This document shows, in pieces, positions 1 to 64,000 of a stretch of DNA of 64,000 bases (its first letter is position 1; every line of letters starts with the position of its first letter). Location of the stretch: the NCBI GenBank assembly GCA_028714695.1, contig JAQTLX010000003.1, positions 186,001 to 250,000 on the forward strand. The letters are read 5' to 3'. The notes under the pieces were generated by a model. The model was given only the letters and a program-made list of their open reading frames with translations, was not told where the DNA came from and searched no databases. The stretch comes from Ignavibacteria bacterium (GTDB lineage Bacteria; Bacteroidota; Ignavibacteria; Tepidaquicellales; Tepidaquicellaceae). The position numbers and the translations under genes were made by a program.

Positions 1-2939
1 AAGATATTTTGTCGTATTTTTTCGAGTTGATTTAGAGCGTTCGTCCTCTGTTCAACAATAAGCGGATTAGCTCCCGTTAATTTTGAAAGAGAAAGCAATC
101 CTTCAACTTCTAAAAATTCTTCGTTGTTAAGTGTTCTGAAACTGTCAATTTCCTCAATCAAGTTTTGTTCAAGCACAATCAAAATTCGGCGCTTTTTCAA
201 TACTTTATTGTGTAATTCATTAACTAGTATTTCTCGTAATAAATCAGTGAAATGATTTCTTTCAATGCCATTTGCAATTTGGGCTGCATCTTCACGGCTG
301 TCTGAAAATACAACCAGTTTTCTTTCAGCTTCGTTGTTTGAAAGTTGATAAATTAACTCTTTTGCAAACATTTGAGTTGTCTTGGCAAAACCAGTTCTGA
401 AACCTCTGATGGAAGTTACTTTAGATTTCCTTGAATCGTTTCTACGTCTTTGGTGATTCACTCCGCAACACGGGCATACATTTGGTAATGCCTTATGCGT
501 TTCTCTTGAGTCGATGTTTCCGTTCGCATCAGGATATGCAATATCACGGCTTGAATTGTTTTCGGTGATAATGAAGTAGTAGCCTTTAATCCAATTTGTA
601 TTGTCTTCATTCGATTTGTCATTTCCGAAATCAATATCACCCGAGAAACGATTCAATGAAGCTGGAATCCAGTTTGCTTCGTAGTCAGTTTGCCGAAATA
701 CTCCTGTCGTTGTTTGTCTCCAAAAGTTAGCAGAAATACCCGATTCAGCATCATGTGGTGTGAACTGCTGGTTGCCACATGGCCAAAACACAGCATACTC
801 CTGATAGCTTCTTTTCTCAACAAGCTTAGCCGGTGTTTTTTCTGGGATACCTTCTATGTTAGGGCTGATTGGAAGTAATTCAAATGAATGGTTGCCAGCT
901 TCATTCCTTGTAACTAATCGGCTTCCACCAAATAAAGTTGTCCCACAATTGTCACAGTAAAGTAATTCCAAAACCCTGTTTCCGCTCTCTGAATTTATCC
1001 GTGTAGTTGAATAAAGTTTTCCAGCTGTACGCTCTCCATCTGCAAATACAGTGTTTCCAACGTCGTCTTGTTTAACGGAAGCCCAAAGCCCCTCAATGTT
1101 TCTAAAGAAATAGTGAAACCTGAATCTAGGTAATTTTCTTTCGACAGGAATTGCATCGGAAATAGCACTGAACTCCGTTTCATCCAAAATTGCCCTTGCA
1201 ATCAACAAGCCTCTTAACGCACTTTGCAAATCCTCTTTACTGGCTGTGTTTTCAAAAATTGTTTCAGCAAAATACTTATCTGTTGCATCATCCCCAGGTG
1301 CCTGTATTGAACAAACAGCTTTATAATCATTGAATGGTGAATACAATCTTTCTTTCAATTGGAAAGCAGGATTGGTAATGACTAAAAGTAATTTTGATAT
1401 CCCGTTTTCACTTTCCGGCAAACTAAAAGCCGATGCAAGTTCTGTTGCGACTGTTTCGCAAGTTGAGATAAAAATTGAATTTGCAATGATTCCTTTTGCT
1501 TCTGAAAATGCAATGGAGATTTTTTTAAATGGATTTACTGGAAGTTTTATGGGGGACTCAGAAAATGCAACAACAGGATTGTTTCTTCCTTCAATTAGTT
1601 TAAACTTTTGGTTAAAGTGTTCTTGACTCACTCCAAAAAAATCACAAACAAAATTTTTGCTGTCATCGTCTCCAGCTTCAAGTGATGCACTCGATGCAAG
1701 TATTCGTAACTGTGGATGGTGCGGGTGTAATCCTATACGGTTAAGAACAAGTTTTAGCAGGTACGCTACTTCTGTACCCTGTGTTCCTCTATACAAGTGT
1801 AACTCGTCTATGATTAAATGAAAAATACGGTTGTTCTTTTCTGTTTCTCTTTGTTCGACCTGTAAATCTTCGCAAGCTAGCCATTGCTTTGTCTCTTCAA
1901 ATATTCCTTTGTCAATATCTCGCATAAGCATAATACTTAACATAGAGTAATTTGTAATGAGTATGTCGGGAGGTGCTACTTGCATATCAAAACGGCATCG
2001 CATTTCCACTCCATCTAATCGTTGGAAAAACGATCTTAAATCTTTTGCTTCACTATCTGATTTTCCAGTTTCCTGAATATATTGCGATACACGGTCTGCA
2101 TCTATTTCAATTTGTTGTAATTGTTCTTTGAGTTGGTTTACTTTTTTTGTGTTTATTACTAATGTTCCATCATCTTTCCTTTTCTTTAATTCACCTGGAA
2201 TCGGTGAACTACCATTGTATCTTCCAAAATAAATTGCGTTGCCATTTACATTTGTGTTTAGCCATTGTCTTGTTTCATTTGAATCAAGCGCTTTTCGTAA
2301 ACGGCTCATTTGGTCCTCAACCAATGCGTTCATGGGGTATAAAATTAATGCTCTTACACCTGCCTTTCTTTGTTCGTGTTTTCGCTGTCTTACGGCCTCA
2401 CTAAGAGTGAAATTAGATGTATTTACAATTTGTGTTGGCGTAAGTCCTCCCTCTGTCATCTCTTTCCACCAAGTATTTGCAGTTGCTTGTTTCGCATTAG
2501 GCGGTTGCCAATTTGCAAATTCTTTGGCGAGTTGTGCAAAAAGGGGCAACAAAAAAGCTTCAGTTTTTCCTGAACCTGTTCCAGAAGTAATTATGCAGTT
2601 GTTTCCCTCAAGTGCTTGCCTCAACATTTCAGCTTGATGTGAATGTAGCATGATGTTAGCAGGAAATAAACCAGTTTTTACAAGTCCCTTAAACGTGTTC
2701 GCCTCATGTTCGTTAAGTACATTGCCCAAATCTGCCAGCGTTAAATCATCAATACGTTTGTTGCTAGAGACATAATCGGGCAAGGGTTCAATCCAAGGTT
2801 TACGGTACAGAACTTTGTCAAAATTGAGTAATGTTTTGCGTTCGTTCTCAAGGCCTTCAAATTTCGTTCTGAAAGCAGTTTCTACATATCGAATAAAATT
2901 GTTCTTAATTATTTCAAACGAACCTATAGGATCTTTCAT
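1..2939 (-). CDS. Giant DExH-box helicase, DruE/YprA-like, C-terminus beyond window
   Basis: The minus-strand frame is open from the ATG at 2939 to the left edge (979 codons), so the C-terminus is missing. Helicase motifs are clear: Walker A GTGSGKTEAF near residue 120, motif Ia LILYPMNALVEDQ, motif II IIDELHLYRGTQGTE near 375, and SASL just after. The second RecA domain opens with KLVVFSDSREDAAQIANGIE near 875. Two CxxC pairs (YCDNCG near 661, CPCCG near 820) suggest a zinc site inserted between the lobes. This layout is that of the 1,600-2,100-aa helicases that end in DUF1998 (DruE of Druantia, YprA/MrfA, DrmA relatives). Its start overlaps the stop of the 951-aa gene by 4 bp (ATGA), so the two are translationally coupled. 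A role as the motor of an anti-phage system is inference; the unseen C-terminus would settle the subfamily. Confidence 0.85.
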   Translation of the reverse strand, partial: MKDPIGSFEIIKNNFIRYVETAFRTKFEGLENERKTLLNFDKVLYRKPWIEPLPDYVSSNKRIDDLTLADLGNVLNEHEANTFKGLVKTGLFPANIMLHSHQAEMLRQALEGNNCIITSGTGSGKTEAFLLPLFAQLAKEFANWQPPNAKQATANTWWKEMTEGGLTPTQIVNTSNFTLSEAVRQRKHEQRKAGVRALILYPMNALVEDQMSRLRKALDSNETRQWLNTNVNGNAIYFGRYNGSSPIPGELKKRKDDGTLVINTKKVNQLKEQLQQIEIDADRVSQYIQETGKSDSEAKDLRSFFQRLDGVEMRCRFDMQVAPPDILITNYSMLSIMLMRDIDKGIFEETKQWLACEDLQVEQRETEKNNRIFHLIIDELHLYRGTQGTEVAYLLKLVLNRIGLHPHHPQLRILASSASLEAGDDDSKNFVCDFFGVSQEHFNQKFKLIEGRNNPVVAFSESPIKLPVNPFKKISIAFSEAKGIIANSIFISTCETVATELASAFSLPESENGISKLLLVITNPAFQLKERLYSPFNDYKAVCSIQAPGDDATDKYFAETIFENTASKEDLQSALRGLLIARAILDETEFSAISDAIPVERKLPRFRFHYFFRNIEGLWASVKQDDVGNTVFADGERTAGKLYSTTRINSESGNRVLELLYCDNCGTTLFGGSRLVTRNEAGNHSFELLPISPNIEGIPEKTPAKLVEKRSYQEYAVFWPCGNQQFTPHDAESGISANFWRQTTTGVFRQTDYEANWIPASLNRFSGDIDFGNDKSNEDNTNWIKGYYFIITENNSSRDIAYPDANGNIDSRETHKALPNVCPCCGVNHQRRRNDSRKSKVTSIRGFRTGFAKTTQMFAKELIYQLSNNEAERKLVVFSDSREDAAQIANGIERNHFTDLLREILVNELHNKVLKKRRILIVLEQNLIEEIDSFRTLNNEEFLEVEGLLSLSKLTGANPLIVEQRTNALNQLEKIRQNI

Positions 2940-5791
2940 ATATTAAAATTAATATTTTCTGAAATTAATGTTTGTCCTAATTTTATCCCGGATATATGTC
3001 TAGCTATGGATTCAGGAATATTTTTGTATAAATAGTAAAGAAAATTTTTATTGCAATAATTTATAAATTGTCTAGGCGGTATTTCCCCACTCAACATTAC
3101 TAACGCTTTTGCTAAAAGCAGTGGAAGCGGTAATAATACAGGAATGGCTAATATTTCGTTCTTTTTGTCATATAAAATTACATTTTTCCCCATCCTTTTC
3201 AAAACTAAGTATCTTCCCCATGTTTTATTAATATTAAAACACTTATTCGACATCCATAGTTTTTGATTTAATTTATAATCTAAGCGATACTCGACTAAAG
3301 ATAATTCCTTGTTAAAATTATCTGTATAATTTGGATCAAATGTAAAGGTCTCTGAATTAAAAATGTACCTTCCCCACGGATAATCTTCTTTCGGGCTTTC
3401 CATGTTTGAAAACATAAAATCTCTATACTCATTTACAGATGAACTCATTATCATAAATCCTATCTGATTAAATATGTCTTTATTAAATGCTATATCACAT
3501 TTCTTTGATAAATCATATAGTTTACTTTCATCTCTTTTAGAATCATTACTGAAAGAAAATAAAGATATTATATTTGGTAAAAGAAATTCGTTTTTTTTAT
3601 CATTTTGGTTCACAATATTGAATTTGATGTCTAATTTTTTCGAATATTTATTTATTTTTTGTATTAGCTCTTCATTTCTTGCACCTGTTATTATAGCCTT
3701 TCTACCATATTGTGAAGGAATCAAAAACAACTGTGGGGGACAAATATAAATTTGCCTAGATTCATAAAAACACTCGATAAAACCTAAATTTGAATAATGA
3801 TATAAAGCAGTCTTTTTCGCTCTGGATAAATTCTCTGGAGTTTTTTCAGCTGAACTGATTTTATTATAAAAGAATTCAAAATTGTTATAAAAATCATTAA
3901 TTGTGCAAGTTTTTATTGTTGACAAATAAGACAAAAGTGGATCATCATAATTCGTATAAGTGATGTTATTCTTTTGCGAAGAGAATGTAATTCCTAATAC
4001 ATAATTTCTCTTGAATAAATCAACATATTGCCTTTGAGTCTCAGCAAATCCTTTTTTAGTAATAATATCGTTACCTTTAACAATACTTAGATCCAAATTA
4101 TCAGTCCGTAACCCAAATTTATTTCGTAATGGTATATTATAAGGAAACTTTAATATCTCTTCTAAGTTGGTTTTTATCAATTCGTAACTATAAGCGTACG
4201 ATGCTAATTCTTGGTCCTTAATTTTAATTTTGAAAGGGATATTACATTTAATGCCTTTTGGGAAATAAAACCTATCTTTAAAGTTTTTATCCTTTTCCAA
4301 AAATATTAATGTTCCATCGTTTGTATATTCAATGAAAACATTCTCTGTTCCATCAGCATTTTTTATATCAATATAAGGAGGATATAAATAATGATATGAT
4401 TTGCCTTTTAAGTGTATTCCTTCTTTTGTTTCAATAGATTTGTTATATAAAATTTGCAGAGTTTCAAACTTAGGGTTACTTATTTGTGGATTCCTGAGCC
4501 AAAACAAAGAAAATCCTGATGGTATTCCTTCAAATTCAATTTTTTTAAAATCACCTGACATAAAGTTCTCACCCCAAGTTAGAATTTCGCTGTTAAATTC
4601 TTCTTTGCAAAGCATATACATTGGGTTGACTCTCGATAATGAATTTGTTTCAATAAAGTAACTATTACTTAGTTGATAATATCCTGCATTTATAAATAAA
4701 CGAATTTCACTGTTGGGAAATCTCGCAATCCATTTATTGTTTTCATCAGTGTATTCGTGGCAGTAATCTAAATTAAATAAAACAGTCGAAGAAAATCCGT
4801 TTATTTCATAATTAACTTGTATGTCATTAAAAATTAAATTGTCCGGATATTCGTTTTCCGAAAACAATCTGTTTGATATTTCAATTTTCTCATTGATAGT
4901 ATTAATTTTAAGCTGAAAACATATTTTTGCAATTGTATAACCTTTTGCAACTTTTTCTGTGTGTTCAAATACTATTTTTCTTTCGGTTTCTCCATTCCAT
5001 TTTTGAAATTCCTTCTTTATAATACCCAGTATAGCTTTAACAATTTCGGTATCCTTATTTTCCTTCAATATTTTATATACAAAATCTTTTAGCTTTAAAA
5101 TATTATCATTATGAAACAAAACTATTTTCAGAAAATATTCGGAAGAGTAATTCGAGTAGGGCGTTAATTTTGCTTCGTTAAATAAATCCGGGAGCTTTAA
5201 TAGATTGCTAGGAGATAGAAGACACTGGGATAAAGGTTTTCCTACATGTATCCAGTTAGGATTTCCGAAATTATGTAATTGAAAAACACCTAATGACCCA
5301 GCCTTTTTATTGTTTGCCCATACTAATAAATCATCCCATAAAACATCTAATTTTTTAAAATTCTGCGTATCTATTTTTTCTGCGGGTAAATCATTTTTTT
5401 CTAGGAATTGCTTAAATGGTTCATAATAATTTCTTGGATCAAAGTTTCTATGAGCTTCTGTAAGAGGTAAAACGGTTAATATTAAATAAATTAAATAAGG
5501 TGGATAAAAATTAGAATTACTTCCATAAAGGGTATTGCTAAGATTTACCCAATCTTCAAATACTTTTATCGCCATCTCAATAATGGGACTACCACACTTA
5601 CTTTCAGGTAAACAATTCTTTATTGCACATATGAAATCCTTCCATATAGCGTCATTATTTGTTACAAGTAAAGTACTTTTACCTATTTCGGTAATATCTT
5701 CTTTTGATAAATATAAATAGACATTTTTACTGGCACTGTCTTCATTAAAAATATGCCTTGCAATCAAGTTATTCCACTCTAAACAGTTCAT
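2936..5791 (-). CDS. Large protein of unknown fold, DruH-like partner of the helicase
   Basis: 951 residues, no signal peptide, no membrane segment and no catalytic motif that I recognise. The protein is rich in Asn, Lys, Ile and Phe. The N-terminus (CLEWNNLIARHIFNEDSASK, then VYLYLSKEDITEIG) resembles from memory the starts of large uncharacterised proteins coded next to DruE-type helicases, of which DruH of type III Druantia is the named case. The middle looks beta-rich; the C-terminal third (from about 640) is more helical and may hold winged-helix segments. The stop overlaps the helicase start by 4 bp, so a stoichiometric complex is likely. The DruH link rests on gene order, size and remembered similarity only, so the function stays unknown. 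Confidence 0.75.
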   Translation of the reverse strand: MNCLEWNNLIARHIFNEDSASKNVYLYLSKEDITEIGKSTLLVTNNDAIWKDFICAIKNCLPESKCGSPIIEMAIKVFEDWVNLSNTLYGSNSNFYPPYLIYLILTVLPLTEAHRNFDPRNYYEPFKQFLEKNDLPAEKIDTQNFKKLDVLWDDLLVWANNKKAGSLGVFQLHNFGNPNWIHVGKPLSQCLLSPSNLLKLPDLFNEAKLTPYSNYSSEYFLKIVLFHNDNILKLKDFVYKILKENKDTEIVKAILGIIKKEFQKWNGETERKIVFEHTEKVAKGYTIAKICFQLKINTINEKIEISNRLFSENEYPDNLIFNDIQVNYEINGFSSTVLFNLDYCHEYTDENNKWIARFPNSEIRLFINAGYYQLSNSYFIETNSLSRVNPMYMLCKEEFNSEILTWGENFMSGDFKKIEFEGIPSGFSLFWLRNPQISNPKFETLQILYNKSIETKEGIHLKGKSYHYLYPPYIDIKNADGTENVFIEYTNDGTLIFLEKDKNFKDRFYFPKGIKCNIPFKIKIKDQELASYAYSYELIKTNLEEILKFPYNIPLRNKFGLRTDNLDLSIVKGNDIITKKGFAETQRQYVDLFKRNYVLGITFSSQKNNITYTNYDDPLLSYLSTIKTCTINDFYNNFEFFYNKISSAEKTPENLSRAKKTALYHYSNLGFIECFYESRQIYICPPQLFLIPSQYGRKAIITGARNEELIQKINKYSKKLDIKFNIVNQNDKKNEFLLPNIISLFSFSNDSKRDESKLYDLSKKCDIAFNKDIFNQIGFMIMSSSVNEYRDFMFSNMESPKEDYPWGRYIFNSETFTFDPNYTDNFNKELSLVEYRLDYKLNQKLWMSNKCFNINKTWGRYLVLKRMGKNVILYDKKNEILAIPVLLPLPLLLAKALVMLSGEIPPRQFINYCNKNFLYYLYKNIPESIARHISGIKLGQTLISENINFNI

Positions 5792-6117
5792 ATATAAAGT
5801 TTGTTGCGAGAAATATTTGTTTGAATGTACTAAATATTAAATATAGTTTTTCCTTGTTAATAAATAAATATACATTGTAAAGTTAATGACAGTAAGAATT
5901 ATTAATACTTGATCGATTTATTACTTTGCTTAAATCACCAGTCAAAGCTTGCATATACAGATCCGATATTGCTATAATAGAATGCACAGCAAGCTATTTT
6001 ATATCATGAATATTTACTTCTTTACGAGTTTGGTGTGTCATGAAAGGCTATCGAACACAATGGAAATATGGTGCTTTTTCTTAATTATTTACGTCTTATT
6101 TTAATATATCATCTATA
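5792..6117. other. Intergenic gap inside the helicase operon
   Basis: 326 bases between two co-directional genes, with no open frame that looks coding, no clear terminator and no strong repeat. It may hold the promoter of the 951-aa gene, which would separate it from the upstream NERD-helicase. The end of the NERD-helicase gene (6118-6130) has no hairpin plus T-run. Confidence 0.4.
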
Positions 6118-8115
6118 TTATTCAATCCAATTCACAAAGTCACTATTTTCATTAGCTAGCTCTTTAATTGTTTTTGCGAACTTAGAGTCTTTGTCCTTTA
6201 TCGTAATAATCAAAGTGTCGATTGCTCTGGTCAGCGGTATTATAGACCACAAATAAACAAAATTATTTTTTATTTGTTCGTCCGTTAACAACCCTAGTGT
6301 GCTGTCATCCTTCTCTTTTTCATAAGTTTCAAATTTATAACGTATAAATTCATCCAGCTCTAAGCATACAACAGTCCAACCTTCCAATCCACGACACGAA
6401 TCATACTGCAAAACTCTATGCTGATTAGGATTAACAGAATATTCAGCTCTTAAATCAGTTTTTGTCCCATCCCATAATTCTATTCCCATTTTTTTAAAAT
6501 CTTCAGTTAGAGTAAACTCTTTTATAACATTTCCGTATTTATCATTTCCGACTTTTTTAACATTGCTGGGAGAAGTAAAAAACATCATTTCAAATGCAGA
6601 ATTCCCATTCTCTAGACATCTCTTATATTCTTTTTCGTGCAATTCTTTATAATATTTTTTCGTGCTTATTATTATTCTTCCCCCTGTCAATTCCTCCTTA
6701 ATTTCATGATTCCAATTAATACCAAATTTGCGAGCATAATAATTCACAAACATAACAAGATTCTTTTTCTGCCTGAGACAAATTTTTTCGTGAATTTTAT
6801 GTGTTTCGATTCTTTGGTTTTCTCCTCTTTCCCAATTGCATTTTGTTTTTTTCCTAACGAGTTGGTCAATTCCGTCCGCTACTATCAGCTTCATAGGTGT
6901 AAATATTTTATATAGAACGTATTTTTCTATTTCGTTCCAATCTTGTCCTTCATCGATCAATACAAAATCCCAAGCAACTTGATCATGCCTATTTTTCATT
7001 AATTTTTGTATATCTGTTTCTTGAATAAGACCCTGGCTTATATAAGAATATAATTCAGCAAGATATTCATCATATTTGGTAATATAATTTGGTATTACTT
7101 TTACCTCTGCGTCTGGATCATTTTCGTTTTTTACTAATCCGAAACCAATAATTAATTCAAAAAAGAATTTATGGAGTGTCATTATGTTGACTGTATAACT
7201 ATCTATTTTATCGGGAATCTCTGCTAATGCAAATAAGCGTTTCATATCACCGACTAATGCATGATTATAAGTTAATATAAGACATCTACTATTATTATTA
7301 ATTGCCAAATCACAAGCAATGCGCATAATTTTTATAGTTTTGCCAGTCCCAGCCCTCCCACTAACAATCAAGGTTTTTTTGCTAATATATTGAACATATT
7401 GTTGATCGTTTAATATCTTTCTGGTTATCAACTCAAGTTTTTTCCGTGTTAAAAGCGATATTCCGATTTTGGTTTTTTGAAAAAGATCGAAATATTCTTT
7501 AAAATTTTCCAAATCAAACCTTTTAATCTTTTTAGCGCACGAGAATGCCATTCGGTTTAAGTTTGTGCCATACGGTTTATTTTGTAAAAAAGCTTTATCA
7601 AATAAGTAAGAAAGAGAAAATCTGTTAGGTAGGAAATTATTGTCAGAATAATTATCGGTTAATATATTCAACTCCTCATTTGCCAATTGCCTTAACCAAA
7701 CAAAATTACATACATATGGTGATTCTTTTAATTTATCAATAAAATAATTTGTAAGAGAGTATTTTTGTTTTTCACTTTGAGTTGTAATATCGTGATACTT
7801 TCCATTATATTTTACTTTTAAGATATTATTTTCATATGCAATATCTTCTGCGGGATGATTTTTGGTTTCAAATATGAAACAAAAATCATTAATAAAGGTG
7901 TCGTTAATAATAGGATTTTTGTTTCTTTCAAAATTTCCAAGCGCTATAATATCAAAATCTTTTACTTGGTATCCAAATAAAGTGGCATTAGTTATAATCA
8001 GAATATCGCCATTTAATCTTTTTGAAATACCGTTAGCGATTATACTTTTTAAAAACTGTGCATCTCTATATTCTGTGGTTTCCTCATTACCGATCACTCT
8101 TATATTGATTGCCAT
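6118..8115 (-). CDS. NERD-type nuclease fused to SF1 (UvrD/DUF2075-like) helicase
   Basis: 665 residues, ATG at 8115. The N-terminal ~100 residues carry a PD-(D/E)xK-like pattern: VKDFDIIALG (D53 or D55) followed by FIFETKNH (E83, K85), as in NERD nuclease-related domains. A P-loop follows (SGRAGTGKT near 252), Walker B with a DEGQD signature near 388, LIVADGIDQL as motif III, QYDSCRGLEGW near 570 and PLTRAIDTLII near 625. These are SF1A helicase motifs. No zinc site or membrane segment. NERD plus SF1 helicase proteins occur in defence loci. Here it lies upstream of, and on the same strand as, the helicase pair, 326 bp away. Whether it is a subunit of that system or an independent single-gene defence is open. 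Confidence 0.85.
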   Translation of the reverse strand: MAINIRVIGNEETTEYRDAQFLKSIIANGISKRLNGDILIITNATLFGYQVKDFDIIALGNFERNKNPIINDTFINDFCFIFETKNHPAEDIAYENNILKVKYNGKYHDITTQSEKQKYSLTNYFIDKLKESPYVCNFVWLRQLANEELNILTDNYSDNNFLPNRFSLSYLFDKAFLQNKPYGTNLNRMAFSCAKKIKRFDLENFKEYFDLFQKTKIGISLLTRKKLELITRKILNDQQYVQYISKKTLIVSGRAGTGKTIKIMRIACDLAINNNSRCLILTYNHALVGDMKRLFALAEIPDKIDSYTVNIMTLHKFFFELIIGFGLVKNENDPDAEVKVIPNYITKYDEYLAELYSYISQGLIQETDIQKLMKNRHDQVAWDFVLIDEGQDWNEIEKYVLYKIFTPMKLIVADGIDQLVRKKTKCNWERGENQRIETHKIHEKICLRQKKNLVMFVNYYARKFGINWNHEIKEELTGGRIIISTKKYYKELHEKEYKRCLENGNSAFEMMFFTSPSNVKKVGNDKYGNVIKEFTLTEDFKKMGIELWDGTKTDLRAEYSVNPNQHRVLQYDSCRGLEGWTVVCLELDEFIRYKFETYEKEKDDSTLGLLTDEQIKNNFVYLWSIIPLTRAIDTLIITIKDKDSKFAKTIKELANENSDFVNWIE

Positions 8116-8385
8116 AAATAAACAAATATAAATTCTAAAGACTTGTTGGGAATACTATTAATTAATAAAATCTAATTAACACAATTCTTGAATAATCTAA
8201 ATTTAAAATATAATCCTAAAATTGGTCATTATCTTGTAATCCAAATATTTCATTTCTGCTATAGATGAACAACCATTAATAGATAGAAAAAATAAAATGA
8301 TTTATTGCTTATGTCGGTTCAAGAGAAAATTTAGCAATAATGATTTAAGATAGCAAAAAAGATATTCTAGAAAAGTAATTAATTT

Positions 8386-9504
8386 TTACTCCCTTTCTAT
8401 CAGCCACCTCAGCATTTCAATAGATTTATTCTGCACAGCAATGTATTTGAACAAATAAAAACGATCTTTTATGTAATACTTTTCCAGTAGGCTAATTTTT
8501 TCTTTCATTCCCCACCTGGAAAACATTATTGCATAAATCATTGTCTTGGCATAAAATTCATCCAGGTCGTATTGGAAGTTGCTTTCCAGAGACTTAAAAT
8601 TGGGTATATGTACTCTCTGCGCTTGATAGACTTTATTCTTATAATCATAAACATATCTGTATGGTTTCAATTCTAATTCTTCGTCTCGATTCGTTGGCAC
8701 GGAATAATTTCTTTTTGTTAAGATTAATTCTGGAATTTCTGGGTTATAGCGGGTATACGGTCCAAAATCATCAAAAAATAAATCAAACTCAGGTTTCGGA
8801 AATACCTTATTAAGTGTCTTTCCTAGTATTTTTATCGCGCTGATTTCATCTTTGTAATCCTGTATTGCCTTTCTGTCCCTTTCATTTGCATACTCAAAAT
8901 CATCTATCAGCACCTGCTTATCAATTTCATACCCCGGATCTTCATCCAATATCCAACTTATTAGCTCAGTCCTGTATTCCCTGTATTGACCCTTATGAAA
9001 ATTTTCTTTAGCCCAAGCTGTTATTTCGCCAGACTTATATTTATATCTTAAAATGAGAATAAGAATTGTTTTTGAGACATTAACATAGCCTAATAAGTAA
9101 TTTATCTCCTCACTATTTAGGTGAAGACCTATTAAAGAATGTGCGATTTTTGTAATGAGTTTGTATCTTGTCTTTTTACTTTTTATTGAACTTTCTAATA
9201 CCAACTTAAGTAAATCAAATAACAATGATGCAGTTCTATCAGGCAGGTCTATTTTGTTCTTACATAGCTCTAAATAATTGTACAATGATAATACTACCGC
9301 TTGTTTATTGATTCTCATTCCGTTTTTCCAGTCTTCAACTGCTATTCTTAATAGCGAGAAAAAGACGTTTGGATTGAACTGATAATAATTAAGAAACTCC
9401 CTCTGTTTGAGATAATCTTTATAAGATGATATTATACCGTCGTCAGGGTATTTGTTTTCAATTTTGGCGATGTTCAGTCTCAGGAAAAGTGAATCGGGAC
9501 TCAT
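8386..9504 (-). CDS. Hypothetical protein, 372 aa, mostly helical
   Basis: ATG at 9504. No family recognised. The N-terminal 200 residues look all-helical, with repeating hydrophobic heptads, as in helical-repeat proteins. A more polar middle holds FFDDFGPYTRYNPEIPELIL, and the end (MEKLRWLIERE-like helices) is helical again. No signal peptide, no transmembrane segment, no cysteine pairs. It lies upstream of the NERD-helicase on the same strand (270-bp gap) and divergently from the zinc-ribbon/HEPN gene, with palindromic sites in the shared promoter region. A regulator or island cargo protein is possible, but nothing in the sequence shows it. Confidence 0.7.
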   Translation of the reverse strand: MSPDSLFLRLNIAKIENKYPDDGIISSYKDYLKQREFLNYYQFNPNVFFSLLRIAVEDWKNGMRINKQAVVLSLYNYLELCKNKIDLPDRTASLLFDLLKLVLESSIKSKKTRYKLITKIAHSLIGLHLNSEEINYLLGYVNVSKTILILILRYKYKSGEITAWAKENFHKGQYREYRTELISWILDEDPGYEIDKQVLIDDFEYANERDRKAIQDYKDEISAIKILGKTLNKVFPKPEFDLFFDDFGPYTRYNPEIPELILTKRNYSVPTNRDEELELKPYRYVYDYKNKVYQAQRVHIPNFKSLESNFQYDLDEFYAKTMIYAIMFSRWGMKEKISLLEKYYIKDRFYLFKYIAVQNKSIEMLRWLIERE

Positions 9505-9561
9505 ATGTTATTTTTAGATATTATGATACGTTAGTATAAAAATATGAAAGATTATATAGAT

Positions 9562-9588
9562 AAATATTATCATTCGGTGATAATATTT
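9562..9588. promoter_or_regulatory. Perfect 11-bp inverted repeat, operator-like
   Basis: Arms AAATATTATCA (9562-9572) and TGATAATATTT (9578-9588) match perfectly around the spacer TTCGG. The site lies between two divergent genes, 58 bp upstream of one start (9504). A dimeric repressor binding here could control both genes. No T-run follows, so a terminator is unlikely. Confidence 0.55.
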
Positions 9589-9606
9589 ACGCATCCACAT
9601 TAATAA

Positions 9607-9625
9607 ATTATCATTGATTGATAAT
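9607..9625. promoter_or_regulatory. Second copy of the ATTATCA-N5-TGATAAT palindrome
   Basis: Arms ATTATCA (9607-9613) and TGATAAT (9619-9625) around TTGAT repeat the core of the site at 9562. The two centres are 41 bp apart, close to four helical turns, which fits cooperative binding by one regulator on one face of the DNA. Confidence 0.5.
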
Positions 9626-9813
9626 ATTAGCCGCTTTGCTTTTTATAAATTTGTATAGTTCAAGATTGTTGTACGATTAAATCATTTTTATAAACTTTAA
9701 ATCTCCCCCCCCTTAAAAATGTGCTTTATATTTACATTGTGTTTTTCTATGAACAATTTATACATTTTATCATTTTGCCAATACAAATAAATTAGTTTTC
9801 ACAAACAGATATT

Positions 9814-10932
9814 ATGGACAATTTAAGTCAACAGAAAGATTTTGAAGAGATAGGCCATTCAGGTGGAAAAATAGAGCTAACAAAACAACCAGATGGTTCT
9901 TTATTATTAACTATAGAAGGTGCTAATCCTTGGGCTTTTTCAATGTTTAATTTAGAAGTATCTTTTAGTGGAGTAATATTAGGTAAATCTAATATTTCTG
10001 GCGGATATGCACCTGATGCCCCTCCCCAAGAACGAAACACTGTGCAGGTAATGGTTATTTCAGACAGAAATGGATTGTGGGGTAGAATTTGTCCTATTTG
10101 CAGAGGATATTTTAGAACAAACTTTCCAGGTGACCCCACATTTTGTCCGTACTGTGATTATAAAGGTGACGGCATCAGATATCTTACAAAAAATCAAATA
10201 CAGTTTATTGAAGCATATTTTAATGCTTACATTAATGCTCTTATCAACGGTATTGACGTTACGATAGATTTGGATGAATTAACATCTAAATTAGAAGAAA
10301 ATAACAAGTCCCCTTGGGTTTATACAGAAGAAAAACAGCAAACACAAGTATATTGTCCGAATTGTAAAACAACTTTTGATATATTAGGTGAATATGGAAG
10401 ATGTCCTCAATGTGCTTTGCCCAATGCGAAACAAATTGTAATCGATAAATTTAATAATCTAGAATCAGATTTTATTAATAAGGAAAAGACTATAAATGAC
10501 AGGTCAAAAAGAGAAATGGAGTGGAAATCATTTCTTTTAAATTCTGTTTCTGTGTTTGATGGCCTAGGACACGAAATGAGAAGAAATTTATTGTTTTCTC
10601 CATATACGCCAAAAAGAAGAGCAGATTTAGAATGTTTGAGTTTCCAAAACATATTAAAAGTTAATGATTGTTTCAAGAATTGGTTTGGGTTCGAAATACT
10701 TTCGGGAATTACGAATTCCGATAAAATTTTTCTAAATATAATGTTCAACAAAAGGCACCTCTTTACTCATAACAATGGGATTGTTGATTCGGAATACTTA
10801 AAAAACACTGATGATAAAAAAGTTAAGTCAGGACAGTTAATTAGATTGGATAGTAAGGAAATAAAAAGATTTCTACTCTTAGTAAAATGTATAAGTATAA
10901 ACTTTATTGAAGGAGTAGTTAGTATTTCATAG
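9814..10932 (+). CDS. Double zinc-ribbon protein with C-terminal HEPN-like domain
   Basis: 372 residues, ATG at 9814. Two zinc ribbons are visible: CPIC at 93-96 with CPYC at 111-114, and CPNC at 181-184 with CPQC at 197-200. The C-terminal ~170 residues are helical and contain FNKRHLFTHNNGIVD, where R314 and H319 form the R-x4-H motif of HEPN ribonuclease-type domains, in the context (RHxxxHNNG) seen in ApeA-like HEPN proteins. The N-terminal 85 residues (beta-rich, EIGHSGGKIELTKQPDGSL) are unidentified. HEPN domains in defence and abortive-infection proteins often cut RNA; here that is inference. The gene is divergent from the 372-aa hypothetical gene, convergent with the 164-aa gene 14 bp downstream, and sits inside the island beside helicase genes. 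Confidence 0.7.
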   Translation: MDNLSQQKDFEEIGHSGGKIELTKQPDGSLLLTIEGANPWAFSMFNLEVSFSGVILGKSNISGGYAPDAPPQERNTVQVMVISDRNGLWGRICPICRGYFRTNFPGDPTFCPYCDYKGDGIRYLTKNQIQFIEAYFNAYINALINGIDVTIDLDELTSKLEENNKSPWVYTEEKQQTQVYCPNCKTTFDILGEYGRCPQCALPNAKQIVIDKFNNLESDFINKEKTINDRSKREMEWKSFLLNSVSVFDGLGHEMRRNLLFSPYTPKRRADLECLSFQNILKVNDCFKNWFGFEILSGITNSDKIFLNIMFNKRHLFTHNNGIVDSEYLKNTDDKKVKSGQLIRLDSKEIKRFLLLVKCISINFIEGVVSIS

Positions 10933-10946
10933 TAAATTACAATATT

Positions 10947-11441
10947 TTAACTGCGATATATGTGGTTCCCATCTTCTTTAAAGACCTCAACAATTTTATC
11001 TGTTTTCGAATCAGCTCTTTTGTGTTCTTTAACTTCAAAACTACAATTAGAAACCCACTTATATTCTTCATCGACTACATTCAATATAGTTATATTATTT
11101 GCTTTAAAGGTTGCTTCCAAATTTCTTAATGCAATCTTTTCGCAAAGACCTCTATCGTAATAATCTAGAAGTATTTTGATAGTAACGGGGGTATTGTCAT
11201 TTGGTATATTGATTATATAGTTTTTGCCCATATGGGTAAATTCCCCGTATATGCCTATCAATGGAGCACCTGTGTCATCGCCCAATAATAGTAGGCAAGT
11301 CGTTTTACCGTTCCCGACTAAGACATAGTCTTCAACTTCGCCCTCAAATAATTCAAGAATTTGTTTATGTATTTCAATAGAATCTTCTAAATAAATTCCA
11401 CTCCCATCTACTAACGAGGCAAAGAGTTTTATTATTTTCAT
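10947..11441 (-). CDS. Hypothetical protein, 164 aa
   Basis: ATG at 11441 (MKIIKLFASLVDGSGIYLED). The composition suggests an alpha/beta cytoplasmic protein: alternating strands such as DYVLVGNGKTTCLLLLGDD and NYIINIPNDNTPVTIKILLD, and one helix near 120. GNGKT is not a full P-loop. No signal peptide or membrane segment. It converges on the zinc-ribbon/HEPN gene with only 14 bp between stops and no visible terminator, so the transcripts may overlap. Function unknown. Confidence 0.65.
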   Translation of the reverse strand: MKIIKLFASLVDGSGIYLEDSIEIHKQILELFEGEVEDYVLVGNGKTTCLLLLGDDTGAPLIGIYGEFTHMGKNYIINIPNDNTPVTIKILLDYYDRGLCEKIALRNLEATFKANNITILNVVDEEYKWVSNCSFEVKEHKRADSKTDKIVEVFKEDGNHIYRS

Positions 11442-11922
11442 TTGATGAATTAGTTTATAATTTTTACAATGCCCAGTAATTTACTTTACAAAAAATATTC
11501 ATTTGCCTTTTAGCAAGAATCAATATCGGTTTTGGCTGTGATCCTAATCCATAAAAGCAATTCCGAATTATTGAAATATGATTGTTAGAATGAGAGTAAA
11601 ATACCAAAACGAAATTAATAGCTCCCTCCATATTAAACTCTTCACCTTGTTGAATATAATACAAATAAAACAATCCGAATTTTGTCTCATGATTATGCTT
11701 TGATATCCTAGATCTTATAGAAATTTAACTTTTAAAACCATAATTATAAAGGTTCAAATAATAGGAATAACAAATATTAACTATAGTTGAAAATGCATGC
11801 GTGGTCGGTGCTGCTTAGAGATAGAATAAAGTTGAATTGGAGAATTGGTTGTTTATTAATACTTAATTTCTCTAATAATTTTTAAGTCCATTATACAATA
11901 AATACGACTCAATAATTTATTC
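11442..11922. other. AT-rich stretch without a supported gene
   Basis: About 480 bases. A 69-codon minus-strand frame at 11464-11673 has low-complexity composition and no family likeness, so I do not call it. No tRNA, strong hairpin or long repeat was seen. Confidence 0.45.
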
Positions 11923-12156
11923 CTATATAATAACCTCAATATTCACCGGTGCACCAAATCGTTTTACGATTTCACTTTTGTTAATCGTTGAGAAGAAAGT
12001 TCTGTACTGGCTGCAAAAGTCGAATGCTTCATCGAAGGTCTTGCATACTTGTGATACCGTAGTTTTATCAAATTTATAGATTGAAATTTTGCATTTAGAA
12101 AATCTCAATAAGGATATTTGATTGTAATTTTTCACGATATATTGATTTGCTGTCAA
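11923..12156 (-). CDS. Possible small protein, 77 aa
   Basis: The reading begins at TTG (12156), because no ATG lies in frame near the start. The protein (NQYIVKNYNQISLLRFSKCK, then FGAPVNIEVII at the end) has plausible alpha/beta composition and is soluble, with no recognised domain. It stands alone between AT-rich gaps, downstream of the T9SS gene's terminator. It could be spurious; the TTG start and isolation keep confidence low. Confidence 0.35.
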   Translation of the reverse strand: MTANQYIVKNYNQISLLRFSKCKISIYKFDKTTVSQVCKTFDEAFDFCSQYRTFFSTINKSEIVKRFGAPVNIEVII

Positions 12157-12260
12157 TTAATGTAAAAAAGTTAATATTGTATTTCTATACAATTTTGTCG
12201 CTTATCGCTGTATATTTCGGATGTTATTTGATGCTAATATTTTACAGTATTGTGGTATAG

Positions 12261-12287
12261 AAAATAAAAAAGGGGCTGTTGCCCCTT
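12261..12287 (-). terminator. Rho-independent terminator of the T9SS Asp-box gene
   Basis: Read on the minus strand: stem AAGGGGC / GCCCCTT with loop AACA, followed by a run of T. It lies about 20 bp past the stop of the 406-aa gene. Confidence 0.85.
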
Positions 12288-12308
12288 CGTTAAATGAAAT
12301 ATATTAAT

Positions 12309-13529
12309 TTATTTCACGAGTGTCATTCGTTTTGTATCCGTAAAACTTCCTGCCCGGAGTCTATAGAAATATATTCCGCTAGAAAGGTTTCCTGCGCTCC
12401 AATTTACCTGATAAGTTCCAGGTGATTGCTTTTCATTTACCAATGTAGCAACCTCAATCCCAAGAATATCAAATACTTTCAATGAAACGGTCTCATTTTT
12501 TGTTATTTGGTATTTAATTGTCGTGGATGGATTAAAGGGATTTGGGAAATTCTGACTTAACGAATACTTTTCCGGGATTTCACTAGAAATGTTTTTTACA
12601 GATATTATATCTAATAGAAATCTTCTCCAAATACCAGGAGTTCCCCCGCCTCCTGCGAATATATAATCCCCGAAAACATAAATCGCCGTTACATCATTAG
12701 AAGTTAGACCTTGATTTTTTTGTAGCCACGTCAGACCAGCATTTGTACTTAAATATACTCCCCCTAAGTCGGTACCGGCAAATAGGTTATAACCGGACGT
12801 GAATAAAGCCGTGACCCTTTTATCGCGTAATCCAACATTGATCCAACTCTGTCCATTATCCGATGATTTATATACACCACTATCAGGGGTAGCACTAGAA
12901 TTGAGACCTGCTACAAACATATTGGATCCCGATATTGTTATTAAATTAAATCTAATGTTAGATGGTAATCCGTTATTAAATGAGGACCAATTAACTCCAT
13001 TGTTTGTTGAACGGTAGATAACTCCCAGACTTCCTGCGTAAATATTTAAACCACTTGATGTAATTGATCTTATATTGTTATCGACCAATGGAATTTTTGT
13101 CCAGCTTGCACCAATATTATTTGAACGATAAAATCCAGTATCCGTATATACGAAAATATTAGTACTTGTAACTTCTAATGCACTTACAGAATGATTATTA
13201 AAACCGATTAAAGTCCAATTAACGCCTTCGTTTGTTGAACGATATACACCTCCACCATAACCCATCATCATATATGTGCTTGCATAAATGTCATTATTGT
13301 AAGATTTCATCACAGTTGCTGAGAAAGTAAGACTTGACCAGTTCATACCATAATCAGTTGATTTGAAGATACCTGAAGTGGTTCCGGGTTGAGCAAATAT
13401 GTTCGAATTGGTTGCCGCGAAACTTATAACATTACCGCCTGAGAAATTTGTTGGGACCCATTGAGCGTTAAGACTGTAATTAGTTGATAATAGAAATAAC
13501 ACTAAAATTACTTTTGTAAAAGTTTTCAT
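12309..13529 (-). CDS. Secreted Asp-box (BNR) repeat protein with T9SS sorting domain
   Basis: 406 residues. A signal peptide (about residues 1-22, ending SLNAQ) is followed by six repeats of the form S-T-D/N-x-G-x-x-W, for example STDYGMNW, STNEGVNW, STNNGVNW and SSDNGQSW. This is the Asp-box pattern of sialidase-like and Ycf48-like beta-propellers. The last ~80 residues form a type A T9SS sorting domain (NFPNPFNPSTTIKYQI, a GIEVATLVNE segment, SGIYFYRL, KRMTLVK). The protein is therefore exported to the cell surface or medium and probably binds a protein or glycan. No catalytic sialidase residues can be assigned. It sits within the island yet carries a sorting domain like the chromosomal ones, so the island has circulated among T9SS-bearing hosts or picked it up here. 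Confidence 0.9.
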   Translation of the reverse strand: MKTFTKVILVLFLLSTNYSLNAQWVPTNFSGGNVISFAATNSNIFAQPGTTSGIFKSTDYGMNWSSLTFSATVMKSYNNDIYASTYMMMGYGGGVYRSTNEGVNWTLIGFNNHSVSALEVTSTNIFVYTDTGFYRSNNIGASWTKIPLVDNNIRSITSSGLNIYAGSLGVIYRSTNNGVNWSSFNNGLPSNIRFNLITISGSNMFVAGLNSSATPDSGVYKSSDNGQSWINVGLRDKRVTALFTSGYNLFAGTDLGGVYLSTNAGLTWLQKNQGLTSNDVTAIYVFGDYIFAGGGGTPGIWRRFLLDIISVKNISSEIPEKYSLSQNFPNPFNPSTTIKYQITKNETVSLKVFDILGIEVATLVNEKQSPGTYQVNWSAGNLSSGIYFYRLRAGSFTDTKRMTLVK

Positions 13530-13585
13530 ATGTTATGTTTTTGGTTTGATATTTTTCTTAAGGATATTATACCCGCATAACTAGG

Positions 13586-13804
13586 TTATTTGTTTTTTCT
13601 ATTCCGTGGCATTTTATAATCGGCATAATCCTTCCCTGCGAATGGATCTTTCACTGTTCCAAACTTATCCACTTTCATTTTGTTGATGTTGCTGTCTTTT
13701 AAGAATTGCTTGTTCGATTTTTCCCTTGAGCTTGAGTTCTTTCCTGCTAATACTGATAAACCGAAAAATAATGCACTCTTTAAAATTCTGGTAAAATTTG
13801 CCAT
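13586..13804 (-). CDS. Small basic protein, 72 aa
   Basis: I start at the ATG at 13804 (MANFTRILKSALFFGLSVLA) rather than the ATG at 13837, because the shorter form begins with a clean signal-like segment. A hydrophobic stretch (about residues 8-20) precedes a charged tail rich in Lys, Ser and Asp, ending MPRNRKNK. It may be a small exported or membrane-anchored protein. It lies just upstream of the T9SS gene on the same strand, 56 bp apart, so co-transcription is possible. No family recognised. Confidence 0.5.
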   Translation of the reverse strand: MANFTRILKSALFFGLSVLAGKNSSSREKSNKQFLKDSNINKMKVDKFGTVKDPFAGKDYADYKMPRNRKNK

Positions 13805-13923
13805 AATGATTTTTATAAAGTTTTTAAAGTATAACATTTATGTATAAAAAAGGGACGCTAACTCTAAAGCCACATCCCTTACGAGGCACTGGTATGCCTA
13901 CAAGAAAATATGAACAATAAAGC

Positions 13924-13946
13924 GCGTCCCTAAATTTATGGGACGC
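13924..13946. repeat. Hairpin GCGTCCC / GGGACGC
   Basis: Perfect 7-bp arms at 13924-13930 and 13940-13946. The same word GGGACGC also occurs near 13848, so the 100 bases hold three copies in mixed orientation. No T-run follows. It begins the ~1.1-kb non-coding stretch (13,805-14,945) that looks like a replication or control region. Confidence 0.45.
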
Positions 13947-14186
13947 AACTTCATTCCACGTTTTTCTTGTTTTGAAAAATACCAGTTTTCGTAAGAGAAC
14001 GTAAAAAAAGCTACGCGCTAAAATCTTATAATAAGAACAAAATCCCCAGGAAGTTTAACAGTATTTGGGATTATTAATTAAAGAAAATTAGTCAATTAAG
14101 TAAATAAATCAAATGAATTAATATAATGGCGTATAATACTATTGAAGGCAGAGATGCTTTCATTTTTTGATTTTAGAAGATAGTCC

Positions 14187-14262
14187 CCGAGGTACGGCAT
14201 CACGCGGTAACATAACCACCGAACAAAACCTGTGTAAAAATTCGCGTAATGCTGTACCTCGG
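14187..14262. repeat. Long imperfect inverted repeat, 20-bp arms
   Basis: Arms CCGAGGTACGGCATCACGCG (14187-14206) and CGCGTAATGCTGTACCTCGG (14243-14262) pair over 20 bases with two mismatches, one of which is a G-U pair in RNA. The loop is 36 bases. GC content is much higher than the surroundings. It may be a structured origin or transfer site, or the footprint of an inserted hairpin element. Confidence 0.6.
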
Positions 14263-14371
14263 AGATATATTTTATTCCTTAGAAATGTTGGCACTGAGGA
14301 CTATGTTTTGCTGGAATAGACAGTCTTTTGCTCTAATTTTGTGGCATTCAATTTTCATAACATTTTTAATT

Positions 14372-14578
14372 TTGCATAACTCTTGAGATTTCGGGAAACG
14401 TCTCCATGGTTTCTATTAATTCAGTAGAGGTCATCTATTATAAGAAATTGCATAACTCTTGAGATTTTCAAAAACGTATCCATGGTTTCTATCATTCTTG
14501 GGATTAGTATGAATCAGTTATAATAAGTTATTGCATAGCTCTTGTGATTTTCAAAAACGTCTCCATGGTTTCTATTAT
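14372..14578. repeat. Three diverged ~46-bp direct repeats
   Basis: Copies begin at 14372, 14448 and 14531. Each opens with TTGCATA(A/G)CTCTTG and ends with CCATGGTTTCTAT. Periods are 76 and 83 bp. The copies differ at several positions, and the intervening sequences also share words (TTATAA before each TTGCATA), so the unit is a diverged tandem duplication rather than a CRISPR repeat. The TTGCATA core is the same as in the iterons at 14829-14917. Confidence 0.75.
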
Positions 14579-14693
14579 TTATATAGTTTGGTTTTTCGAT
14601 TATATAAAAATGCATAGTAAGGGGCGGAAACCTAAACAAACATAATTTAACATATATTCTTAAAGTATCAAAAACTCTTAAAAAAATCCTAAC

Positions 14694-14760
14694 CAAATCC
14701 CGACTCGTAAGAGTCGTATATAGGATTTATTATTATCTATAATAATCTATAAGATCTATA
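14694..14760. repeat. Nested hairpin followed by three ATCTATA words
   Basis: CGACTC (14701-14706) pairs with GAGTCG (14711-14716) over the loop GTAA, and AAATCC (14694-14699) with GGATTT (14723-14728) outside it. Three ATCTATA words follow at 14735, 14745 and 14754, spaced about one helical turn. The stretch is very AT-rich and could be a melting region. Confidence 0.4.
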
Positions 14761-14828
14761 GGGGAGGGCACTAAATCGCCCAATCTCTTGACTGTATTGA
14801 CATTCCGCCATTTTAGTATTGTCATTTT

Positions 14829-14917
14829 GTTGCACTACACTTAATATATGTTGCATAAATCTTTATCATAGTTGCATGAATATCTAAGTAGTTGCATAAA
14901 TATTTACTTTGTTGCAT
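14829..14917. repeat. Five iterons GTTGCAT at 20-21 bp spacing
   Basis: GTTGCA(T/C) starts at 14829, 14850, 14871, 14891 and 14911. Spacing is 21, 21, 20 and 20 bp, two helical turns, with AT-rich filler. This is the classic layout of initiator-binding iterons in plasmid and integrative-element origins. The array ends about 30 bp from the stop of the 437-aa winged-helix gene. Confidence 0.7.
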
Positions 14918-14945
14918 GTTATAAAACAGATAATTGTAAAACTCT

Positions 14946-16256
14946 TCATAATTCTTCACTTTCAAAAGCGAATTCTTCAGCCATTTCCTCTAACCATATA
15001 TTTAACATTTCATCCGGAATCTTACGCCTTTCAATCTCTTTACCAAACATTTTACTATCGTCTTTATATATAGCAAAAAGATAGTCCAAGTGTTGTTTTG
15101 CAGTCTCATAATCCATTTCGGTTCTATTCTTATCTTTCAATTTTTCTAACTTATTTATATCACTGCTACATTCATTTTTCTTAAGTTTTTCAAGTTTCCA
15201 CTCTTCAACTGATATATCAGATATATTATGCTCTTTTATTAAACGTTCGAATTTTTCATTGTCTCCGTTACTCATTATCTCATAATGCCCTATCAACTCT
15301 TTATTTGTAACTGGATAATATTTATTCTCTTGCTTAGTATTAACTTGGTCTTTATTTATATGAGTTTGTTCTTCATTAACTTTAACTGTAGTTACCTCAG
15401 TCGATAAATCATGAGATGAATCAGTAACCTTGAAATTTTCAGCTTCGTTATAAATTAAATCGGTGTTCCATTGAGGTGACAGATGGTCTGTTTGTTGAAG
15501 CTGCTGATCAACATTATATTCTTTTCTTCTTAATGCTGTTGCCTTTCTTTTATTAATTTTTGATTTTCCGTATTTATAGTGGGTATAGATTTTCCCATCA
15601 ATATCTGTAGTTATATATCCTATCTCATTTAGACACCATAAACATTTTTTGATATCCTCTTTATCATGATGAAGATATTTACTAATGGTAGATGCTGTCT
15701 CTTCAGATTCACATGTTTCTATGTCCAGCAGTATATGTCTGTTCCTGGTAATTAAATAGTAGAAAGTTTCAACTGTTCTCATAAGCAATCCGGGAGATTT
15801 ACTCAGTTTAAATTTTTCTTTTAGAAGCTCTACGAAATCAATATAAAAGTTATAATAAATTTGAACAAACGAAGGGAAAAATCCTTCACCATCATCTGTT
15901 TTATTAATATCTTTTTCAGGGTCATTTTTTTCATAATGGAATAATGTATTATCATTTATCAGCTTATGCTCCTTTCCATTTATCTCAATAAGTCCCATGA
16001 CGTTTAGCCAATGTAAAGCTCTTGATAAAGTAGTTTTGTCGAACCCATAAAAATTGTATATTGTTTTTCTGTCTACTTTATAGTGTTTTTTAAGTTGATG
16101 AGAACTAAGATGAATTTTATTATCAAAGATAATACACTTTTCCAGTTTCAGATAAACATAAATCCAGGGTACATAAAATACTTTATATTTATTTTTGGAA
16201 CCGAATAAAAGTTCTGGACTTATTTGTATATGGTGTGTTTCTTTCTTTTTTTCCAT
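14946..16256 (-). CDS. Winged-helix protein, candidate replication initiator of the element
   Basis: I start at the ATG at 16256 (MEKKKETHHIQISPELLFGS), 437 aa, because the longer frame would overlap the upstream gene and begins with an odd hydrophobic run. Two winged-helix-like segments can be seen: near 60-100 (KVDRKTIYNFYGFDKTTLSR, then ALHWLNVMGLIEING) and near 185-225 (TASTISKYLHHDKEDIKKCL, then LNEIGYI). A long charged linker and a helical C-terminus (EKLKKNE, LDYLFAIYKDD) follow. It is the last gene of a three-gene operon and ends next to five iterons. Paired winged helices beside iterons fit a Rep or DnaD-like initiator, but I recognise no named family; a transcription regulator is the alternative. 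Confidence 0.7.
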   Translation of the reverse strand: MEKKKETHHIQISPELLFGSKNKYKVFYVPWIYVYLKLEKCIIFDNKIHLSSHQLKKHYKVDRKTIYNFYGFDKTTLSRALHWLNVMGLIEINGKEHKLINDNTLFHYEKNDPEKDINKTDDGEGFFPSFVQIYYNFYIDFVELLKEKFKLSKSPGLLMRTVETFYYLITRNRHILLDIETCESEETASTISKYLHHDKEDIKKCLWCLNEIGYITTDIDGKIYTHYKYGKSKINKRKATALRRKEYNVDQQLQQTDHLSPQWNTDLIYNEAENFKVTDSSHDLSTEVTTVKVNEEQTHINKDQVNTKQENKYYPVTNKELIGHYEIMSNGDNEKFERLIKEHNISDISVEEWKLEKLKKNECSSDINKLEKLKDKNRTEMDYETAKQHLDYLFAIYKDDSKMFGKEIERRKIPDEMLNIWLEEMAEEFAFESEEL

Positions 16257-16260
16257 AAAG

Positions 16261-16797
16261 TTAATTGTTTTTAGGGTTGTTAAAAAAGTTAAAAGGAATT
16301 TCCGAGCTGTAAGTAACGTAACCAAGCTCAGGGCAAAAGCTGTGAATGTAAAAATCGTTTAAAACTAAAATCGATATACAAGATTTATGTTCAGGCTTGC
16401 AATATTCGGTTATTTCAACCATTCGTAATTTCACAAGCTCACGAAATGATCTTCTTATTATGTTTCTGCAAATACCGGTTTCTTTGTGCAATTGGTTAAT
16501 GTTAAGGTCCTGACTCACGGCTAGTCGATAGTAATTCGGACATTCCAGCCAATCCATAAACTTTACCTGGGATTTCAATATCAGATACAAATAAAAACTG
16601 AAATAGCACTTAAAGGGTATTTCATACAGCACTGGCGAAAATTCAACCTCATACTTGTCGAATATTGCTTTCAGTTTCTGATTGTTAAAATGACTCAACC
16701 TCTTTCTCTTATATCTCTTTTGCTTCTTTCGAAGTTCTCTTTCGAGAACTGAGTCAAGAATTTGCTTTTGTTCTATATTTAATGGCACTTGTATCAT
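16261..16797 (-). CDS. Helix-turn-helix protein, 178 aa
   Basis: ATG at 16797. A very basic N-terminal stretch (RELRKKQKRYKRKRLSHFN) precedes a region with two aromatic hydrophobic helices (YEIPFKCYFSFYLYLILKSQ). A winged helix follows near 110-145 (NINQLHKETGICRNIIRRSF, then ELVKLRMVEITEY). The start overlaps the stop of the upstream 71-aa gene by 1 bp, and the next gene starts 4 bp after its stop, so the three are one operon. It probably binds DNA in replication or regulation of the element. Confidence 0.65.
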   Translation of the reverse strand: MIQVPLNIEQKQILDSVLERELRKKQKRYKRKRLSHFNNQKLKAIFDKYEVEFSPVLYEIPFKCYFSFYLYLILKSQVKFMDWLECPNYYRLAVSQDLNINQLHKETGICRNIIRRSFRELVKLRMVEITEYCKPEHKSCISILVLNDFYIHSFCPELGYVTYSSEIPFNFFNNPKNN

Positions 16798-17012
16798 TAA
16801 CAGACCTCACATTCTTCCTGCATAAGACGGTCCCTTGCTTGGCTTAGCACGCCACTTAAATACCTAAAATTGAATTGAGTCATGTAAAATGGCTCGTGCT
16901 CTTCTAAGACGCTTATTAAATCTCTCAGAAACTTCAATCCTTTGTTACGAACCTCATCGTCTGACAACTGAGCCAGGTCGATAAGTTCATTCTGCTCACT
17001 TTTCTTAATCAT
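16797..17012 (-). CDS. Small acidic protein, 71 aa, first gene of the winged-helix operon
   Basis: ATG at 17012 (MIKKSEQNELIDLAQLSDDE). Fully helical and soluble by composition, ending in CEVC. It overlaps the next gene by 1 bp, which supports translation. No family recognised. Its place at the head of the operon suggests a regulator or a partner of the DNA-binding proteins downstream. Confidence 0.6.
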   Translation of the reverse strand: MIKKSEQNELIDLAQLSDDEVRNKGLKFLRDLISVLEEHEPFYMTQFNFRYLSGVLSQARDRLMQEECEVC

Positions 17013-17188
17013 GCTTGATAATGTTTAAATTCTTTAATAATTCTCTTACTAATACTGAATCGTATTTGACAAATGTGTTCACAAATGGAAAATAGGAGTC
17101 AGGATCAGTATATGATTAAGTGAGATTTGAACAGAAAGTGTGCAAGTTTAAAATGAAAATTTATTATGAGGTTAAAGTATTCTTTGAA

Positions 17189-17740
17189 TTAAAAATCTGA
17201 GGGGATTCTTGATTCAGGATGATATTTTATGCAATAGCCATTCGCTTGATATTCGTAAAAGTATTTACAAGTCTTGCACGCGTCCAATTGTTTTGGAAGA
17301 TCAAAAAGCACTTTGTATATTTTTTCCAATTCTAATGCTAAAATAATTTCGTCGCGAGGTTCGATAAATTTTTTCAACAACTCGCCATGTCTATTTAAAA
17401 TGTAAATATCCTTAAATCGTATAATTTTGTTTTTTAGAAATTCTATCTTTATTATTATATCGAAGCTTTTCTTTTGTCTATTAGTCAGCATAATACCAAA
17501 CACCGCCTTTTTTCTTTTCCTCTCCCCTGGAAGTATACTCGGAAATAATCGATCGTTAAACTCCAGATTTTCTGTTGTAAAGATATTTTTGTTTTCAAAT
17601 ATTGCAGGTGTTGCCCCTATGCACTTCAGCTGATAAAATAAGTTATCAGGTAATCTGATAATATCGAGATCAAGTTTATTTAACTTTACCCTAAAATATA
17701 GCGAACTATTCGTTTTGTTAATGTAAGGTACTATAATCAT
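17189..17740 (-). CDS. Hypothetical protein with C-terminal cysteine motif, 183 aa
   Basis: ATG at 17740. The body is beta-rich and basic (YINKTNSSLYFRVKLNKLDL). The C-terminus carries CKTCKYFYEYQANGYC followed by IKYHPE, a CxxC plus C and H pattern that could bind one zinc. No membrane segment. It stands alone upstream of the winged-helix operon on the same strand, 176 bp away. Function not recognised. Confidence 0.6.
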   Translation of the reverse strand: MIIVPYINKTNSSLYFRVKLNKLDLDIIRLPDNLFYQLKCIGATPAIFENKNIFTTENLEFNDRLFPSILPGERKRKKAVFGIMLTNRQKKSFDIIIKIEFLKNKIIRFKDIYILNRHGELLKKFIEPRDEIILALELEKIYKVLFDLPKQLDACKTCKYFYEYQANGYCIKYHPESRIPSDF

Positions 17741-18259
17741 AATATAAATATACTATAAAAAGATATCATAGTCAAGATATAAATGTATATTATTTATTGT
17801 AATAACAAGTAATTATAACGATAGACAGAAATTACATTCGGAAGTTCATATAACTATCAATAGTGAACTTCTTAATAATTGTTTAAATATAGACTTGATA
17901 AAGCAAACGATTTATAGTATATTCATGAAATGAAAAATTATAAATAATATTTCAAATGATATAAGTAATGCTGAGAAAGCCTCTTAATAAGCAGAGCCCA
18001 CTTTCACATAATCAGCACATCGCTCAATAGCTTATTACAACTACAAATAAATAGTTAAACAGCAATTATGAATTCGTTCATAATAGTGCAGTTTATTGCT
18101 TACGCGAGAGCGGAAAGCAGTAATAGTTTTTTTTGTTGTAATAAGTTATTTCCAGGAATACTTCAAAGTAACACTTCGAAATAAATTTCAACAAAAAAAC
18201 TACAAATTTTAAATTAAAAATTTTAGCAATAACAAAAATATTATTAAATATTATTATAA
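17741..18259. other. AT-rich intergenic region with one inverted repeat
   Basis: About 520 bases between divergent genes. GAAGTTCA (17841-17848) and TGAACTTC (17864-17871) form a perfect 8-bp inverted repeat that may be an operator. No convincing small gene was seen. Promoters for the 183-aa gene and the ClpP-like gene should lie here. Confidence 0.5.
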
Positions 18260-18898
18260 ATGGAGAAAATAAGAATGTTATCAACTGGACCAGCTGAAAA
18301 ATTGCTGGAAAATAGAAAACTCTTCTTGACAACAGTGATTGATGAAATATCAGCTGCTGATCTAATATTAGAACTTCTTTATTTAGACGCTATATCTACA
18401 AATGACATTGAATTATATATTAATTCACCCGGAGGAAGTATTTCTTCTGGATTAGCTATTTACGATGTTATGATGAGTCTTCAGTCAGATGTTAAAACTA
18501 TTTGTGTTGGCCAAGCGGCTTCTATGGCACAAATATTATTAACTGCGGGAACCAAAGGTAAACGGTATGCTTATCCTCATGCTCAAATAATGATGCATCA
18601 ACCTATGGGGCAAGTATCTGGACAGATAACTGATATAGCGATTCAGTTTGAAGAATTCAAGAAAATGAAATATAATCTGGCCACGATAACAGCTTTACAT
18701 TCTGGTAAAAGATTAGAAGATGTTATAAAAGATGCCGAACGCGATTTTTATTTCACTAGTCAGGAAGCAGTGAATTATGGTTTGATTGATCACGTAATTG
18801 AATTACGCGCCCTATCATTTCCGAAAGTCTTGAGTGAAAAGGCAAGCATAATCGGCAAAAGTCAGAAAAGAAATATTATTAAAAAGAACAAAAAATAA
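18260..18898 (+). CDS. clpP: ClpP-family serine protease, element-borne
   Basis: 212 residues, ATG at 18260, close to normal ClpP length. The Ser-His-Asp triad is intact: S88 in GQAASMAQ, H113 in IMMHQP and D162 in AERDFYF. INSPGGSISSGLAIYDVM is the family's oxyanion-hole segment. ClpP forms a 14-subunit cytoplasmic proteolytic chamber fed by ClpX or ClpA-type ATPases. Here no ATPase gene is nearby, and the basic tail (KSQKRNIIKKNKK) is unusual. Within a mobile island it is a second, accessory ClpP rather than the housekeeping copy, which normally sits with tig and clpX. It could alter host proteolysis or degrade element repressors. A terminator follows directly. Confidence 0.92.
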   Translation: MEKIRMLSTGPAEKLLENRKLFLTTVIDEISAADLILELLYLDAISTNDIELYINSPGGSISSGLAIYDVMMSLQSDVKTICVGQAASMAQILLTAGTKGKRYAYPHAQIMMHQPMGQVSGQITDIAIQFEEFKKMKYNLATITALHSGKRLEDVIKDAERDFYFTSQEAVNYGLIDHVIELRALSFPKVLSEKASIIGKSQKRNIIKKNKK

Positions 18899-18910
18899 TT
18901 AAACAATTCA

Positions 18911-18936
18911 GGGGTTGAGTGACAGCAACCCCTTTT
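18911..18936 (+). terminator. Rho-independent terminator after clpP
   Basis: Stem GGGGTTG (18911-18917) / CAACCCC (18926-18932), loop AGTGACAG, then TTTT. Its presence argues against the GTG at 18919 as the start of the next gene. Confidence 0.8.
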
Positions 18937-18957
18937 AATAAAGCAAAAGTAAAAATA

Positions 18958-19350
18958 ATGAAAATAGAAATTTTAGGTCGATTCATTGAAATCGACGATG
19001 AAAAGGTTAAAGAAGTATTCGAGAAAAAATACAAACGATACGAATATCTAGATATGGATAAAGTGGAATTTATGCAAAGAGGACTGGACTATTTTGAACA
19101 CAGTCTTGAGAAAAACATATTATACGCACTAGACACTAATCTCGGTATTGCGTTATCAGCTTTCAGTCGTATTGCAGAATATAATTATGAAGATACTGTA
19201 TCCCCATTTAAAAAGCCGGGATGCGAGATGAAATACCTGTCTCCCGGTTTTATTTTGAAAGATGATGAAAGATTTTTTTGCAAGTATCAAATAATAAATT
19301 TACCTAAAAACAATACTGATATCGTAGAAATAACGGATAATGTGATATAA
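18958..19350 (+). CDS. Hypothetical protein, 130 aa
   Basis: I start at the ATG at 18958 (MKIEILGRFIEIDDEKVKEV), because the upstream GTG at 18919 lies inside a terminator hairpin. The protein is soluble and acidic, with a beta hairpin followed by helices (YEYLDMDKVEFMQRGLDYFE). No domain recognised. It lies between clpP and the excisionase gene, all on the plus strand, so it may be an adaptor or a small element regulator; nothing in the sequence proves either. Confidence 0.6.
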   Translation: MKIEILGRFIEIDDEKVKEVFEKKYKRYEYLDMDKVEFMQRGLDYFEHSLEKNILYALDTNLGIALSAFSRIAEYNYEDTVSPFKKPGCEMKYLSPGFILKDDERFFCKYQIINLPKNNTDIVEITDNVI

Positions 19351-19400
19351 TAATTATAAGGACAATGAAGTATGATAACAAAATATATTAATCTTAATAC

Positions 19401-19721
19401 ATGGTGAGTTCTTCGGAACTCACTCAAACTACGAGCCCGGAAATTACAGAAAGAAGTCTCAGGCTTCTTTCTGTAAACGAGGCTCGCGAAATACTTAAAG
19501 TGCGACATGAAACCGTAAAAAAGCTGATACAGGAGGGTAAGATTGAAGTGTTGTTAATCGGAAAACGTATCAAGATACCCTACCGAAGTCTGATTAAATT
19601 TTTAAATAATAACGCGAAGGAGTTAAGCGAAGAATCATGCGGGCAACAATTGCACTTGAAAAGAGACATAGTAGAAAACAAAATTGATTCAATAATTAAA
19701 CAACATACAAGGAGATATTAA
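19401..19721 (+). CDS. Excisionase-like MerR/HTH_17 protein
   Basis: 106 residues. The middle (LLSVNEAREILKVRHETVKK, then LIQEGKIEVLLIGKRIKIPY) is a textbook helix-turn-helix of the excisionase or DNA-binding HTH_17 family: helix, turn, helix, then the wing leading to the IPYRSL segment. The stop overlaps the recombinase start by 1 bp (TAATG), so the pair is translationally coupled. The likely role is to set the direction of recombination and to repress or activate the element. The start codon sits at the foot of a strong hairpin, which may throttle translation. Confidence 0.8.
   Translation: MVSSSELTQTTSPEITERSLRLLSVNEAREILKVRHETVKKLIQEGKIEVLLIGKRIKIPYRSLIKFLNNNAKELSEESCGQQLHLKRDIVENKIDSIIKQHTRRY
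19404..19423 (+). promoter_or_regulatory. C(UUCG)G-capped hairpin at the excisionase start codon
   Basis: GTGAGTTC (19404-19411) pairs perfectly with GAACTCAC (19416-19423) over the tetraloop TTCG. It begins one base after the ATG at 19401. No T-run follows, so it is not a terminator. In mRNA it would be a very stable hairpin that can block ribosome entry. Confidence 0.6.
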
Positions 19722-20797
19722 TGTCCTCTTTATTTAAAAAAAGAAACAAGTGGTATATTGATACGCTGGTAGATGGCAAGCGAATAACCAAGAACACGGG
19801 TCTTGCTGCGACTAAGGCTAACAAGAAGGAAGCAGAAAATATTAAACGAGAAATTGAAGACATGATTTCATCAAAGAAATACATCGTATCAACCGGTAAA
19901 TCAGTTATTGCTTGTGTTGAAAAATTTAAACAAGAACATTTAAATTTAAAATCCGAATCTCATCAGGGAGTCTTTCATGACGCCTTGGGACATTTTCTGA
20001 AAATAGTACCAGGCGATACTAAAATCGAAAATGTATCTTCTGAACATATTGTCGGATATATCGAATATCTAAAGCCGAAGGTTGAAAATTCTACACTGTT
20101 AACTTATATCAATTACATGAAGATATTTTTCAACTTTCTGGTTGAAGAAGAAATTATAGTCCGAAATCCGATAAGGAAAAAACAAATCCCCAAAAGGGTG
20201 AAAAGGAATATCGTTTTCTTTAATCAGAAAATGCTTGATGATATTCTTAAAACAGCTAAAGAAAGAGATCCGGAATACTACAAATTCCTCATGATGCTGT
20301 TACTGACAGGGCAACGACCAATTGATGTTCTGTCTTTAAAAGTTGGGAATATAGATTTAGGAAACAAGATTATCATCGTGAACATTTCTAAAACAAACAA
20401 ACAGATAATTTTCCCTTTGTACGATGATTTAAAACACTTTATCGAATCTGAACTAAGTGAAAATATTCGTGGTGATAAACAGCAAAGAGTTTTTAAGGAT
20501 TTCAACCTTGAGATTGTAAGAAAGAGATATATGCGGATAAAGAGACATTTGAAAATAACAGAAAAGCATGTGTTTACGCTGAGAACCTTTCGCACAACCT
20601 TTGCTTCTTATCTTGCCTCTAAAGGAATTGATCAGGCTAAAATAGCCGATCTGTTGGGACATGATGATGCTCGAACGACACGAAAATATTACGCAGCAGT
20701 GTCAACAGATAATCTGCGTAAAGAATTGAATCAAATCTTTATGGTTCAAAATCCGGACAAAAGTGCTGACAAAAGTGCTGACACTTCTAAAGAATAG
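19721..20797 (+). CDS. Tyrosine recombinase (integrase) of the island
   Basis: 358 residues, ATG at 19721 with AAGGAG 5-11 bp upstream. An N-terminal SAM-like core-binding domain (about 60-160) and a catalytic domain follow the usual order. Catalytic residues: R199 in TGQRPIDVL, the beta-hairpin Lys in SKTNK, R291 in TFRTTFAS, H314 in LLGHDD and Y323 in TRKYY. The position normally held by the first His of HxxR is Arg288. The C-terminus has a short repeat (DKSADKSAD). It ends 58 bp from the 3' end of tRNA-Lys, the usual arrangement of an integrase beside its attachment site. It would integrate and excise the island together with the small HTH protein upstream. Confidence 0.95.
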   Translation: MSSLFKKRNKWYIDTLVDGKRITKNTGLAATKANKKEAENIKREIEDMISSKKYIVSTGKSVIACVEKFKQEHLNLKSESHQGVFHDALGHFLKIVPGDTKIENVSSEHIVGYIEYLKPKVENSTLLTYINYMKIFFNFLVEEEIIVRNPIRKKQIPKRVKRNIVFFNQKMLDDILKTAKERDPEYYKFLMMLLLTGQRPIDVLSLKVGNIDLGNKIIIVNISKTNKQIIFPLYDDLKHFIESELSENIRGDKQQRVFKDFNLEIVRKRYMRIKRHLKITEKHVFTLRTFRTTFASYLASKGIDQAKIADLLGHDDARTTRKYYAAVSTDNLRKELNQIFMVQNPDKSADKSADTSKE

Positions 20798-20814
20798 AGT
20801 GACCATAAAAGCAA

Positions 20815-20847
20815 AAAGCCCTGCAAACTCAATGTTTACAGGGCTTT
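20815..20847. terminator. Bidirectional terminator between integrase and tRNA-Lys
   Basis: AAAGCCCTG (20815-20823) pairs with CAGGGCTTT (20839-20847), and the stem extends inward after one mismatch (AAAC / GTTT). A-rich and T-rich flanks allow it to stop transcripts from both sides. Confidence 0.75.
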
Positions 20848-20854
20848 ACAGTTG

Positions 20855-20927
20855 TGCTCTCTGGGGGATTCGAACCCCCGACCCACTGATTAAGAGTCAG
20901 TTGCTCTACCAACTGAGCTAAGAAAGC
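20855..20927 (-). tRNA. tRNA-Lys (anticodon CTT)
   Basis: The 73-nt cloverleaf reads from 20927 to 20855. The acceptor stem GCTTTCT / AGAGAGC pairs fully with one G-U. The D-arm AGCTCAGTTGGTAGAGC is canonical. The anticodon arm ACTGA-CTCTTAA-TCAGT gives CTT, and the T-arm holds GGTTCGAATCC. The discriminator base is A and CCA is not encoded. Its 3' end faces the integrase and probably serves as the attachment site. Confidence 0.95.
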
Positions 20928-21149
20928 GGTTCAATTTAACCGAATTTATTTTCAAATTCAATTCAGAATAATGTGAATTTTCATGAAAGTTATAAATCTC
21001 TTTCGGAAAATGCCTATCCATCTGCTCCTTTCGGAATTTTATTAGCCATAGAAGCGTAATACCATAAATAGTCGGTTGTAATATAATCGAAAATTTAATG
21101 CTATGAATTTATATATTTAAATTTTCAAAATATTAATAAGGACTAAAAT

Positions 21150-21248
21150 ATGAGATCCATTTTACCGCATAAACAGCCCTTCTCACGTCTAAAGAAATAC
21201 AAAGATGTCCAAAATTGGATAAAATATCTCTATAGGTCTGGTTTTTAG
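21150..21248 (+). CDS. Possible 32-aa small protein
   Basis: ATG at 21150, with AAGGA 8 bp upstream, starts a short basic peptide (MRSILPHKQPFSRLKKYKDV). It lies in the 370-bp gap between tRNA-Lys and the PQQ dehydrogenase. Apart from this frame I see nothing in the gap. It may equally be leader sequence. Confidence 0.25.
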   Translation: MRSILPHKQPFSRLKKYKDVQNWIKYLYRSGF

Positions 21249-21306
21249 TGAAATTAAAAATCTTAAAACAATTTTAATAAAAATTGTTTAACTAAAACTC
21301 AAAAAA

Positions 21307-22932
21307 ATGAAAAATATTATCATTGAAAAGAGAAAACCCTTAGTTGAGGGGTCAAACATTTTGAATGCATTGATTGCAGTCTGTATGTTGCTTGTTTTGT
21401 TTAGCGTGGTATCCTGTTCTCAAAAAACAAGTGAGTTAAATTCAGAATGGCCGACATTCAACGGGGATTTCAACGCCATTCGTTACTCTCCGCTGACTCA
21501 AATCACTCCGCAAAATGTCGAATCAATAGTTAAGGCGGGTGAATATATAATTACCGATACAGTACCGTTTCAATCCGGTCCTGTAATGATAGGTAAAACG
21601 CTCTATTTTACAACCGGTTTCAATACGTATGCCGCTGATGCGATTACCGGTAAACTTATCTGGTCACACAAATTCAAAGGCAAAGGCGCCTTGTTGGATA
21701 ATAGCAGAGGAGTCGCATACGACAACGGTAAAATTTTCCGAAGTACTCTTGATGCACATGTACTTGCATTTGATGCCAAAACAGGCAAAGTTATCTGGGA
21801 CGTTGTGGCGGGCAACACTGAGTTGGGAGAGTATTGCTGTGCGGCTTGCCTTGTTTGGGGCGGAAAGGTCTATGTTGCAACTGCCGGAAGCGATGTAGGC
21901 GCTATAGGGCGTGTAATGGCGCTTGATGAAATCGATGGACATCGGCTTTGGATTTTTGATATAGTACCTGCTGCCGGTCCGGGAGCAGAAACGTGGCCTT
22001 CGGATCCAAATAAATTACGGGCTGGCGGAGGAGTCTGGTCGTCTTTTTCTCTCGATACGGAAACAGGTCTCTTATATGTGCCCACAGGCAATCCCGGTCC
22101 TGATTTCGTAAAAGACTATCGTCCCGGCGATAATCTATATACATGCTCTGTTGTCATGTTAGATGCCGCAACCGGCAAATTGAGCGGATACCATCAATTT
22201 GTCCCTAATGATTATCATGATTGGGATATGGCATCAAGTCCGATTTTATTCTCACTCAAATCGGGAGAAAAAATGGTTGCTGTTGCAGGAAAAGACGGAT
22301 ACCTGTATGGTCTGGACCGCAAATTAGTAAATGTAAAATATAAAATTCCGATTACAACAATTTTCAATACCGATGCGCCGTTAACTAAAGAAGGAACACG
22401 CTTTGCGCCCGGCACACAGGGTGGTGTAGAATGGAATGGTCCGGCATATTCACCCGCTTTGAACGCTCTGTTTGTGTCTTCAACAGATTGGGCTTCAACT
22501 CTTAAACTTGGTGCTCCCGAGATGCTTCTTAATGCAGCGCCCGGCAAAATGTTCCTTGGCACCGATAATGGATTCGGAGATTTAGATCCGGTTGAAAAAT
22601 CGTCAGGCTGGTTAACGGCAGTAAATGCCGAAACAGGCAAAGTCTTATGGAAATATCAAGCGCCTAAACCAATGCTCGCGGCTGTTACTCCAACAGCAAG
22701 CGGTCTTCTTTTCACCGGTGATTTGGATGGTAACCTGCTGGCATTCGATGCTGCATCAGGAAAAATTCTATTAAATAAAAAAGTAGGAGGCCCTATAGGG
22801 GGCGGCATAATTACTTATTCCATAGATGGGAAACAGTATATTGCTGTTGCAACCGGACTAAATAGTTATCTGTTTAAAACAGTATTTGGTATATCATCGA
22901 TAGTGATTTATTCGCTTCCGTCTAAGAATTAA
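21307..22932 (+). CDS. PQQ-dependent dehydrogenase, membrane lipoprotein
   Basis: 541 residues. A signal peptide ends in a lipobox with C37 (FSVVSC), so the enzyme is a periplasmic lipoprotein. The body is an eight-bladed quinoprotein propeller: it starts WPTFNGDFNAIRYSPL and has repeated tryptophan-docking segments such as DAITGKLIWSHKF, DAKTGKVIWD and NAETGKVLWKYQ. CC near residue 177 (EYCCAACLVWG) matches the vicinal disulfide of PQQ alcohol dehydrogenases, and HDWDMASSPIL near 305 carries the probable catalytic Asp. There is no C-terminal cytochrome c domain, so electrons must go to a separate carrier. The substrate is probably an alcohol or sugar. No pqqA-E genes are in the window. A TonB receptor gene starts 19 bp downstream. 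Confidence 0.9.
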   Translation: MKNIIIEKRKPLVEGSNILNALIAVCMLLVLFSVVSCSQKTSELNSEWPTFNGDFNAIRYSPLTQITPQNVESIVKAGEYIITDTVPFQSGPVMIGKTLYFTTGFNTYAADAITGKLIWSHKFKGKGALLDNSRGVAYDNGKIFRSTLDAHVLAFDAKTGKVIWDVVAGNTELGEYCCAACLVWGGKVYVATAGSDVGAIGRVMALDEIDGHRLWIFDIVPAAGPGAETWPSDPNKLRAGGGVWSSFSLDTETGLLYVPTGNPGPDFVKDYRPGDNLYTCSVVMLDAATGKLSGYHQFVPNDYHDWDMASSPILFSLKSGEKMVAVAGKDGYLYGLDRKLVNVKYKIPITTIFNTDAPLTKEGTRFAPGTQGGVEWNGPAYSPALNALFVSSTDWASTLKLGAPEMLLNAAPGKMFLGTDNGFGDLDPVEKSSGWLTAVNAETGKVLWKYQAPKPMLAAVTPTASGLLFTGDLDGNLLAFDAASGKILLNKKVGGPIGGGIITYSIDGKQYIAVATGLNSYLFKTVFGISSIVIYSLPSKN

Positions 22933-22951
22933 TTCAAAGAATAAATTAGAC

Positions 22952-25033
22952 GTGAGTAAAACAGTAATCCATATAGTGTGTTTACTTGCCGCTTCTGTAA
23001 GTTTCCTCTTTTCAGGAAAAACCGAAGCACAGGAAAAAGATACTACATCACACGTCTATCGACTTCCGGAGATTATTATAACGGCACTTCGTGTACCGGT
23101 AAAAGAAAGTTCTGTCCCTTACAGTGTTACGATGATGGAAACCAGAAAAAATATTCAGGGTTTGAGTCTTGCTGAAGCGGTTGCCGGGCTTCCGGGTCTG
23201 GAAGTTAATGCACGTTATAACCTATCCGTTGGCGATAGAATTACAAACCGTGGATTTGGGGCAAGGACACAATTTGGTGTTCGCGGAGTTCGCATTATTG
23301 CAGATGATATTCCTGTAACAATGGCAGACGGACAGACTAACTTAGAGATGATTGATTTGCAGGATTTGTCTTATGTGGAACTTTTGCGGGGACCGGGTTC
23401 TTCGCTTTATGGTAATTCTTCCGGAGGTGTTTTAAAACTTTATTCAACCCCGCTGCCTTCAGCGCCGTTTCATTTTTCGCTTTCTTCAACAAACGGCGCT
23501 GACGGTTTATTTCGCTTGAATGGTACGATTGGAGGGACGTTCGCAAAGATAAAAGTGTCGGGAAGTTTTACAGACTTCAATTACGAAGGATATCGTGAAC
23601 ATAGTAAATCTAATCTCAAACGGGCTGTTATAAAATTGAGTTCTTCCCTGTCGCCGTCCGATATATTGCTGGTTAGTACGGGCTATGTTCATTTTGTTGC
23701 CTTGAGCACTGGTTCTCTCACAAAACAAGAAGCAGAGCAGAATCCAAAACTGGCTAATCCTCTGAGTATTAAAAATATGTCGGGAGAAAATGGGACTCAA
23801 TTTCAGGTTTCAGCGGCATGGACGCACCGGTATGATTCTATTTCACTTCTTACGATAAACGTTTATGATTCATACCGTTCAGTCAGGAATCCGATTGTAG
23901 GCAAGATAATAGAACTCCCTCAAAATGACGGAGGTATCGATGCCTTTTATTACAGCAAGGTAAATATAATGGGAAAAAGGATTGATTGGAGTGTCGGAGC
24001 GGAAGCAGGTCTTCGGCTTAATAACAGGAAGAACTATATAAATAATAACGGGTCAGAAGGTGCGTTGTTTATTGACCAGAATGAACGCATAATTAATTCA
24101 GGTTTATTTACCCAGACAATCGTTCCGGTAACCCCGGAGATTGACGTTGCAGGAAGCATCCGCTATGACCAAACGTACTTTGGAGTTACTGATTTTCTTT
24201 CCAATTCGCCGAATACCGATAATTCGGGAAACAGGACGATGACAGGTATTAGTCCTGCGCTGGGAATCGTTTATCGTTTCTCAAACACACTGAATTTTTT
24301 CGCTAATGTTTCTACATCTTTTGAAACACCGACATCAACTGAACTTGCCAATCGCCCCGGCGGTATTGGAGGGTTTAATCCTAATCTTAATCCGTCCCAT
24401 GCGCTGGAATACGAAGCAGGCATTCGAGGTTCATTTAGTACGATTCTTCAATATGATTTAACCGGCTATATCATAAATATTAAAGACGAACTTATACCAT
24501 TTGAGGTCATTTCTGATTCGTCAGGCGGACAAGTCTACTACAGGAATGCAGGATCGGCTGTGCATCGCGGTGTCGAGTTATCGATTATTTATTATCCGCT
24601 ATCTTCACTTAAAGCACTTATTAGTTTAACGTATATTGATGCTGATTTTAAAACCTATGTTGTAAATGGTCTTGATTACTCAGGCAATAAAGTGCCGGGT
24701 ATAACTCCGCTCAGGATAACGGCAGAGTTAACATATAATACTCCGTTTGAATTCTATGTCTCTTTGCTTATGCAAACATCCGGCAAAGTTACTGCCAATG
24801 ATGCCAATACAGCGTATGCCGATTCTAAAACTGTTTTAAATTTTGATATAGGGCACGATGGAATCTCTTTCGGAAAAAATAAAAAAATTAAGTTGATGCT
24901 GTCCGGCGGCATTTCAAATATTTTTGATACTCACTATATCAGTTCGGTTTCAATAAATGCTGCTGCAGGCAGGTATTATGAGCCGGCTCCGGGTCGTTCC
25001 TTTTTCTTAAATGCACGTTTAGTTTACAAATAG
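22952..25033 (+). CDS. TonB-dependent outer membrane receptor
   Basis: 693 residues, GTG start at 22952. A signal peptide (to about residue 26, TEAQ) is followed by a TonB-box-like LPEIIITALRVPV and a plug domain (LAEAVAGLPGLEVNARYNLS; later LRGPGSSLYGNSSGGVL). A 22-strand-type barrel ends in SFFLNARLVYK with the aromatic final strand. It takes up a scarce ligand across the outer membrane using TonB energy. It lacks an N-terminal carboxypeptidase-like domain, unlike the receptor at 46.6 kb, so it is of the classical Proteobacteria-like type. The 19-bp spacing from the PQQ dehydrogenase gene argues for one operon; the ligand may be PQQ itself or a substrate of the enzyme. Confidence 0.92.
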   Translation: MSKTVIHIVCLLAASVSFLFSGKTEAQEKDTTSHVYRLPEIIITALRVPVKESSVPYSVTMMETRKNIQGLSLAEAVAGLPGLEVNARYNLSVGDRITNRGFGARTQFGVRGVRIIADDIPVTMADGQTNLEMIDLQDLSYVELLRGPGSSLYGNSSGGVLKLYSTPLPSAPFHFSLSSTNGADGLFRLNGTIGGTFAKIKVSGSFTDFNYEGYREHSKSNLKRAVIKLSSSLSPSDILLVSTGYVHFVALSTGSLTKQEAEQNPKLANPLSIKNMSGENGTQFQVSAAWTHRYDSISLLTINVYDSYRSVRNPIVGKIIELPQNDGGIDAFYYSKVNIMGKRIDWSVGAEAGLRLNNRKNYINNNGSEGALFIDQNERIINSGLFTQTIVPVTPEIDVAGSIRYDQTYFGVTDFLSNSPNTDNSGNRTMTGISPALGIVYRFSNTLNFFANVSTSFETPTSTELANRPGGIGGFNPNLNPSHALEYEAGIRGSFSTILQYDLTGYIINIKDELIPFEVISDSSGGQVYYRNAGSAVHRGVELSIIYYPLSSLKALISLTYIDADFKTYVVNGLDYSGNKVPGITPLRITAELTYNTPFEFYVSLLMQTSGKVTANDANTAYADSKTVLNFDIGHDGISFGKNKKIKLMLSGGISNIFDTHYISSVSINAAAGRYYEPAPGRSFFLNARLVYK

Positions 25034-25197
25034 CATTTCATCAATATATTTATCGTATAACTAAAACTCGCTGTCGTGAATCTAATCCTTAATGCGCGAG
25101 CCAAACCTGTACATTCCACCTCACTTTGTATTGTTTATTCTCTTAGTTCCTATACCGGTTTTCTAACTCCGTCTGGTAAACCTGTCAGCAAAATCCA

Positions 25198-26033
25198 TTT
25201 GCTACAGGAAGAGACAGAGTGTAGCGGGTTGTATCTTTGTAATAACAATAATATTCTTTTCCCCTTGATACCTGTTTGCTACACCTGTCTGCTACAGTCA
25301 GAGACAGAGACAGAGACAGAGTCAGAGACAGAGTCAGAGACAGAGACAGAGACAGAGTCAGAGACAGAGTCAGAGTCAGAGACAGAGACAGAGTCAGAGT
25401 CAGAAACATATTATTGCGAGTGGTATCTCTTCAAAAATATTTTATATGATTTTTGCTCTTTCTCAATTGCACTCGCCTCCACCTGTCTGCTAAAGGCAGA
25501 GGCAGAGACATATTATTGCGAGTGGCATCTCTTCAAAAATATCCTATTTGATTTTTCTCTTTCTCAATAGCCCCCCGCCTTCACCAGTCTGCTAAAGGTA
25601 GAGGCAGAGACAGAGACAGATAATTGCGGGCGGCATCTTTGCAAAAATATATTATTCGATTTTTCTCTTTCTCAATTGCTCCCGCCTTAAGTCAGAGACA
25701 TATTATTGCGAGTGGTATCTCTTCAAAAATATTTTATTTAATTTTTGCTCTTTCTCAATTGACCCCGCCTTCACCTGTCTGCTTCACCTGTCTGCTACAG
25801 TCAGAGACAGAGGCAGAGTCAGAGACATATTATTGCGAGTGGTTTCTCTTCAAAAATATATTGTTTGATTTTTGCTCTTTCTCAATTGCACTCGCCTTCA
25901 CCTGTCTGCTGCACCTGTCTGCTACAGACAGAGACAGAGACAGAGACAGAGACAGAGACATATTATTGCGAGTGGTATCTCTTCAAAAATATATTATTTG
26001 ATTTTTGCTCTTTCTCAATTGCCCCCGCCTTCA
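25198..26033. repeat. Nested tandem repeats: CAGAGA hexamers inside ~80-190 bp units
   Basis: A degenerate first copy (about 25198-25266) is followed by six better units beginning near 25283, 25480, 25582, 25689, 25771 and 25899. Each unit has CACCTGTCTGCT, then a variable run of CAGAGA/GTCAGA hexamers (about 18 in the first, one or two in others), then a conserved core with ATTATTGCGAG, CTCTTCAAAAATAT and CTCTTTCTCAATTG. The hexamers translate to Thr-Glu-Ser strings in one frame, but frames break between units and no protein is supported. The array lies just past the TonB receptor stop. Hexamer number should change readily by slippage. Confidence 0.9.
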
Positions 26034-26084
26034 GGCGGGGGAAGAGAAATCCCTAAAATCGGCTTTAGCCGAATGTTCTTTTCA
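26022..26084 (+). terminator. Pair of hairpins closing the repeat array
   Basis: CCCCCGCC (26022-26029) pairs perfectly with GGCGGGGG (26034-26041) over TTCA. About 18 bp later TCGGCT (26059-26064) pairs with AGCCGA (26067-26072), followed by a T-rich stretch. They could end transcription from the TonB receptor operon 1 kb upstream. The first hairpin stands where other units continue with CACCTGTCTG. Confidence 0.5.
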
Positions 26085-26351
26085 TAATAATATCGCTGTC
26101 ATATCTTAATAAATATAAATTTCGTTTTCAGGAATTCTCTGGCGATCTCCGGCTGAAACTCCCGTTTCACACCCGAATTCAACTGTACATATCTCATTTA
26201 TTTACAACTATTTAAACATACGCTTGGTCATTTATTGAATACTCTGAACTATTATTTATTATTTTTGTATTGCAAATAAATTCGTATCAAATATTGATTT
26301 CATTAATTTGTAACATGTGTGCTATAACTAATATTTGTCATGACTCAGAAA

Positions 26352-26542
26352 TGATACCAAAAATGATACCCCGGGGGTCATTTTTAAATTACTTAAAAAT
26401 CAATATGTTAATATTACTTAACGGTGTTAATGAGACCTTTTTGAAATCTTTTGAAAACCCAATTACATAAATGACTGTTTTTTCAATATCGATAGGCTGA
26501 AAATGACACCAAAAAGGTGTCATTCTGATACCCCCGGTGTCA
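26352..26542. promoter_or_regulatory. Cluster of TGAYACC / GGTGTCA half-sites
   Basis: Half-sites TGATACC lie at 26352, 26364 and 26526, with TGACACC at 26504; the reverse form GGTGTCA lies at 26516 and 26536, and a variant GGGGTCA near 26374. AATGACACC-AAAAA-GGTGTCATT (26502-26524) is a perfect 9-bp palindrome, and TGATACC-CCC-GGTGTCA (26526-26542) is nearly perfect. The cluster lies 110-300 bp upstream of the DUF4386 gene and looks like tandem operator sites. The rest of 26,085-26,652 shows no gene. Confidence 0.6.
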
Positions 26543-26652
26543 AAGAAAAAAATACAATTATTTTAATGTAATGCTATCTTTAATATAATTCGTCACTTAA
26601 GTGAAACGTTTCGACAGAAAAATCGTCTATTATAAAAAGCATAAAACAGAAA

Positions 26653-27342
26653 ATGGACTCACAAAAAAAGACCGCGAGAATTGCAGGCCTACTGTATCTT
26701 TTGGTTGTATTAACAGGCGTCTATTGTATTATGTATGTTCCGGCACAAACTATTATCAAGGATGATGCAGCCGCAACTGCAAAGAACATCCTCTCCAAAG
26801 AATTTATATTCCGTACGGGTATAATTTGCGATATCATCAGCAATACTATTTTTGTTCTTCTGGGATTGACTCTTTACAGGCTGCTAAAACAGGTTAATGA
26901 ATATAAGGCTAAACTTATGCTTGCGCTTGTGCTTGTGCAGATACCTGTTGTTTTCATAAATCAGACATTCAACATTACTTCTCTGATGATTTTCAAAGGA
27001 GAAATACTGAAAACATTCGAGCCCGCTCAGAGGCTTGACGCCGCAATGATGTTCCTTAAAATTAATAGTTACGGAACATTGACTCAGGAAATGTACTGGG
27101 GAGTGTGGCTGATTCCGATAGCCATGCTGGTTTTCAAATCCGGATTCATACCGCGGATTCTCGGGGTATTTCTTTTTGCCGCAGGTGTCGCGTATATGAT
27201 TGACAGTTCCGTGTCTATACTTTTTCCGGATTACCATGCATTCGTAACCCGGCCGACGCTTTTAATTGTCTTTGTCGGTGAAGTTTCCATAACACTGTGG
27301 CTTTTAATAAAAGGTGTAAGAGATAATATTCCAGTGATTTGA
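26653..27342 (+). CDS. DUF4386 family membrane protein
   Basis: 229 residues, ATG at 26653. The start (KKTARIAGLLYLLVVLTGVY) is typical of DUF4386 proteins. About six transmembrane helices can be seen, for example GVYCIMYVP, ISNTIFVLLGLTLYRLL, LALVLVQIPVVFI, WLIPIAMLVF and LLIVFVGEVSITLWLLI. The family sits in the inner membrane and has no known biochemical role. It is convergent with the peptidase gene (13 bp between stops), and a cluster of palindromic sites lies upstream, so a dedicated regulator probably controls it. Confidence 0.88.
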   Translation: MDSQKKTARIAGLLYLLVVLTGVYCIMYVPAQTIIKDDAAATAKNILSKEFIFRTGIICDIISNTIFVLLGLTLYRLLKQVNEYKAKLMLALVLVQIPVVFINQTFNITSLMIFKGEILKTFEPAQRLDAAMMFLKINSYGTLTQEMYWGVWLIPIAMLVFKSGFIPRILGVFLFAAGVAYMIDSSVSILFPDYHAFVTRPTLLIVFVGEVSITLWLLIKGVRDNIPVI

Positions 27343-27355
27343 ATAATTCGAAATA

Positions 27356-27883
27356 TCATTTTATTCTTACATACTTTTTATAATTGTACGGCTTTCTGCC
27401 CCATACCGCAATTCCGTATCCGGTCAGAAATTCGTTTTTTTTGTCTTCGGCGTGCCAGCGCTTTTCGAATTCTTTTATCGGGATGTATCCTTTTCCGAAT
27501 ATGGCTGGGTCCTCGAAGTATATGTTCTTATTGTCATAACCGATTGCAATCATGTAGTGTCCGAATGCGTTTGTCCTGATGTATTTTACATCTGACGTCT
27601 TCCATGCCTGGGCAAGCACTATCACGGGTATCTCTTTATTTATAAATGAGATTATATCCGCTATATCCATTGAACGTGCTTCGACCTTGAATTTATTTCT
27701 TTTAAAGAATTCGATAATATGTTCTGTCTCTGTTCCCGTGGCTGTTCTGGTTTTCAGTTTTTTCAGCAGTTTAATTTCATTTAAATCGAATCCATAGTAA
27801 GCCATTACTGCCTGAACGCATATATCGCCGCAGTCGAAATCGGAATACTGTAAAGCATCTGGTATATAAAGCATTTTGGACAT
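27356..27883 (-). CDS. C39-like papain-fold cysteine peptidase
   Basis: 175 residues, ATG at 27883. The pattern of the C39 bacteriocin-processing peptidase domain is present: Q12 and C18 in LQYSDFDCGDICVQAVMAYY, H109 in FGHYMIAIGYD and D125 in YFEDP. There is no ABC-transporter part, no membrane helix and no signal peptide, so it is a stand-alone cytoplasmic or leaderless protein. Such stand-alone C39-like proteins may cleave after double glycine or act on other peptides; no precursor peptide gene was found beside it. Confidence 0.85.
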   Translation of the reverse strand: MSKMLYIPDALQYSDFDCGDICVQAVMAYYGFDLNEIKLLKKLKTRTATGTETEHIIEFFKRNKFKVEARSMDIADIISFINKEIPVIVLAQAWKTSDVKYIRTNAFGHYMIAIGYDNKNIYFEDPAIFGKGYIPIKEFEKRWHAEDKKNEFLTGYGIAVWGRKPYNYKKYVRIK

Positions 27884-28335
27884 ATTATTTATTGTAAATT
27901 TACCGGATTAGTGTTATTGGAAAATAAGAATTTTATTTTATATAAAGGCACATTAAAAACGATAATACTTACACGATAAAATTAAACAAACTAACGAACT
28001 GATTTATAGGGACATAAAAAAGTATTAAGAAGAAAAAAAATTTCCGATATAAATTCCTCTCACATTGAGACGCGCAGTCTTAATATGAGAATAAAATTTT
28101 GATGATTCAAACTGCTGTATTAGTTCGACATAATCATTCACTTTAACCGTACATGATCAAAGTGCGAGTCTTCGAAGTATTAATCATTCCGCCGAACTTA
28201 TCCTATAAGATTAAAAAGTCCGATTCCAAACAAAAAACAGACATAATTTTAAAAACTCCTGGAAATCAATACTGGCATGGCATTTGCTGTAACATAGTCA
28301 AGCAACAATTTTAAATTCAATAAGGAGTAATTTAA
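27884..28335. other. Intergenic region without a supported gene
   Basis: About 450 bases between divergent genes. No tRNA, repeat or small gene with a good start was seen. An AAGGAG ribosome binding site for the next gene lies at its right end (near 28321). Confidence 0.5.
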
Positions 28336-29484
28336 ATGAAATCAGTAATCACAATTCTGCTTACAGTATTTTTAGCAGTTCAGTTTTCCAAAGCGGCAGT
28401 AATTGATACAACAAAAGTATATGGAGTAACAATTGATGCCACAAGCCAGATCTCTTCAATTGTAACTTCACTTTCACGTCATTGCAAAAAACCGACAACA
28501 CGCATTGTATTCGATGAATGGGTCCCCGCTACCGATTATGCGGCACCGGTAAGTAAAATTCACAACGTTAGTTTCATTATGGGTGAACTTCTCGACAGTT
28601 ATTATATGAAGCAATATAGTTTACAGCAATATACTGACCGCACCAATGAATACGTCAATTTGCTCGGCAGCAAAGTCGATATCTGGGAAATAGGAAATGA
28701 AGTAAACGGCGAATGGTGCGGTACAACAAGCACTGTCGTAGCAAAACTTAATGTTGCTTATGATATAGTGAAAGCCAAAAACATGAAAACCGCCCTAACG
28801 CTTTATTACAACAATAATTGCTGGGAAAATGCAAGCAACGAAATGTTCCGCTGGGCAAAGGCTAACATAAACACGAAGATGAAAAACGGACTGGATTATG
28901 TGTGGGTATCATATTACGAAGACGATTGCAACGGATATCAGCCAAACTGGCAAAAAGTTATGGACAGTCTGCACGTGCTGTTCCCGAATTCGAAAATAGG
29001 AATCGGCGAATGCGGAACGACAAAATCTACAAAGAAGGCATCATACATAAACAGATATTACGGAATGAAAATAACAACCCCGAATTATGTCGGCGGTTAT
29101 TTCTGGTGGTATTACAAACAGGATTGTGTACCTAACACCAAAACATTATGGACGACTATGGACAGAGCATTTTCCGGAACGAGTATAGCAGAAGATCCTT
29201 TAAGCGATATAAAATCCGACACTAAATTCAAACTTGGAGATAACTATCCTAATCCGTTCAATCCCACGACAAGAATAGCGTTTTCGATTCCCCGCGAATC
29301 TTATGTGTCGCTCAAAGTATATGACAACATCGGGAGAGAAATAGCCGTACTTGTCAACGGCGTCAAGGACGAAGGCGAATACGCGGTTGATTTCAATGCC
29401 GACAGATATGCCGCGGGTGTATATTATTATAGACTTTCTGTCGGAAACCAGACTCAGGTCAAAAGAATGATTTTAGTAAAGTAA
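28336..29484 (+). CDS. Secreted clan GH-A-like glycoside hydrolase with T9SS sorting domain
   Basis: 382 residues, ATG at 28336 with AAGGAG upstream. The signal peptide ends near residue 20 (FSKAA). The TIM-barrel body has the clan GH-A acid/base signature IWEIGNEVNGEW (E122) and a nucleophile candidate IGIGECGT (E225), with aromatic substrate-site residues (WVSYYEDD, GGYFWWYYK). About residues 300-382 form the T9SS sorting domain (NYPNPFNPTTRIAFSIP, AAGVYYYRLS, KRMILVK). It therefore degrades or remodels a polysaccharide outside the cell. The exact GH family is not assigned; the barrel is short (about 280 residues). A strong terminator follows. Confidence 0.82.
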   Translation: MKSVITILLTVFLAVQFSKAAVIDTTKVYGVTIDATSQISSIVTSLSRHCKKPTTRIVFDEWVPATDYAAPVSKIHNVSFIMGELLDSYYMKQYSLQQYTDRTNEYVNLLGSKVDIWEIGNEVNGEWCGTTSTVVAKLNVAYDIVKAKNMKTALTLYYNNNCWENASNEMFRWAKANINTKMKNGLDYVWVSYYEDDCNGYQPNWQKVMDSLHVLFPNSKIGIGECGTTKSTKKASYINRYYGMKITTPNYVGGYFWWYYKQDCVPNTKTLWTTMDRAFSGTSIAEDPLSDIKSDTKFKLGDNYPNPFNPTTRIAFSIPRESYVSLKVYDNIGREIAVLVNGVKDEGEYAVDFNADRYAAGVYYYRLSVGNQTQVKRMILVK

Positions 29485-29548
29485 TTTTATAGAAATCGGT
29501 ATTCGAAGCATATTTTATAAAATAGTTTTTATCAAAAGACATCGAATC

Positions 29549-29575
29549 AAAAAGCCCGGCGCGCCGGGCTTTTTC
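29549..29575 (+). terminator. Rho-independent terminator after the glycosidase
   Basis: AAAAGCCCGG and CCGGGCTTTT pair perfectly around CGCG, with A and T runs on both sides, so it works in either direction. Confidence 0.92.
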
Positions 29576-29778
29576 ATTCCTAAGCCGGATATCGAGTCTT
29601 CTAATTTTTAATAAGGAAGAGGATAATCAGATAATTCCAATGCGTTAAGTTAGTCTTTGTTTTCGGCGGCAGTTCTGATGATTTGCCGGACCGGAATAAG
29701 GTTTTAATCCGGCCGGGTTGAATGTTTTTGGCTTTAATGGTGTTAGAAGATTATCATTCATCTAACAAAAAAAACAAT

Positions 29779-30195
29779 ATGAAAAAATTTATGCAAGTTT
29801 CAAAAGCGCTGTTTGCACTGTCCGTTTTAGGTGTGGTATGCTTCTCCAGCATATTCCCTTCTTGCGGTGTTTCAACCGCAAATCTTTCGGATGTAAAAGT
29901 GTGTTCTTCGCTTAACGGCAGCGAATGCAGCGGCGATGTATCTTCATTTCCGGGCGATGTACCGGCTATTTACTGCTCCGCAAATATTAAAAATGCACCC
30001 GCAAAAACAAAAGTAACTTTCGATTGGAAACACGGAAGCGAAAGCATGGGAAAAGCCGAAGTGGAAACGGAGAGCGGAATTGTAAATTCTACCTTCAGAC
30101 CTAATTCAGCATTGGAGCCGGGTAAATATTCCGTAGTTGTTAAAATAGCCACTGACAATGCAACACCCGTAACAAAAGAATATACAATCGAATAA
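29779..30195 (+). CDS. Putative lipoprotein with a beta-sandwich domain, 138 aa
   Basis: I start at the ATG at 29779 (MKKFMQVSKALFALSVLGVV), because the in-frame ATG at 29722 would put 19 polar residues before the signal peptide. The signal peptide ends in a lipobox-like FPSCG. The mature part has alternating strands (TKVTFDWKHGSESMGKAEVE, then SVVKIATDN), an immunoglobulin-like or Big-type sandwich. Two cysteines (CSSLNGSEC) may form a disulfide. No enzyme motif. Location is probably the outer membrane or cell surface; function unknown. Confidence 0.7.
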   Translation: MKKFMQVSKALFALSVLGVVCFSSIFPSCGVSTANLSDVKVCSSLNGSECSGDVSSFPGDVPAIYCSANIKNAPAKTKVTFDWKHGSESMGKAEVETESGIVNSTFRPNSALEPGKYSVVVKIATDNATPVTKEYTIE

Positions 30196-30226
30196 TTAAA
30201 GATATCGAAATTTTGATGTATTAACG

Positions 30227-30262
30227 ACTGCCGGTTACGAAACATTGATTTCTATCGGCAGT
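30227..30262 (+). terminator. Weak terminator-like hairpin
   Basis: ACTGCCG (30227-30233) pairs with CGGCAGT (30256-30262) over a 22-base loop. The T-run after it is poor, so termination is uncertain. Confidence 0.35.
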
Positions 30263-30414
30263 TCTAATTTCGCTTATTTCTTCAATGAATCGGCCTATAA
30301 CATTGGCGGTTATTATTACTTCAAAATATTTATGCTTGAATATTATTAAGCAGCAAATTAAGTTTAATTGAATCCTTCTTTGTTTTAAAAATTAAAGAAT
30401 AAGAAAAAGATATT

Positions 30415-31476
30415 ATGAGCAATTTATTTTCACCTTTGAAAATCAGAGGAGTAGAACTAAAGAACAGGATTGCCGTATCCCCCATGTGTCAGTATTCTAG
30501 CGTCAACGGTATGCCGTCCGACTGGCATCTGGTTCATCTCGGCAGCCGTGCTGTGGGAGGTGCGGCATTAATCATACAGGAAGCCACGGCTGTTTCGCCT
30601 GAAGGCAGAATATCGCCTGACGATGCGGGAATATGGAGCGATGAACATGCAGAAGCATATAAAAGAATAACGGAATTTTTAAAATCACAAAATGCCGTTC
30701 CCGGAATTCAGTTAGCCCATGCCGGAAGAAAAGCATCAACGTATTCACCTTTTAAAGGAAGCGGTGAGGTGAAACCTGAAGACGGCGGATGGCTTACATA
30801 CGGTCCGTCTCCGAAACCGTTTTCTGAAAATTATCCTGTGCCTAAAGAAATGACAAAGCAGGATATCGACAAGGTGATTTATGATTTCATAAAAGCATCC
30901 GAAAGAAGTCTGGATGCGGGGTATAAAGTTATTGAACTTCACTTCGCGCACGGATATCTGATTCACGAATTCCTTTCGCCTCTTTCCAATAATAGAAAAG
31001 ACGAGTACGGCGGAAGTTTCGAAAACAGGTGCCGCCTGCTATTGGAAATTATTACTGCCGTCAGAAATATAATTCCCGACAACATTCCTCTCTTTGCGAG
31101 AATATCTTCTACCGATTGGACGGAAGGAGGAGTGACCATAGAAGATTCACTGAAATTAACTGCAATGATGAAAGAAGCCGGAATCGATTTGGTGGACTGC
31201 TCAAGCGGCGGAAACGTGCATAAGGCGAACATTCCTGTAGGTCCGGGTTATCAGGTTGCTTTTTCCGAAAGAATTAAAAAAGAGGCTGACATTCTTACAG
31301 GTGCGGTCGGTTTAATTACTTTACCGGAACAGGCAGATGAAATTATTAAAACCGGACAGGCTGATATTGTCCTTCTTGCACGAGAAATGCTGAGAGATCC
31401 TTACTGGGCGCTGCATGCCGCAAAGAAATTAAATGTGAATTACGAATTGCCGAAGCAATACGAAAGGGCGAAATAA
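30415..31476 (+). CDS. Old Yellow Enzyme family NADPH dehydrogenase (NamA/YqjM type)
   Basis: 353 residues, the usual length. The FMN-binding TIM barrel is complete: RIAVSPMCQYSS holds the redox-tuning Cys of the YqjM subclass, then HLGSRAVGG, IQLAHAGRKAS, and HGYLIHEFLSPLSNNRKDEYGGS (in two quoted parts: HGYLIHEFLSPL, NNRKDEYGGS). AREMLRDPYWALHAA is the C-terminal phosphate-site segment. The enzyme reduces activated C=C bonds (enones, maleimides, nitro compounds) in the cytoplasm with NADPH. It stands alone, so its physiological substrate, perhaps an oxidative-stress product, is not shown by context. Confidence 0.95.
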   Translation: MSNLFSPLKIRGVELKNRIAVSPMCQYSSVNGMPSDWHLVHLGSRAVGGAALIIQEATAVSPEGRISPDDAGIWSDEHAEAYKRITEFLKSQNAVPGIQLAHAGRKASTYSPFKGSGEVKPEDGGWLTYGPSPKPFSENYPVPKEMTKQDIDKVIYDFIKASERSLDAGYKVIELHFAHGYLIHEFLSPLSNNRKDEYGGSFENRCRLLLEIITAVRNIIPDNIPLFARISSTDWTEGGVTIEDSLKLTAMMKEAGIDLVDCSSGGNVHKANIPVGPGYQVAFSERIKKEADILTGAVGLITLPEQADEIIKTGQADIVLLAREMLRDPYWALHAAKKLNVNYELPKQYERAK

Positions 31477-31650
31477 AAAACGTAATTTACGTCGAATATA
31501 TAAAACAGTTTTTTCCATAATATATTTTACTAAACCCGCTCTATATTAGTAATTTTTATTTGGTTCTGTTATTATCCGTGTAATGACCTCCTGAAACGCC
31601 ATGGTATTATCGATAATAAATTTCTTTATAAAGTATTTGGATTTTTATCT

Positions 31651-31743
31651 ATGAAACGTATTCGTCTCTTAAAGCATACTATTTACGTTTATTTTTTCTT
31701 ATTGTTGAGTGTGTTGTCATTCGTCGTATATTATTATCGCTGA
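31651..31743 (+). CDS. Possible 30-aa single-pass membrane microprotein
   Basis: ATG at 31651 opens a short frame with a basic head (MKRIRLLKHTIY) and a hydrophobic core (VYFFLLLSVLSFVVYYYR) long enough to cross the membrane. It lies 140 bp upstream of the sensor kinase gene in an otherwise empty 410-bp gap. Small membrane proteins sometimes modulate histidine kinases; here only the shape is seen and no good ribosome binding site is present. Confidence 0.3.
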   Translation: MKRIRLLKHTIYVYFFLLLSVLSFVVYYYR

Positions 31744-31886
31744 TAACGAATATTCGCCTCTAACAGAGAATTTGTTGAATGTAGAAACAAATTTATTTAG
31801 TTTTTCTCGTATAATGTACCGGGATTCTTTATATATAAAAAGAATACACGGGACTGATATCTAAAGAAACTTGGAAAAATAAGATT

Positions 31887-34800
31887 ATGGCGTCATCGGA
31901 TAAAAACAAATCGGGCGATACATCAAAAAAGGTAAAAAAGTCAAACACACTAATTGATAAACCCGGCAAAAAAAAGACCACACCCCCGCTCAGCGAAATA
32001 AAACGTCTTAAGAACGAACCCAAAATCCGGAAGTTGTCAAATGAAACCCTGATAAAACAAGCCGAAGAAAAAGAAATGAGGGAAGAGGTATGTCCAAATA
32101 TTTTTCCCGGTTTAATAGCGGCATTGAGCAGGGAAGGAACAATACTGGAATTAAAAGGAGGGCAGGGCGAAGGAATATTTTCCGATTCCGAATTTGTAAT
32201 AAATAAAAACATAAGTGAGTGCTTACCGGATGAAATATGTCAAAAATATTTTTCCTCAATAAAAAATTTAAACAAGAAAAATAATAGTGCTTTATTTAAT
32301 TATTCTTTGATAAATAAGAGCAAAGAAAATTATTACGAAGCAAATTTGTATTTGTTGAAGAATGACGAAATATTGCTCGTATCACGAAATATTACGGGAA
32401 TAAAAGAATCAATAAGTTCAATGACGGGAAAAGACAGGCTTCTGAGCGCCTTTGCAAATGCAACGGGATGTCTTCTCTCTTTTCCGGACTTGAAATCGTC
32501 TGTTAATGAATCTTTGAAACTAATAGGTGAAGCCGTTGAAGTGGACCGATTATATATTTTTGAAAATCATAAGGATGATAAAGGCAGACTTCTGATGAGT
32601 CAGACATTTGAATGGTGCCTTAATCCTTTGGAGGCACAGATTGACAATCCGGACCTCCGGAATTTCGATTACAAAAATGTTCCGAGATGGCAGTCGCTTA
32701 TGATAAACGGCAAATCAGTGTGCGGATTGGTAAAGGATTTTCCCGAATCAGAAAGAGAAATTCTGGAACCGCAAAAAATAAAATCGCTGCTTGCCATACC
32801 GATATTTGTAGATAATTTTTTCTGGGGATTTATAGGTTTTGACGATATAAAGAAAGAAAGGATATGGAGCGAAGTAGAGGTTGATATTTTGAAGTCACTG
32901 GCAAACATACTTGCGCTTTATATCGAAGAAAAAAGAACAGAAGAAAAATATTTCAATAAGGCAAAGGAACTCTGGATACTTAATCAGGTAATAATTTCCG
33001 CAAATCAATCGCCCGACCTGAATCAGATTTTCAAAAATGTAATGAAAAGCATTCTGGACCTGCTCGATTTTGACGGCGGCGGTATTTACATAGTAAACGA
33101 TTCCAAAAAAACCGCTGAACTCGTATATCATTCCGGCATAACAAAAGAACATCTTGATGAAATAAAATCACTTGAAATAACAAAAGAGCCCTACGAAAGA
33201 ATTTTTATTGATGGAGTGCCTTTATTCACTGATAATTACCATCTGCTGAATCCCGAAGCGTCCAAAAATTTCTCTATACTTTCGCTTGCCAGCATTCCTG
33301 TCAGAGTTGAAGACAAAATCATCGGCGCCATAAACGTTAAAAGCAGAAAAAGAAAAGTTGTCGGTGAAATGCAGAAGAATCTTCTTCGCTCGATAGCCGA
33401 TCAACTTGCAGGCGCCGTTCAAAGAAGACAAATATTTGATTACCTTATTCAGAACGAACAGAACCTTAATTCTTTTTTCAATACGATAGAAGATATGCTC
33501 TTTGTGCTTGATGGCAGCGGAAACATGATAAAAGTTAACGAGGCTGTAACAAATAAATTAAAGTTTTCCGAAAAAGAACTTGTCGGTCAGAATGTGCTGA
33601 CTGTCCATATTCCCGAAGGAAGGTCTGAGGCTCAAAGGGTTGTTGGAGAAATGCTTGCCGGAAATCTGGATGTGTGTTCCGTGCCTCTTATTTCAAAATA
33701 CGGAGATGTTATAAAAGTTGAGACTAAGGTAAAACTCGGGCAATGGAACAATGAACAGGTTATATTCGGAATCAGCAGGGATATATCTCAGAGAATACAG
33801 ATGGAGAACAACTTAAAACTCAGTGAAGAGAGGTGGAAATACGCGCTGGAAGGCAACGGAGACGGGCTCTGGGATTGGAATTTACTTACAAACGATGTTT
33901 TTCTGTCGAAACGCTGGAAAGAAATGCTAGGATACAAGGAAGATGAACTTGAAAATTCACTGGCAACCTGGGAATCGAGAGTGCATCCGGATGATTTAAA
34001 AAAAACTTATGAAGATATCGAAAAACATTTAAGCGGAAAGACGGAGTACTATCAGAACGAGCACAGAGTGAAAAGCAAGGACGGGACTTATAAATGGATT
34101 CTCGACAGAGGCAAGATAATGGAATACGATTCAAACGGTAAACCCATAAGAATGGTTGGAACGCATGTTGACATTACATTAAGGAAACAAATGGAAGACT
34201 CGCTGAAAGAAAGCGAATCAAGAAACAGAGCAATGCTCGGGTTGATTCCTGATATGATGTTCATAATGACGCACGACGGTTATTATACCGATTATCACGT
34301 GCCGGACGAACTTAAACAGCATGTAAAACCCGAGGCATTCATTGGAAAGCATTTGAGTGAAGTTTTGACAGCCGAAATAGCGGAAAAGTTTCTTGAATTT
34401 TTCAAACTTGCGGAAAAAACAAAGAAGACACAGGTGTTTGAATATTGTCTTGAAAAAAATGATGAAAGAGAACGCGCGTATTATGAATCCAGAATATTGA
34501 CTTACGGCACGGAGAATAAAATTCTGACAATAGTAAGGGATATTACCGAAAAGAAAAGATACGAAGCAGCCGTGCAGCAAAGCGAAAAAAGATACAGATT
34601 CCTCGCTGAAAATTCACAAGATTTAATATGTTTTCATATGCTCGACAATAGTTACGAATTTGTAAGCCCGTCGATAAAAACAATTCTGGGTTATACGGAA
34701 GACGAAGTGTTAAACAAATCTCCGTATGATTTTATATATGAAGAGGATGCGAAAAAAATTACGAACTCAATAGATACTAAAATTTTCGATAAACAGCCGA

Positions 34801-35660
34801 CTTATTTAATCGAAGCAAGGTTTAAACATAAAAACGGCAACCTTGTATGGCTGGAAATTCTTCTTTCAGCCGTACGTGATGAGGACGGCAGAATATTTAA
34901 AATTCTGTCAATATCCAGAGATATAACTCTCAGGAAAAAAGCAGAAGATGACATAAGAAGCGCATATGAAAAAGAAAAAAGTTTAAACGAGTTAAAATCC
35001 GTATTCATAAGCACAACATCGCACGAATTCAGAACACCGCTTTCCTCGATTCTCTCTTCGGCGGAACTGCTGGAATTTTACAGTTCGGCCTGGTCGGACG
35101 AGAGAAAAAAACAGCATTTGCAGAAAATTAAAACGTCGGTAAACAATATGACAGTTATGCTGAATAATATACTCTCGTTCAACAAAGCGGAAACAGGCAG
35201 AATATCCTTTAACAGAACAATAACAAATGTAAGAGAATTGTGTGAAAATATGATTTCCGATTTTAAAGAAAGAACTTTAAATAAATTTAAAACGAATTTC
35301 GAATATACTGCCCGGAATACGGATTATGAAATCGATTCCAAATTAATATTGCAGGCGCTGAATAATCTGCTTGAAAACTCGACGAAATTTTCAAAAGAAG
35401 GCAGTTTAATTAAACTGACAGTTTCGGACGAAGAAGAAAAACTTATATTTGAAGTCTTGGATGAAGGAATGGGCATCCCCGATTCCGACAGAGAAAAACT
35501 GTTCTCCCCTTTTTACAGGGGGAGCAACGTAAATTTAATACAGGGAACGGGAATAGGTCTCTCGCTGGTAAAAGAAATAGCCGAAATGCACAAAGGCACA
35601 ATATCATTCAGAAAAAATACTCCGAAGGGAACAATATTTAAACTTGAGATAAAAACATAA
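31887..35660 (+). CDS. Soluble multi-sensor histidine kinase, PAS-GAF-GAF-PAS4
   Basis: 1,257 residues, no signal or membrane segment, so it senses an internal signal. Domain order: basic N-terminal tail (1-65), a PAS-like unit (about 70-175), GAF (about 185-345), GAF (about 365-525), four PAS units (about 530-1030, linkers with DISQR, DITLRK, DITEKK, DITLRKK), HisKA with H1046 in TSHEFRTPLSS, and HATPase_c with an N box LLENSTKFS, G1 DEGMGIP and G2 GTGIGLSLV. All catalytic boxes are intact. The next gene starts 16 bp downstream and is a receiver-kinase fusion, then a REC-LytTR regulator, so a relay of three proteins is likely. Confidence 0.93.
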   Translation: MASSDKNKSGDTSKKVKKSNTLIDKPGKKKTTPPLSEIKRLKNEPKIRKLSNETLIKQAEEKEMREEVCPNIFPGLIAALSREGTILELKGGQGEGIFSDSEFVINKNISECLPDEICQKYFSSIKNLNKKNNSALFNYSLINKSKENYYEANLYLLKNDEILLVSRNITGIKESISSMTGKDRLLSAFANATGCLLSFPDLKSSVNESLKLIGEAVEVDRLYIFENHKDDKGRLLMSQTFEWCLNPLEAQIDNPDLRNFDYKNVPRWQSLMINGKSVCGLVKDFPESEREILEPQKIKSLLAIPIFVDNFFWGFIGFDDIKKERIWSEVEVDILKSLANILALYIEEKRTEEKYFNKAKELWILNQVIISANQSPDLNQIFKNVMKSILDLLDFDGGGIYIVNDSKKTAELVYHSGITKEHLDEIKSLEITKEPYERIFIDGVPLFTDNYHLLNPEASKNFSILSLASIPVRVEDKIIGAINVKSRKRKVVGEMQKNLLRSIADQLAGAVQRRQIFDYLIQNEQNLNSFFNTIEDMLFVLDGSGNMIKVNEAVTNKLKFSEKELVGQNVLTVHIPEGRSEAQRVVGEMLAGNLDVCSVPLISKYGDVIKVETKVKLGQWNNEQVIFGISRDISQRIQMENNLKLSEERWKYALEGNGDGLWDWNLLTNDVFLSKRWKEMLGYKEDELENSLATWESRVHPDDLKKTYEDIEKHLSGKTEYYQNEHRVKSKDGTYKWILDRGKIMEYDSNGKPIRMVGTHVDITLRKQMEDSLKESESRNRAMLGLIPDMMFIMTHDGYYTDYHVPDELKQHVKPEAFIGKHLSEVLTAEIAEKFLEFFKLAEKTKKTQVFEYCLEKNDERERAYYESRILTYGTENKILTIVRDITEKKRYEAAVQQSEKRYRFLAENSQDLICFHMLDNSYEFVSPSIKTILGYTEDEVLNKSPYDFIYEEDAKKITNSIDTKIFDKQPTYLIEARFKHKNGNLVWLEILLSAVRDEDGRIFKILSISRDITLRKKAEDDIRSAYEKEKSLNELKSVFISTTSHEFRTPLSSILSSAELLEFYSSAWSDERKKQHLQKIKTSVNNMTVMLNNILSFNKAETGRISFNRTITNVRELCENMISDFKERTLNKFKTNFEYTARNTDYEIDSKLILQALNNLLENSTKFSKEGSLIKLTVSDEEEKLIFEVLDEGMGIPDSDREKLFSPFYRGSNVNLIQGTGIGLSLVKEIAEMHKGTISFRKNTPKGTIFKLEIKT

Positions 35661-35676
35661 ACTAATTTTTATCAAA

Positions 35677-36756
35677 ATGAAGAAAAAAGTTTTGATTATT
35701 GAAGACGATTTAAGCGTCAGGGAGAATATTTCCGAAATACTCATAGAGGAAGGGTATGAAGTATTACAGGCTGTGAACGGCAAAAAGGGATATCAGGAAG
35801 CCGTAAGAAATATTCCTGACATAATAATATGCGATATTCTGATGCCGGAAATGAACGGATATGAGGTAATACATTTTTTAAAAAAGAACCCTCTTACAAG
35901 AGATATTCCTTTTCTCTTTCTGACTGCCAAAACCGACCTTTCGGATATAAGGAAAGGAATGGGTACGGGTGCAGATGATTATATAACAAAACCATTTTCG
36001 ATAAAAGATTTGCTGAATGCCATAAAAATCCGTCTCGAGAAATACGAAAGCAATAAGAAAAAACTGAAAGAATTAACTTTGAGCCTCGAAATGTCTTTGC
36101 CGCATGAATTGAGGACGCCCCTTGTCGGAATTATCGGTTTTTCCAGATTGATTGCAGATAATCCGGAACTGTACTCATATGAAGAGATTAAAGAATTTGC
36201 GGAAGGAATATATAGATCTGGAAAGAGACTGCACAGGCTGATTGAAAACTTTTTATATATTGCCCGTCTTGAAATAATTTCGGCGAACCCGTCAGAATTA
36301 AACAAGCAAAAAATGGAAAGGGTAAGCAAAGCGGGGACAATTCTCAATCAGGCGGCAGTCGAAAAAGCAAAATACGCCGAAAGAGTGGAAGATCTTGAAG
36401 TGAGCATTTCCGATTTTGAGGCGAAAATATCTCTGGAAGGATTTATGAAAGTACTGGATGAAATAATCGATAACGCCTTCAAGTTTTCTTCTCCCGGGGA
36501 TAAAGTCCGTATAAAAACGGGGGAGGAAGATGAATTCATTGTTATATCCGTTTCTAATGAAGGCAGTCAAATGACTGAAGAACAAATAACCGCAATCATG
36601 CCCCACATGCAGTTCGAGCGAAAATTTCATGAACAGCAAGGTCCCGGATTAGGACTGTCAATCGCAATGAAAATTGTCGAACTCTATGACGGCAAAATCA
36701 TAATTACAAGCGGCGATAATAAAATTACGTTTGATATAAAATTATTTAAGCCATAA
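35677..36756 (+). CDS. Receiver-histidine kinase fusion with degenerate ATP-binding box
   Basis: 359 residues. REC domain (1-120) has acidic pocket EDD and phosphoacceptor D53 in ICDILMPEMNG. A HisKA-like segment follows with H143 in LPHELRTPLVGIIGFS (Pro in place of the usual Ser before His), then HATPase_c with N box IIDNAFKFS and G2 box GPGLGLSIA. The G1 box, normally DxGxG, reads NEGSQM, so kinase activity may be weak or lost while the protein still dimerises or passes phosphate. It starts 16 bp after the large kinase and ends 2 bp before the LytTR regulator. Confidence 0.88.
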   Translation: MKKKVLIIEDDLSVRENISEILIEEGYEVLQAVNGKKGYQEAVRNIPDIIICDILMPEMNGYEVIHFLKKNPLTRDIPFLFLTAKTDLSDIRKGMGTGADDYITKPFSIKDLLNAIKIRLEKYESNKKKLKELTLSLEMSLPHELRTPLVGIIGFSRLIADNPELYSYEEIKEFAEGIYRSGKRLHRLIENFLYIARLEIISANPSELNKQKMERVSKAGTILNQAAVEKAKYAERVEDLEVSISDFEAKISLEGFMKVLDEIIDNAFKFSSPGDKVRIKTGEEDEFIVISVSNEGSQMTEEQITAIMPHMQFERKFHEQQGPGLGLSIAMKIVELYDGKIIITSGDNKITFDIKLFKP

Positions 36757-36758
36757 AT

Positions 36759-37598
36759 ATGAAATATAATAAGTATGTATTGCTGGTTGAGGATGACGAG
36801 TCTTTACGGGAAAATATCGGATTAATACTTGAGGGAGAGGGATTTAAGGTTACTAAAGTTGTTGACGGACTGACGGCTGTAAGGGAAATTGAAAACACAA
36901 GATTCGATATCATACTTTGCGATATAATGATGCCGGGCAAAGACGGTTATGGAGTACTCGAAAGCATAAAAGCCATGGAAATGAAATTTCCTCCGCCGTT
37001 TGTTTTCCTGACCGCAAAAACCGAAAGAAGCGATATGCGCAGGGGAATGGAATTAGGCGCAGATGATTTCATTACAAAACCGTTTACAAGAGATGAACTT
37101 CTGAATTCAATAAAAATACAACTTGCGAAAAGAGATAAGATTAATAATAAAATTAATGCCGAAAAAGAACTTCTCGAAAGGATTAAAAACAGACTTCAAA
37201 ACGAAAATGCTCTATTACGCCTCAGTAAAACCGATGAGAAGAGCAGTCAGTCTTTAAAATACGAAGAAAATATATTCCTTTCCGACAACAGTAAATCGGA
37301 TTTCATAAAGATAAGCGATATCTTATATCTTTCTGCCGCCAAAGATTATACAAAAATATACACTAATGACGGCAAGTCGTTTTGTATAAGAAAACCTCTG
37401 AAAACATGGGAAAGCAAACTCCCGCCTGAACATTTTTTACGGATACACCGTTCAACAATTATTAATACGGAATATATACTGAAAGTTGAAAGATGGTTCA
37501 ATTACTCTCATAAAATTTATCTGAAAGATGTAAGCGAGGCATTTGTTATAAGCCAGCGGTACAGCAGGAAATTTAAAAAAAGTATTACGAAGATGTGA
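36759..37598 (+). CDS. REC-LytTR DNA-binding response regulator
   Basis: 279 residues. REC domain (1-125) with D55 in LCDIMMPGKDG and the switch Lys in ITKPFT. A helical linker (130-170) is followed by a LytTR domain (about 180-278; DILYLSAAKDYTKIYT, RIHRSTIIN, VISQRYSRKFK). LytTR binds direct repeats near promoters, so this is the output of the three-gene system. The REC domain is close in sequence to that of the preceding gene, which suggests local duplication. Targets are unknown; the T9SS gene 300 bp downstream is one candidate. Confidence 0.93.
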   Translation: MKYNKYVLLVEDDESLRENIGLILEGEGFKVTKVVDGLTAVREIENTRFDIILCDIMMPGKDGYGVLESIKAMEMKFPPPFVFLTAKTERSDMRRGMELGADDFITKPFTRDELLNSIKIQLAKRDKINNKINAEKELLERIKNRLQNENALLRLSKTDEKSSQSLKYEENIFLSDNSKSDFIKISDILYLSAAKDYTKIYTNDGKSFCIRKPLKTWESKLPPEHFLRIHRSTIINTEYILKVERWFNYSHKIYLKDVSEAFVISQRYSRKFKKSITKM

Positions 37599-37897
37599 TT
37601 AAAGTTATTTTGTAATTGTGTGTTTTTTGATTTAATTTTGCCCTTGCTTACGGCAAAAGATAATAAATCCGGGAATACGGCCTTAAAAAGACAAAATAGT
37701 CTTTCAGACGTTCGGTAAAACCGTTATATTACAAAAGGAAGTATTCGTGATAAATTTATACATGTTGACCTGCAGCAGTTATAAACCCGTGAAATGAATC
37801 ATTGGTTTTATTTTGCATTTTAAATACCGCCCAAAGGCATGAGTCTGAATCTATTTGAACGAATCCTTGTTTTGAATAAGAAATTTAAACTATTATT
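37599..37897. other. Intergenic region without a supported gene
   Basis: About 300 bases. A small hairpin (AAAGAC / GTCTTT near 37687-37703) is the only structure seen. It may contain a promoter for the T9SS gene. Confidence 0.4.
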
Positions 37898-38839
37898 ATG
37901 CGCATATTTTTAAACATACTGCTTGTACTTGTAGTGCTTTTGTTCGGATTCTTTTTTGAAAAAGAAGAAGATAATGATAACGATGAATTAATATATAAAG
38001 ACGGAGTTCTTATTCAATGCGGAGTAGAGCGCTGGTCTATAAAGACGTGTATAGATTCCGACACTACGAAAGTTAATTTCAGCAATATAATTCCGAGCAC
38101 TATTGCTTATCAGAGGTCGCTTCCTGTACAATCGACTCTGCCTGCAAATAACAGGCTTCCGCTCGAAGACACGGTTTATTCTCTTAACTGTCATCTGATA
38201 AAATATAAACTCGAATCGGATCAGGATATACACATGGTTATATCTACAATCAATAATCCCGGCGAAACAATGGTGGCTGAAATTTGCGATCCCGCATGTC
38301 CAAGCATAATTAACACAAGCAGGTATGCGGAACTTTCTGCTTTAAGAACCTGGTTTGTATCGAATTATAACCCAACGTCAAACTGGAAATATACGGATGT
38401 AAATATTCATATTACGGGCGTTGGCTTTTATGATTTTTCGCACGGGCAGTCGGGCGCGGCGCCGAATCAAAGGGAAATTCACCCCGTGCTTACAATGACG
38501 CTTGCTTACGTAGGAATTAATATTATTTCGAGCGAAATACCTTCTTCGTTTGTGTTATCTCAGAATTATCCGAATCCTTTTAATCCCTCGACAACAATAA
38601 AATTTTCAATCCCTGAAAACGGCAGTACAAAATCGGGAAGCAAGGTCTCACTTAAGGTCTATAACGTGCTCGGCAAAGAAGTGGCAACGCTCGTAAACGA
38701 ATCCCTTCAGCCCGGCACCTATGAGGTTCCGTTTAACATTACGCAGTATTCCGAAGAGCAGAGTACAAGCGGTGTTTACTTTTACCGCTTAAAAACAAAT
38801 GATTATTCGGATGTAAAACGCATGCTTCTGATAAAATAA
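37898..38839 (+). CDS. Exported protein with FDFxHGQxGxAPN domain and T9SS sorting domain
   Basis: 313 residues, ATG at 37898. The start (RIFLNILLVLVVLLFGFFF) is a signal peptide or anchor. The middle domain (about 40-205) has CGVERWSIKTCIDSDT, DIHMVISTINNPGETMVAEI, and GVGFYDFSHGQSGAAPNQRE followed by IHPVL. I know this set of motifs from many short secreted bacterial proteins without a clear function. The His, Asp and Glu residues in it could bind metal, but no enzyme family is recognised. The last 90 residues are a T9SS sorting domain (NYPNPFNPSTTIKFSIP, SGVYFYRL, KRMLLIK). It lies between two signalling modules. Confidence 0.8.
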   Translation: MRIFLNILLVLVVLLFGFFFEKEEDNDNDELIYKDGVLIQCGVERWSIKTCIDSDTTKVNFSNIIPSTIAYQRSLPVQSTLPANNRLPLEDTVYSLNCHLIKYKLESDQDIHMVISTINNPGETMVAEICDPACPSIINTSRYAELSALRTWFVSNYNPTSNWKYTDVNIHITGVGFYDFSHGQSGAAPNQREIHPVLTMTLAYVGINIISSEIPSSFVLSQNYPNPFNPSTTIKFSIPENGSTKSGSKVSLKVYNVLGKEVATLVNESLQPGTYEVPFNITQYSEEQSTSGVYFYRLKTNDYSDVKRMLLIK

Positions 38840-39123
38840 TTTTTTAATCCATTCTATACTAAGTTGAAACAATTAACCGGGTTGACTGAATATGTGAAAC
38901 AGTATTTTTTTTAGTACTTTAATAATTCAGAAAAATATCTTATAATAAATTGAGTATATTATATTCACAAATCCGTACTGTCGAAGAATTGATAATAAAT
39001 CGCACAACAATATTACCTCTTTCACCATATTTTAGCAAAAACTATAGTGTTTATTTGTTTCTGGCAATCACAAGAATACGTTAAAATATTTTTTTTAAAA
39101 TAGCATACTAAATAATTAGTACT

Positions 39124-42100
39124 GTGAAAAAACCTGACCAAACTGACTTAGAAAACAAATACCATGCCTTTATTGAACAGGCGGCGGATGCATTATTGGT
39201 GCATGATTTTCAGGGACGATTTGTTGAAGTGAACCGGAGAGCATGCGATATTCTGGGATACACAAGAGAAGAACTTTTAAATATGAGCGTTACTGATGTG
39301 GAGCAGGATTTTAACCTGAAGAGCGCACAGGCTGAATGGAGTAAAATTAAAGAGCGTGAATATTTTACTCTTTACGGGCATCAGAAAAGAAAGGACGGAA
39401 CCGTATTTCCGGTTGAAATAAGATTCGGACTTTTTATTTTGTCAGGCGAAAAATATTTTATGGGGTTGGTAAGAGATATTACTGCTCAGAAAGCCGCCGA
39501 AGAAAAAATCCGTAACGAAGAGAAAAAGTACAGAACAACACTTGATAATATTCTGGAAGGCTGCCAGATAATAGATTTCGATTGGCGGTATATTTATCTA
39601 AACGATTCTGCCGACAAACATAACAGGCGCCCAAAACACGAATTGCTCGGGAAAAAATATACCGATATGTGGCCGGGTGTTGAAAGAACGGAAGTGTACG
39701 CAAAAATTAAACATTGTCTTGAGAAAAGAATTTCCTATCAGTTTGAAAACAAATTTATTTTTCCTGACGGCTCTCCGGGCTGGTTTGAATTATCAATACA
39801 ACCTGTACCCGAAGGAGTTTTCATACTTTCGTACGATATAACATCACGAAAGGAGGCGGAGCGGGCTCTTCAGGAAAACGAAAAACGATTAAGATTTGCT
39901 CTTGAGGGGACAAATGACGGCATCTGGGACGTTCAAATGAAAACCGGAAAATGTTATTTAAGCCCACGGGGATGTGAGATTCTCGGATATACATTTGCAG
40001 AACTTCCTCAAATTGAAAAGCAATGGCGAGATATGGTTAATTCGGAAGACATTCATGGAACTCTGAATAATCTTGAAAATCACATCTCCGGAAAATCCGG
40101 CTTGTTTGAAGTTGAACAAAGAATTAGAACAAAATCAGGCGAGTGGAAATGGGTGTTGACGAGAGGTAAAGTTGTTGAGCGTGATTCCGACGGAAACCCT
40201 CTGCGTATGACAGGGACGCTTACAGATATTTCAGAACAGAAATCTGCAAAAGAAGCGCTTCATGAAAGCCGGGAACGGTTTTATTCGCTTTTCGAAAACA
40301 GTTTTGATGCAATAATGCTGACGGTTACGGATGGGACCGTCCTTTCTGCTAATCCTGCTGCCTGCCGAATGTTTCAGAGAACGGAAGAAGAAATTTGTAA
40401 ACTAAGCCCTATTGCTCTTGTGGATGTCACCGATACCCGATTGAATAAATTTTTGAAAGAACGAAATGATTTTGGACGGACAAAGGGTGAACTAACTTTT
40501 GTAAGGAAAGACGGGACAAAATTCGAAGGAGAAATTACATCTTCCATATTTGCTGATAAATACGGCGCTGAACGGACGAGTGTTATTATCCGGGATATTT
40601 CTGAGCGCAAAAAAAGTGAAGACATATTAATTCAGAGTGAGAAAAAGTACAAATATTTGTTTGACAACAATCCGTTTCCGATGTGGATTTATGATCTGGA
40701 AACACTGCGGTTTCTTGAAGTGAATGAGGCGGCAGTGTCTCATTACGGATATACAAGAGAAGAATTCCTAAAAATGACACTCAAAGATATCCGGCCTGAA
40801 GAAGATATAAAACGTCTTTTAAAGGATGTCGAGGATACAAAGGATATTTTGAATTTTGCCGGAAATTGGAGACACAGACTGAAAAACGGCAATATTATAT
40901 TCGTAGAGATAGTATCTCACCTCGTTGATTTTGAGAACAGACCCGCGAGACTTGCGCTTGCAAATGATATTACGGAAAAAATTCAGACGCAGGAAGAATT
41001 AAAAGAAAGCGAAGAAAAATACAGAACGCTTATTGAAATTTTTTCGGATGCGGTTTTCATAAACCATAACAATAAAATAGTTTATGCAAATAATTCCGCC
41101 CGTAAACTATTTGGTGCAAAAACCGACAATGAGTTGATCGGTATATCTCCCTTCAAAGTTTTTCATCCTGATTTCCATCCGCTAATGAAACAAAGGATAG
41201 AAACTTTGCTTGAAGGAAAGACAGGCGTTACGGCGGCGGAAGAACAAATTGTACGTCTTGACGGAAAAATTGTGGATGTTGAAGTAACGGCAACTCCATT
41301 CATACTTAAGGGACAGAAAGCGATACAGGTCGTGTTGCGTGATATCACGGAAAGAAAACGCTCGGAAGAAGTGTTGAAAAAACTTACTGAACGTTTCAAT
41401 CTTGCAACGGAGGCTGCACAAATAGGTGTCTGGGACTGGGATATCCGTGGAGATAATCTTTTATGGGATAACCGAATGTATGAATTATATGGAATTAACA
41501 AGGAAGTCTTCCCTGAGGCATACAACGCGTGGTTAAACGGAATTCATCCTGACGACAGGGAATCAAGCAATGAATTCTCACAGAAGGCAATCAAAGGTGA
41601 TATAGACTATGATACGGAATTCCGGGTTCTGTGGCCGGATGGTTCAGTGCACTGGCTGAAAGCAAACGGTAAGGTTTTCAGAGATGAAAAAGGTGTTGCT
41701 CTCCGTATGGTTGGTATTAATTATGAAATTACTGAAAGAAAACAAGCCGAAGAATCACTAATAGTCAACGAAGAAAGATTCAGGCATGTTACCGATTGTT
41801 CCGGTGTATGGGTATGGGAGACGGATAAAGACGGAATCTACACTTACGTAAGTCCGATGGAAGAAAATATTCTGGGTTACAAAGTCGATGAACTTATAGG
41901 AAAAAAACACTTTTATGATTTCTTCATACCTGAAGTAAAAATGGAATTAAAAGCGGCGGCGATGGGTGTGTTTGAACGGAAAGAAAACTTTAGAAACTTT
42001 GAAAATGCAAATATTCACAAAGAGGGCTATGTAGTTTATCTCGAAACAAGCGGGCTGCCGATGCATGATGAGCATGGAAACTTTATTGGATATCGCGGCG

Positions 42101-43638
42101 CAGACAGGGATATTACACCCCAAAGGCTTGCAGTAGAAGCGCTTAAAAAAAGCGAAGAGTCCTTAAGGCAGGCACAGCATCTCGCAAAAATCGGTAACTG
42201 GGAATACAACCCCAAAAACGGGAATGCGGTGATGTCGCGTGAGTGTTTCAATATCTTCGAACTTGATGAGAATCTTCATTCCGATAAACTTTTTGAAATT
42301 GCGATGGAAAAAATTCATCCCGAAGACAGAGTAATACTTGAGGAACTGATGAATAGTGCGATTAAGAAAGACGCCGGATTTAATTTTGAATACAGAGTTG
42401 TTTTCCCCGAAGGAAAAATCAAACATATATCCGGAGTTGGCAAAGCGATTGAAAACAATAACGGTGAAATCATAAATCTAAGAGGGATTATACAGGATAT
42501 TACCGAGCGTAAAAAATCGGAAGAAAAATTAAATGAAGCCCTTTATCGTTTCGAGACAATTATTCGGACATCGCCGCAGGCAATAATTGTTGTTGATACT
42601 GAAGGCGCGGTAATATTATGGAATAATTCGGCAGAACAGATTTTCGGATGGAATGCGGAAGAAGTAATAGGAAAAACAAATCCCATAATTCCGGAAGATA
42701 TGCTGGAAGAAGTATACGATGTAAAAGTAAGAGTTCTAAAGGGAATGACAGTAAAAGGTATTGAAACCCAGCGCCTGAATAAAAACGGAAATCGAATCGA
42801 CGTTAGTTTTTCAGCGACGCCGTACCGTGACGGACAGGGTGAAATAGCGGGTATTCTTGCATTAGTTGAAGATATTACGGAAAGGAAAAAAGCAGAGCAG
42901 GAAATAAAGAAACTGAACGAGGAACTTGAACAGCGCGTTATTGAAAGGACTTCGCAACTTGAGGAAGCAAACAAAGAACTCGAAGCATTTTCATATTCTG
43001 TTTCGCACGACCTTCGTGCGCCCCTGAGGGCTATTTCGGGATTTTCGAAAATAATAACCGAAGATTATTCGGCTAAACTCGATGACGAGGGCAGGGAATA
43101 CCTGAACGACATAATTTCCAATTCCGTCAGAATGTCAAAACTTATAGATGATCTTCTTGAACTTTCGAGATTCGGAAGAAAACAAATTACCAGAACTCAT
43201 ATCAACATGAAAGAACTGTTTGCCGATGTTTGCGCTGATGAAAATTCGCTGCTGGAAAAAAAGGCTAAGATAAAAATTTCAAAACTGCACGATGCCTTTG
43301 GGGATTTCAATCTTATTAAACAGGTTGCGGTAAATTTGATTTCAAATGCACTGAAATATTCTTCGAAAGAAACTAATGCGGTAATATCGGTCAGTTCGGA
43401 GACATTGGGCAATGATATTATATATTGCATAAAGGATAACGGTGTCGGATTTAACATGGCTTATGCTCATAAATTGTTCGGTGTTTTTCAGAGACTTCAT
43501 AGTCTTGAAGATTTCGAAGGTACCGGTGTCGGGCTGGCGATAGTTCAAAGGATTGTCCTCAGACACAACGGAAAAGTTTGGGCGGAAAGCGAAGAGGGCA
43601 AGGGAGCGGCTTTTTATTTCAGTCTTCCTTTGAAATAA
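39124..43638 (+). CDS. Histidine kinase with ten tandem PAS units
   Basis: 1,504 residues, GTG start at 39124. Ten PAS-PAC units follow one another from about residue 8 to 1270, each ending in a D-I-T/S-x-x-K/R-like signature (VRDITAQK, SYDITSRK, LTDISEQK, IRDISERK, ANDITEK, LRDITERK, NYEITERK, DRDITPQR, IQDITERK, VEDITERK). A coiled coil (EELEQRVIERTSQLEEANKE) leads to HisKA with H1295 in VSHDLRAPLRAIS and a complete HATPase_c (NALKYSS, DNGVGF, GTGVGLAIV). No membrane segment. The kinase is of the phytochrome-like class that pairs with stand-alone receivers, and such a receiver is coded 86 bp downstream. Confidence 0.94.
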   Translation: MKKPDQTDLENKYHAFIEQAADALLVHDFQGRFVEVNRRACDILGYTREELLNMSVTDVEQDFNLKSAQAEWSKIKEREYFTLYGHQKRKDGTVFPVEIRFGLFILSGEKYFMGLVRDITAQKAAEEKIRNEEKKYRTTLDNILEGCQIIDFDWRYIYLNDSADKHNRRPKHELLGKKYTDMWPGVERTEVYAKIKHCLEKRISYQFENKFIFPDGSPGWFELSIQPVPEGVFILSYDITSRKEAERALQENEKRLRFALEGTNDGIWDVQMKTGKCYLSPRGCEILGYTFAELPQIEKQWRDMVNSEDIHGTLNNLENHISGKSGLFEVEQRIRTKSGEWKWVLTRGKVVERDSDGNPLRMTGTLTDISEQKSAKEALHESRERFYSLFENSFDAIMLTVTDGTVLSANPAACRMFQRTEEEICKLSPIALVDVTDTRLNKFLKERNDFGRTKGELTFVRKDGTKFEGEITSSIFADKYGAERTSVIIRDISERKKSEDILIQSEKKYKYLFDNNPFPMWIYDLETLRFLEVNEAAVSHYGYTREEFLKMTLKDIRPEEDIKRLLKDVEDTKDILNFAGNWRHRLKNGNIIFVEIVSHLVDFENRPARLALANDITEKIQTQEELKESEEKYRTLIEIFSDAVFINHNNKIVYANNSARKLFGAKTDNELIGISPFKVFHPDFHPLMKQRIETLLEGKTGVTAAEEQIVRLDGKIVDVEVTATPFILKGQKAIQVVLRDITERKRSEEVLKKLTERFNLATEAAQIGVWDWDIRGDNLLWDNRMYELYGINKEVFPEAYNAWLNGIHPDDRESSNEFSQKAIKGDIDYDTEFRVLWPDGSVHWLKANGKVFRDEKGVALRMVGINYEITERKQAEESLIVNEERFRHVTDCSGVWVWETDKDGIYTYVSPMEENILGYKVDELIGKKHFYDFFIPEVKMELKAAAMGVFERKENFRNFENANIHKEGYVVYLETSGLPMHDEHGNFIGYRGADRDITPQRLAVEALKKSEESLRQAQHLAKIGNWEYNPKNGNAVMSRECFNIFELDENLHSDKLFEIAMEKIHPEDRVILEELMNSAIKKDAGFNFEYRVVFPEGKIKHISGVGKAIENNNGEIINLRGIIQDITERKKSEEKLNEALYRFETIIRTSPQAIIVVDTEGAVILWNNSAEQIFGWNAEEVIGKTNPIIPEDMLEEVYDVKVRVLKGMTVKGIETQRLNKNGNRIDVSFSATPYRDGQGEIAGILALVEDITERKKAEQEIKKLNEELEQRVIERTSQLEEANKELEAFSYSVSHDLRAPLRAISGFSKIITEDYSAKLDDEGREYLNDIISNSVRMSKLIDDLLELSRFGRKQITRTHINMKELFADVCADENSLLEKKAKIKISKLHDAFGDFNLIKQVAVNLISNALKYSSKETNAVISVSSETLGNDIIYCIKDNGVGFNMAYAHKLFGVFQRLHSLEDFEGTGVGLAIVQRIVLRHNGKVWAESEEGKGAAFYFSLPLK

Positions 43639-43723
43639 TGATGGAATTTTCCTCATAATTATAACGGGAAAATATTTTGAAGATTTATAACTGTATTTTT
43701 TAACATAAACGAGAGGAGTTAAA

Positions 43724-44164
43724 ATGAATTCTCGGCCTATGGAAATACTGCTTATTGAAGATAATCCGAGTGATATAAAACTTACATTAAAGGCACTGCA
43801 GAAACATAATCTTGCTAATAAAGTAACTGTTTTAAAAGACGGATTGGAGGCGCTGAAATTCCTGTTCCCTGAAGACGAATACAGCGAAAAAAACAACAAT
43901 GACATACCGAAGGTCATTTTTCTGGATTTAAAACTACCGCTTGTTGACGGCATAGAAGTACTCCGTAAAATCAAGTCAAACGAAAGCACAAAAAAGATTC
44001 CCGTTGTGGTTTTGACTTCATCTCAGGAATCAAGTGATATAAAAGAGTGTTACAATTTTGGAGTTAACAGTTACATAGTAAAGCCGATTGAATTCGAAAA
44101 ATTCATTGAATCCGTTTCAAATCTCGGTTTATACTGGGTTCTGATGAATGAACCGCCAATATAA
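43724..44164 (+). CDS. Single-domain response regulator (Rcp1-like)
   Basis: 146 residues, ATG at 43724 with GAGGAG upstream. The whole protein is one REC domain: IEDNPSD acidic pocket, D68 in FLDLKLPLVDG, VVLTSS and the switch Lys in YIVKPIEF. Long loops after helix 2 and the C-terminal SVSNLGLYW segment are typical of the Rcp1 type that receives phosphate from phytochrome-like kinases. It has no output domain, so it probably passes phosphate to, or inhibits, the neighbouring hybrid kinase 24 bp downstream. Confidence 0.93.
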   Translation: MNSRPMEILLIEDNPSDIKLTLKALQKHNLANKVTVLKDGLEALKFLFPEDEYSEKNNNDIPKVIFLDLKLPLVDGIEVLRKIKSNESTKKIPVVVLTSSQESSDIKECYNFGVNSYIVKPIEFEKFIESVSNLGLYWVLMNEPPI

Positions 44165-44187
44165 TACATTTAAATAAAACCGGAATT

Positions 44188-46524
44188 ATGAGCGAAAGAA
44201 TAAAAATACTTGTAGCAGAAGATAACAAAAACGATCTGAAACTGCTTGAAAAACAACTTAAAAAAGAATATCCGAACTATGAAATCGTGAACGTGGAGAC
44301 TGAGCACGATTACAGAAATGCAATAACGGATTTTAAACCCGATATAATAATTTCCGATTATTCGATGCCTACTTTTGACGGAATGAGTGCGCTGAAAATA
44401 AAACTGGAGATGCTGCCGTTAGTTCCGTTTATAATTGTAACAGGCTCGATAAACGAGGAAACGGCGGTTCGGTGTCTGAAGGCAGGTGCAGATGATTACG
44501 TAATAAAGGAACAGATACCGCAGATTAATAAATCGATAAAAGCAGCATTTAAAACTTACGAATTAAATGCCGAACGCAGAAAAGCCGAAGCAGCCCTTAT
44601 TGAAAATGAAGAAAAATACAGAACACTTGTTGAAAATCTTGCCGTTGGAGTGTATCAGATTGCGCAAGGAGGTGAGATACTCGAGGCCAACCCCGCATTT
44701 AGAAAAATTATTGGTTTTAAAGAATCAGGTGCCGGAAGCGAGTATCAAAAAGAAGTTTTGTCTAAATATTCCGTTCTGGATTTTTATCCCGATAATGATG
44801 TCCGTAATGATTTCCTGATAAGAATTACCGAAAAGGGAGAAGTGAAAAATGAAGAAATGCAGATTTACGATTTGAATAAAAATCTTATCTGGGTTTCAAT
44901 AAACGCGAAAGCAAGGTTCGATGAAGCGGGCAAACTGATGTGGATAGACGGAGTGATGGAGAATATAACAAAAAGAAAAGAATCGGAGGAGGAGATTAAA
45001 AAACTCTCCCGCGCAATGGAACAGAGTCCGGCATTAATAATCATCACTGACATTAAAGGAAATATCGAATTTGTCAATCCGAAATTTGTTGAAGTTACCG
45101 GATATAAACCGGATGAAGTCATCGGAAAAAATCCCAGGTTATTGAAATCGGGAATAACTTCCCCTGATGACTACAGCAGGTTATGGAAAACGATTTCGTC
45201 CGGTAAGGAATGGCGGGGCGAGATACACAATAGAAAGAAAAACGGAGAACTATACTGGGAATCGGCGTCTATTTCCCCTATCAGGGACTCAAAAGGAAAT
45301 ATCACGCACTATCTTGCCGTGAAAGAGGATATTACGGAAAAGAAAAAGAAAGAAATAGAACTGCTTGAAGCAAAAGAAAAAGCCGAAGAAATGAGCAGGC
45401 TGAAATCGTTTTTTCTTGCAAACATGAGTCATGAACTTAGAACGCCGATGGTTGCCATTCTGGGGTTTTCGGAAATTCTTTCCGATATCGTAACAGAAGG
45501 GGAAGCAAAAGAATATGTGGATATGATAAACAAGGGCGGGACAAGATTAATGGAAACGCTGAATCTTATTCTAAACCTTTCTCTTATCGAAGCGGAGAAA
45601 TTGACTATTGTAAAATCCAAAACCGATATCGCAAAAGAAATCAATGAAATGGTGGCGTTTTATAAAAATACAGCAACAAAGAAAAATCTCTATATCAATA
45701 CAGAACTGGAATTTGAGACTTTATGTATTAATCTTGACGGCAGAATTCTAAGAGAGGTAATCAGCAATCTTCTAAACAATGCAATCAAATATACTGCTAA
45801 CGGCGGTATAACGATTAACGCCAATAAAGAAAAACGCGGGGGAAAAATATGCGCTGTTATAAGAGTAAAAGATACCGGCATTGGAATTCCCGCCGACAAG
45901 CAAGACTTGATATGGGAAGAATACAGGCAGGTAAGCGAAGGCTACAACCGCTCTTTTGAAGGAACCGGTCTGGGATTAACAATCACGAAGAATTTTGTTG
46001 AAAAATTGGGAGGCGATATATTCGTCGAAAAGAGCGAAGTAGGAAAGGGTTCTGTTTTTCTTGTATCTTTCCCGCTTTATGATGATTCGGAAAACAATGA
46101 ACAGAACGGCAGCAGTCAAAATTCCGGCAGGAATTTACCGCTTCAGGAAAACAAACTTAAAAATGTACTGTATGTTGAAGATGACGAAGATACGGTCAGT
46201 CTTGTTAAATTATATCTTGAAGATATTTGCTGTCTGGATGAGGCAGGGAGCAGTATAGATTCTATTAAAAAACTGAAAAAGAAAAAATATGACGCGATAC
46301 TGATGGATATTAATCTCGGTTCAGGAGCAAACGGGCTTGAAACGGTCGAAATGATAAGGATGATGCCTGACTACGAAAATACTCCAATTATAGCAGTAAC
46401 AGCATTTGCCATGGTCGGAGATAAGGAAGAATTTCTGCAGAAAGGATGTTCAGACTATCTTTCGAAGCCGTTCAGGAAAGATGAAATACAGTCTCTTGTG
46501 AAGAGAGTACTTAAAGAAACTTAA
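44188..46524 (+). CDS. Hybrid histidine kinase REC-PAS-PAS-HisKA-HATPase-REC
   Basis: 778 residues, ATG at 44188. REC1 (1-125, D57 in ISDYSMPTFDG), PAS (about 135-262), PAS (about 268-395), HisKA with H415 in MSHELRTPMVAIL, HATPase_c (about 515-630; NNAIKYT, DTGIGIP, GTGLGLTI) and REC2 (about 655-778; LMDINLGSGANG) are all intact. It has an input receiver at the front and an output receiver at the back, so it can sit in the middle of a phosphorelay fed by the Rcp1-like protein. No membrane segment. It ends the sensory cluster and converges on the TonB receptor gene, 122 bp between stops. Confidence 0.94.
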   Translation: MSERIKILVAEDNKNDLKLLEKQLKKEYPNYEIVNVETEHDYRNAITDFKPDIIISDYSMPTFDGMSALKIKLEMLPLVPFIIVTGSINEETAVRCLKAGADDYVIKEQIPQINKSIKAAFKTYELNAERRKAEAALIENEEKYRTLVENLAVGVYQIAQGGEILEANPAFRKIIGFKESGAGSEYQKEVLSKYSVLDFYPDNDVRNDFLIRITEKGEVKNEEMQIYDLNKNLIWVSINAKARFDEAGKLMWIDGVMENITKRKESEEEIKKLSRAMEQSPALIIITDIKGNIEFVNPKFVEVTGYKPDEVIGKNPRLLKSGITSPDDYSRLWKTISSGKEWRGEIHNRKKNGELYWESASISPIRDSKGNITHYLAVKEDITEKKKKEIELLEAKEKAEEMSRLKSFFLANMSHELRTPMVAILGFSEILSDIVTEGEAKEYVDMINKGGTRLMETLNLILNLSLIEAEKLTIVKSKTDIAKEINEMVAFYKNTATKKNLYINTELEFETLCINLDGRILREVISNLLNNAIKYTANGGITINANKEKRGGKICAVIRVKDTGIGIPADKQDLIWEEYRQVSEGYNRSFEGTGLGLTITKNFVEKLGGDIFVEKSEVGKGSVFLVSFPLYDDSENNEQNGSSQNSGRNLPLQENKLKNVLYVEDDEDTVSLVKLYLEDICCLDEAGSSIDSIKKLKKKKYDAILMDINLGSGANGLETVEMIRMMPDYENTPIIAVTAFAMVGDKEEFLQKGCSDYLSKPFRKDEIQSLVKRVLKET

Positions 46525-46646
46525 AGCATATTTGATTATAAAAAAGATAGAGCCTGTAATTTTAGCACCCGGCGGGGATACTTTCGATAATGAAAATATC
46601 CCCTATACGGATGCGTTGTTCTCCCTCTGTTTAAATTAATTCAATG

Positions 46647-49079
46647 CTACAGGCTGCCTCTTAATGTAAGTACAAGATTTCTTCCCGGCGCATTTATACC
46701 TGAAGAGAAAGTTCTGTAATTCTTATCAAGAATATTATCAAGTCCTACCTGTAATGAAAGATTCGGAGTAAACTGATATGCCGCTTTCAGGTTTAATGTG
46801 TACCAACTCGGCATTCCGAAAGGCGTGGCGTCCGCAAAATTATCTTCGCCTTCCATGTTATAATCATAAGAGTGTTTCCATCCGTTATATGCTACAGAAA
46901 ATTCCCCTCTGAATTTATTGAGTTTCAATTGAAAACTTGTTTGTCCGTAAACCGGAGGAATGTGGTCAAGTGCCGCATCCGTTGAATCGGTTTTAATTCT
47001 TCCGTATGTGAAATTAAGAGTGCTTACGATTGAAAAATAACTTGTAAGGTCCGCCGAAAGATTAAGGTTGTAACCGAGTATGTACGAGCCTTTTTCGGCA
47101 TTCTGGTTTGCGGAAACGAGTGCTTTCTCTCCGTCATAGATAATTGTATCGGAACCGTTATATTTAAACGGCGCTGTTACGATTGCATTTTGATAAAGAG
47201 TCGCAAATGCTATGCCTTCGATTTTTATGCTGTTGAGAAACACTTTCGATATTCCTATTTCACCTGTATATGTATATTCGGGTTTCAAGTCAGGATTAGG
47301 AACTATGACCGAACCAAGCGTTGTGGAAGTGCCTTTAACAGTTTCAAAAATTTTCGCTAAGTCGTCTGCATTTGGCGCCCTGAATCCTGTTGAACCGTTT
47401 ATATAGAATCTCCAGTTATCGCCCGGCATAACCGCAAGTCCAATATGTCCGGTTACAGCGGCATTCTTCTGGTTTGCTTCTTTGAACGGGAATTTATAGA
47501 AAGTTGTATCTTCAAATTTTGAATCCAGAGTCACATAACTGAATCTTGCTCCATCGGAAAGTACGAGATTTTTATTTATTTCCCAACTGTGAGAAATATA
47601 TCCGGCAAAGGACTTCATATTATTACTGCCGTCGGGATATCTTGTACTTGCAGGTGATTCAACGCCTGTTTTTATATTTCTGCTGAATGCAGTAGATTTA
47701 AGGTCGTTATATGTTCCTTCTATTCCGTAACGTATTTCATTGTCGTTTATTTTTTTATTCAAATCAAAGTTTAAAGTAAATACATTTACTTTTTCTGTGC
47801 GGCTTGTTAGTCCCGATTTGTTCCATCCGCGGTTGTTTCTGCTTTCTTTGATATTCTGATACGCAAGAATCAATTGCGCGTTATCGTAGAACGATTTATC
47901 GTTTTTAAGGTCAAGTTTGTAAAGACCCATGAGTCTTTGTTCGGGACCGTAATACCATTCGGCATTTGTAAAATTGCCGTTGCTGCCTATTGTATTGAGT
48001 CTGTCATATCTGGGAATGTCGCCTGTATTCGAATACTGGAAATTAAAAGTATGTTTCACTTTATCGCTTTGCTTTATTAGAATTTTTTCCATGATATCAT
48101 ACTGCTCGTAACCGGAAGGGCTTTGCTTATTAATCTTATCGTTGACGAGCATTGTATCTCTGCCGTTTATTCTTCCGCCGATATAATATCTTTTCCATGC
48201 ATCGCTGGCAGTGATATCGTAGTTGCCGCCCATTCTGAGGTCGCCGAATTTTGAATATGTAAAACTTGTAAGGAAGGCGATATTTTTCAGACCTATATTA
48301 AAATTAACATGTCCGGTTTTTTCTTCGTTTGCAGTTGAATAGCGGACGTATGCATCGGCTTTGTAATAGGTCTTGTTAAGGAAACCAAGCGCGGGGTCTT
48401 TTGAATAAAACGCCATAACACCTCCAAGCGCATCGCTGCCGTACATAAGCGAACCGGGACCGTAAAGAACCTCGACTCGGTCAAGCATATTCTGGTCTAT
48501 TCGCAGTACATTCTGAAGGTGTCCTGCTCTGAAAATTATATTGTTCATTCTCACGCCGTCGACAACTATAAGAACCCGGCTTGCTTCAAAGCCTCTGAGT
48601 ACGGGACTTCCGCCTTCCTGCTGGCTCTTTTGCACAAATACATTCCCGGTTTTTTCAAGCAATTCGCCTGTGTTCTGAGTGTTGAGATTCTGAATATCCT
48701 TTGAGTTAAGAATTAATACCTGATTCGGAACGTCCTGAAGTTTTTCTTTGAACCTGTCTGCTGAAACAATGATTTCATCAGTTGAATAACTTTTCGCACT
48801 GAGATAAACTTTGTAATTGGCTGATTCGAGTGTGGAAAATGCAAAATAAGAATCCTGATAACCTACCGCCTGAATTGTCAATTTATCTGAACCTTTAAAT
48901 TTCGAAAGATCGGCTTGACCCAATACATCGGAATATATATTTTCTTTGCCGTCAACGGTAATCTGTGCTCCGTTAACGGGTTTTAATGTTTCTTTGTCAA
49001 GAATTGTAATTGTCTGCGAGTACGCAAACTGCAAAAATACGGACAGTAAAAAAACCGTCAATAATGCCAATTTTTTCAT
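46647..49079 (-). CDS. TonB-dependent receptor with carboxypeptidase-like N-domain
   Basis: 810 residues, ATG at 49079. Signal peptide to about residue 21 (AYSQ). A CarboxypepD_reg-like sandwich (about 25-95, LDKETLKPVNGAQITVDGKE) precedes a TonB-box/plug region (DEIIVSADRFKEKL, then LRGFEASRVLIVVDGVRMNN; LYGPGSLMYGSDALGGVM). The barrel ends in GRNLVLTLRGSL. The plug pattern with NNIIFRAGHLQNVLRID resembles haem/haemoglobin and metal receptors of Bacteroidota. A small exported protein gene lies 118 bp upstream on the same strand and may belong to the same uptake system. The ligand is not proven. Confidence 0.9.
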   Translation of the reverse strand: MKKLALLTVFLLSVFLQFAYSQTITILDKETLKPVNGAQITVDGKENIYSDVLGQADLSKFKGSDKLTIQAVGYQDSYFAFSTLESANYKVYLSAKSYSTDEIIVSADRFKEKLQDVPNQVLILNSKDIQNLNTQNTGELLEKTGNVFVQKSQQEGGSPVLRGFEASRVLIVVDGVRMNNIIFRAGHLQNVLRIDQNMLDRVEVLYGPGSLMYGSDALGGVMAFYSKDPALGFLNKTYYKADAYVRYSTANEEKTGHVNFNIGLKNIAFLTSFTYSKFGDLRMGGNYDITASDAWKRYYIGGRINGRDTMLVNDKINKQSPSGYEQYDIMEKILIKQSDKVKHTFNFQYSNTGDIPRYDRLNTIGSNGNFTNAEWYYGPEQRLMGLYKLDLKNDKSFYDNAQLILAYQNIKESRNNRGWNKSGLTSRTEKVNVFTLNFDLNKKINDNEIRYGIEGTYNDLKSTAFSRNIKTGVESPASTRYPDGSNNMKSFAGYISHSWEINKNLVLSDGARFSYVTLDSKFEDTTFYKFPFKEANQKNAAVTGHIGLAVMPGDNWRFYINGSTGFRAPNADDLAKIFETVKGTSTTLGSVIVPNPDLKPEYTYTGEIGISKVFLNSIKIEGIAFATLYQNAIVTAPFKYNGSDTIIYDGEKALVSANQNAEKGSYILGYNLNLSADLTSYFSIVSTLNFTYGRIKTDSTDAALDHIPPVYGQTSFQLKLNKFRGEFSVAYNGWKHSYDYNMEGEDNFADATPFGMPSWYTLNLKAAYQFTPNLSLQVGLDNILDKNYRTFSSGINAPGRNLVLTLRGSL

Positions 49080-49197
49080 GATATAATTATAGTTTTGTTT
49101 TTGAAAATGTTTACGGCTAGAACAGCATATTATGACTCATTTCAACGGAAAAGAGTAATAACATTTATGCTATTATAAGATTAAATCAAATGTGATT

Positions 49198-49728
49198 TCA
49201 GGATATGGACTTTGGAGGCGGAGACGGGATATCTTCCGTCAGACAATTTAAACTCGAAATAAGTTTTAAAGATATTTGAGATGGTAAATCATAATTTGTA
49301 TATCTGAAAACATTAGGCGTTAATGCCTGCGTTATTAAAATTTTAACGATGCTTTTTACGGCTACGTTGGAATCATCGTCCTGTACTTCACTCAGATATT
49401 CGGCAAATGCATTTTGCAAAATATCCTCGAAGGAGTCATGAAAACAATGATAATAAGTATAATTACCCTTGTACACTTCCATAAAAATATCATACATCCT
49501 GCCGTTATAACAAATTTCTTCGTCGCTAATCTTTTCAAATTCGTCGGTTGAATATTTGAGAGTATTGTTAATCTTTATCAGTTCAAGATTGTTAAGAGAT
49601 AGTTGCTCTAATCCTTCGTTTTCTGCTGCGAGTTTAAAGTTGTTTAATAACTGTAAATACACGAAGTAGTACCCTCCGGCATTGAAAATAAACAGTAAAA
49701 CAAGCAATATTGATAATATTTTTCTCAA
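49198..49728 (-). CDS. Small exported protein upstream of the TonB receptor, 176 aa
   Basis: ATG at 49728. An N-terminal signal or anchor (RKILSILLVLLFIFNAGGYY) is followed by an acidic helical and beta body (EEICYNGRMYDIFMEVYKGN) and a proline-rich end (DIPSPPPKSIS). Short exported proteins with a PPPK-like end occur next to metal or haem TonB receptors in Bacteroidota; I recall this from context only. Three conserved-looking Cys and the YYHCFHDS segment could bind metal. It probably acts in the periplasm with the receptor. Confidence 0.65.
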   Translation of the reverse strand: MRKILSILLVLLFIFNAGGYYFVYLQLLNNFKLAAENEGLEQLSLNNLELIKINNTLKYSTDEFEKISDEEICYNGRMYDIFMEVYKGNYTYYHCFHDSFEDILQNAFAEYLSEVQDDDSNVAVKSIVKILITQALTPNVFRYTNYDLPSQISLKLISSLNCLTEDIPSPPPKSIS

Positions 49729-50040
49729 ATAGTGAGTATTGGTGCAGAATAATTCATTAAAGCGTATTAAAATATATAATAAAAAATATTAATATTAAAC
49801 TCTATTAAAAGATTTTTTTTAGTCATTAAAAGGGATGAAATACTTTTAATAATGCATTTTTCCGTTTCCGAAAAAATTAAAAATTTTTAAAATAATGTAA
49901 CAAATTTTGAGAAATTCAGTAGAATATACTAACGGACTTTAATTTCATGCGCATTTACTGAATATTGCATATGGTATGCCGGGTAAGACCGTTTCGAAAA
50001 TGAAAATTGATACGGGAGGATAAATTTTAAAAACCACAAA
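49729..50040. other. Divergent promoter region, no gene seen
   Basis: About 310 AT-rich bases between the exported protein gene (minus) and the DUF5916 gene (plus). No clear operator or small gene. GGGAGGA at 50015-50021 is an SD-like word some 20 bp before the ATG at 50041. Confidence 0.4.
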
Positions 50041-52533
50041 ATGAGATTTATGACCGTAAAATTACGAAAAACAGTAATTGTTGTTACTTTTATTTTTACA
50101 CTGATGGTATTGATACCCGCTTTATTGTCTGCCGGATTTAAAAACTCTTCCTATTATGAAAATAACAACTCAAAGAGTAATTGCTGTTTTCAGGACAGTA
50201 TTCATACAACGAGTGATAATACGGTAAGCATTTCGGAATTAATTCCTGATAGTAAATCTATCTCTACCCGGGATTCTTCAAAGAACAGAACCGATTCAAC
50301 ACTGGTCTCCGCAAACGGAAAGTTTGAACCGAATAAGTTTTCCGAATTAACCATTACAAGACAGGACAATTCGAGCATAAAGATTGACGGTGAACTTAAC
50401 GAACCGGTCTGGCAGAAAATCGCAAGGTACAACAATTTTTCCGAATGCAGTCCCGGAGACAACACGAAACCCGAAGTGAAAACGGAAGTGATGATGTATT
50501 ATGACGACAACAATTTGTATTTTGGTTTTATTTGTTATGAAAACGACATGACCAAAGTGCGCAAGACGCTTGCCGACCGCGACCATATTTTTCAGGATGA
50601 CTTCGTGGGATTCTTTCTTGATACATATAAAGAAAGCAGGCAGGCGTATGAACTTTTCGTTACTCCTTACGGAATTCAGGGCGATTTAATGTGGACAACG
50701 CCCGGAAACGAAGACCAGACATTCGATATGATATGGTATTCGGCTGCCAAGGAATACAAAGACAGGTGGACAGTGGAAATTGCAATTCCTTTCAAGAGCA
50801 TAAGATTTCCAGACAGAGATGTACAGGACTGGCAAATACAGTTCCTCAGAATCCGTCCACGCGAAAACCGTTATCAGTATTCTCTGATGCCCATATCACG
50901 TGACGATCCTACTTTATTTACACATGCATGCGCAATTAAAGGCGTAACGAACATAAAAGGAGGAAAAAACCTTGAGGTTCTTCCATATTTAATGACGACA
51001 CAATCGGGTTCGATATCCGACAAGGATAATGCCGATTCGAAATTTGTGAACGAAAAAACAAAAGGTGAAGCAGGCGTAAATATAAAATATGGAATTACAT
51101 CAACGCTTACCGCGGATGTAACCGTGAATCCTGATTTTTCTCAGGTAGAATCAGATGCAGGGGTTATTACCGCGAATAACACATATGCAATTTATTACAA
51201 TGAGAAGCGTCCTTTCTTCCTTGAAGGGGCGAACATTTTTTCATCGCCGACCCAGGTTGTGTACACCAGGGAAATAAACAATCCTATGTTTGCTTTGAAA
51301 CTTACGGGCAAGTCGGGTAAAACTGAAATTGGAATTTTATCCGCTTACGATAAGAAAACTCCGTTTATTATTCCTTTTAAAGAGTCCAGCGATTTTGTGG
51401 CAACAAACAGACACTCGCTTTCAAATATTGTGAGGGTGAAACATTCAATTAAAAGTGACGATTCATACATCGGACTGGTATTTACAGACAGACAGGTCGG
51501 GAAAGAAGGGAAGGATGTTCCCGATGTTGACGGTTACAACAGGAATTACGGCATTGACGGGAAGTACCGTTTTTTGAAAAACTTTTCGTTGGATTTTCAG
51601 GTCCTGCATTCGGAATCGAAAGAAATAAATTACAGCGACTATAACGCTTCAGGTTCATTTGACCACGGCAGAAAAACGAAGGCGCTTGACGGCGAATCAT
51701 TTTCCGGCATGCAGTATTACGCGGCGCTTTACAGGGATGCGAGAGCATGGAGTTATAATGTGCAGTTCAATGCGAATTCGCCGAACGTAAGAAAAGACAA
51801 CGGATATCTTTCGAGCAATGATAATATTACAATTTCAACCTGGCAGGGATACATGTTCTATCCGGAGACAAAATTTATAACACGGGTACAACCGCAATTT
51901 TATACGCATTTAATTCATGACTATGCCGGCAACTTACGCGAAAAATATTTTCAACTCGAGGTGTGGATGCAGTTCATACACCAGATAAGCGTGGACATGG
52001 GTTTCCGTCCTGTTAACAGCGAAGTATGGGGCGGCGAATACAATCAGGGCGCAAGGTCGGGCTGGATAAACCTCAGCGTGAATACGTTTGATAAATTTAC
52101 TTTCGGCGCCTATATGGATATTGGCAAATCTATAATCAGGAATGATACTCCTGCTGTCGGTTATAAGCAGGCGTACAGTTTTTGGTCGACATTCAAACCA
52201 ATTAACAGTATCGTAATGTCGAATTCGTGGGATTATTACGAACTCGCGACAAGTTACGGCGGCGAAAAATTATACGCGGGATATATTTTCAGGGACGTTA
52301 CTACATATAATATCACGAAAGAAATTAGTCTTAGATTTATAGGCGAATATAATTCTTTTTCGGGTGGGTTTTATTTCAATCCTCTGGCTAGTTACAAACC
52401 TAATCCGTTCACTATATTTTATTTCGGATTCACAAATTCTTATGAGAATCTAAACACACCTGAAAACAAGATGAAATATGTAATGACTGACAGGCAGTTC
52501 TTTCTCAAAATGCAGTACCTGTTCAGGATATAA
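50041..52533 (+). CDS. CBM9-like plus DUF5916 outer membrane protein
   Basis: 830 residues. A signal segment (about 8-32) and a Ser/Asn-rich linker precede a CBM9-like domain (about 95-290; IKIDGELNEPVWQKIARYNN, MMYYDDNNLYFGFICYE, DFVGFFLDTY, WTVEIAIPFKSIRF). The rest is DUF5916, which begins with SQVESDAGVITANNTYAIYY and EKRPFFLEGANIF and continues as antiparallel strands that probably form an outer membrane barrel. The C-terminal FFLKMQYLFRI is an aromatic barrel end. Family members are common in Bacteroidota and lack an assigned reaction; carbohydrate or peptide handling at the surface is inferred from the CBM9 part. Confidence 0.88.
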   Translation: MRFMTVKLRKTVIVVTFIFTLMVLIPALLSAGFKNSSYYENNNSKSNCCFQDSIHTTSDNTVSISELIPDSKSISTRDSSKNRTDSTLVSANGKFEPNKFSELTITRQDNSSIKIDGELNEPVWQKIARYNNFSECSPGDNTKPEVKTEVMMYYDDNNLYFGFICYENDMTKVRKTLADRDHIFQDDFVGFFLDTYKESRQAYELFVTPYGIQGDLMWTTPGNEDQTFDMIWYSAAKEYKDRWTVEIAIPFKSIRFPDRDVQDWQIQFLRIRPRENRYQYSLMPISRDDPTLFTHACAIKGVTNIKGGKNLEVLPYLMTTQSGSISDKDNADSKFVNEKTKGEAGVNIKYGITSTLTADVTVNPDFSQVESDAGVITANNTYAIYYNEKRPFFLEGANIFSSPTQVVYTREINNPMFALKLTGKSGKTEIGILSAYDKKTPFIIPFKESSDFVATNRHSLSNIVRVKHSIKSDDSYIGLVFTDRQVGKEGKDVPDVDGYNRNYGIDGKYRFLKNFSLDFQVLHSESKEINYSDYNASGSFDHGRKTKALDGESFSGMQYYAALYRDARAWSYNVQFNANSPNVRKDNGYLSSNDNITISTWQGYMFYPETKFITRVQPQFYTHLIHDYAGNLREKYFQLEVWMQFIHQISVDMGFRPVNSEVWGGEYNQGARSGWINLSVNTFDKFTFGAYMDIGKSIIRNDTPAVGYKQAYSFWSTFKPINSIVMSNSWDYYELATSYGGEKLYAGYIFRDVTTYNITKEISLRFIGEYNSFSGGFYFNPLASYKPNPFTIFYFGFTNSYENLNTPENKMKYVMTDRQFFLKMQYLFRI

Positions 52534-52586
52534 AATATTGTATTTGATATCCTGAACAGGTTACGAAGTGTCAGCTTCGTAACCTG
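52519..52586 (+). terminator. Two overlapping hairpins after the DUF5916 gene
   Basis: Hairpin 1: CCTGTTCAGGATAT (52519-52532) with ATATCCTGAACAGG (52547-52560), starting within the last codons. Hairpin 2: CAGGTTACGAAG (52557-52568) with CTTCGTAACCTG (52575-52586), followed by a T-run after 52592. Both are perfect. They share CAGG at 52557-52560, so only one can be fully formed at a time. Confidence 0.8.
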
Positions 52587-52824
52587 ATAGCATTTTTTCT
52601 AAAATAATATCGTCCTTACGGGACTCAAAGAAAGTGAAACTCGATTTCCTCCCAAGATATCGCCCCCCTTGGACAATCAAATAGAGTTAATATGCGTACT
52701 ATTAATTATAGTTTTCTTACTTCTCTTATACGCTGCAAACCATTAAAATTCAAATAAAATCACCGTTTTTTCTGGTACGAGAATTGCAGATAGGTAAGTG
52801 GTTTTAAATAACGAAAGGGAGAAA

Positions 52825-53025
52825 ATGCATTACACGGCATTTGTTATACATAATTCATATTCTATTCTACAAAGTTTTAATCCCGCAATAATAATATTTA
52901 TTGCTCTTATTATTCCGGACAGGTCAAGGTTCTTCATAATTTTCTCCCGTATATATAAATACACTGTTCAAACAAAACAAATTGAAACCTCCAAAAATTA
53001 TAAGCGGTTAATATCCGATAAATAG
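52825..53025 (+). CDS. Possible small membrane protein, 66 aa
   Basis: ATG at 52825 preceded by AAAGGGAGA, a good ribosome binding site. The peptide (MHYTAFVIHNSYSILQSFNP, then AIIIFIALIIP) has one hydrophobic helix and a basic tail. A strong terminator lies 25 bp past the stop. The RBS and start (52817-52826) are perfectly complementary over 10 bases to 52939-52948 within the frame. No family likeness. The rest of the 625-bp gap holds no other candidate. Confidence 0.35.
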   Translation: MHYTAFVIHNSYSILQSFNPAIIIFIALIIPDRSRFFIIFSRIYKYTVQTKQIETSKNYKRLISDK

Positions 53026-53049
53026 TTCTGTCACTTTCATAATCTAAGG

Positions 53050-53090
53050 AAGTGCTGTTATCGTTTCGATGACGGCACTTTTTATTTTTA
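53050..53090 (+). terminator. Strong rho-independent terminator
   Basis: A 14-bp stem (53050-53063 with 53067-53080) has only G-U wobbles as exceptions, with a 3-base loop and a T-rich tail. It lies downstream of a gap with no established gene, which implies a transcript there. Confidence 0.85.
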
Positions 53091-53158
53091 TGCACCAAGT
53101 ATTATCTTCATAACTCAAAATGAATATTATTAATTGTTTTTAATTTGTAATTTTCAAT

Positions 53159-53638
53159 ATGCAAACAGAATCATTTTTAAAAGCAATTCAACTCATGCTG
53201 GCACCGGCGGTGATGATTTCCGCGTGCGGGCTGTTATTGCTGGGAATCAGCAATAAGTATTCATCTATAAACAACAGAATCAGGCTTTTAACTGAAGAAA
53301 GAAGAAGAATACACAATAAAATCAAGGACGGCGCAGAACTTGACTATATGGAAACTACGAGGCATCAAAGTATTGCAAGGCAGTTAAATGACATATTATT
53401 CAGGGCAAAACTGGTAAGAAATACGGTTTCTTTTTATGTTACGGGGCTTTTTCTTTTTATAATTACATCGCTTGTAATCGGTCTGGATATGATGCTGGTA
53501 ACGAAAATTACTGATTATATAGCAGTCTCGATTTTTATACTGGGCATGATGTCTGTCGGCATAGGCCTGATTTTTTCTCTTAAAGAAACACTTAAAGGTT
53601 ATAAAATTATAGAAGTAGAGGTAAAGGCAGAAGAATGA
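53159..53638 (+). CDS. DUF2721 family membrane protein
   Basis: 159 residues, ATG at 53159. The pattern is that of DUF2721: an N-terminal helix (LKAIQLMLAPAVMISACGLL), a cytoplasmic charged segment (SINNRIRLLTEERRRI), then two more membrane helices (YVTGLFLFIITSLVIG, VSIFILGMMSVGIGLIF). It resides in the inner membrane; no function is known. Its stop overlaps the next start by 4 bp (ATGA), and it opens a long co-directional run of genes. Confidence 0.9.
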   Translation: MQTESFLKAIQLMLAPAVMISACGLLLLGISNKYSSINNRIRLLTEERRRIHNKIKDGAELDYMETTRHQSIARQLNDILFRAKLVRNTVSFYVTGLFLFIITSLVIGLDMMLVTKITDYIAVSIFILGMMSVGIGLIFSLKETLKGYKIIEVEVKAEE

Positions 53639-55086
53639 TATTAAAAAACAAATTCGGATTCGGGTGCTACAGGATAGACAACAGGATTGAGGAGCATGTA
53701 AACTCGCTGACAAAGGCAATTTTAAACGGAATCAGGTTAATAGATACTTCAGCAAACTACACTGACGGGAGAAGCGAGATACTTGTAGGAAACGTTCTTT
53801 GCGATTTAATTGAAAGCAAAAGAATTAAGAGGGAAGATGTCACGATAGTTACAAAAGGCGGCTACATGCAGGGAAAGAATTATCAGTTTGCCAAAAAGAA
53901 AATAGAACAGGGAAATCCGTTCACCGATGTAGTGGAATACGAAGACGGACTCTGGCACTGCATCAGCCCTGATTATCTCGAAGATCAGATTAACAGGCAG
54001 TTATACAGGCTTGACCAAAGCGCAGAAGGCGGATACATTGACGTTTATCTGCTTCATAATCCAGAATATTATCTTAGTTGCGCTAGAAAAAACGCATTTG
54101 AAAAAGAAGATGCAAAAAAAGAATATTACTCAAGAATAAAAAAAGCGTTTGAATTTCTCGAGGAGAAAGTTAAGACGGGGAAAATAAAATATTACGGCAT
54201 ATCATCGAATACATTTCCGGGAAGCGACGTTACCTACGATTTTACATCGCTTGAAAAAGTTATTTCGATTGCAGAAGAAATATCTCCGGACAATCACTTC
54301 AAGGTGATACAAATGCCTTTCAATATTATTGAGTCAGCCGCGTACTTTGAAAAAAACCAGTGCGACGGGGAAAAAACGGTTCTTGAACTTGCCGAAGAGA
54401 AAGGTATTGAAGTAATTACGAACCGTCCTTTGAATGCAATCACTCCGGGAGGACTTGTGCGTCTTGCCGATTTCGAACATCAGAAATTTTACAAGGAAGA
54501 GTATCTGAAATATCTTGAAGTCGTTGAACTGATGGAAGATGATTTCCTTCGCGAAAGATTCCAGAACGAAAATCTTCCGGAAAAAGATTTCGAACTGCTC
54601 AATGCCACAATGGTAACGGGCAGAACGCTTAAGAATAACTGGGAATCATTCGGCACGATAGAACATTTCAACGATATGACGGAACATTTTTTTGCTCACA
54701 GGCTTAATTTGTTAATCGATTACTTCGAAGAGAAAGTGAATGATGACGACCTCGTAAAACAGTTTGACAGATACATAAAACTTGTCTTCAAACTTCTAAA
54801 CATGACATCTAACTATTACAAAGAGATTGCAGACAAACGTTCGATTTATCTTCATGCGGTTTTTGACGAGTTTCTGGACCGCGAGCAGATTGAGTTGACG
54901 TTATCGCAGAAATCTATACTGACAATATCTTCCGTTCCTGGTGTTAAGTGTGTGCTTGTTGGCGCAAGAAAAGAAAAATACATAGATGATATTCTGGGGT
55001 TGGCGCGTTCGCAGCCCGTGAAACATTATGAAAAGATATTCAGTAAAATAAAGCAGGACATCTCAATTGCGCTTAAGGATAACTAA
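53635..55086 (+). CDS. Aldo/keto reductase with long C-terminal extension
   Basis: 483 residues, about 150 more than a usual aldo/keto reductase. The catalytic tetrad is visible: D37 and Y42 in LIDTSANYTDG, K74 in VTKGG, H141 in YLLHNPEYY. KYYGISSNTFPG and QMPFNIIES match strands 6-7 of the barrel, and SSVPGVKCVLVGARK is the cofactor-binding segment. An insert or extension of mostly acidic helices (about 275-430, DFLRERFQNENLPEKDFELL) separates the barrel core from that segment. It should reduce a carbonyl with NAD(P)H in the cytosol. The extension may gate the active site or hold a partner; this is unknown. Confidence 0.88.
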   Translation: MILKNKFGFGCYRIDNRIEEHVNSLTKAILNGIRLIDTSANYTDGRSEILVGNVLCDLIESKRIKREDVTIVTKGGYMQGKNYQFAKKKIEQGNPFTDVVEYEDGLWHCISPDYLEDQINRQLYRLDQSAEGGYIDVYLLHNPEYYLSCARKNAFEKEDAKKEYYSRIKKAFEFLEEKVKTGKIKYYGISSNTFPGSDVTYDFTSLEKVISIAEEISPDNHFKVIQMPFNIIESAAYFEKNQCDGEKTVLELAEEKGIEVITNRPLNAITPGGLVRLADFEHQKFYKEEYLKYLEVVELMEDDFLRERFQNENLPEKDFELLNATMVTGRTLKNNWESFGTIEHFNDMTEHFFAHRLNLLIDYFEEKVNDDDLVKQFDRYIKLVFKLLNMTSNYYKEIADKRSIYLHAVFDEFLDREQIELTLSQKSILTISSVPGVKCVLVGARKEKYIDDILGLARSQPVKHYEKIFSKIKQDISIALKDN

Positions 55087-55097
55087 AACTTTATAAT

Positions 55098-56291
55098 TTG
55101 AATTTTAAAGAGTTTATAAACGGGAGACAACGGCAGAAGATAGTTTTGGTTGCCGTTCTGGCGGTTATCTTCATAGTATTGTTCTTTTTCTACAGAAGAA
55201 CGATAACAAAGAACGAGCCTGTTGTCAAAGATTTTTCAACCACAACTATCAAGACGCTTTCAACCGACGAACTGAAAAAAATAATTCCTGCGCGTATTGA
55301 TTCCATTTCATATTTGTTCGGAATTAAGAAAGAATGGATAAGAGAAGCAGGTTATACGCCCGAACCTGACAAGCAGAAAGTAAAGAAAGATAAACCGAAA
55401 AAACCCGAACAAAAACCCGTTGTATTACCGAAGGATAATCTCTGGTTTTCAAAAGAGATTACAATACCGAAAGATGTCCCGGCAGCGGAAATTAATTTTG
55501 AGATAAGCAATTTTCTTTATGAATATGATTTCGACTGCAAGGGTACAGAGGATCCGAAGAACGGAAATCTGCTTCTGAATATTTACAACAAGAAAGACTC
55601 ATCGAAAAAAACTCTTGCCGACGTACAGTTTGTTTATTCCGATAAAATAAAGCGTGATGCCGCCGATATTTGTATCATTTTGAACAAGGTCGACGAAATA
55701 CAGTTAGGTCTGCTCGAAAAGATATTAAAGTCATCCGAAAAATATTCTGTTGTACTTCCCGATCTTGTGGACAGAATAGATGCGCAGACAGTAGTGCTGG
55801 ATTCAAAGAGGGACTATGTGTTATTCATGGATATAGGCACGGAGCAGGATATGTCGGCGGAATTCAGGACAGACATGAAAGAAAAAGAATGGAAATCGAA
55901 AGTCCGTTCTTCGTGTTATGAATACGACAAAGCCGCCGGGGTGATTATACTTAACCCGAAGAAGGTTGCTCCTCTCGGCACGGATATACTTATGGAATTT
56001 GGATTATATAACCTTAAAGCATACAAAGATACAATTCTCATAAAATTCAACCCTGAGGAAAAAGATAAAAGAAAAATCGATGCTTTATTCGCCGATATTA
56101 CTTCGCGAACCCAGAAGGGCGGAAGAAGCATGATATATCTCGTGAACTTCAATGCGGATGAATTTAATTATTATAAGGATGAGATTTTTAAACTGAAGCG
56201 AAAAGGTTTCAAGTTTTTTACTTTCACGGAAATACTTAAGAGAAGACAGAAAAATCCGGAGACTGAAATTAAGCAGGAGATTACGGGTTGA
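55098..56291 (+). CDS. Membrane-anchored protein of unknown function, 397 aa
   Basis: TTG start at 55098, 11 bp after the reductase. One N-terminal membrane helix (QKIVLVAVLAVIFIVLFFFY) anchors the protein. A Lys/Pro-rich linker (KKDKPKKPEQKPVVLPKD) leads to a domain (about 130-380) with alternating strands and helices that could be a divergent polysaccharide-deacetylase-like barrel (YDFDCKGTEDPKNGNLLLNI, VVLPDLVDRIDAQ, FFTFTEILKRRQ). I cannot confirm this, because the metal-binding Asp-His-His triad is absent. The stop overlaps the next start (TTGA), so it is co-expressed with tadA. Confidence 0.65.
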   Translation: MNFKEFINGRQRQKIVLVAVLAVIFIVLFFFYRRTITKNEPVVKDFSTTTIKTLSTDELKKIIPARIDSISYLFGIKKEWIREAGYTPEPDKQKVKKDKPKKPEQKPVVLPKDNLWFSKEITIPKDVPAAEINFEISNFLYEYDFDCKGTEDPKNGNLLLNIYNKKDSSKKTLADVQFVYSDKIKRDAADICIILNKVDEIQLGLLEKILKSSEKYSVVLPDLVDRIDAQTVVLDSKRDYVLFMDIGTEQDMSAEFRTDMKEKEWKSKVRSSCYEYDKAAGVIILNPKKVAPLGTDILMEFGLYNLKAYKDTILIKFNPEEKDKRKIDALFADITSRTQKGGRSMIYLVNFNADEFNYYKDEIFKLKRKGFKFFTFTEILKRRQKNPETEIKQEITG

Positions 56292-56776
56292 AAGAAATTC
56301 ATTCCAACTGGATGAAATATGCACTGAGGGAAGCCGAACGGGCATTCGATGAAAATGAAGTTCCTGTCGGCTGCGTGATTATTCACGGGAACAGGATTAT
56401 TGCAAAGGCGCACAATCAGATTGAAATGCTTAACGACCCCACCGCGCACGCTGAAATGCTGGCGCTTACGTCGGCATTCGATGCAATTCAAAACAAGCAA
56501 CTGAAGGGATGTTCAATGTACGTAACGCTTGAACCGTGCACGATGTGTGCGGGGGCGCTTGTGCTGGCTAAGATAGAAAATATTTATTTCGGCGCTTATG
56601 ATATTAAGAGCGGAGCATGCGGAAGCGTTCTGAACATTACAAACAACAAGTCACTAAACCACATATCAAAAGTTTACGGCGGGATACTCGATAAGGAATG
56701 CGGAATGCTTTTAAAAGCATTTTTTGATATGAAGAGGAACAAGGAAAACGGACTGAATAATTATTCCGTAAATTAG
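56288..56776 (+). CDS. tadA: tRNA(adenosine34) deaminase TadA
   Basis: 162 residues. The start is TTG at 56288, overlapping the previous stop. The zinc and catalytic motifs of the cytidine/adenosine deaminase fold are complete: H54 and E56 in HAEMLAL, C84 and C87 in PCTMCAGAL. NDPTAHAEM and the C-terminal LLKAFFDMKR fit TadA rather than guanine deaminase. The enzyme converts A34 to inosine in tRNA-Arg(ACG). It is normally essential and thus a host housekeeping gene. Confidence 0.95.
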   Translation: MKEIHSNWMKYALREAERAFDENEVPVGCVIIHGNRIIAKAHNQIEMLNDPTAHAEMLALTSAFDAIQNKQLKGCSMYVTLEPCTMCAGALVLAKIENIYFGAYDIKSGACGSVLNITNNKSLNHISKVYGGILDKECGMLLKAFFDMKRNKENGLNNYSVN

Positions 56777-56844
56777 TCAAATCGAATCACCGTTCGTTAG
56801 TGTAAAATTGCTAAGTATGAATTATATTTAATCAAATTTTAATC

Positions 56845-57657
56845 ATGAGAACCTGTCCGAATTGCGGAAACAGCAGATATAAGGAAAAGATACGCGAAGA
56901 GAGTTTCGTCATTGTGTCATGCAATGACTGCGGACTGGTATATCTGTTGAATCCGCCTGACGAAAAAGAGATTTACGAAGATTATTACAAGATTGAATTT
57001 ACAAAGGATGATTATCGAAGCGATTCGGATGTAGAAATGCTGAATGAGATTTATGAGATAAATAATCAGAGGGTTAAACTGATTAAAACTCTTGCAGGTA
57101 AAAAAGATTTCACGTTGCTTGATATCGGATGCGGCTCGGGTTTATTCCTGAAATCCTGTGCTAATGCAGGCTTCAATGTGTCGGGAATCGACGTTTCCAA
57201 AAATGCCCTGAAGTTTGCAAAAGAAAGTTTCGGTCTGAATGTCGACAATAAAAAAATATCAAATTTGGCTGCCGAAGGCAAAAAATTCGATATTATTACA
57301 ATGTGGCATGTACTCGAACATGTTTTAAATCCAATCGAAGAATTGAAGCAAATAATGGAGATTTTAAACGAGAACGGAGTGTTATTAATAGAGGTGCCAA
57401 ACTTCAACAGTATAAAGTTCAGATTGAGCGGTTATAAGTGGAAAGGCGGGAACCATCCGCTGTATCACAGGAGTTTTTTCACTTCAAAGACTCTCAAAGA
57501 TACATTCAGAAAGAGCGGATTTAACAATATAGAACAACTTCGTTTTACATACGAACTTGGGACAAAGAGTTTCCTGTATAATTTAACCAAAAAGATATTC
57601 AATGTCTTTTCGGCAGATGCCTTTCTGGATTTTGCCGCAAGAAAAAACAGTATTTAA
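56845..57657 (+). CDS. SAM-dependent methyltransferase with N-terminal zinc ribbon
   Basis: 270 residues, ATG at 56845. A zinc ribbon (C4, C7, C26, C29: CPNCG and CNDCG) precedes a class I methyltransferase (about 75-200) with motif I LLDIGCGSGLFLK, acidic end of strand 2 VSGIDVSKNA, and MWHVLEHVLNPIEEL. This is the Methyltransf_23-type found in glycan and natural-product pathways. The substrate is not evident. Its stop (57655-57657) directly abuts the GTG start of the channel gene. Confidence 0.9.
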   Translation: MRTCPNCGNSRYKEKIREESFVIVSCNDCGLVYLLNPPDEKEIYEDYYKIEFTKDDYRSDSDVEMLNEIYEINNQRVKLIKTLAGKKDFTLLDIGCGSGLFLKSCANAGFNVSGIDVSKNALKFAKESFGLNVDNKKISNLAAEGKKFDIITMWHVLEHVLNPIEELKQIMEILNENGVLLIEVPNFNSIKFRLSGYKWKGGNHPLYHRSFFTSKTLKDTFRKSGFNNIEQLRFTYELGTKSFLYNLTKKIFNVFSADAFLDFAARKNSI

Positions 57658-58599
57658 GTGCTTTTGAAGAAAAACGAAATAGAAGATACCGGTCTGAGTT
57701 CGAAATTTCAAACGAGAACACAGCGGTTAATTGGAAGAGACGGTTCGTTCAACGTAAAAAAAACAGGCATAGGACGTTTCGAATCTTTTAATCTTTATCA
57801 TTATCTGATAAACATATCATGGACACGCTTTTTTATTCTTGCTCTTTTGTTCTATATAGTAATAAATCTGGCTTTTACGGTTTTCTATGTAATCGCCGGT
57901 CCGGAACATCTCGGCATAGAAAAAAATCTTGGCAGTCTCCATTCGTTTATGAACTCTTTCTTTTTCAGCGCGCAAACTCTTACAACAGTTGGCTTCGGGA
58001 GAGTAAATCCGCAGAACGCCTGGACTAATATAATCGCAACTCTTGAAGCGGGTATAGGGTTAATGGTTTTTGCTGTAGCAACAGGATTGCTTTACGGAAG
58101 GTTTTCAAGACCCGCAACCAATATGATGTTCAGCAGAAGCGCAATATTCGCTAAATGGGGCGATAATCAGAGGGCGTTCCAATTCAGGGTTGCAAATGCT
58201 TTTACTACCGAGATGATGGATGCGGAAATTCAGGTAATCGCTTCGTGGCTTGAACCCGGCGAAGACGGAAATGAAATACGAAAATTTTATGCTCTCAAAC
58301 TTGAATATGCTAAGATTGTTTTTTTCCCGACTGTATGGACTGTCAATCATGTGATTGACGAAAACAGTCCTCTTTTCGGAAAGACACTTGACGATATGAT
58401 TAAAGATGAAGCCGAGTTTCTGATTCTGTTCAAAGCCTATGATGATACTTTTACACAGACCGTGCACGCGAGGTTTTCTTACAGACATGACGAACTTGTA
58501 TGGGGCGCAAAATTTAAAAGAGTAATATTAATTGACGAAAAAGGTAAATCGTTTGTATCATTGGATAAAATGAGCGAACTGGAAAAGGTTGAAATTTGA
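57658..58599 (+). CDS. Inward-rectifier potassium channel (KirBac type)
   Basis: 313 residues, GTG start at 57658. Two membrane helices (FFILALLFYIVINLAFTVFY and IIATLEAGIGLMVFAVATGL) flank a pore loop with the selectivity filter TTVGFG (about 109-114). The C-terminal half is the immunoglobulin-like cytoplasmic Kir domain (FSRPATNMMFSRSAIF, then ANAFTTEMMDAEIQVI). The N-terminal slide-helix region (FNLYHYLINISW) is present. It forms a tetrameric K+ channel in the inner membrane. The stop overlaps the GH26 start by 4 bp. Confidence 0.95.
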   Translation: MLLKKNEIEDTGLSSKFQTRTQRLIGRDGSFNVKKTGIGRFESFNLYHYLINISWTRFFILALLFYIVINLAFTVFYVIAGPEHLGIEKNLGSLHSFMNSFFFSAQTLTTVGFGRVNPQNAWTNIIATLEAGIGLMVFAVATGLLYGRFSRPATNMMFSRSAIFAKWGDNQRAFQFRVANAFTTEMMDAEIQVIASWLEPGEDGNEIRKFYALKLEYAKIVFFPTVWTVNHVIDENSPLFGKTLDDMIKDEAEFLILFKAYDDTFTQTVHARFSYRHDELVWGAKFKRVILIDEKGKSFVSLDKMSELEKVEI

Positions 58600-59636
58600 A
58601 AAATAAAATTTTATTCGTAATATTTTTCTTCCTGCTTGCCGCGGGAATATATTCTCAGGAAAACAAAGGCGGAAAACTTCTGCCTCCTGAAACCGGAATA
58701 TATGCGGGTGTTTTTCCCGATATGGGAAGCACCGAGGACAGTATTACAAAAAACAGAATTTCGGAATACATAAAATTGACAGGTCACAAACCTGTCTGGA
58801 TTTGTTTTTCGAATAACTGGTTCAAAGGTATTAAATTCCCTCTGGCGGGAGTTAAAACAGTTGCGGAATTCGGCGCAATTCCTTATATAAGAATAATGCC
58901 GAGACATGACTGGACTGAAGGCAGGCCTGATTTTGTTTACGGGCTTGAACTTATTGCCGACGGAACTTACGACAACGATTTAAAAAAATGGGCCGATGAC
59001 GCAAAGACTTACGGCAAACCTTTGCTTGCCGAATTTGCTCCGGAGATGAACGGCAATTGGTTTCCGTGGAGCGGATTGTTTAACGGAAAAAAATCGGGAG
59101 CAGAATTATATAAAGATGCGCACAGGCACGTTGTTGAAATTATGCGGGATGAGGGCGCTGATAATATCACATGGCTGTTTCACGTAAACGCCGTATCGGA
59201 ACCTGTTGCTAAATGGAATACGATGAAAGCATATTACCCGGGCGATAAATATATTGACTGGATCGGCATGAGTGTTTACGGTTCTCAAAAACCCGGTGCT
59301 ACGTGGGAAAAGTTTCTTGATGTATTTCAGACCGCTTACTGGCAGATGGAAAAAATATCATCCAAGAAACCTCTTTTCATTGCAGAATTCGGAGTGGTTG
59401 AAGACCCTGCAATGGGAAGCAAACAGGAATGGATTAAAGAGGCATTCACAGCCATAACAGGAGGCATGTATCCGCGCATAAAAGCAATTTCGTACTGGCA
59501 TTCGTCCTTTGACAATGAAGACGGCAGCATATCAAATATGCGCGTGGATTCCTCGCCCGAAGTTCTTAAAACCTATAAAGATTTTATTAACTCGGATATC
59601 TTTAAGGCAGCGTTGAGATTTTCGTATAATAAATAA
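58596..59636 (+). CDS. Secreted GH26-like endo-mannanase or related glycosidase
   Basis: 346 residues, TTG start at 58596. Signal peptide to about residue 20 (AGIYSQ). The single domain is GH26-like: GIYAGVFPDMG near the start, PYIRIMPRHDW, the acid/base E150 in EFAPEMNGNWFPW, and the nucleophile E264 in LFIAEFGVVED. No CBM or T9SS sorting domain is present, so the enzyme is periplasmic or freely secreted. Likely substrates are beta-mannans or mixed-linkage glucans; a lyase or licheninase role cannot be excluded. It is coupled to the K+ channel gene by a 4-bp overlap. Confidence 0.9.
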   Translation: MKNKILFVIFFFLLAAGIYSQENKGGKLLPPETGIYAGVFPDMGSTEDSITKNRISEYIKLTGHKPVWICFSNNWFKGIKFPLAGVKTVAEFGAIPYIRIMPRHDWTEGRPDFVYGLELIADGTYDNDLKKWADDAKTYGKPLLAEFAPEMNGNWFPWSGLFNGKKSGAELYKDAHRHVVEIMRDEGADNITWLFHVNAVSEPVAKWNTMKAYYPGDKYIDWIGMSVYGSQKPGATWEKFLDVFQTAYWQMEKISSKKPLFIAEFGVVEDPAMGSKQEWIKEAFTAITGGMYPRIKAISYWHSSFDNEDGSISNMRVDSSPEVLKTYKDFINSDIFKAALRFSYNK

Positions 59637-59685
59637 TAAAAAATTCGTTATATTTAAATGAATACAAAATTAAACAGGAGACGTT

Positions 59686-59979
59686 ATGGAAAACTTAGAT
59701 AAGGAAAAACTTATAACGGTGTTTAAGAGCGGTCATGAAGGCTTGATTGCTCTCGCAAAATCAGTACTCGACGAAGCGGGTATTGAATATCTTATAAAGA
59801 ATGAAGGAGTTCAGGACCTCATGGGAATCGGAGTGTTCGGAACCGGATTTAATCCGATAACAGGCCCCGTGCAGATTCAGGTGCTACCATCTAATGAAGA
59901 GTATGCAAAGGATTTATTAAAAAACATGGTTGAGAATACTGATATAAGTGAAAGCACGGAAGAAGAACCCGGCAATTAA
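59686..59979 (+). CDS. DUF2007 family small protein
   Basis: 97 residues, ATG at 59686 with AGGAG 9 bp upstream. The pattern LITVFKSGHEGLIALAKSVL, then EAGIEYLIKNEG and VQIQVLPSNEEYAKDLL is that of DUF2007 (putative signal-transducing, ferredoxin-like fold). No metal site. The stop overlaps the next start by 1 bp. Function unknown across the family. Confidence 0.85.
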   Translation: MENLDKEKLITVFKSGHEGLIALAKSVLDEAGIEYLIKNEGVQDLMGIGVFGTGFNPITGPVQIQVLPSNEEYAKDLLKNMVENTDISESTEEEPGN

Positions 59980-61190
59980 TGGATAAAATAAAAATCGGCA
60001 TTATCGGCGGAGGTGCGGCGGGTTTTTTTGGAGCGCTTGCTGCTGCTGAAACATGCCGGGATGCGGAAATAACAATCTTGGAAAAATCAACCAGACTTCT
60101 CACGAAGGTCCGTATATCCGGAGGAGGCAGGTGCAATGTAACCAACTCACTGCGCGGCGTCAGGGAATTCACAGGCAATTATCCGCGCGGAAACAAAGAA
60201 CTTATTTCCGTGTTCAGCAGATTCGGAAACAAAGAAACAACGGACTGGTTTGAATCGCGCGGAGTTAGTTTAAAAACAGAACAGGACGGAAGAATTTTTC
60301 CTTCAACTGACGAATCACAGACAATAATTGATTTATTTCTCTCACTCTCAAAATCTTTTGGAATTCGTATCATTACGAGTTATGATGTAAACGAAATTAA
60401 AAGAACCGATTCAGGTACATTTATAGTCTATGACAGAAAGAAAACGGGATACGCATTCGATAAAATTTTATACTGTCCTGGCGGATTTTTAAATAAAGAA
60501 AATTTCAACTGCATAAAAAGTCTCGGTCACTCAATAGTAGAACCTGTTCCATCGCTGTTTTCTTTTGTCAGTGAAAACAACAAATTAAAAGAACTGCCGG
60601 GTCTTTCAGTAAACAATGTCGAAGTAAGAATCAAAGATACAAAAATCAGTTCCAGAGGCAGTATTCTAATTACACATCAGGGTTTCAGCGGTCCCGCTAT
60701 TTTGAAACTGTCCGCTTTCGGGGCGAGAGTTCTGAAAGACATGGATTACAAAACACTCATAGAAATCAGATGGACGAATGACACGAATTTTCTTATGGAT
60801 TTCAAATTTGAATACAGCGAAAGAAAAATCACCAAACACGGTCTGAAAGAGATTCCATCGAGATTATGGGAAACTCTGGTTCTGTCAGCAGGGATTAATA
60901 CTGAAAAACGCTGGCGGGAATTGTCTAAATCCGAACTAATGAAACTTAAATTAATTCTTGAAAAAGACGTTTATGAAATATCAGGTAAGAACACAAACAA
61001 AGAGGAATTCGTGACTGCAGGCGGAGTTAATCTAAAAGAAGTTAACTTTAAAACGATGGAAAGCAAGATTTGCAAAGGATTATTTTTCGCGGGTGAAGTT
61101 CTTGATATAGACGGTATTACAGGCGGATTTAATTTTCAAAGCGCGTGGAGCACCGCATATATAGCAGGAACAGGCATGTCAATAGAATAA
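59979..61190 (+). CDS. BaiN/HI0933-family FAD-dependent oxidoreductase
   Basis: 403 residues, ATG at 59979. Rossmann motif IIGGGAAGFFGALAAAE at the N-terminus, the family signature RISGGGRCNVTNS, and the C-terminal FAGEVLDIDGITGGFNFQSA with AWSTAYIAG that closes on the FAD. Members reduce or oxidise various small molecules; the common bacterial one is a putative flavoprotein of unknown substrate. The enzyme is cytoplasmic and its start overlaps the DUF2007 stop, so the two are co-expressed. Confidence 0.94.
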   Translation: MDKIKIGIIGGGAAGFFGALAAAETCRDAEITILEKSTRLLTKVRISGGGRCNVTNSLRGVREFTGNYPRGNKELISVFSRFGNKETTDWFESRGVSLKTEQDGRIFPSTDESQTIIDLFLSLSKSFGIRIITSYDVNEIKRTDSGTFIVYDRKKTGYAFDKILYCPGGFLNKENFNCIKSLGHSIVEPVPSLFSFVSENNKLKELPGLSVNNVEVRIKDTKISSRGSILITHQGFSGPAILKLSAFGARVLKDMDYKTLIEIRWTNDTNFLMDFKFEYSERKITKHGLKEIPSRLWETLVLSAGINTEKRWRELSKSELMKLKLILEKDVYEISGKNTNKEEFVTAGGVNLKEVNFKTMESKICKGLFFAGEVLDIDGITGGFNFQSAWSTAYIAGTGMSIE

Positions 61191-61280
61191 TTACGTTCTC
61201 CGCTCTCCTTTCGGTGTATCGAATAATTGAATATCAATACAGCATTCTAAATATTAAATTTACTTAATTAATTTTACAGG

Positions 61281-61820
61281 ATGATAATTTTAATAGATAT
61301 GGACGATGTCCTCGCTGATTTTGACGGGGGATTTCTAATAAAATGGCGGGAGCGTTATCCCGATAAGTTTTTTATTCCGCTTGATGAACGGAAAGAGTTT
61401 TATATGAGAGATGAGTATCCCGAAGAACTTCTGCCTGCAATGACGGAATTATTCACCGAAAAAGGATTCGTTGCAAGCCTTCCTGAAATTGAAGGCAGTG
61501 TTGACGCGGCTAAAACAATAAAAGAAATGGGGCATGATGTGTTTATTTGCACTAGCCCTATGAGACAATATGCAAACTGTGTAGCCGAAAAATATGAGTG
61601 GATTGATAAACACCTCGGATTCGACTGGACAACAAAAATTATTCTTTCACGCGACAAGACGCTTATCAAAGGCGATATATTAATAGACGACAAACCGGAA
61701 GTGACCGGAGTCTGTAAACCTTCGTGGGAGCACGTTATATACGATAAGAGTTACAACAGGAATATTGTCAACGGTAAAAGAATTACGTGGAAAAACTGGG
61801 AAGAAGTTTTATTTTTGTAA
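61281..61820 (+). CDS. 5'(3')-deoxyribonucleotidase of the NT5C HAD family
   Basis: 179 residues, ATG at 61281. HAD motif I LIDMDDVLADFDGG (nucleophile and acid/base Asp pair) is at the very N-terminus. CTSPMR carries motif II, and ILSRDKTLIKGDILIDDKPE holds motifs III and IV. The lack of a large cap domain and the length match the NT5C type, which removes phosphate from deoxynucleoside monophosphates in the cytosol. It lies 90 bp after the flavoprotein and 37 bp before tex. Confidence 0.93.
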   Translation: MIILIDMDDVLADFDGGFLIKWRERYPDKFFIPLDERKEFYMRDEYPEELLPAMTELFTEKGFVASLPEIEGSVDAAKTIKEMGHDVFICTSPMRQYANCVAEKYEWIDKHLGFDWTTKIILSRDKTLIKGDILIDDKPEVTGVCKPSWEHVIYDKSYNRNIVNGKRITWKNWEEVLFL

Positions 61821-61857
61821 ACACATTTGAAAAATATTTAAAGGTACAAAGAAATTA

Positions 61858-64000
61858 TGGATTTAAAATATGCGCCGCGAATAGCGGAAGAATTAAATTT
61901 AAAAGTGCACCAGGTAGAGAATACCGCTAAACTTCTTATGGAAGACGCAACAGTGCCCTTTATTTCAAGATACAGAAAAGAATTGACGGGAAGCCTTGAC
62001 GAAGTTGAGATTACAGCAATACGCGACAGGCTGATACAAATGGAAGAACTTGACAAGCGGCGCGAAGCGATTTTAAAGTCATTAATAGAGAGAGAACTTC
62101 TTACCGAGGAACTGAAAGAAAAAATCGACGCCGCCGATACAATGACGGTGCTCGAAGATATATATCTCCCGTTCAAACCCAAAAAACGTACACGTGCAAC
62201 AATCGCAAAAGAGAAAGGGCTCGAACCTCTTGCGCTAGCGCTTTTCGAACAGAATGAATTTGATGTTACAATCGAGGCGGGTAAGTTCATTGATGCTGAG
62301 AAAGGCGTCAATAACGACGATGAAGCGCTTGCAGGTGCACGCGATATTATAGCGGAATGGGTTTCGGAAGACCAGACAGCACGCGAGAAAATGAGAGAAT
62401 TGTTCAATACTAAGGCCGTAATGTATTCAAAGGTTGCAAAAGGAAAAGATGAAGAGGGAGTCAAGTACAAAGATTATTACGAATGGAAAGAAATCGCGGC
62501 AAATGCTCCTTCGCACAGGGTACTTGCTATGTTCAGGGGAGAGAAGGAAGATTTTCTAAGAATAGAAGTTATGCCGGATGAAAACGAAGCCGTAGGGATA
62601 CTTGAAAAGAATTTCATCAAAAAGGATAATGAGGCGGGCAAGCAGGTTAAACTCGCCGTAACCGACAGTTACAAGAGACTGTTGTCGCTATCCATGGAAT
62701 CCGAATTCCGAGCGGCGCTAAAAGCAAAAGCGGATACGGAAGCGATTAAAGTCTTTGCGGAAAACCTTTATCAGTTGATGATGTCTGCTCCGCTGGGAGA
62801 AAAATCGCTAATGGCATTCGACCCCGGATTCAGAACCGGATGCAAGGTCGTTTGTCTGAACAGACAGGGAAAGCTTCTTCACAACGATACTGTTTATCCG
62901 CATACTGGAGAAGGAAAGGCAATCGAAGCGGCAAAGAAAGTTCTTGAACTTCTGAAAGCATTCGGTAGTGAAGTAATAGCGATCGGTAACGGTACAGCGG
63001 GAAGAGAAACCGAGGAATTCGTAAAAAAGGTTCTGGAAAATCAGCCGGACGAAAAACTCAAGAAGATACAGGTTATAATGGTAAACGAAAGCGGCGCCTC
63101 GATATATTCCGCTTCGGAAGTTGCAAGGGACGAGTTTCCCGATTATGATGTAACCGTAAGAGGAAGCGTTTCAATCGGAAGGCGGCTTATGGACCCTCTT
63201 GCAGAACTCGTTAAGATAGACCCCAAATCTATCGGAGTAGGGCAGTATCAGCACGACGTTAATCAGACACAATTAAAACAGAAACTTGATGATGTTGTTG
63301 TAAGTTGCGTGAATAAAGTAGGAGTTGAGGTAAATACGTCAAGTAAGCAGTTGTTAACATACGTTTCCGGCCTCGGTCCGAAACTTGCGGCTGCTATAAT
63401 TGCATACAGGGACAGCAATGGACCTTTTTCTTCAAGAGATGAATTAAAGAAGGTTCCGAGACTCGGAGGAAAAGCGTTCGAACAGGCTGCGGGATTTTTA
63501 AGAATAAGAAATGGTAAGAACCCGCTTGATGCAAGCGCAGTGCACCCAGAGAGTTATCACGTCGTTGAAAAAATGGCGGAGGATGTCGGCTGTTCTGTAA
63601 GCGATTTGATCCTTAATCCGCTGAATCAAGGTAAAATAAAAATTGAAAATTACGTAACCGATAAAATCGGACTTCCGACTCTCGAAGACATCAGAAACGA
63701 ATTGAAAAAACCCGGCCGTGATCCGCGTGATAAATTTGAATCGTTTGAATTTATGAACGGTATAAATAAAATTGAAGACCTCGCTGCGGGAATGAAACTT
63801 CCTGGAATAGTTACTAACATAACTAACTTCGGGGCATTCGTCGATATCGGTGTTCATCAGGACGGACTTGTTCACATCAGCGAACTTGCGGACGGTTTCG
63901 TGAAAAATCCGGCTGATGTACTTAAAGTTCATCAGAAGGTAATGGTGCGTGTTACGGAAGTCGACGTTGTCAGAAAAAGAATATCACTCTCGATGAGGTT
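61858..64000 (+). CDS. tex: Tex family transcription/RNA-binding protein, C-terminus beyond window
   Basis: The frame is open from ATG at 61858 to the right edge (714 codons), so the end is missing. The Tex N-terminal helical region (IAEELNLKVHQVENTAKLLM, VPFISRYRKELTG), YqgF/RNase H-like domain (LMAFDPGFRTGCKVVCLN near 319), helix-hairpin-helix part (YVSGLGPKLAAAIIAYRD, VPRLGGKAFEQAAGF) and the start of the S1 domain (GIVTNITNFGAFVDIGVHQD near 647; GLVHISEL) are in the family's order. Usual length is 710-780 aa, so only a short tail is lost. Tex affects transcription and RNA turnover and is a host housekeeping gene. Confidence 0.96.

Follow-up and report, generated by a model that had tools for sequence, protein, structure and literature searches.

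The left end of the stretch of DNA analysed here (64,000 nucleotides, hereafter the window; contig positions 186001-250000 of a 3.85-Mb genome in 37 contigs) raises two questions: to which defence system do a giant helicase gene and the large gene overlapping it belong, and is the nuclease-helicase gene found upstream a part of that system? In a sequence-only reading, the three genes had been taken for a type III Druantia system extended by a NERD helicase, within a tRNA-integrated island. The explanation that we favour, with a probability of about 0.7, is a hybrid anti-phage operon of Druantia types II and IV, located in a tRNA-Lys island; the NERD-like nuclease/helicase protein (NERD-helicase) encoded directly upstream would be an exchangeable module that Druantia has recruited repeatedly.

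The three genes were found on the minus strand where that reading had placed them. The helicase gene, druE, occupies positions 1..2939, which encode the N-terminal 979 of its 2,035 residues; the full gene (L002:10832-16939) runs to about window position -3168, and the operon reaches ~6 kb leftward of window position 1 on the same strand. DruE is a YprA-family SF2 helicase with inserted CxxC pairs, as already read from the sequence. When compared with the PADLOC models, it was matched end to end by DruE2 (E=0, 1,846 bits), and DruE4 gave E=0 and 1,662 bits. The Pfam domains PF00270 (DEAD), PF00271 (helicase-C) and PF09369 were detected, and a related solved structure was found (9wae, E=9e-212). 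The last of these domains, the C-terminal Zn-binding MZB/DUF1998, is complete (residues 1797-1892, E=8.8e-6). A DUF1998 end had been expected to the left of position 1, and it is there; as PF09369 is present, its absence can no longer be invoked against a Druantia helicase. Thus, by its Pfam domains and its position in the tree, DruE has the features common to Druantia in general, namely a YprA-family SF2 helicase with a C-terminal Zn-binding domain. The extreme C-terminus is a degenerate Vsr-like domain; across some 80 aligned homologues, the HP(F/L)W element is kept and the PD acid is missing. The same loss of the nuclease acid has been stated for DruE of Druantia I and II (PMC12458937). Because this Vsr-like end lacks the catalytic acid, cutting should come from DruK or from another nuclease.

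The gene preceding druE (2936..5791, minus strand, 4-bp overlap with druE) encodes a 951-aa protein, in which PADLOC DruF4 covers residues 1-574 (E=1.5e-76) and DruL4 residues 617-948 (E=7.8e-56). This protein is hereafter called the DruF-DruL fusion, or DruFL. It is here that the type III proposal (DruH and DruE extended by a third gene) was decided. A large protein is indeed encoded directly upstream of DruE, as DruH is in type III, and in both systems a YprA-family helicase is accompanied by a large protein that diverges rapidly. However, no PADLOC DruH model matched the 951-aa protein at E<=1, whereas DruF and DruL together match it over its whole length; DruE scores only 291 bits with DruE3 against 1,846 with DruE2; PLD domains were not detected by Pfam at the end of DruE; and the present operon contains more genes. 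Type III, to which we give almost no weight, was ruled out by these profile matches; the more general claim of a Druantia-like core was borne out.

On its other side, druE is followed, with overlapping ends, by three genes of the minus strand. The first, druK (L002:9762-10832, 356 aa), encodes a PD-(D/E)XK nuclease (PADLOC DruK E=2.3e-22; PDDEXK_1 E=7.7e-19) in whose sequence Cas4-like cysteines are visible. The second, druM (L002:8615-9802, 395 aa), encodes a cytosine methylase (PADLOC DruM2 E=3.4e-144) with visible PPCQ and ENV motifs, and the third is vsr (L002:8203-8637, 144 aa; Pfam E=3.9e-31). The 258-aa protein encoded after Vsr is weakly UDG-like, at an E value of 0.008 that is under the cut-off. 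No match to DruG was obtained among the 16 proteins scanned. According to the PADLOC definitions (PMC8565338), type IV consists of DruE, DruF and DruL without DruM and DruG, and type II of DruM, DruF, DruG and DruE. The locus shares with type IV the presence of DruE, DruF and DruL, a DruK-like PD-(D/E)XK nuclease (PADLOC models DruK too) and the lack of any DruG match; it differs from it in the fusion of DruF to DruL, in the DruM and Vsr genes of the operon, the DruM2 match being contrary to the absence of DruM that type IV requires, and in the NERD-helicase upstream. With type II it shares a DruE that scores best with DruE2, a methylase matching DruM2 and the presence of DruF, but it has DruL and no DruG match. 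As DruM is present and DruG was not matched, the locus stands between type II and type IV, and its core, the predicted operon druFL-druE-druK-druM-vsr, is on its profile matches a hybrid of the two.

In order to place this core among its relatives, the DruE alignment was scanned against 84,980 species genomes and 526 relatives were obtained, of which the top 80 were retained for annotation by means of iterated profiles. Among these best 80 of 526, the order DruF(-L)-DruE-DruK-DruM(-Vsr) is found in most loci and is common to most Bacteroidota and several other phyla, DruF and DruL being fused in 42 loci and encoded by separate genes in others. Since the same gene order recurs across Bacteroidota and other phyla, the core is ordinary and widespread. 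The system is of a known kind, and its interest lies in the mixing of types II and IV and in the NERD-helicase as a recurring partner. The genes next to DruE define the Druantia types, and a locus in which DruM stands with DruL and DruK breaks the boundary between type II and type IV.

DruFL is the fastest-diverging member of the set: mean identity to 13 near relatives is 76% for DruE, 65% for DruK, 61% for DruM and 35% for DruFL. Such low identity is what might be expected of a sensor. Between L014 and L019, DruE is 86% and DruFL 33% identical, the fall in identity occurring at the gene boundary; this break would fit allele replacement or a very fast divergence of DruFL, and an exchange of sensor-gene cassettes is possible. 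The AlphaFold model of DruFL (mean pLDDT 85, pTM 0.81) predicts a helical region (1-265), a beta-rich, Ig-like region (268-577) and an alpha/beta DruL part (618-951). Foldseek found no PDB or viral match to this fold below E=0.001, the central beta region being weakly of the Ig/filamin type. As a significant fold match is lacking, the sensor reading rests on divergence and on analogy. In type III, DruH diverges more than the DruE it accompanies, contains Ig-like domains and has been proposed as the sensor (PMC13192584); DruFL may be likened to it, by analogy rather than by test.

The third gene (6118..8115, minus strand) encodes the 665-aa NERD-helicase, with a NERD-like PD-(D/E)XK nuclease and an SF1A (UvrD/Rep-like) helicase, as indicated by its motifs, by PF00580/PF13245 and by Foldseek. 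In 10 homologues, G48, D53, D55, E83-x-K85, Q113, Q117, the Walker A motif (G253-GTGKT) and DEGQD vary little or not at all; the PD-(D/E)XK residues follow the NERD pattern and the SF1 motifs are intact. In the AlphaFold model (mean pLDDT 62.6), the helicase part matches Rep, UvrD and GajB, with a Foldseek probability of 1.00 for Rep/UvrD. The description of this protein as a NERD nuclease with an SF1 helicase is thus upheld at the level of motifs, but Pfam NERD (PF08378) was matched weakly and in only two of the 10 members (best E=0.16), and for this reason we use the label NERD-like PD-(D/E)XK. Nhi and Mokosh type I are listed among the NERD-containing defence proteins (PMC10952713). In its domain content, the protein shares with them a NERD-like nuclease and a helicase in one defence context; it was not matched by PADLOC.

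The family is rare. At a loose threshold it occurs in 8 of the 395 phylum genomes, and it was absent from 348 other Pseudomonadota genomes sampled and from 294 other genomes in the order of L077; none was found in phage records or viral contigs. Matches in L045 and L088 were discarded as partial or weak.

Despite this rarity, the NERD-helicase gene adjoins druE loci in nine other places (L065, L077, L084, L112, L115, L116, L117, L091/L130 and L095/L131), in at least four lineages and mostly with an overlap or a spacing of less than 20 bp. The gene order varies: DruF-DruL-DruE-NERD-helicase in L065, NERD-helicase-DruFL-DruE in L077 and L084, NERD-helicase-DruF-DruL-DruE in L112, and DruE followed by an overlapping NERD-helicase gene on the plasmids L115, L116 and L117, the L115 locus being interrupted by an IS3 element. 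The linked loci L095/L131 and L091/L130 are split between contigs whose joining is inferred; in the latter, the NERD-helicase gene faces druE. On the Alisedimentitalea plasmid (L116:11887-16597, plus strand), the NERD-helicase gene lies behind druE, and the next genes of that strand encode a DNA cytosine methylase and an MvaI/BcnI-type restriction enzyme.

The plasmid loci were found with the NERD-helicase as sole query, without DruE; in this search, three of four lineages were linked to Druantia. Among strong matches in other genomes of the phylum, one of five was linked (G032). By a rough estimate, the chance of each linked case under uniform placement is well under 1 in 1,000. Furthermore, the distribution of the NERD-helicase on the DruE tree needs five changes, at least four of them on starred branches, and in one DruE clade (L077, L084, L091, L095) all four members have it. 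Within the phylum sample, seven genomes have a DruFL match and eight a NERD-helicase match, both occurring together only in the genome of the window; DruFL diverges too fast for such a genome co-occurrence test to be suitable, as G032 has both by profile. From these linkages we conclude that the NERD-helicase often belongs with Druantia in general. No description of the pairing was found in the literature searched, in keeping with the earlier remark that the combination was not known to have been described. DruK is present in 1 of 8 NERD-helicase loci versus 47 of 68 others (Fisher p=0.003, relatedness ignored). Mutual exclusion of the two proteins gave no signal in independent pairs once relatedness was respected, and is kept as conjecture.

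A YprA-family helicase next to a NERD-type nuclease also recalls TALON, in which an ARMADA-like YprA helicase is associated with NERD nuclease, TPR-cold shock and TBP proteins (PMC12458937). However, DruE is a full-length Druantia II/IV protein of the Druantia branch, neither a TBP nor a TPR-CSD protein is encoded among the neighbours scanned, and the NERD part forms one protein with an SF1 helicase in this locus. TALON, which we consider hardly credible, was rejected on gene content.

At the present locus the association is weaker. The NERD-helicase gene lies on the same strand as druFL and directly upstream of it, across a gap of 326 bp (5792..6117, minus strand) in which no terminator was found and in which promoter-like sites were no more numerous than expected, so that the scan was uninformative. 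The window is the sole carrier of the NERD-helicase among the 31 members of its DruE clade; it is missing from the 30 others, 25 of which have more than 3 kb of upstream sequence, and to this extent the three-gene combination is not conserved. In the NERD-helicase tree, the protein groups (96/98) with L109 and L113, followed by L065 and the restriction-modification-associated L110. There is no Druantia near L109 or L113, the latter lying at a contig end with its downstream side unseen. Because the NERD-helicase is absent from the rest of the DruE clade and its sister sequences are without Druantia, its recruitment to this locus was probably a separate and recent event, whether as an accessory or as a mere neighbour. 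Here Druantia and the NERD-helicase thus have a young link, and their association may be loose.

These data bear on an explanation to which we give nearly an even chance, namely that the NERD-helicase acts on its own, as a single-gene defence of the nuclease-helicase type (cf. Nhi), and is no more than a neighbour of Druantia in this island, the Druantia operon beginning at druFL with a promoter of its own. The 326-bp gap, the absence from the other clade members and the Druantia-free nearest relatives, others being alone or beside type III restriction-modification genes, all favour it, as does an island rich in other defence-like genes. It accounts less well for a rare family that adjoins Druantia at nine other loci, most often by overlap or within 20 bp, and for the same-strand position with no terminator between. 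We hold more tentatively, at somewhat less than even odds, that the NERD-helicase is a genuine, exchangeable effector of Druantia II/IV: a system of NERD-helicase, DruF-L and DruE, in which it would replace DruK as the DruE nuclease is dead, both nuclease modules being present here and DruFL being a swappable sensor.

For the favoured reading, a Druantia II/IV hybrid with an exchangeable NERD-helicase upstream, the following working may be proposed from the gene content. DruM would methylate host cytosines as a self-mark, and DruFL would sense infection or non-self DNA and gate DruE. By extension from type III DruE (PMC13192584), DruE would load onto phage replication intermediates at their 3' single-stranded parts and unwind them. 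Cutting would take place in trans, by DruK and, here and in other loci, by the NERD-helicase, whose function at this locus is likewise inferred. Vsr and the weakly UDG-like protein might repair deamination damage arising from methylation. In at least four lineages the undescribed partner recurs next to DruE, and this recurrent pairing suggests that the DNA-cutting component of Druantia is replaceable. Were an exchangeable nuclease to be supplied in trans, the destruction of phage DNA by Druantia II/IV would be explained despite the inactive nuclease domain of the helicase.

The island itself, as proposed in the sequence-only reading, is real. A tyrosine integrase gene (19721..20797, plus strand; PF00589 E=5.2e-24) adjoins tRNA-Lys (20854-20927), which bounds the island. 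The attachment repeat is formed by the 3' 43 nt of tRNA-Lys (20854..20896, minus strand), and an exact 43-bp second copy lies on the same contig at C3:149137-149179, 57.7 kb to the left of the tRNA-Lys copy. The Druantia operon is thus carried by a 57.7-kb island integrated at tRNA-Lys. Other defence-like genes are abundant in it, and it fits the defence-island pattern described previously (PMC12458937).

Several of the other island genes deserve mention. Directly upstream of the NERD-helicase gene, a 372-aa gene of the same strand (8386-9504, minus) matched nothing in any library and is absent from the 80 DruE loci. A second 372-aa protein (9814-10932, plus) contains a pair of zinc ribbons and, towards its C-terminus, a possibly HEPN-like region, and weakly matches PADLOC PDC-M14A (E=2.6e-5). 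To the left of the window, L002:3635-6016 (plus strand; window about -10365 to -7984) encodes a ThiF/E1-like protein (PF00899 E=3.9e-24), a weak Prok-JAB protein and a 269-aa protein without assignment; this putative cassette looks like a ubiquitin-like E1/JAB defence cassette of the Bil or CBASS type. Also left of the window, L003:35-9510 (minus strand) carries genes assigned by eye from their translations: a radical-SAM activase-like protein, a ClpB-like ATPase, a 1,185-aa Ser/Thr kinase with a membrane part and a PP2C-like phosphatase, probably a signalling or defence cassette of the island. Finally, decayed integrase fragments related to the island integrase were found just beyond the left attachment copy (L135:14405-14503; contig C3:148405-148503), and these remnants outside the left repeat suggest that an earlier element had occupied the same tRNA site.
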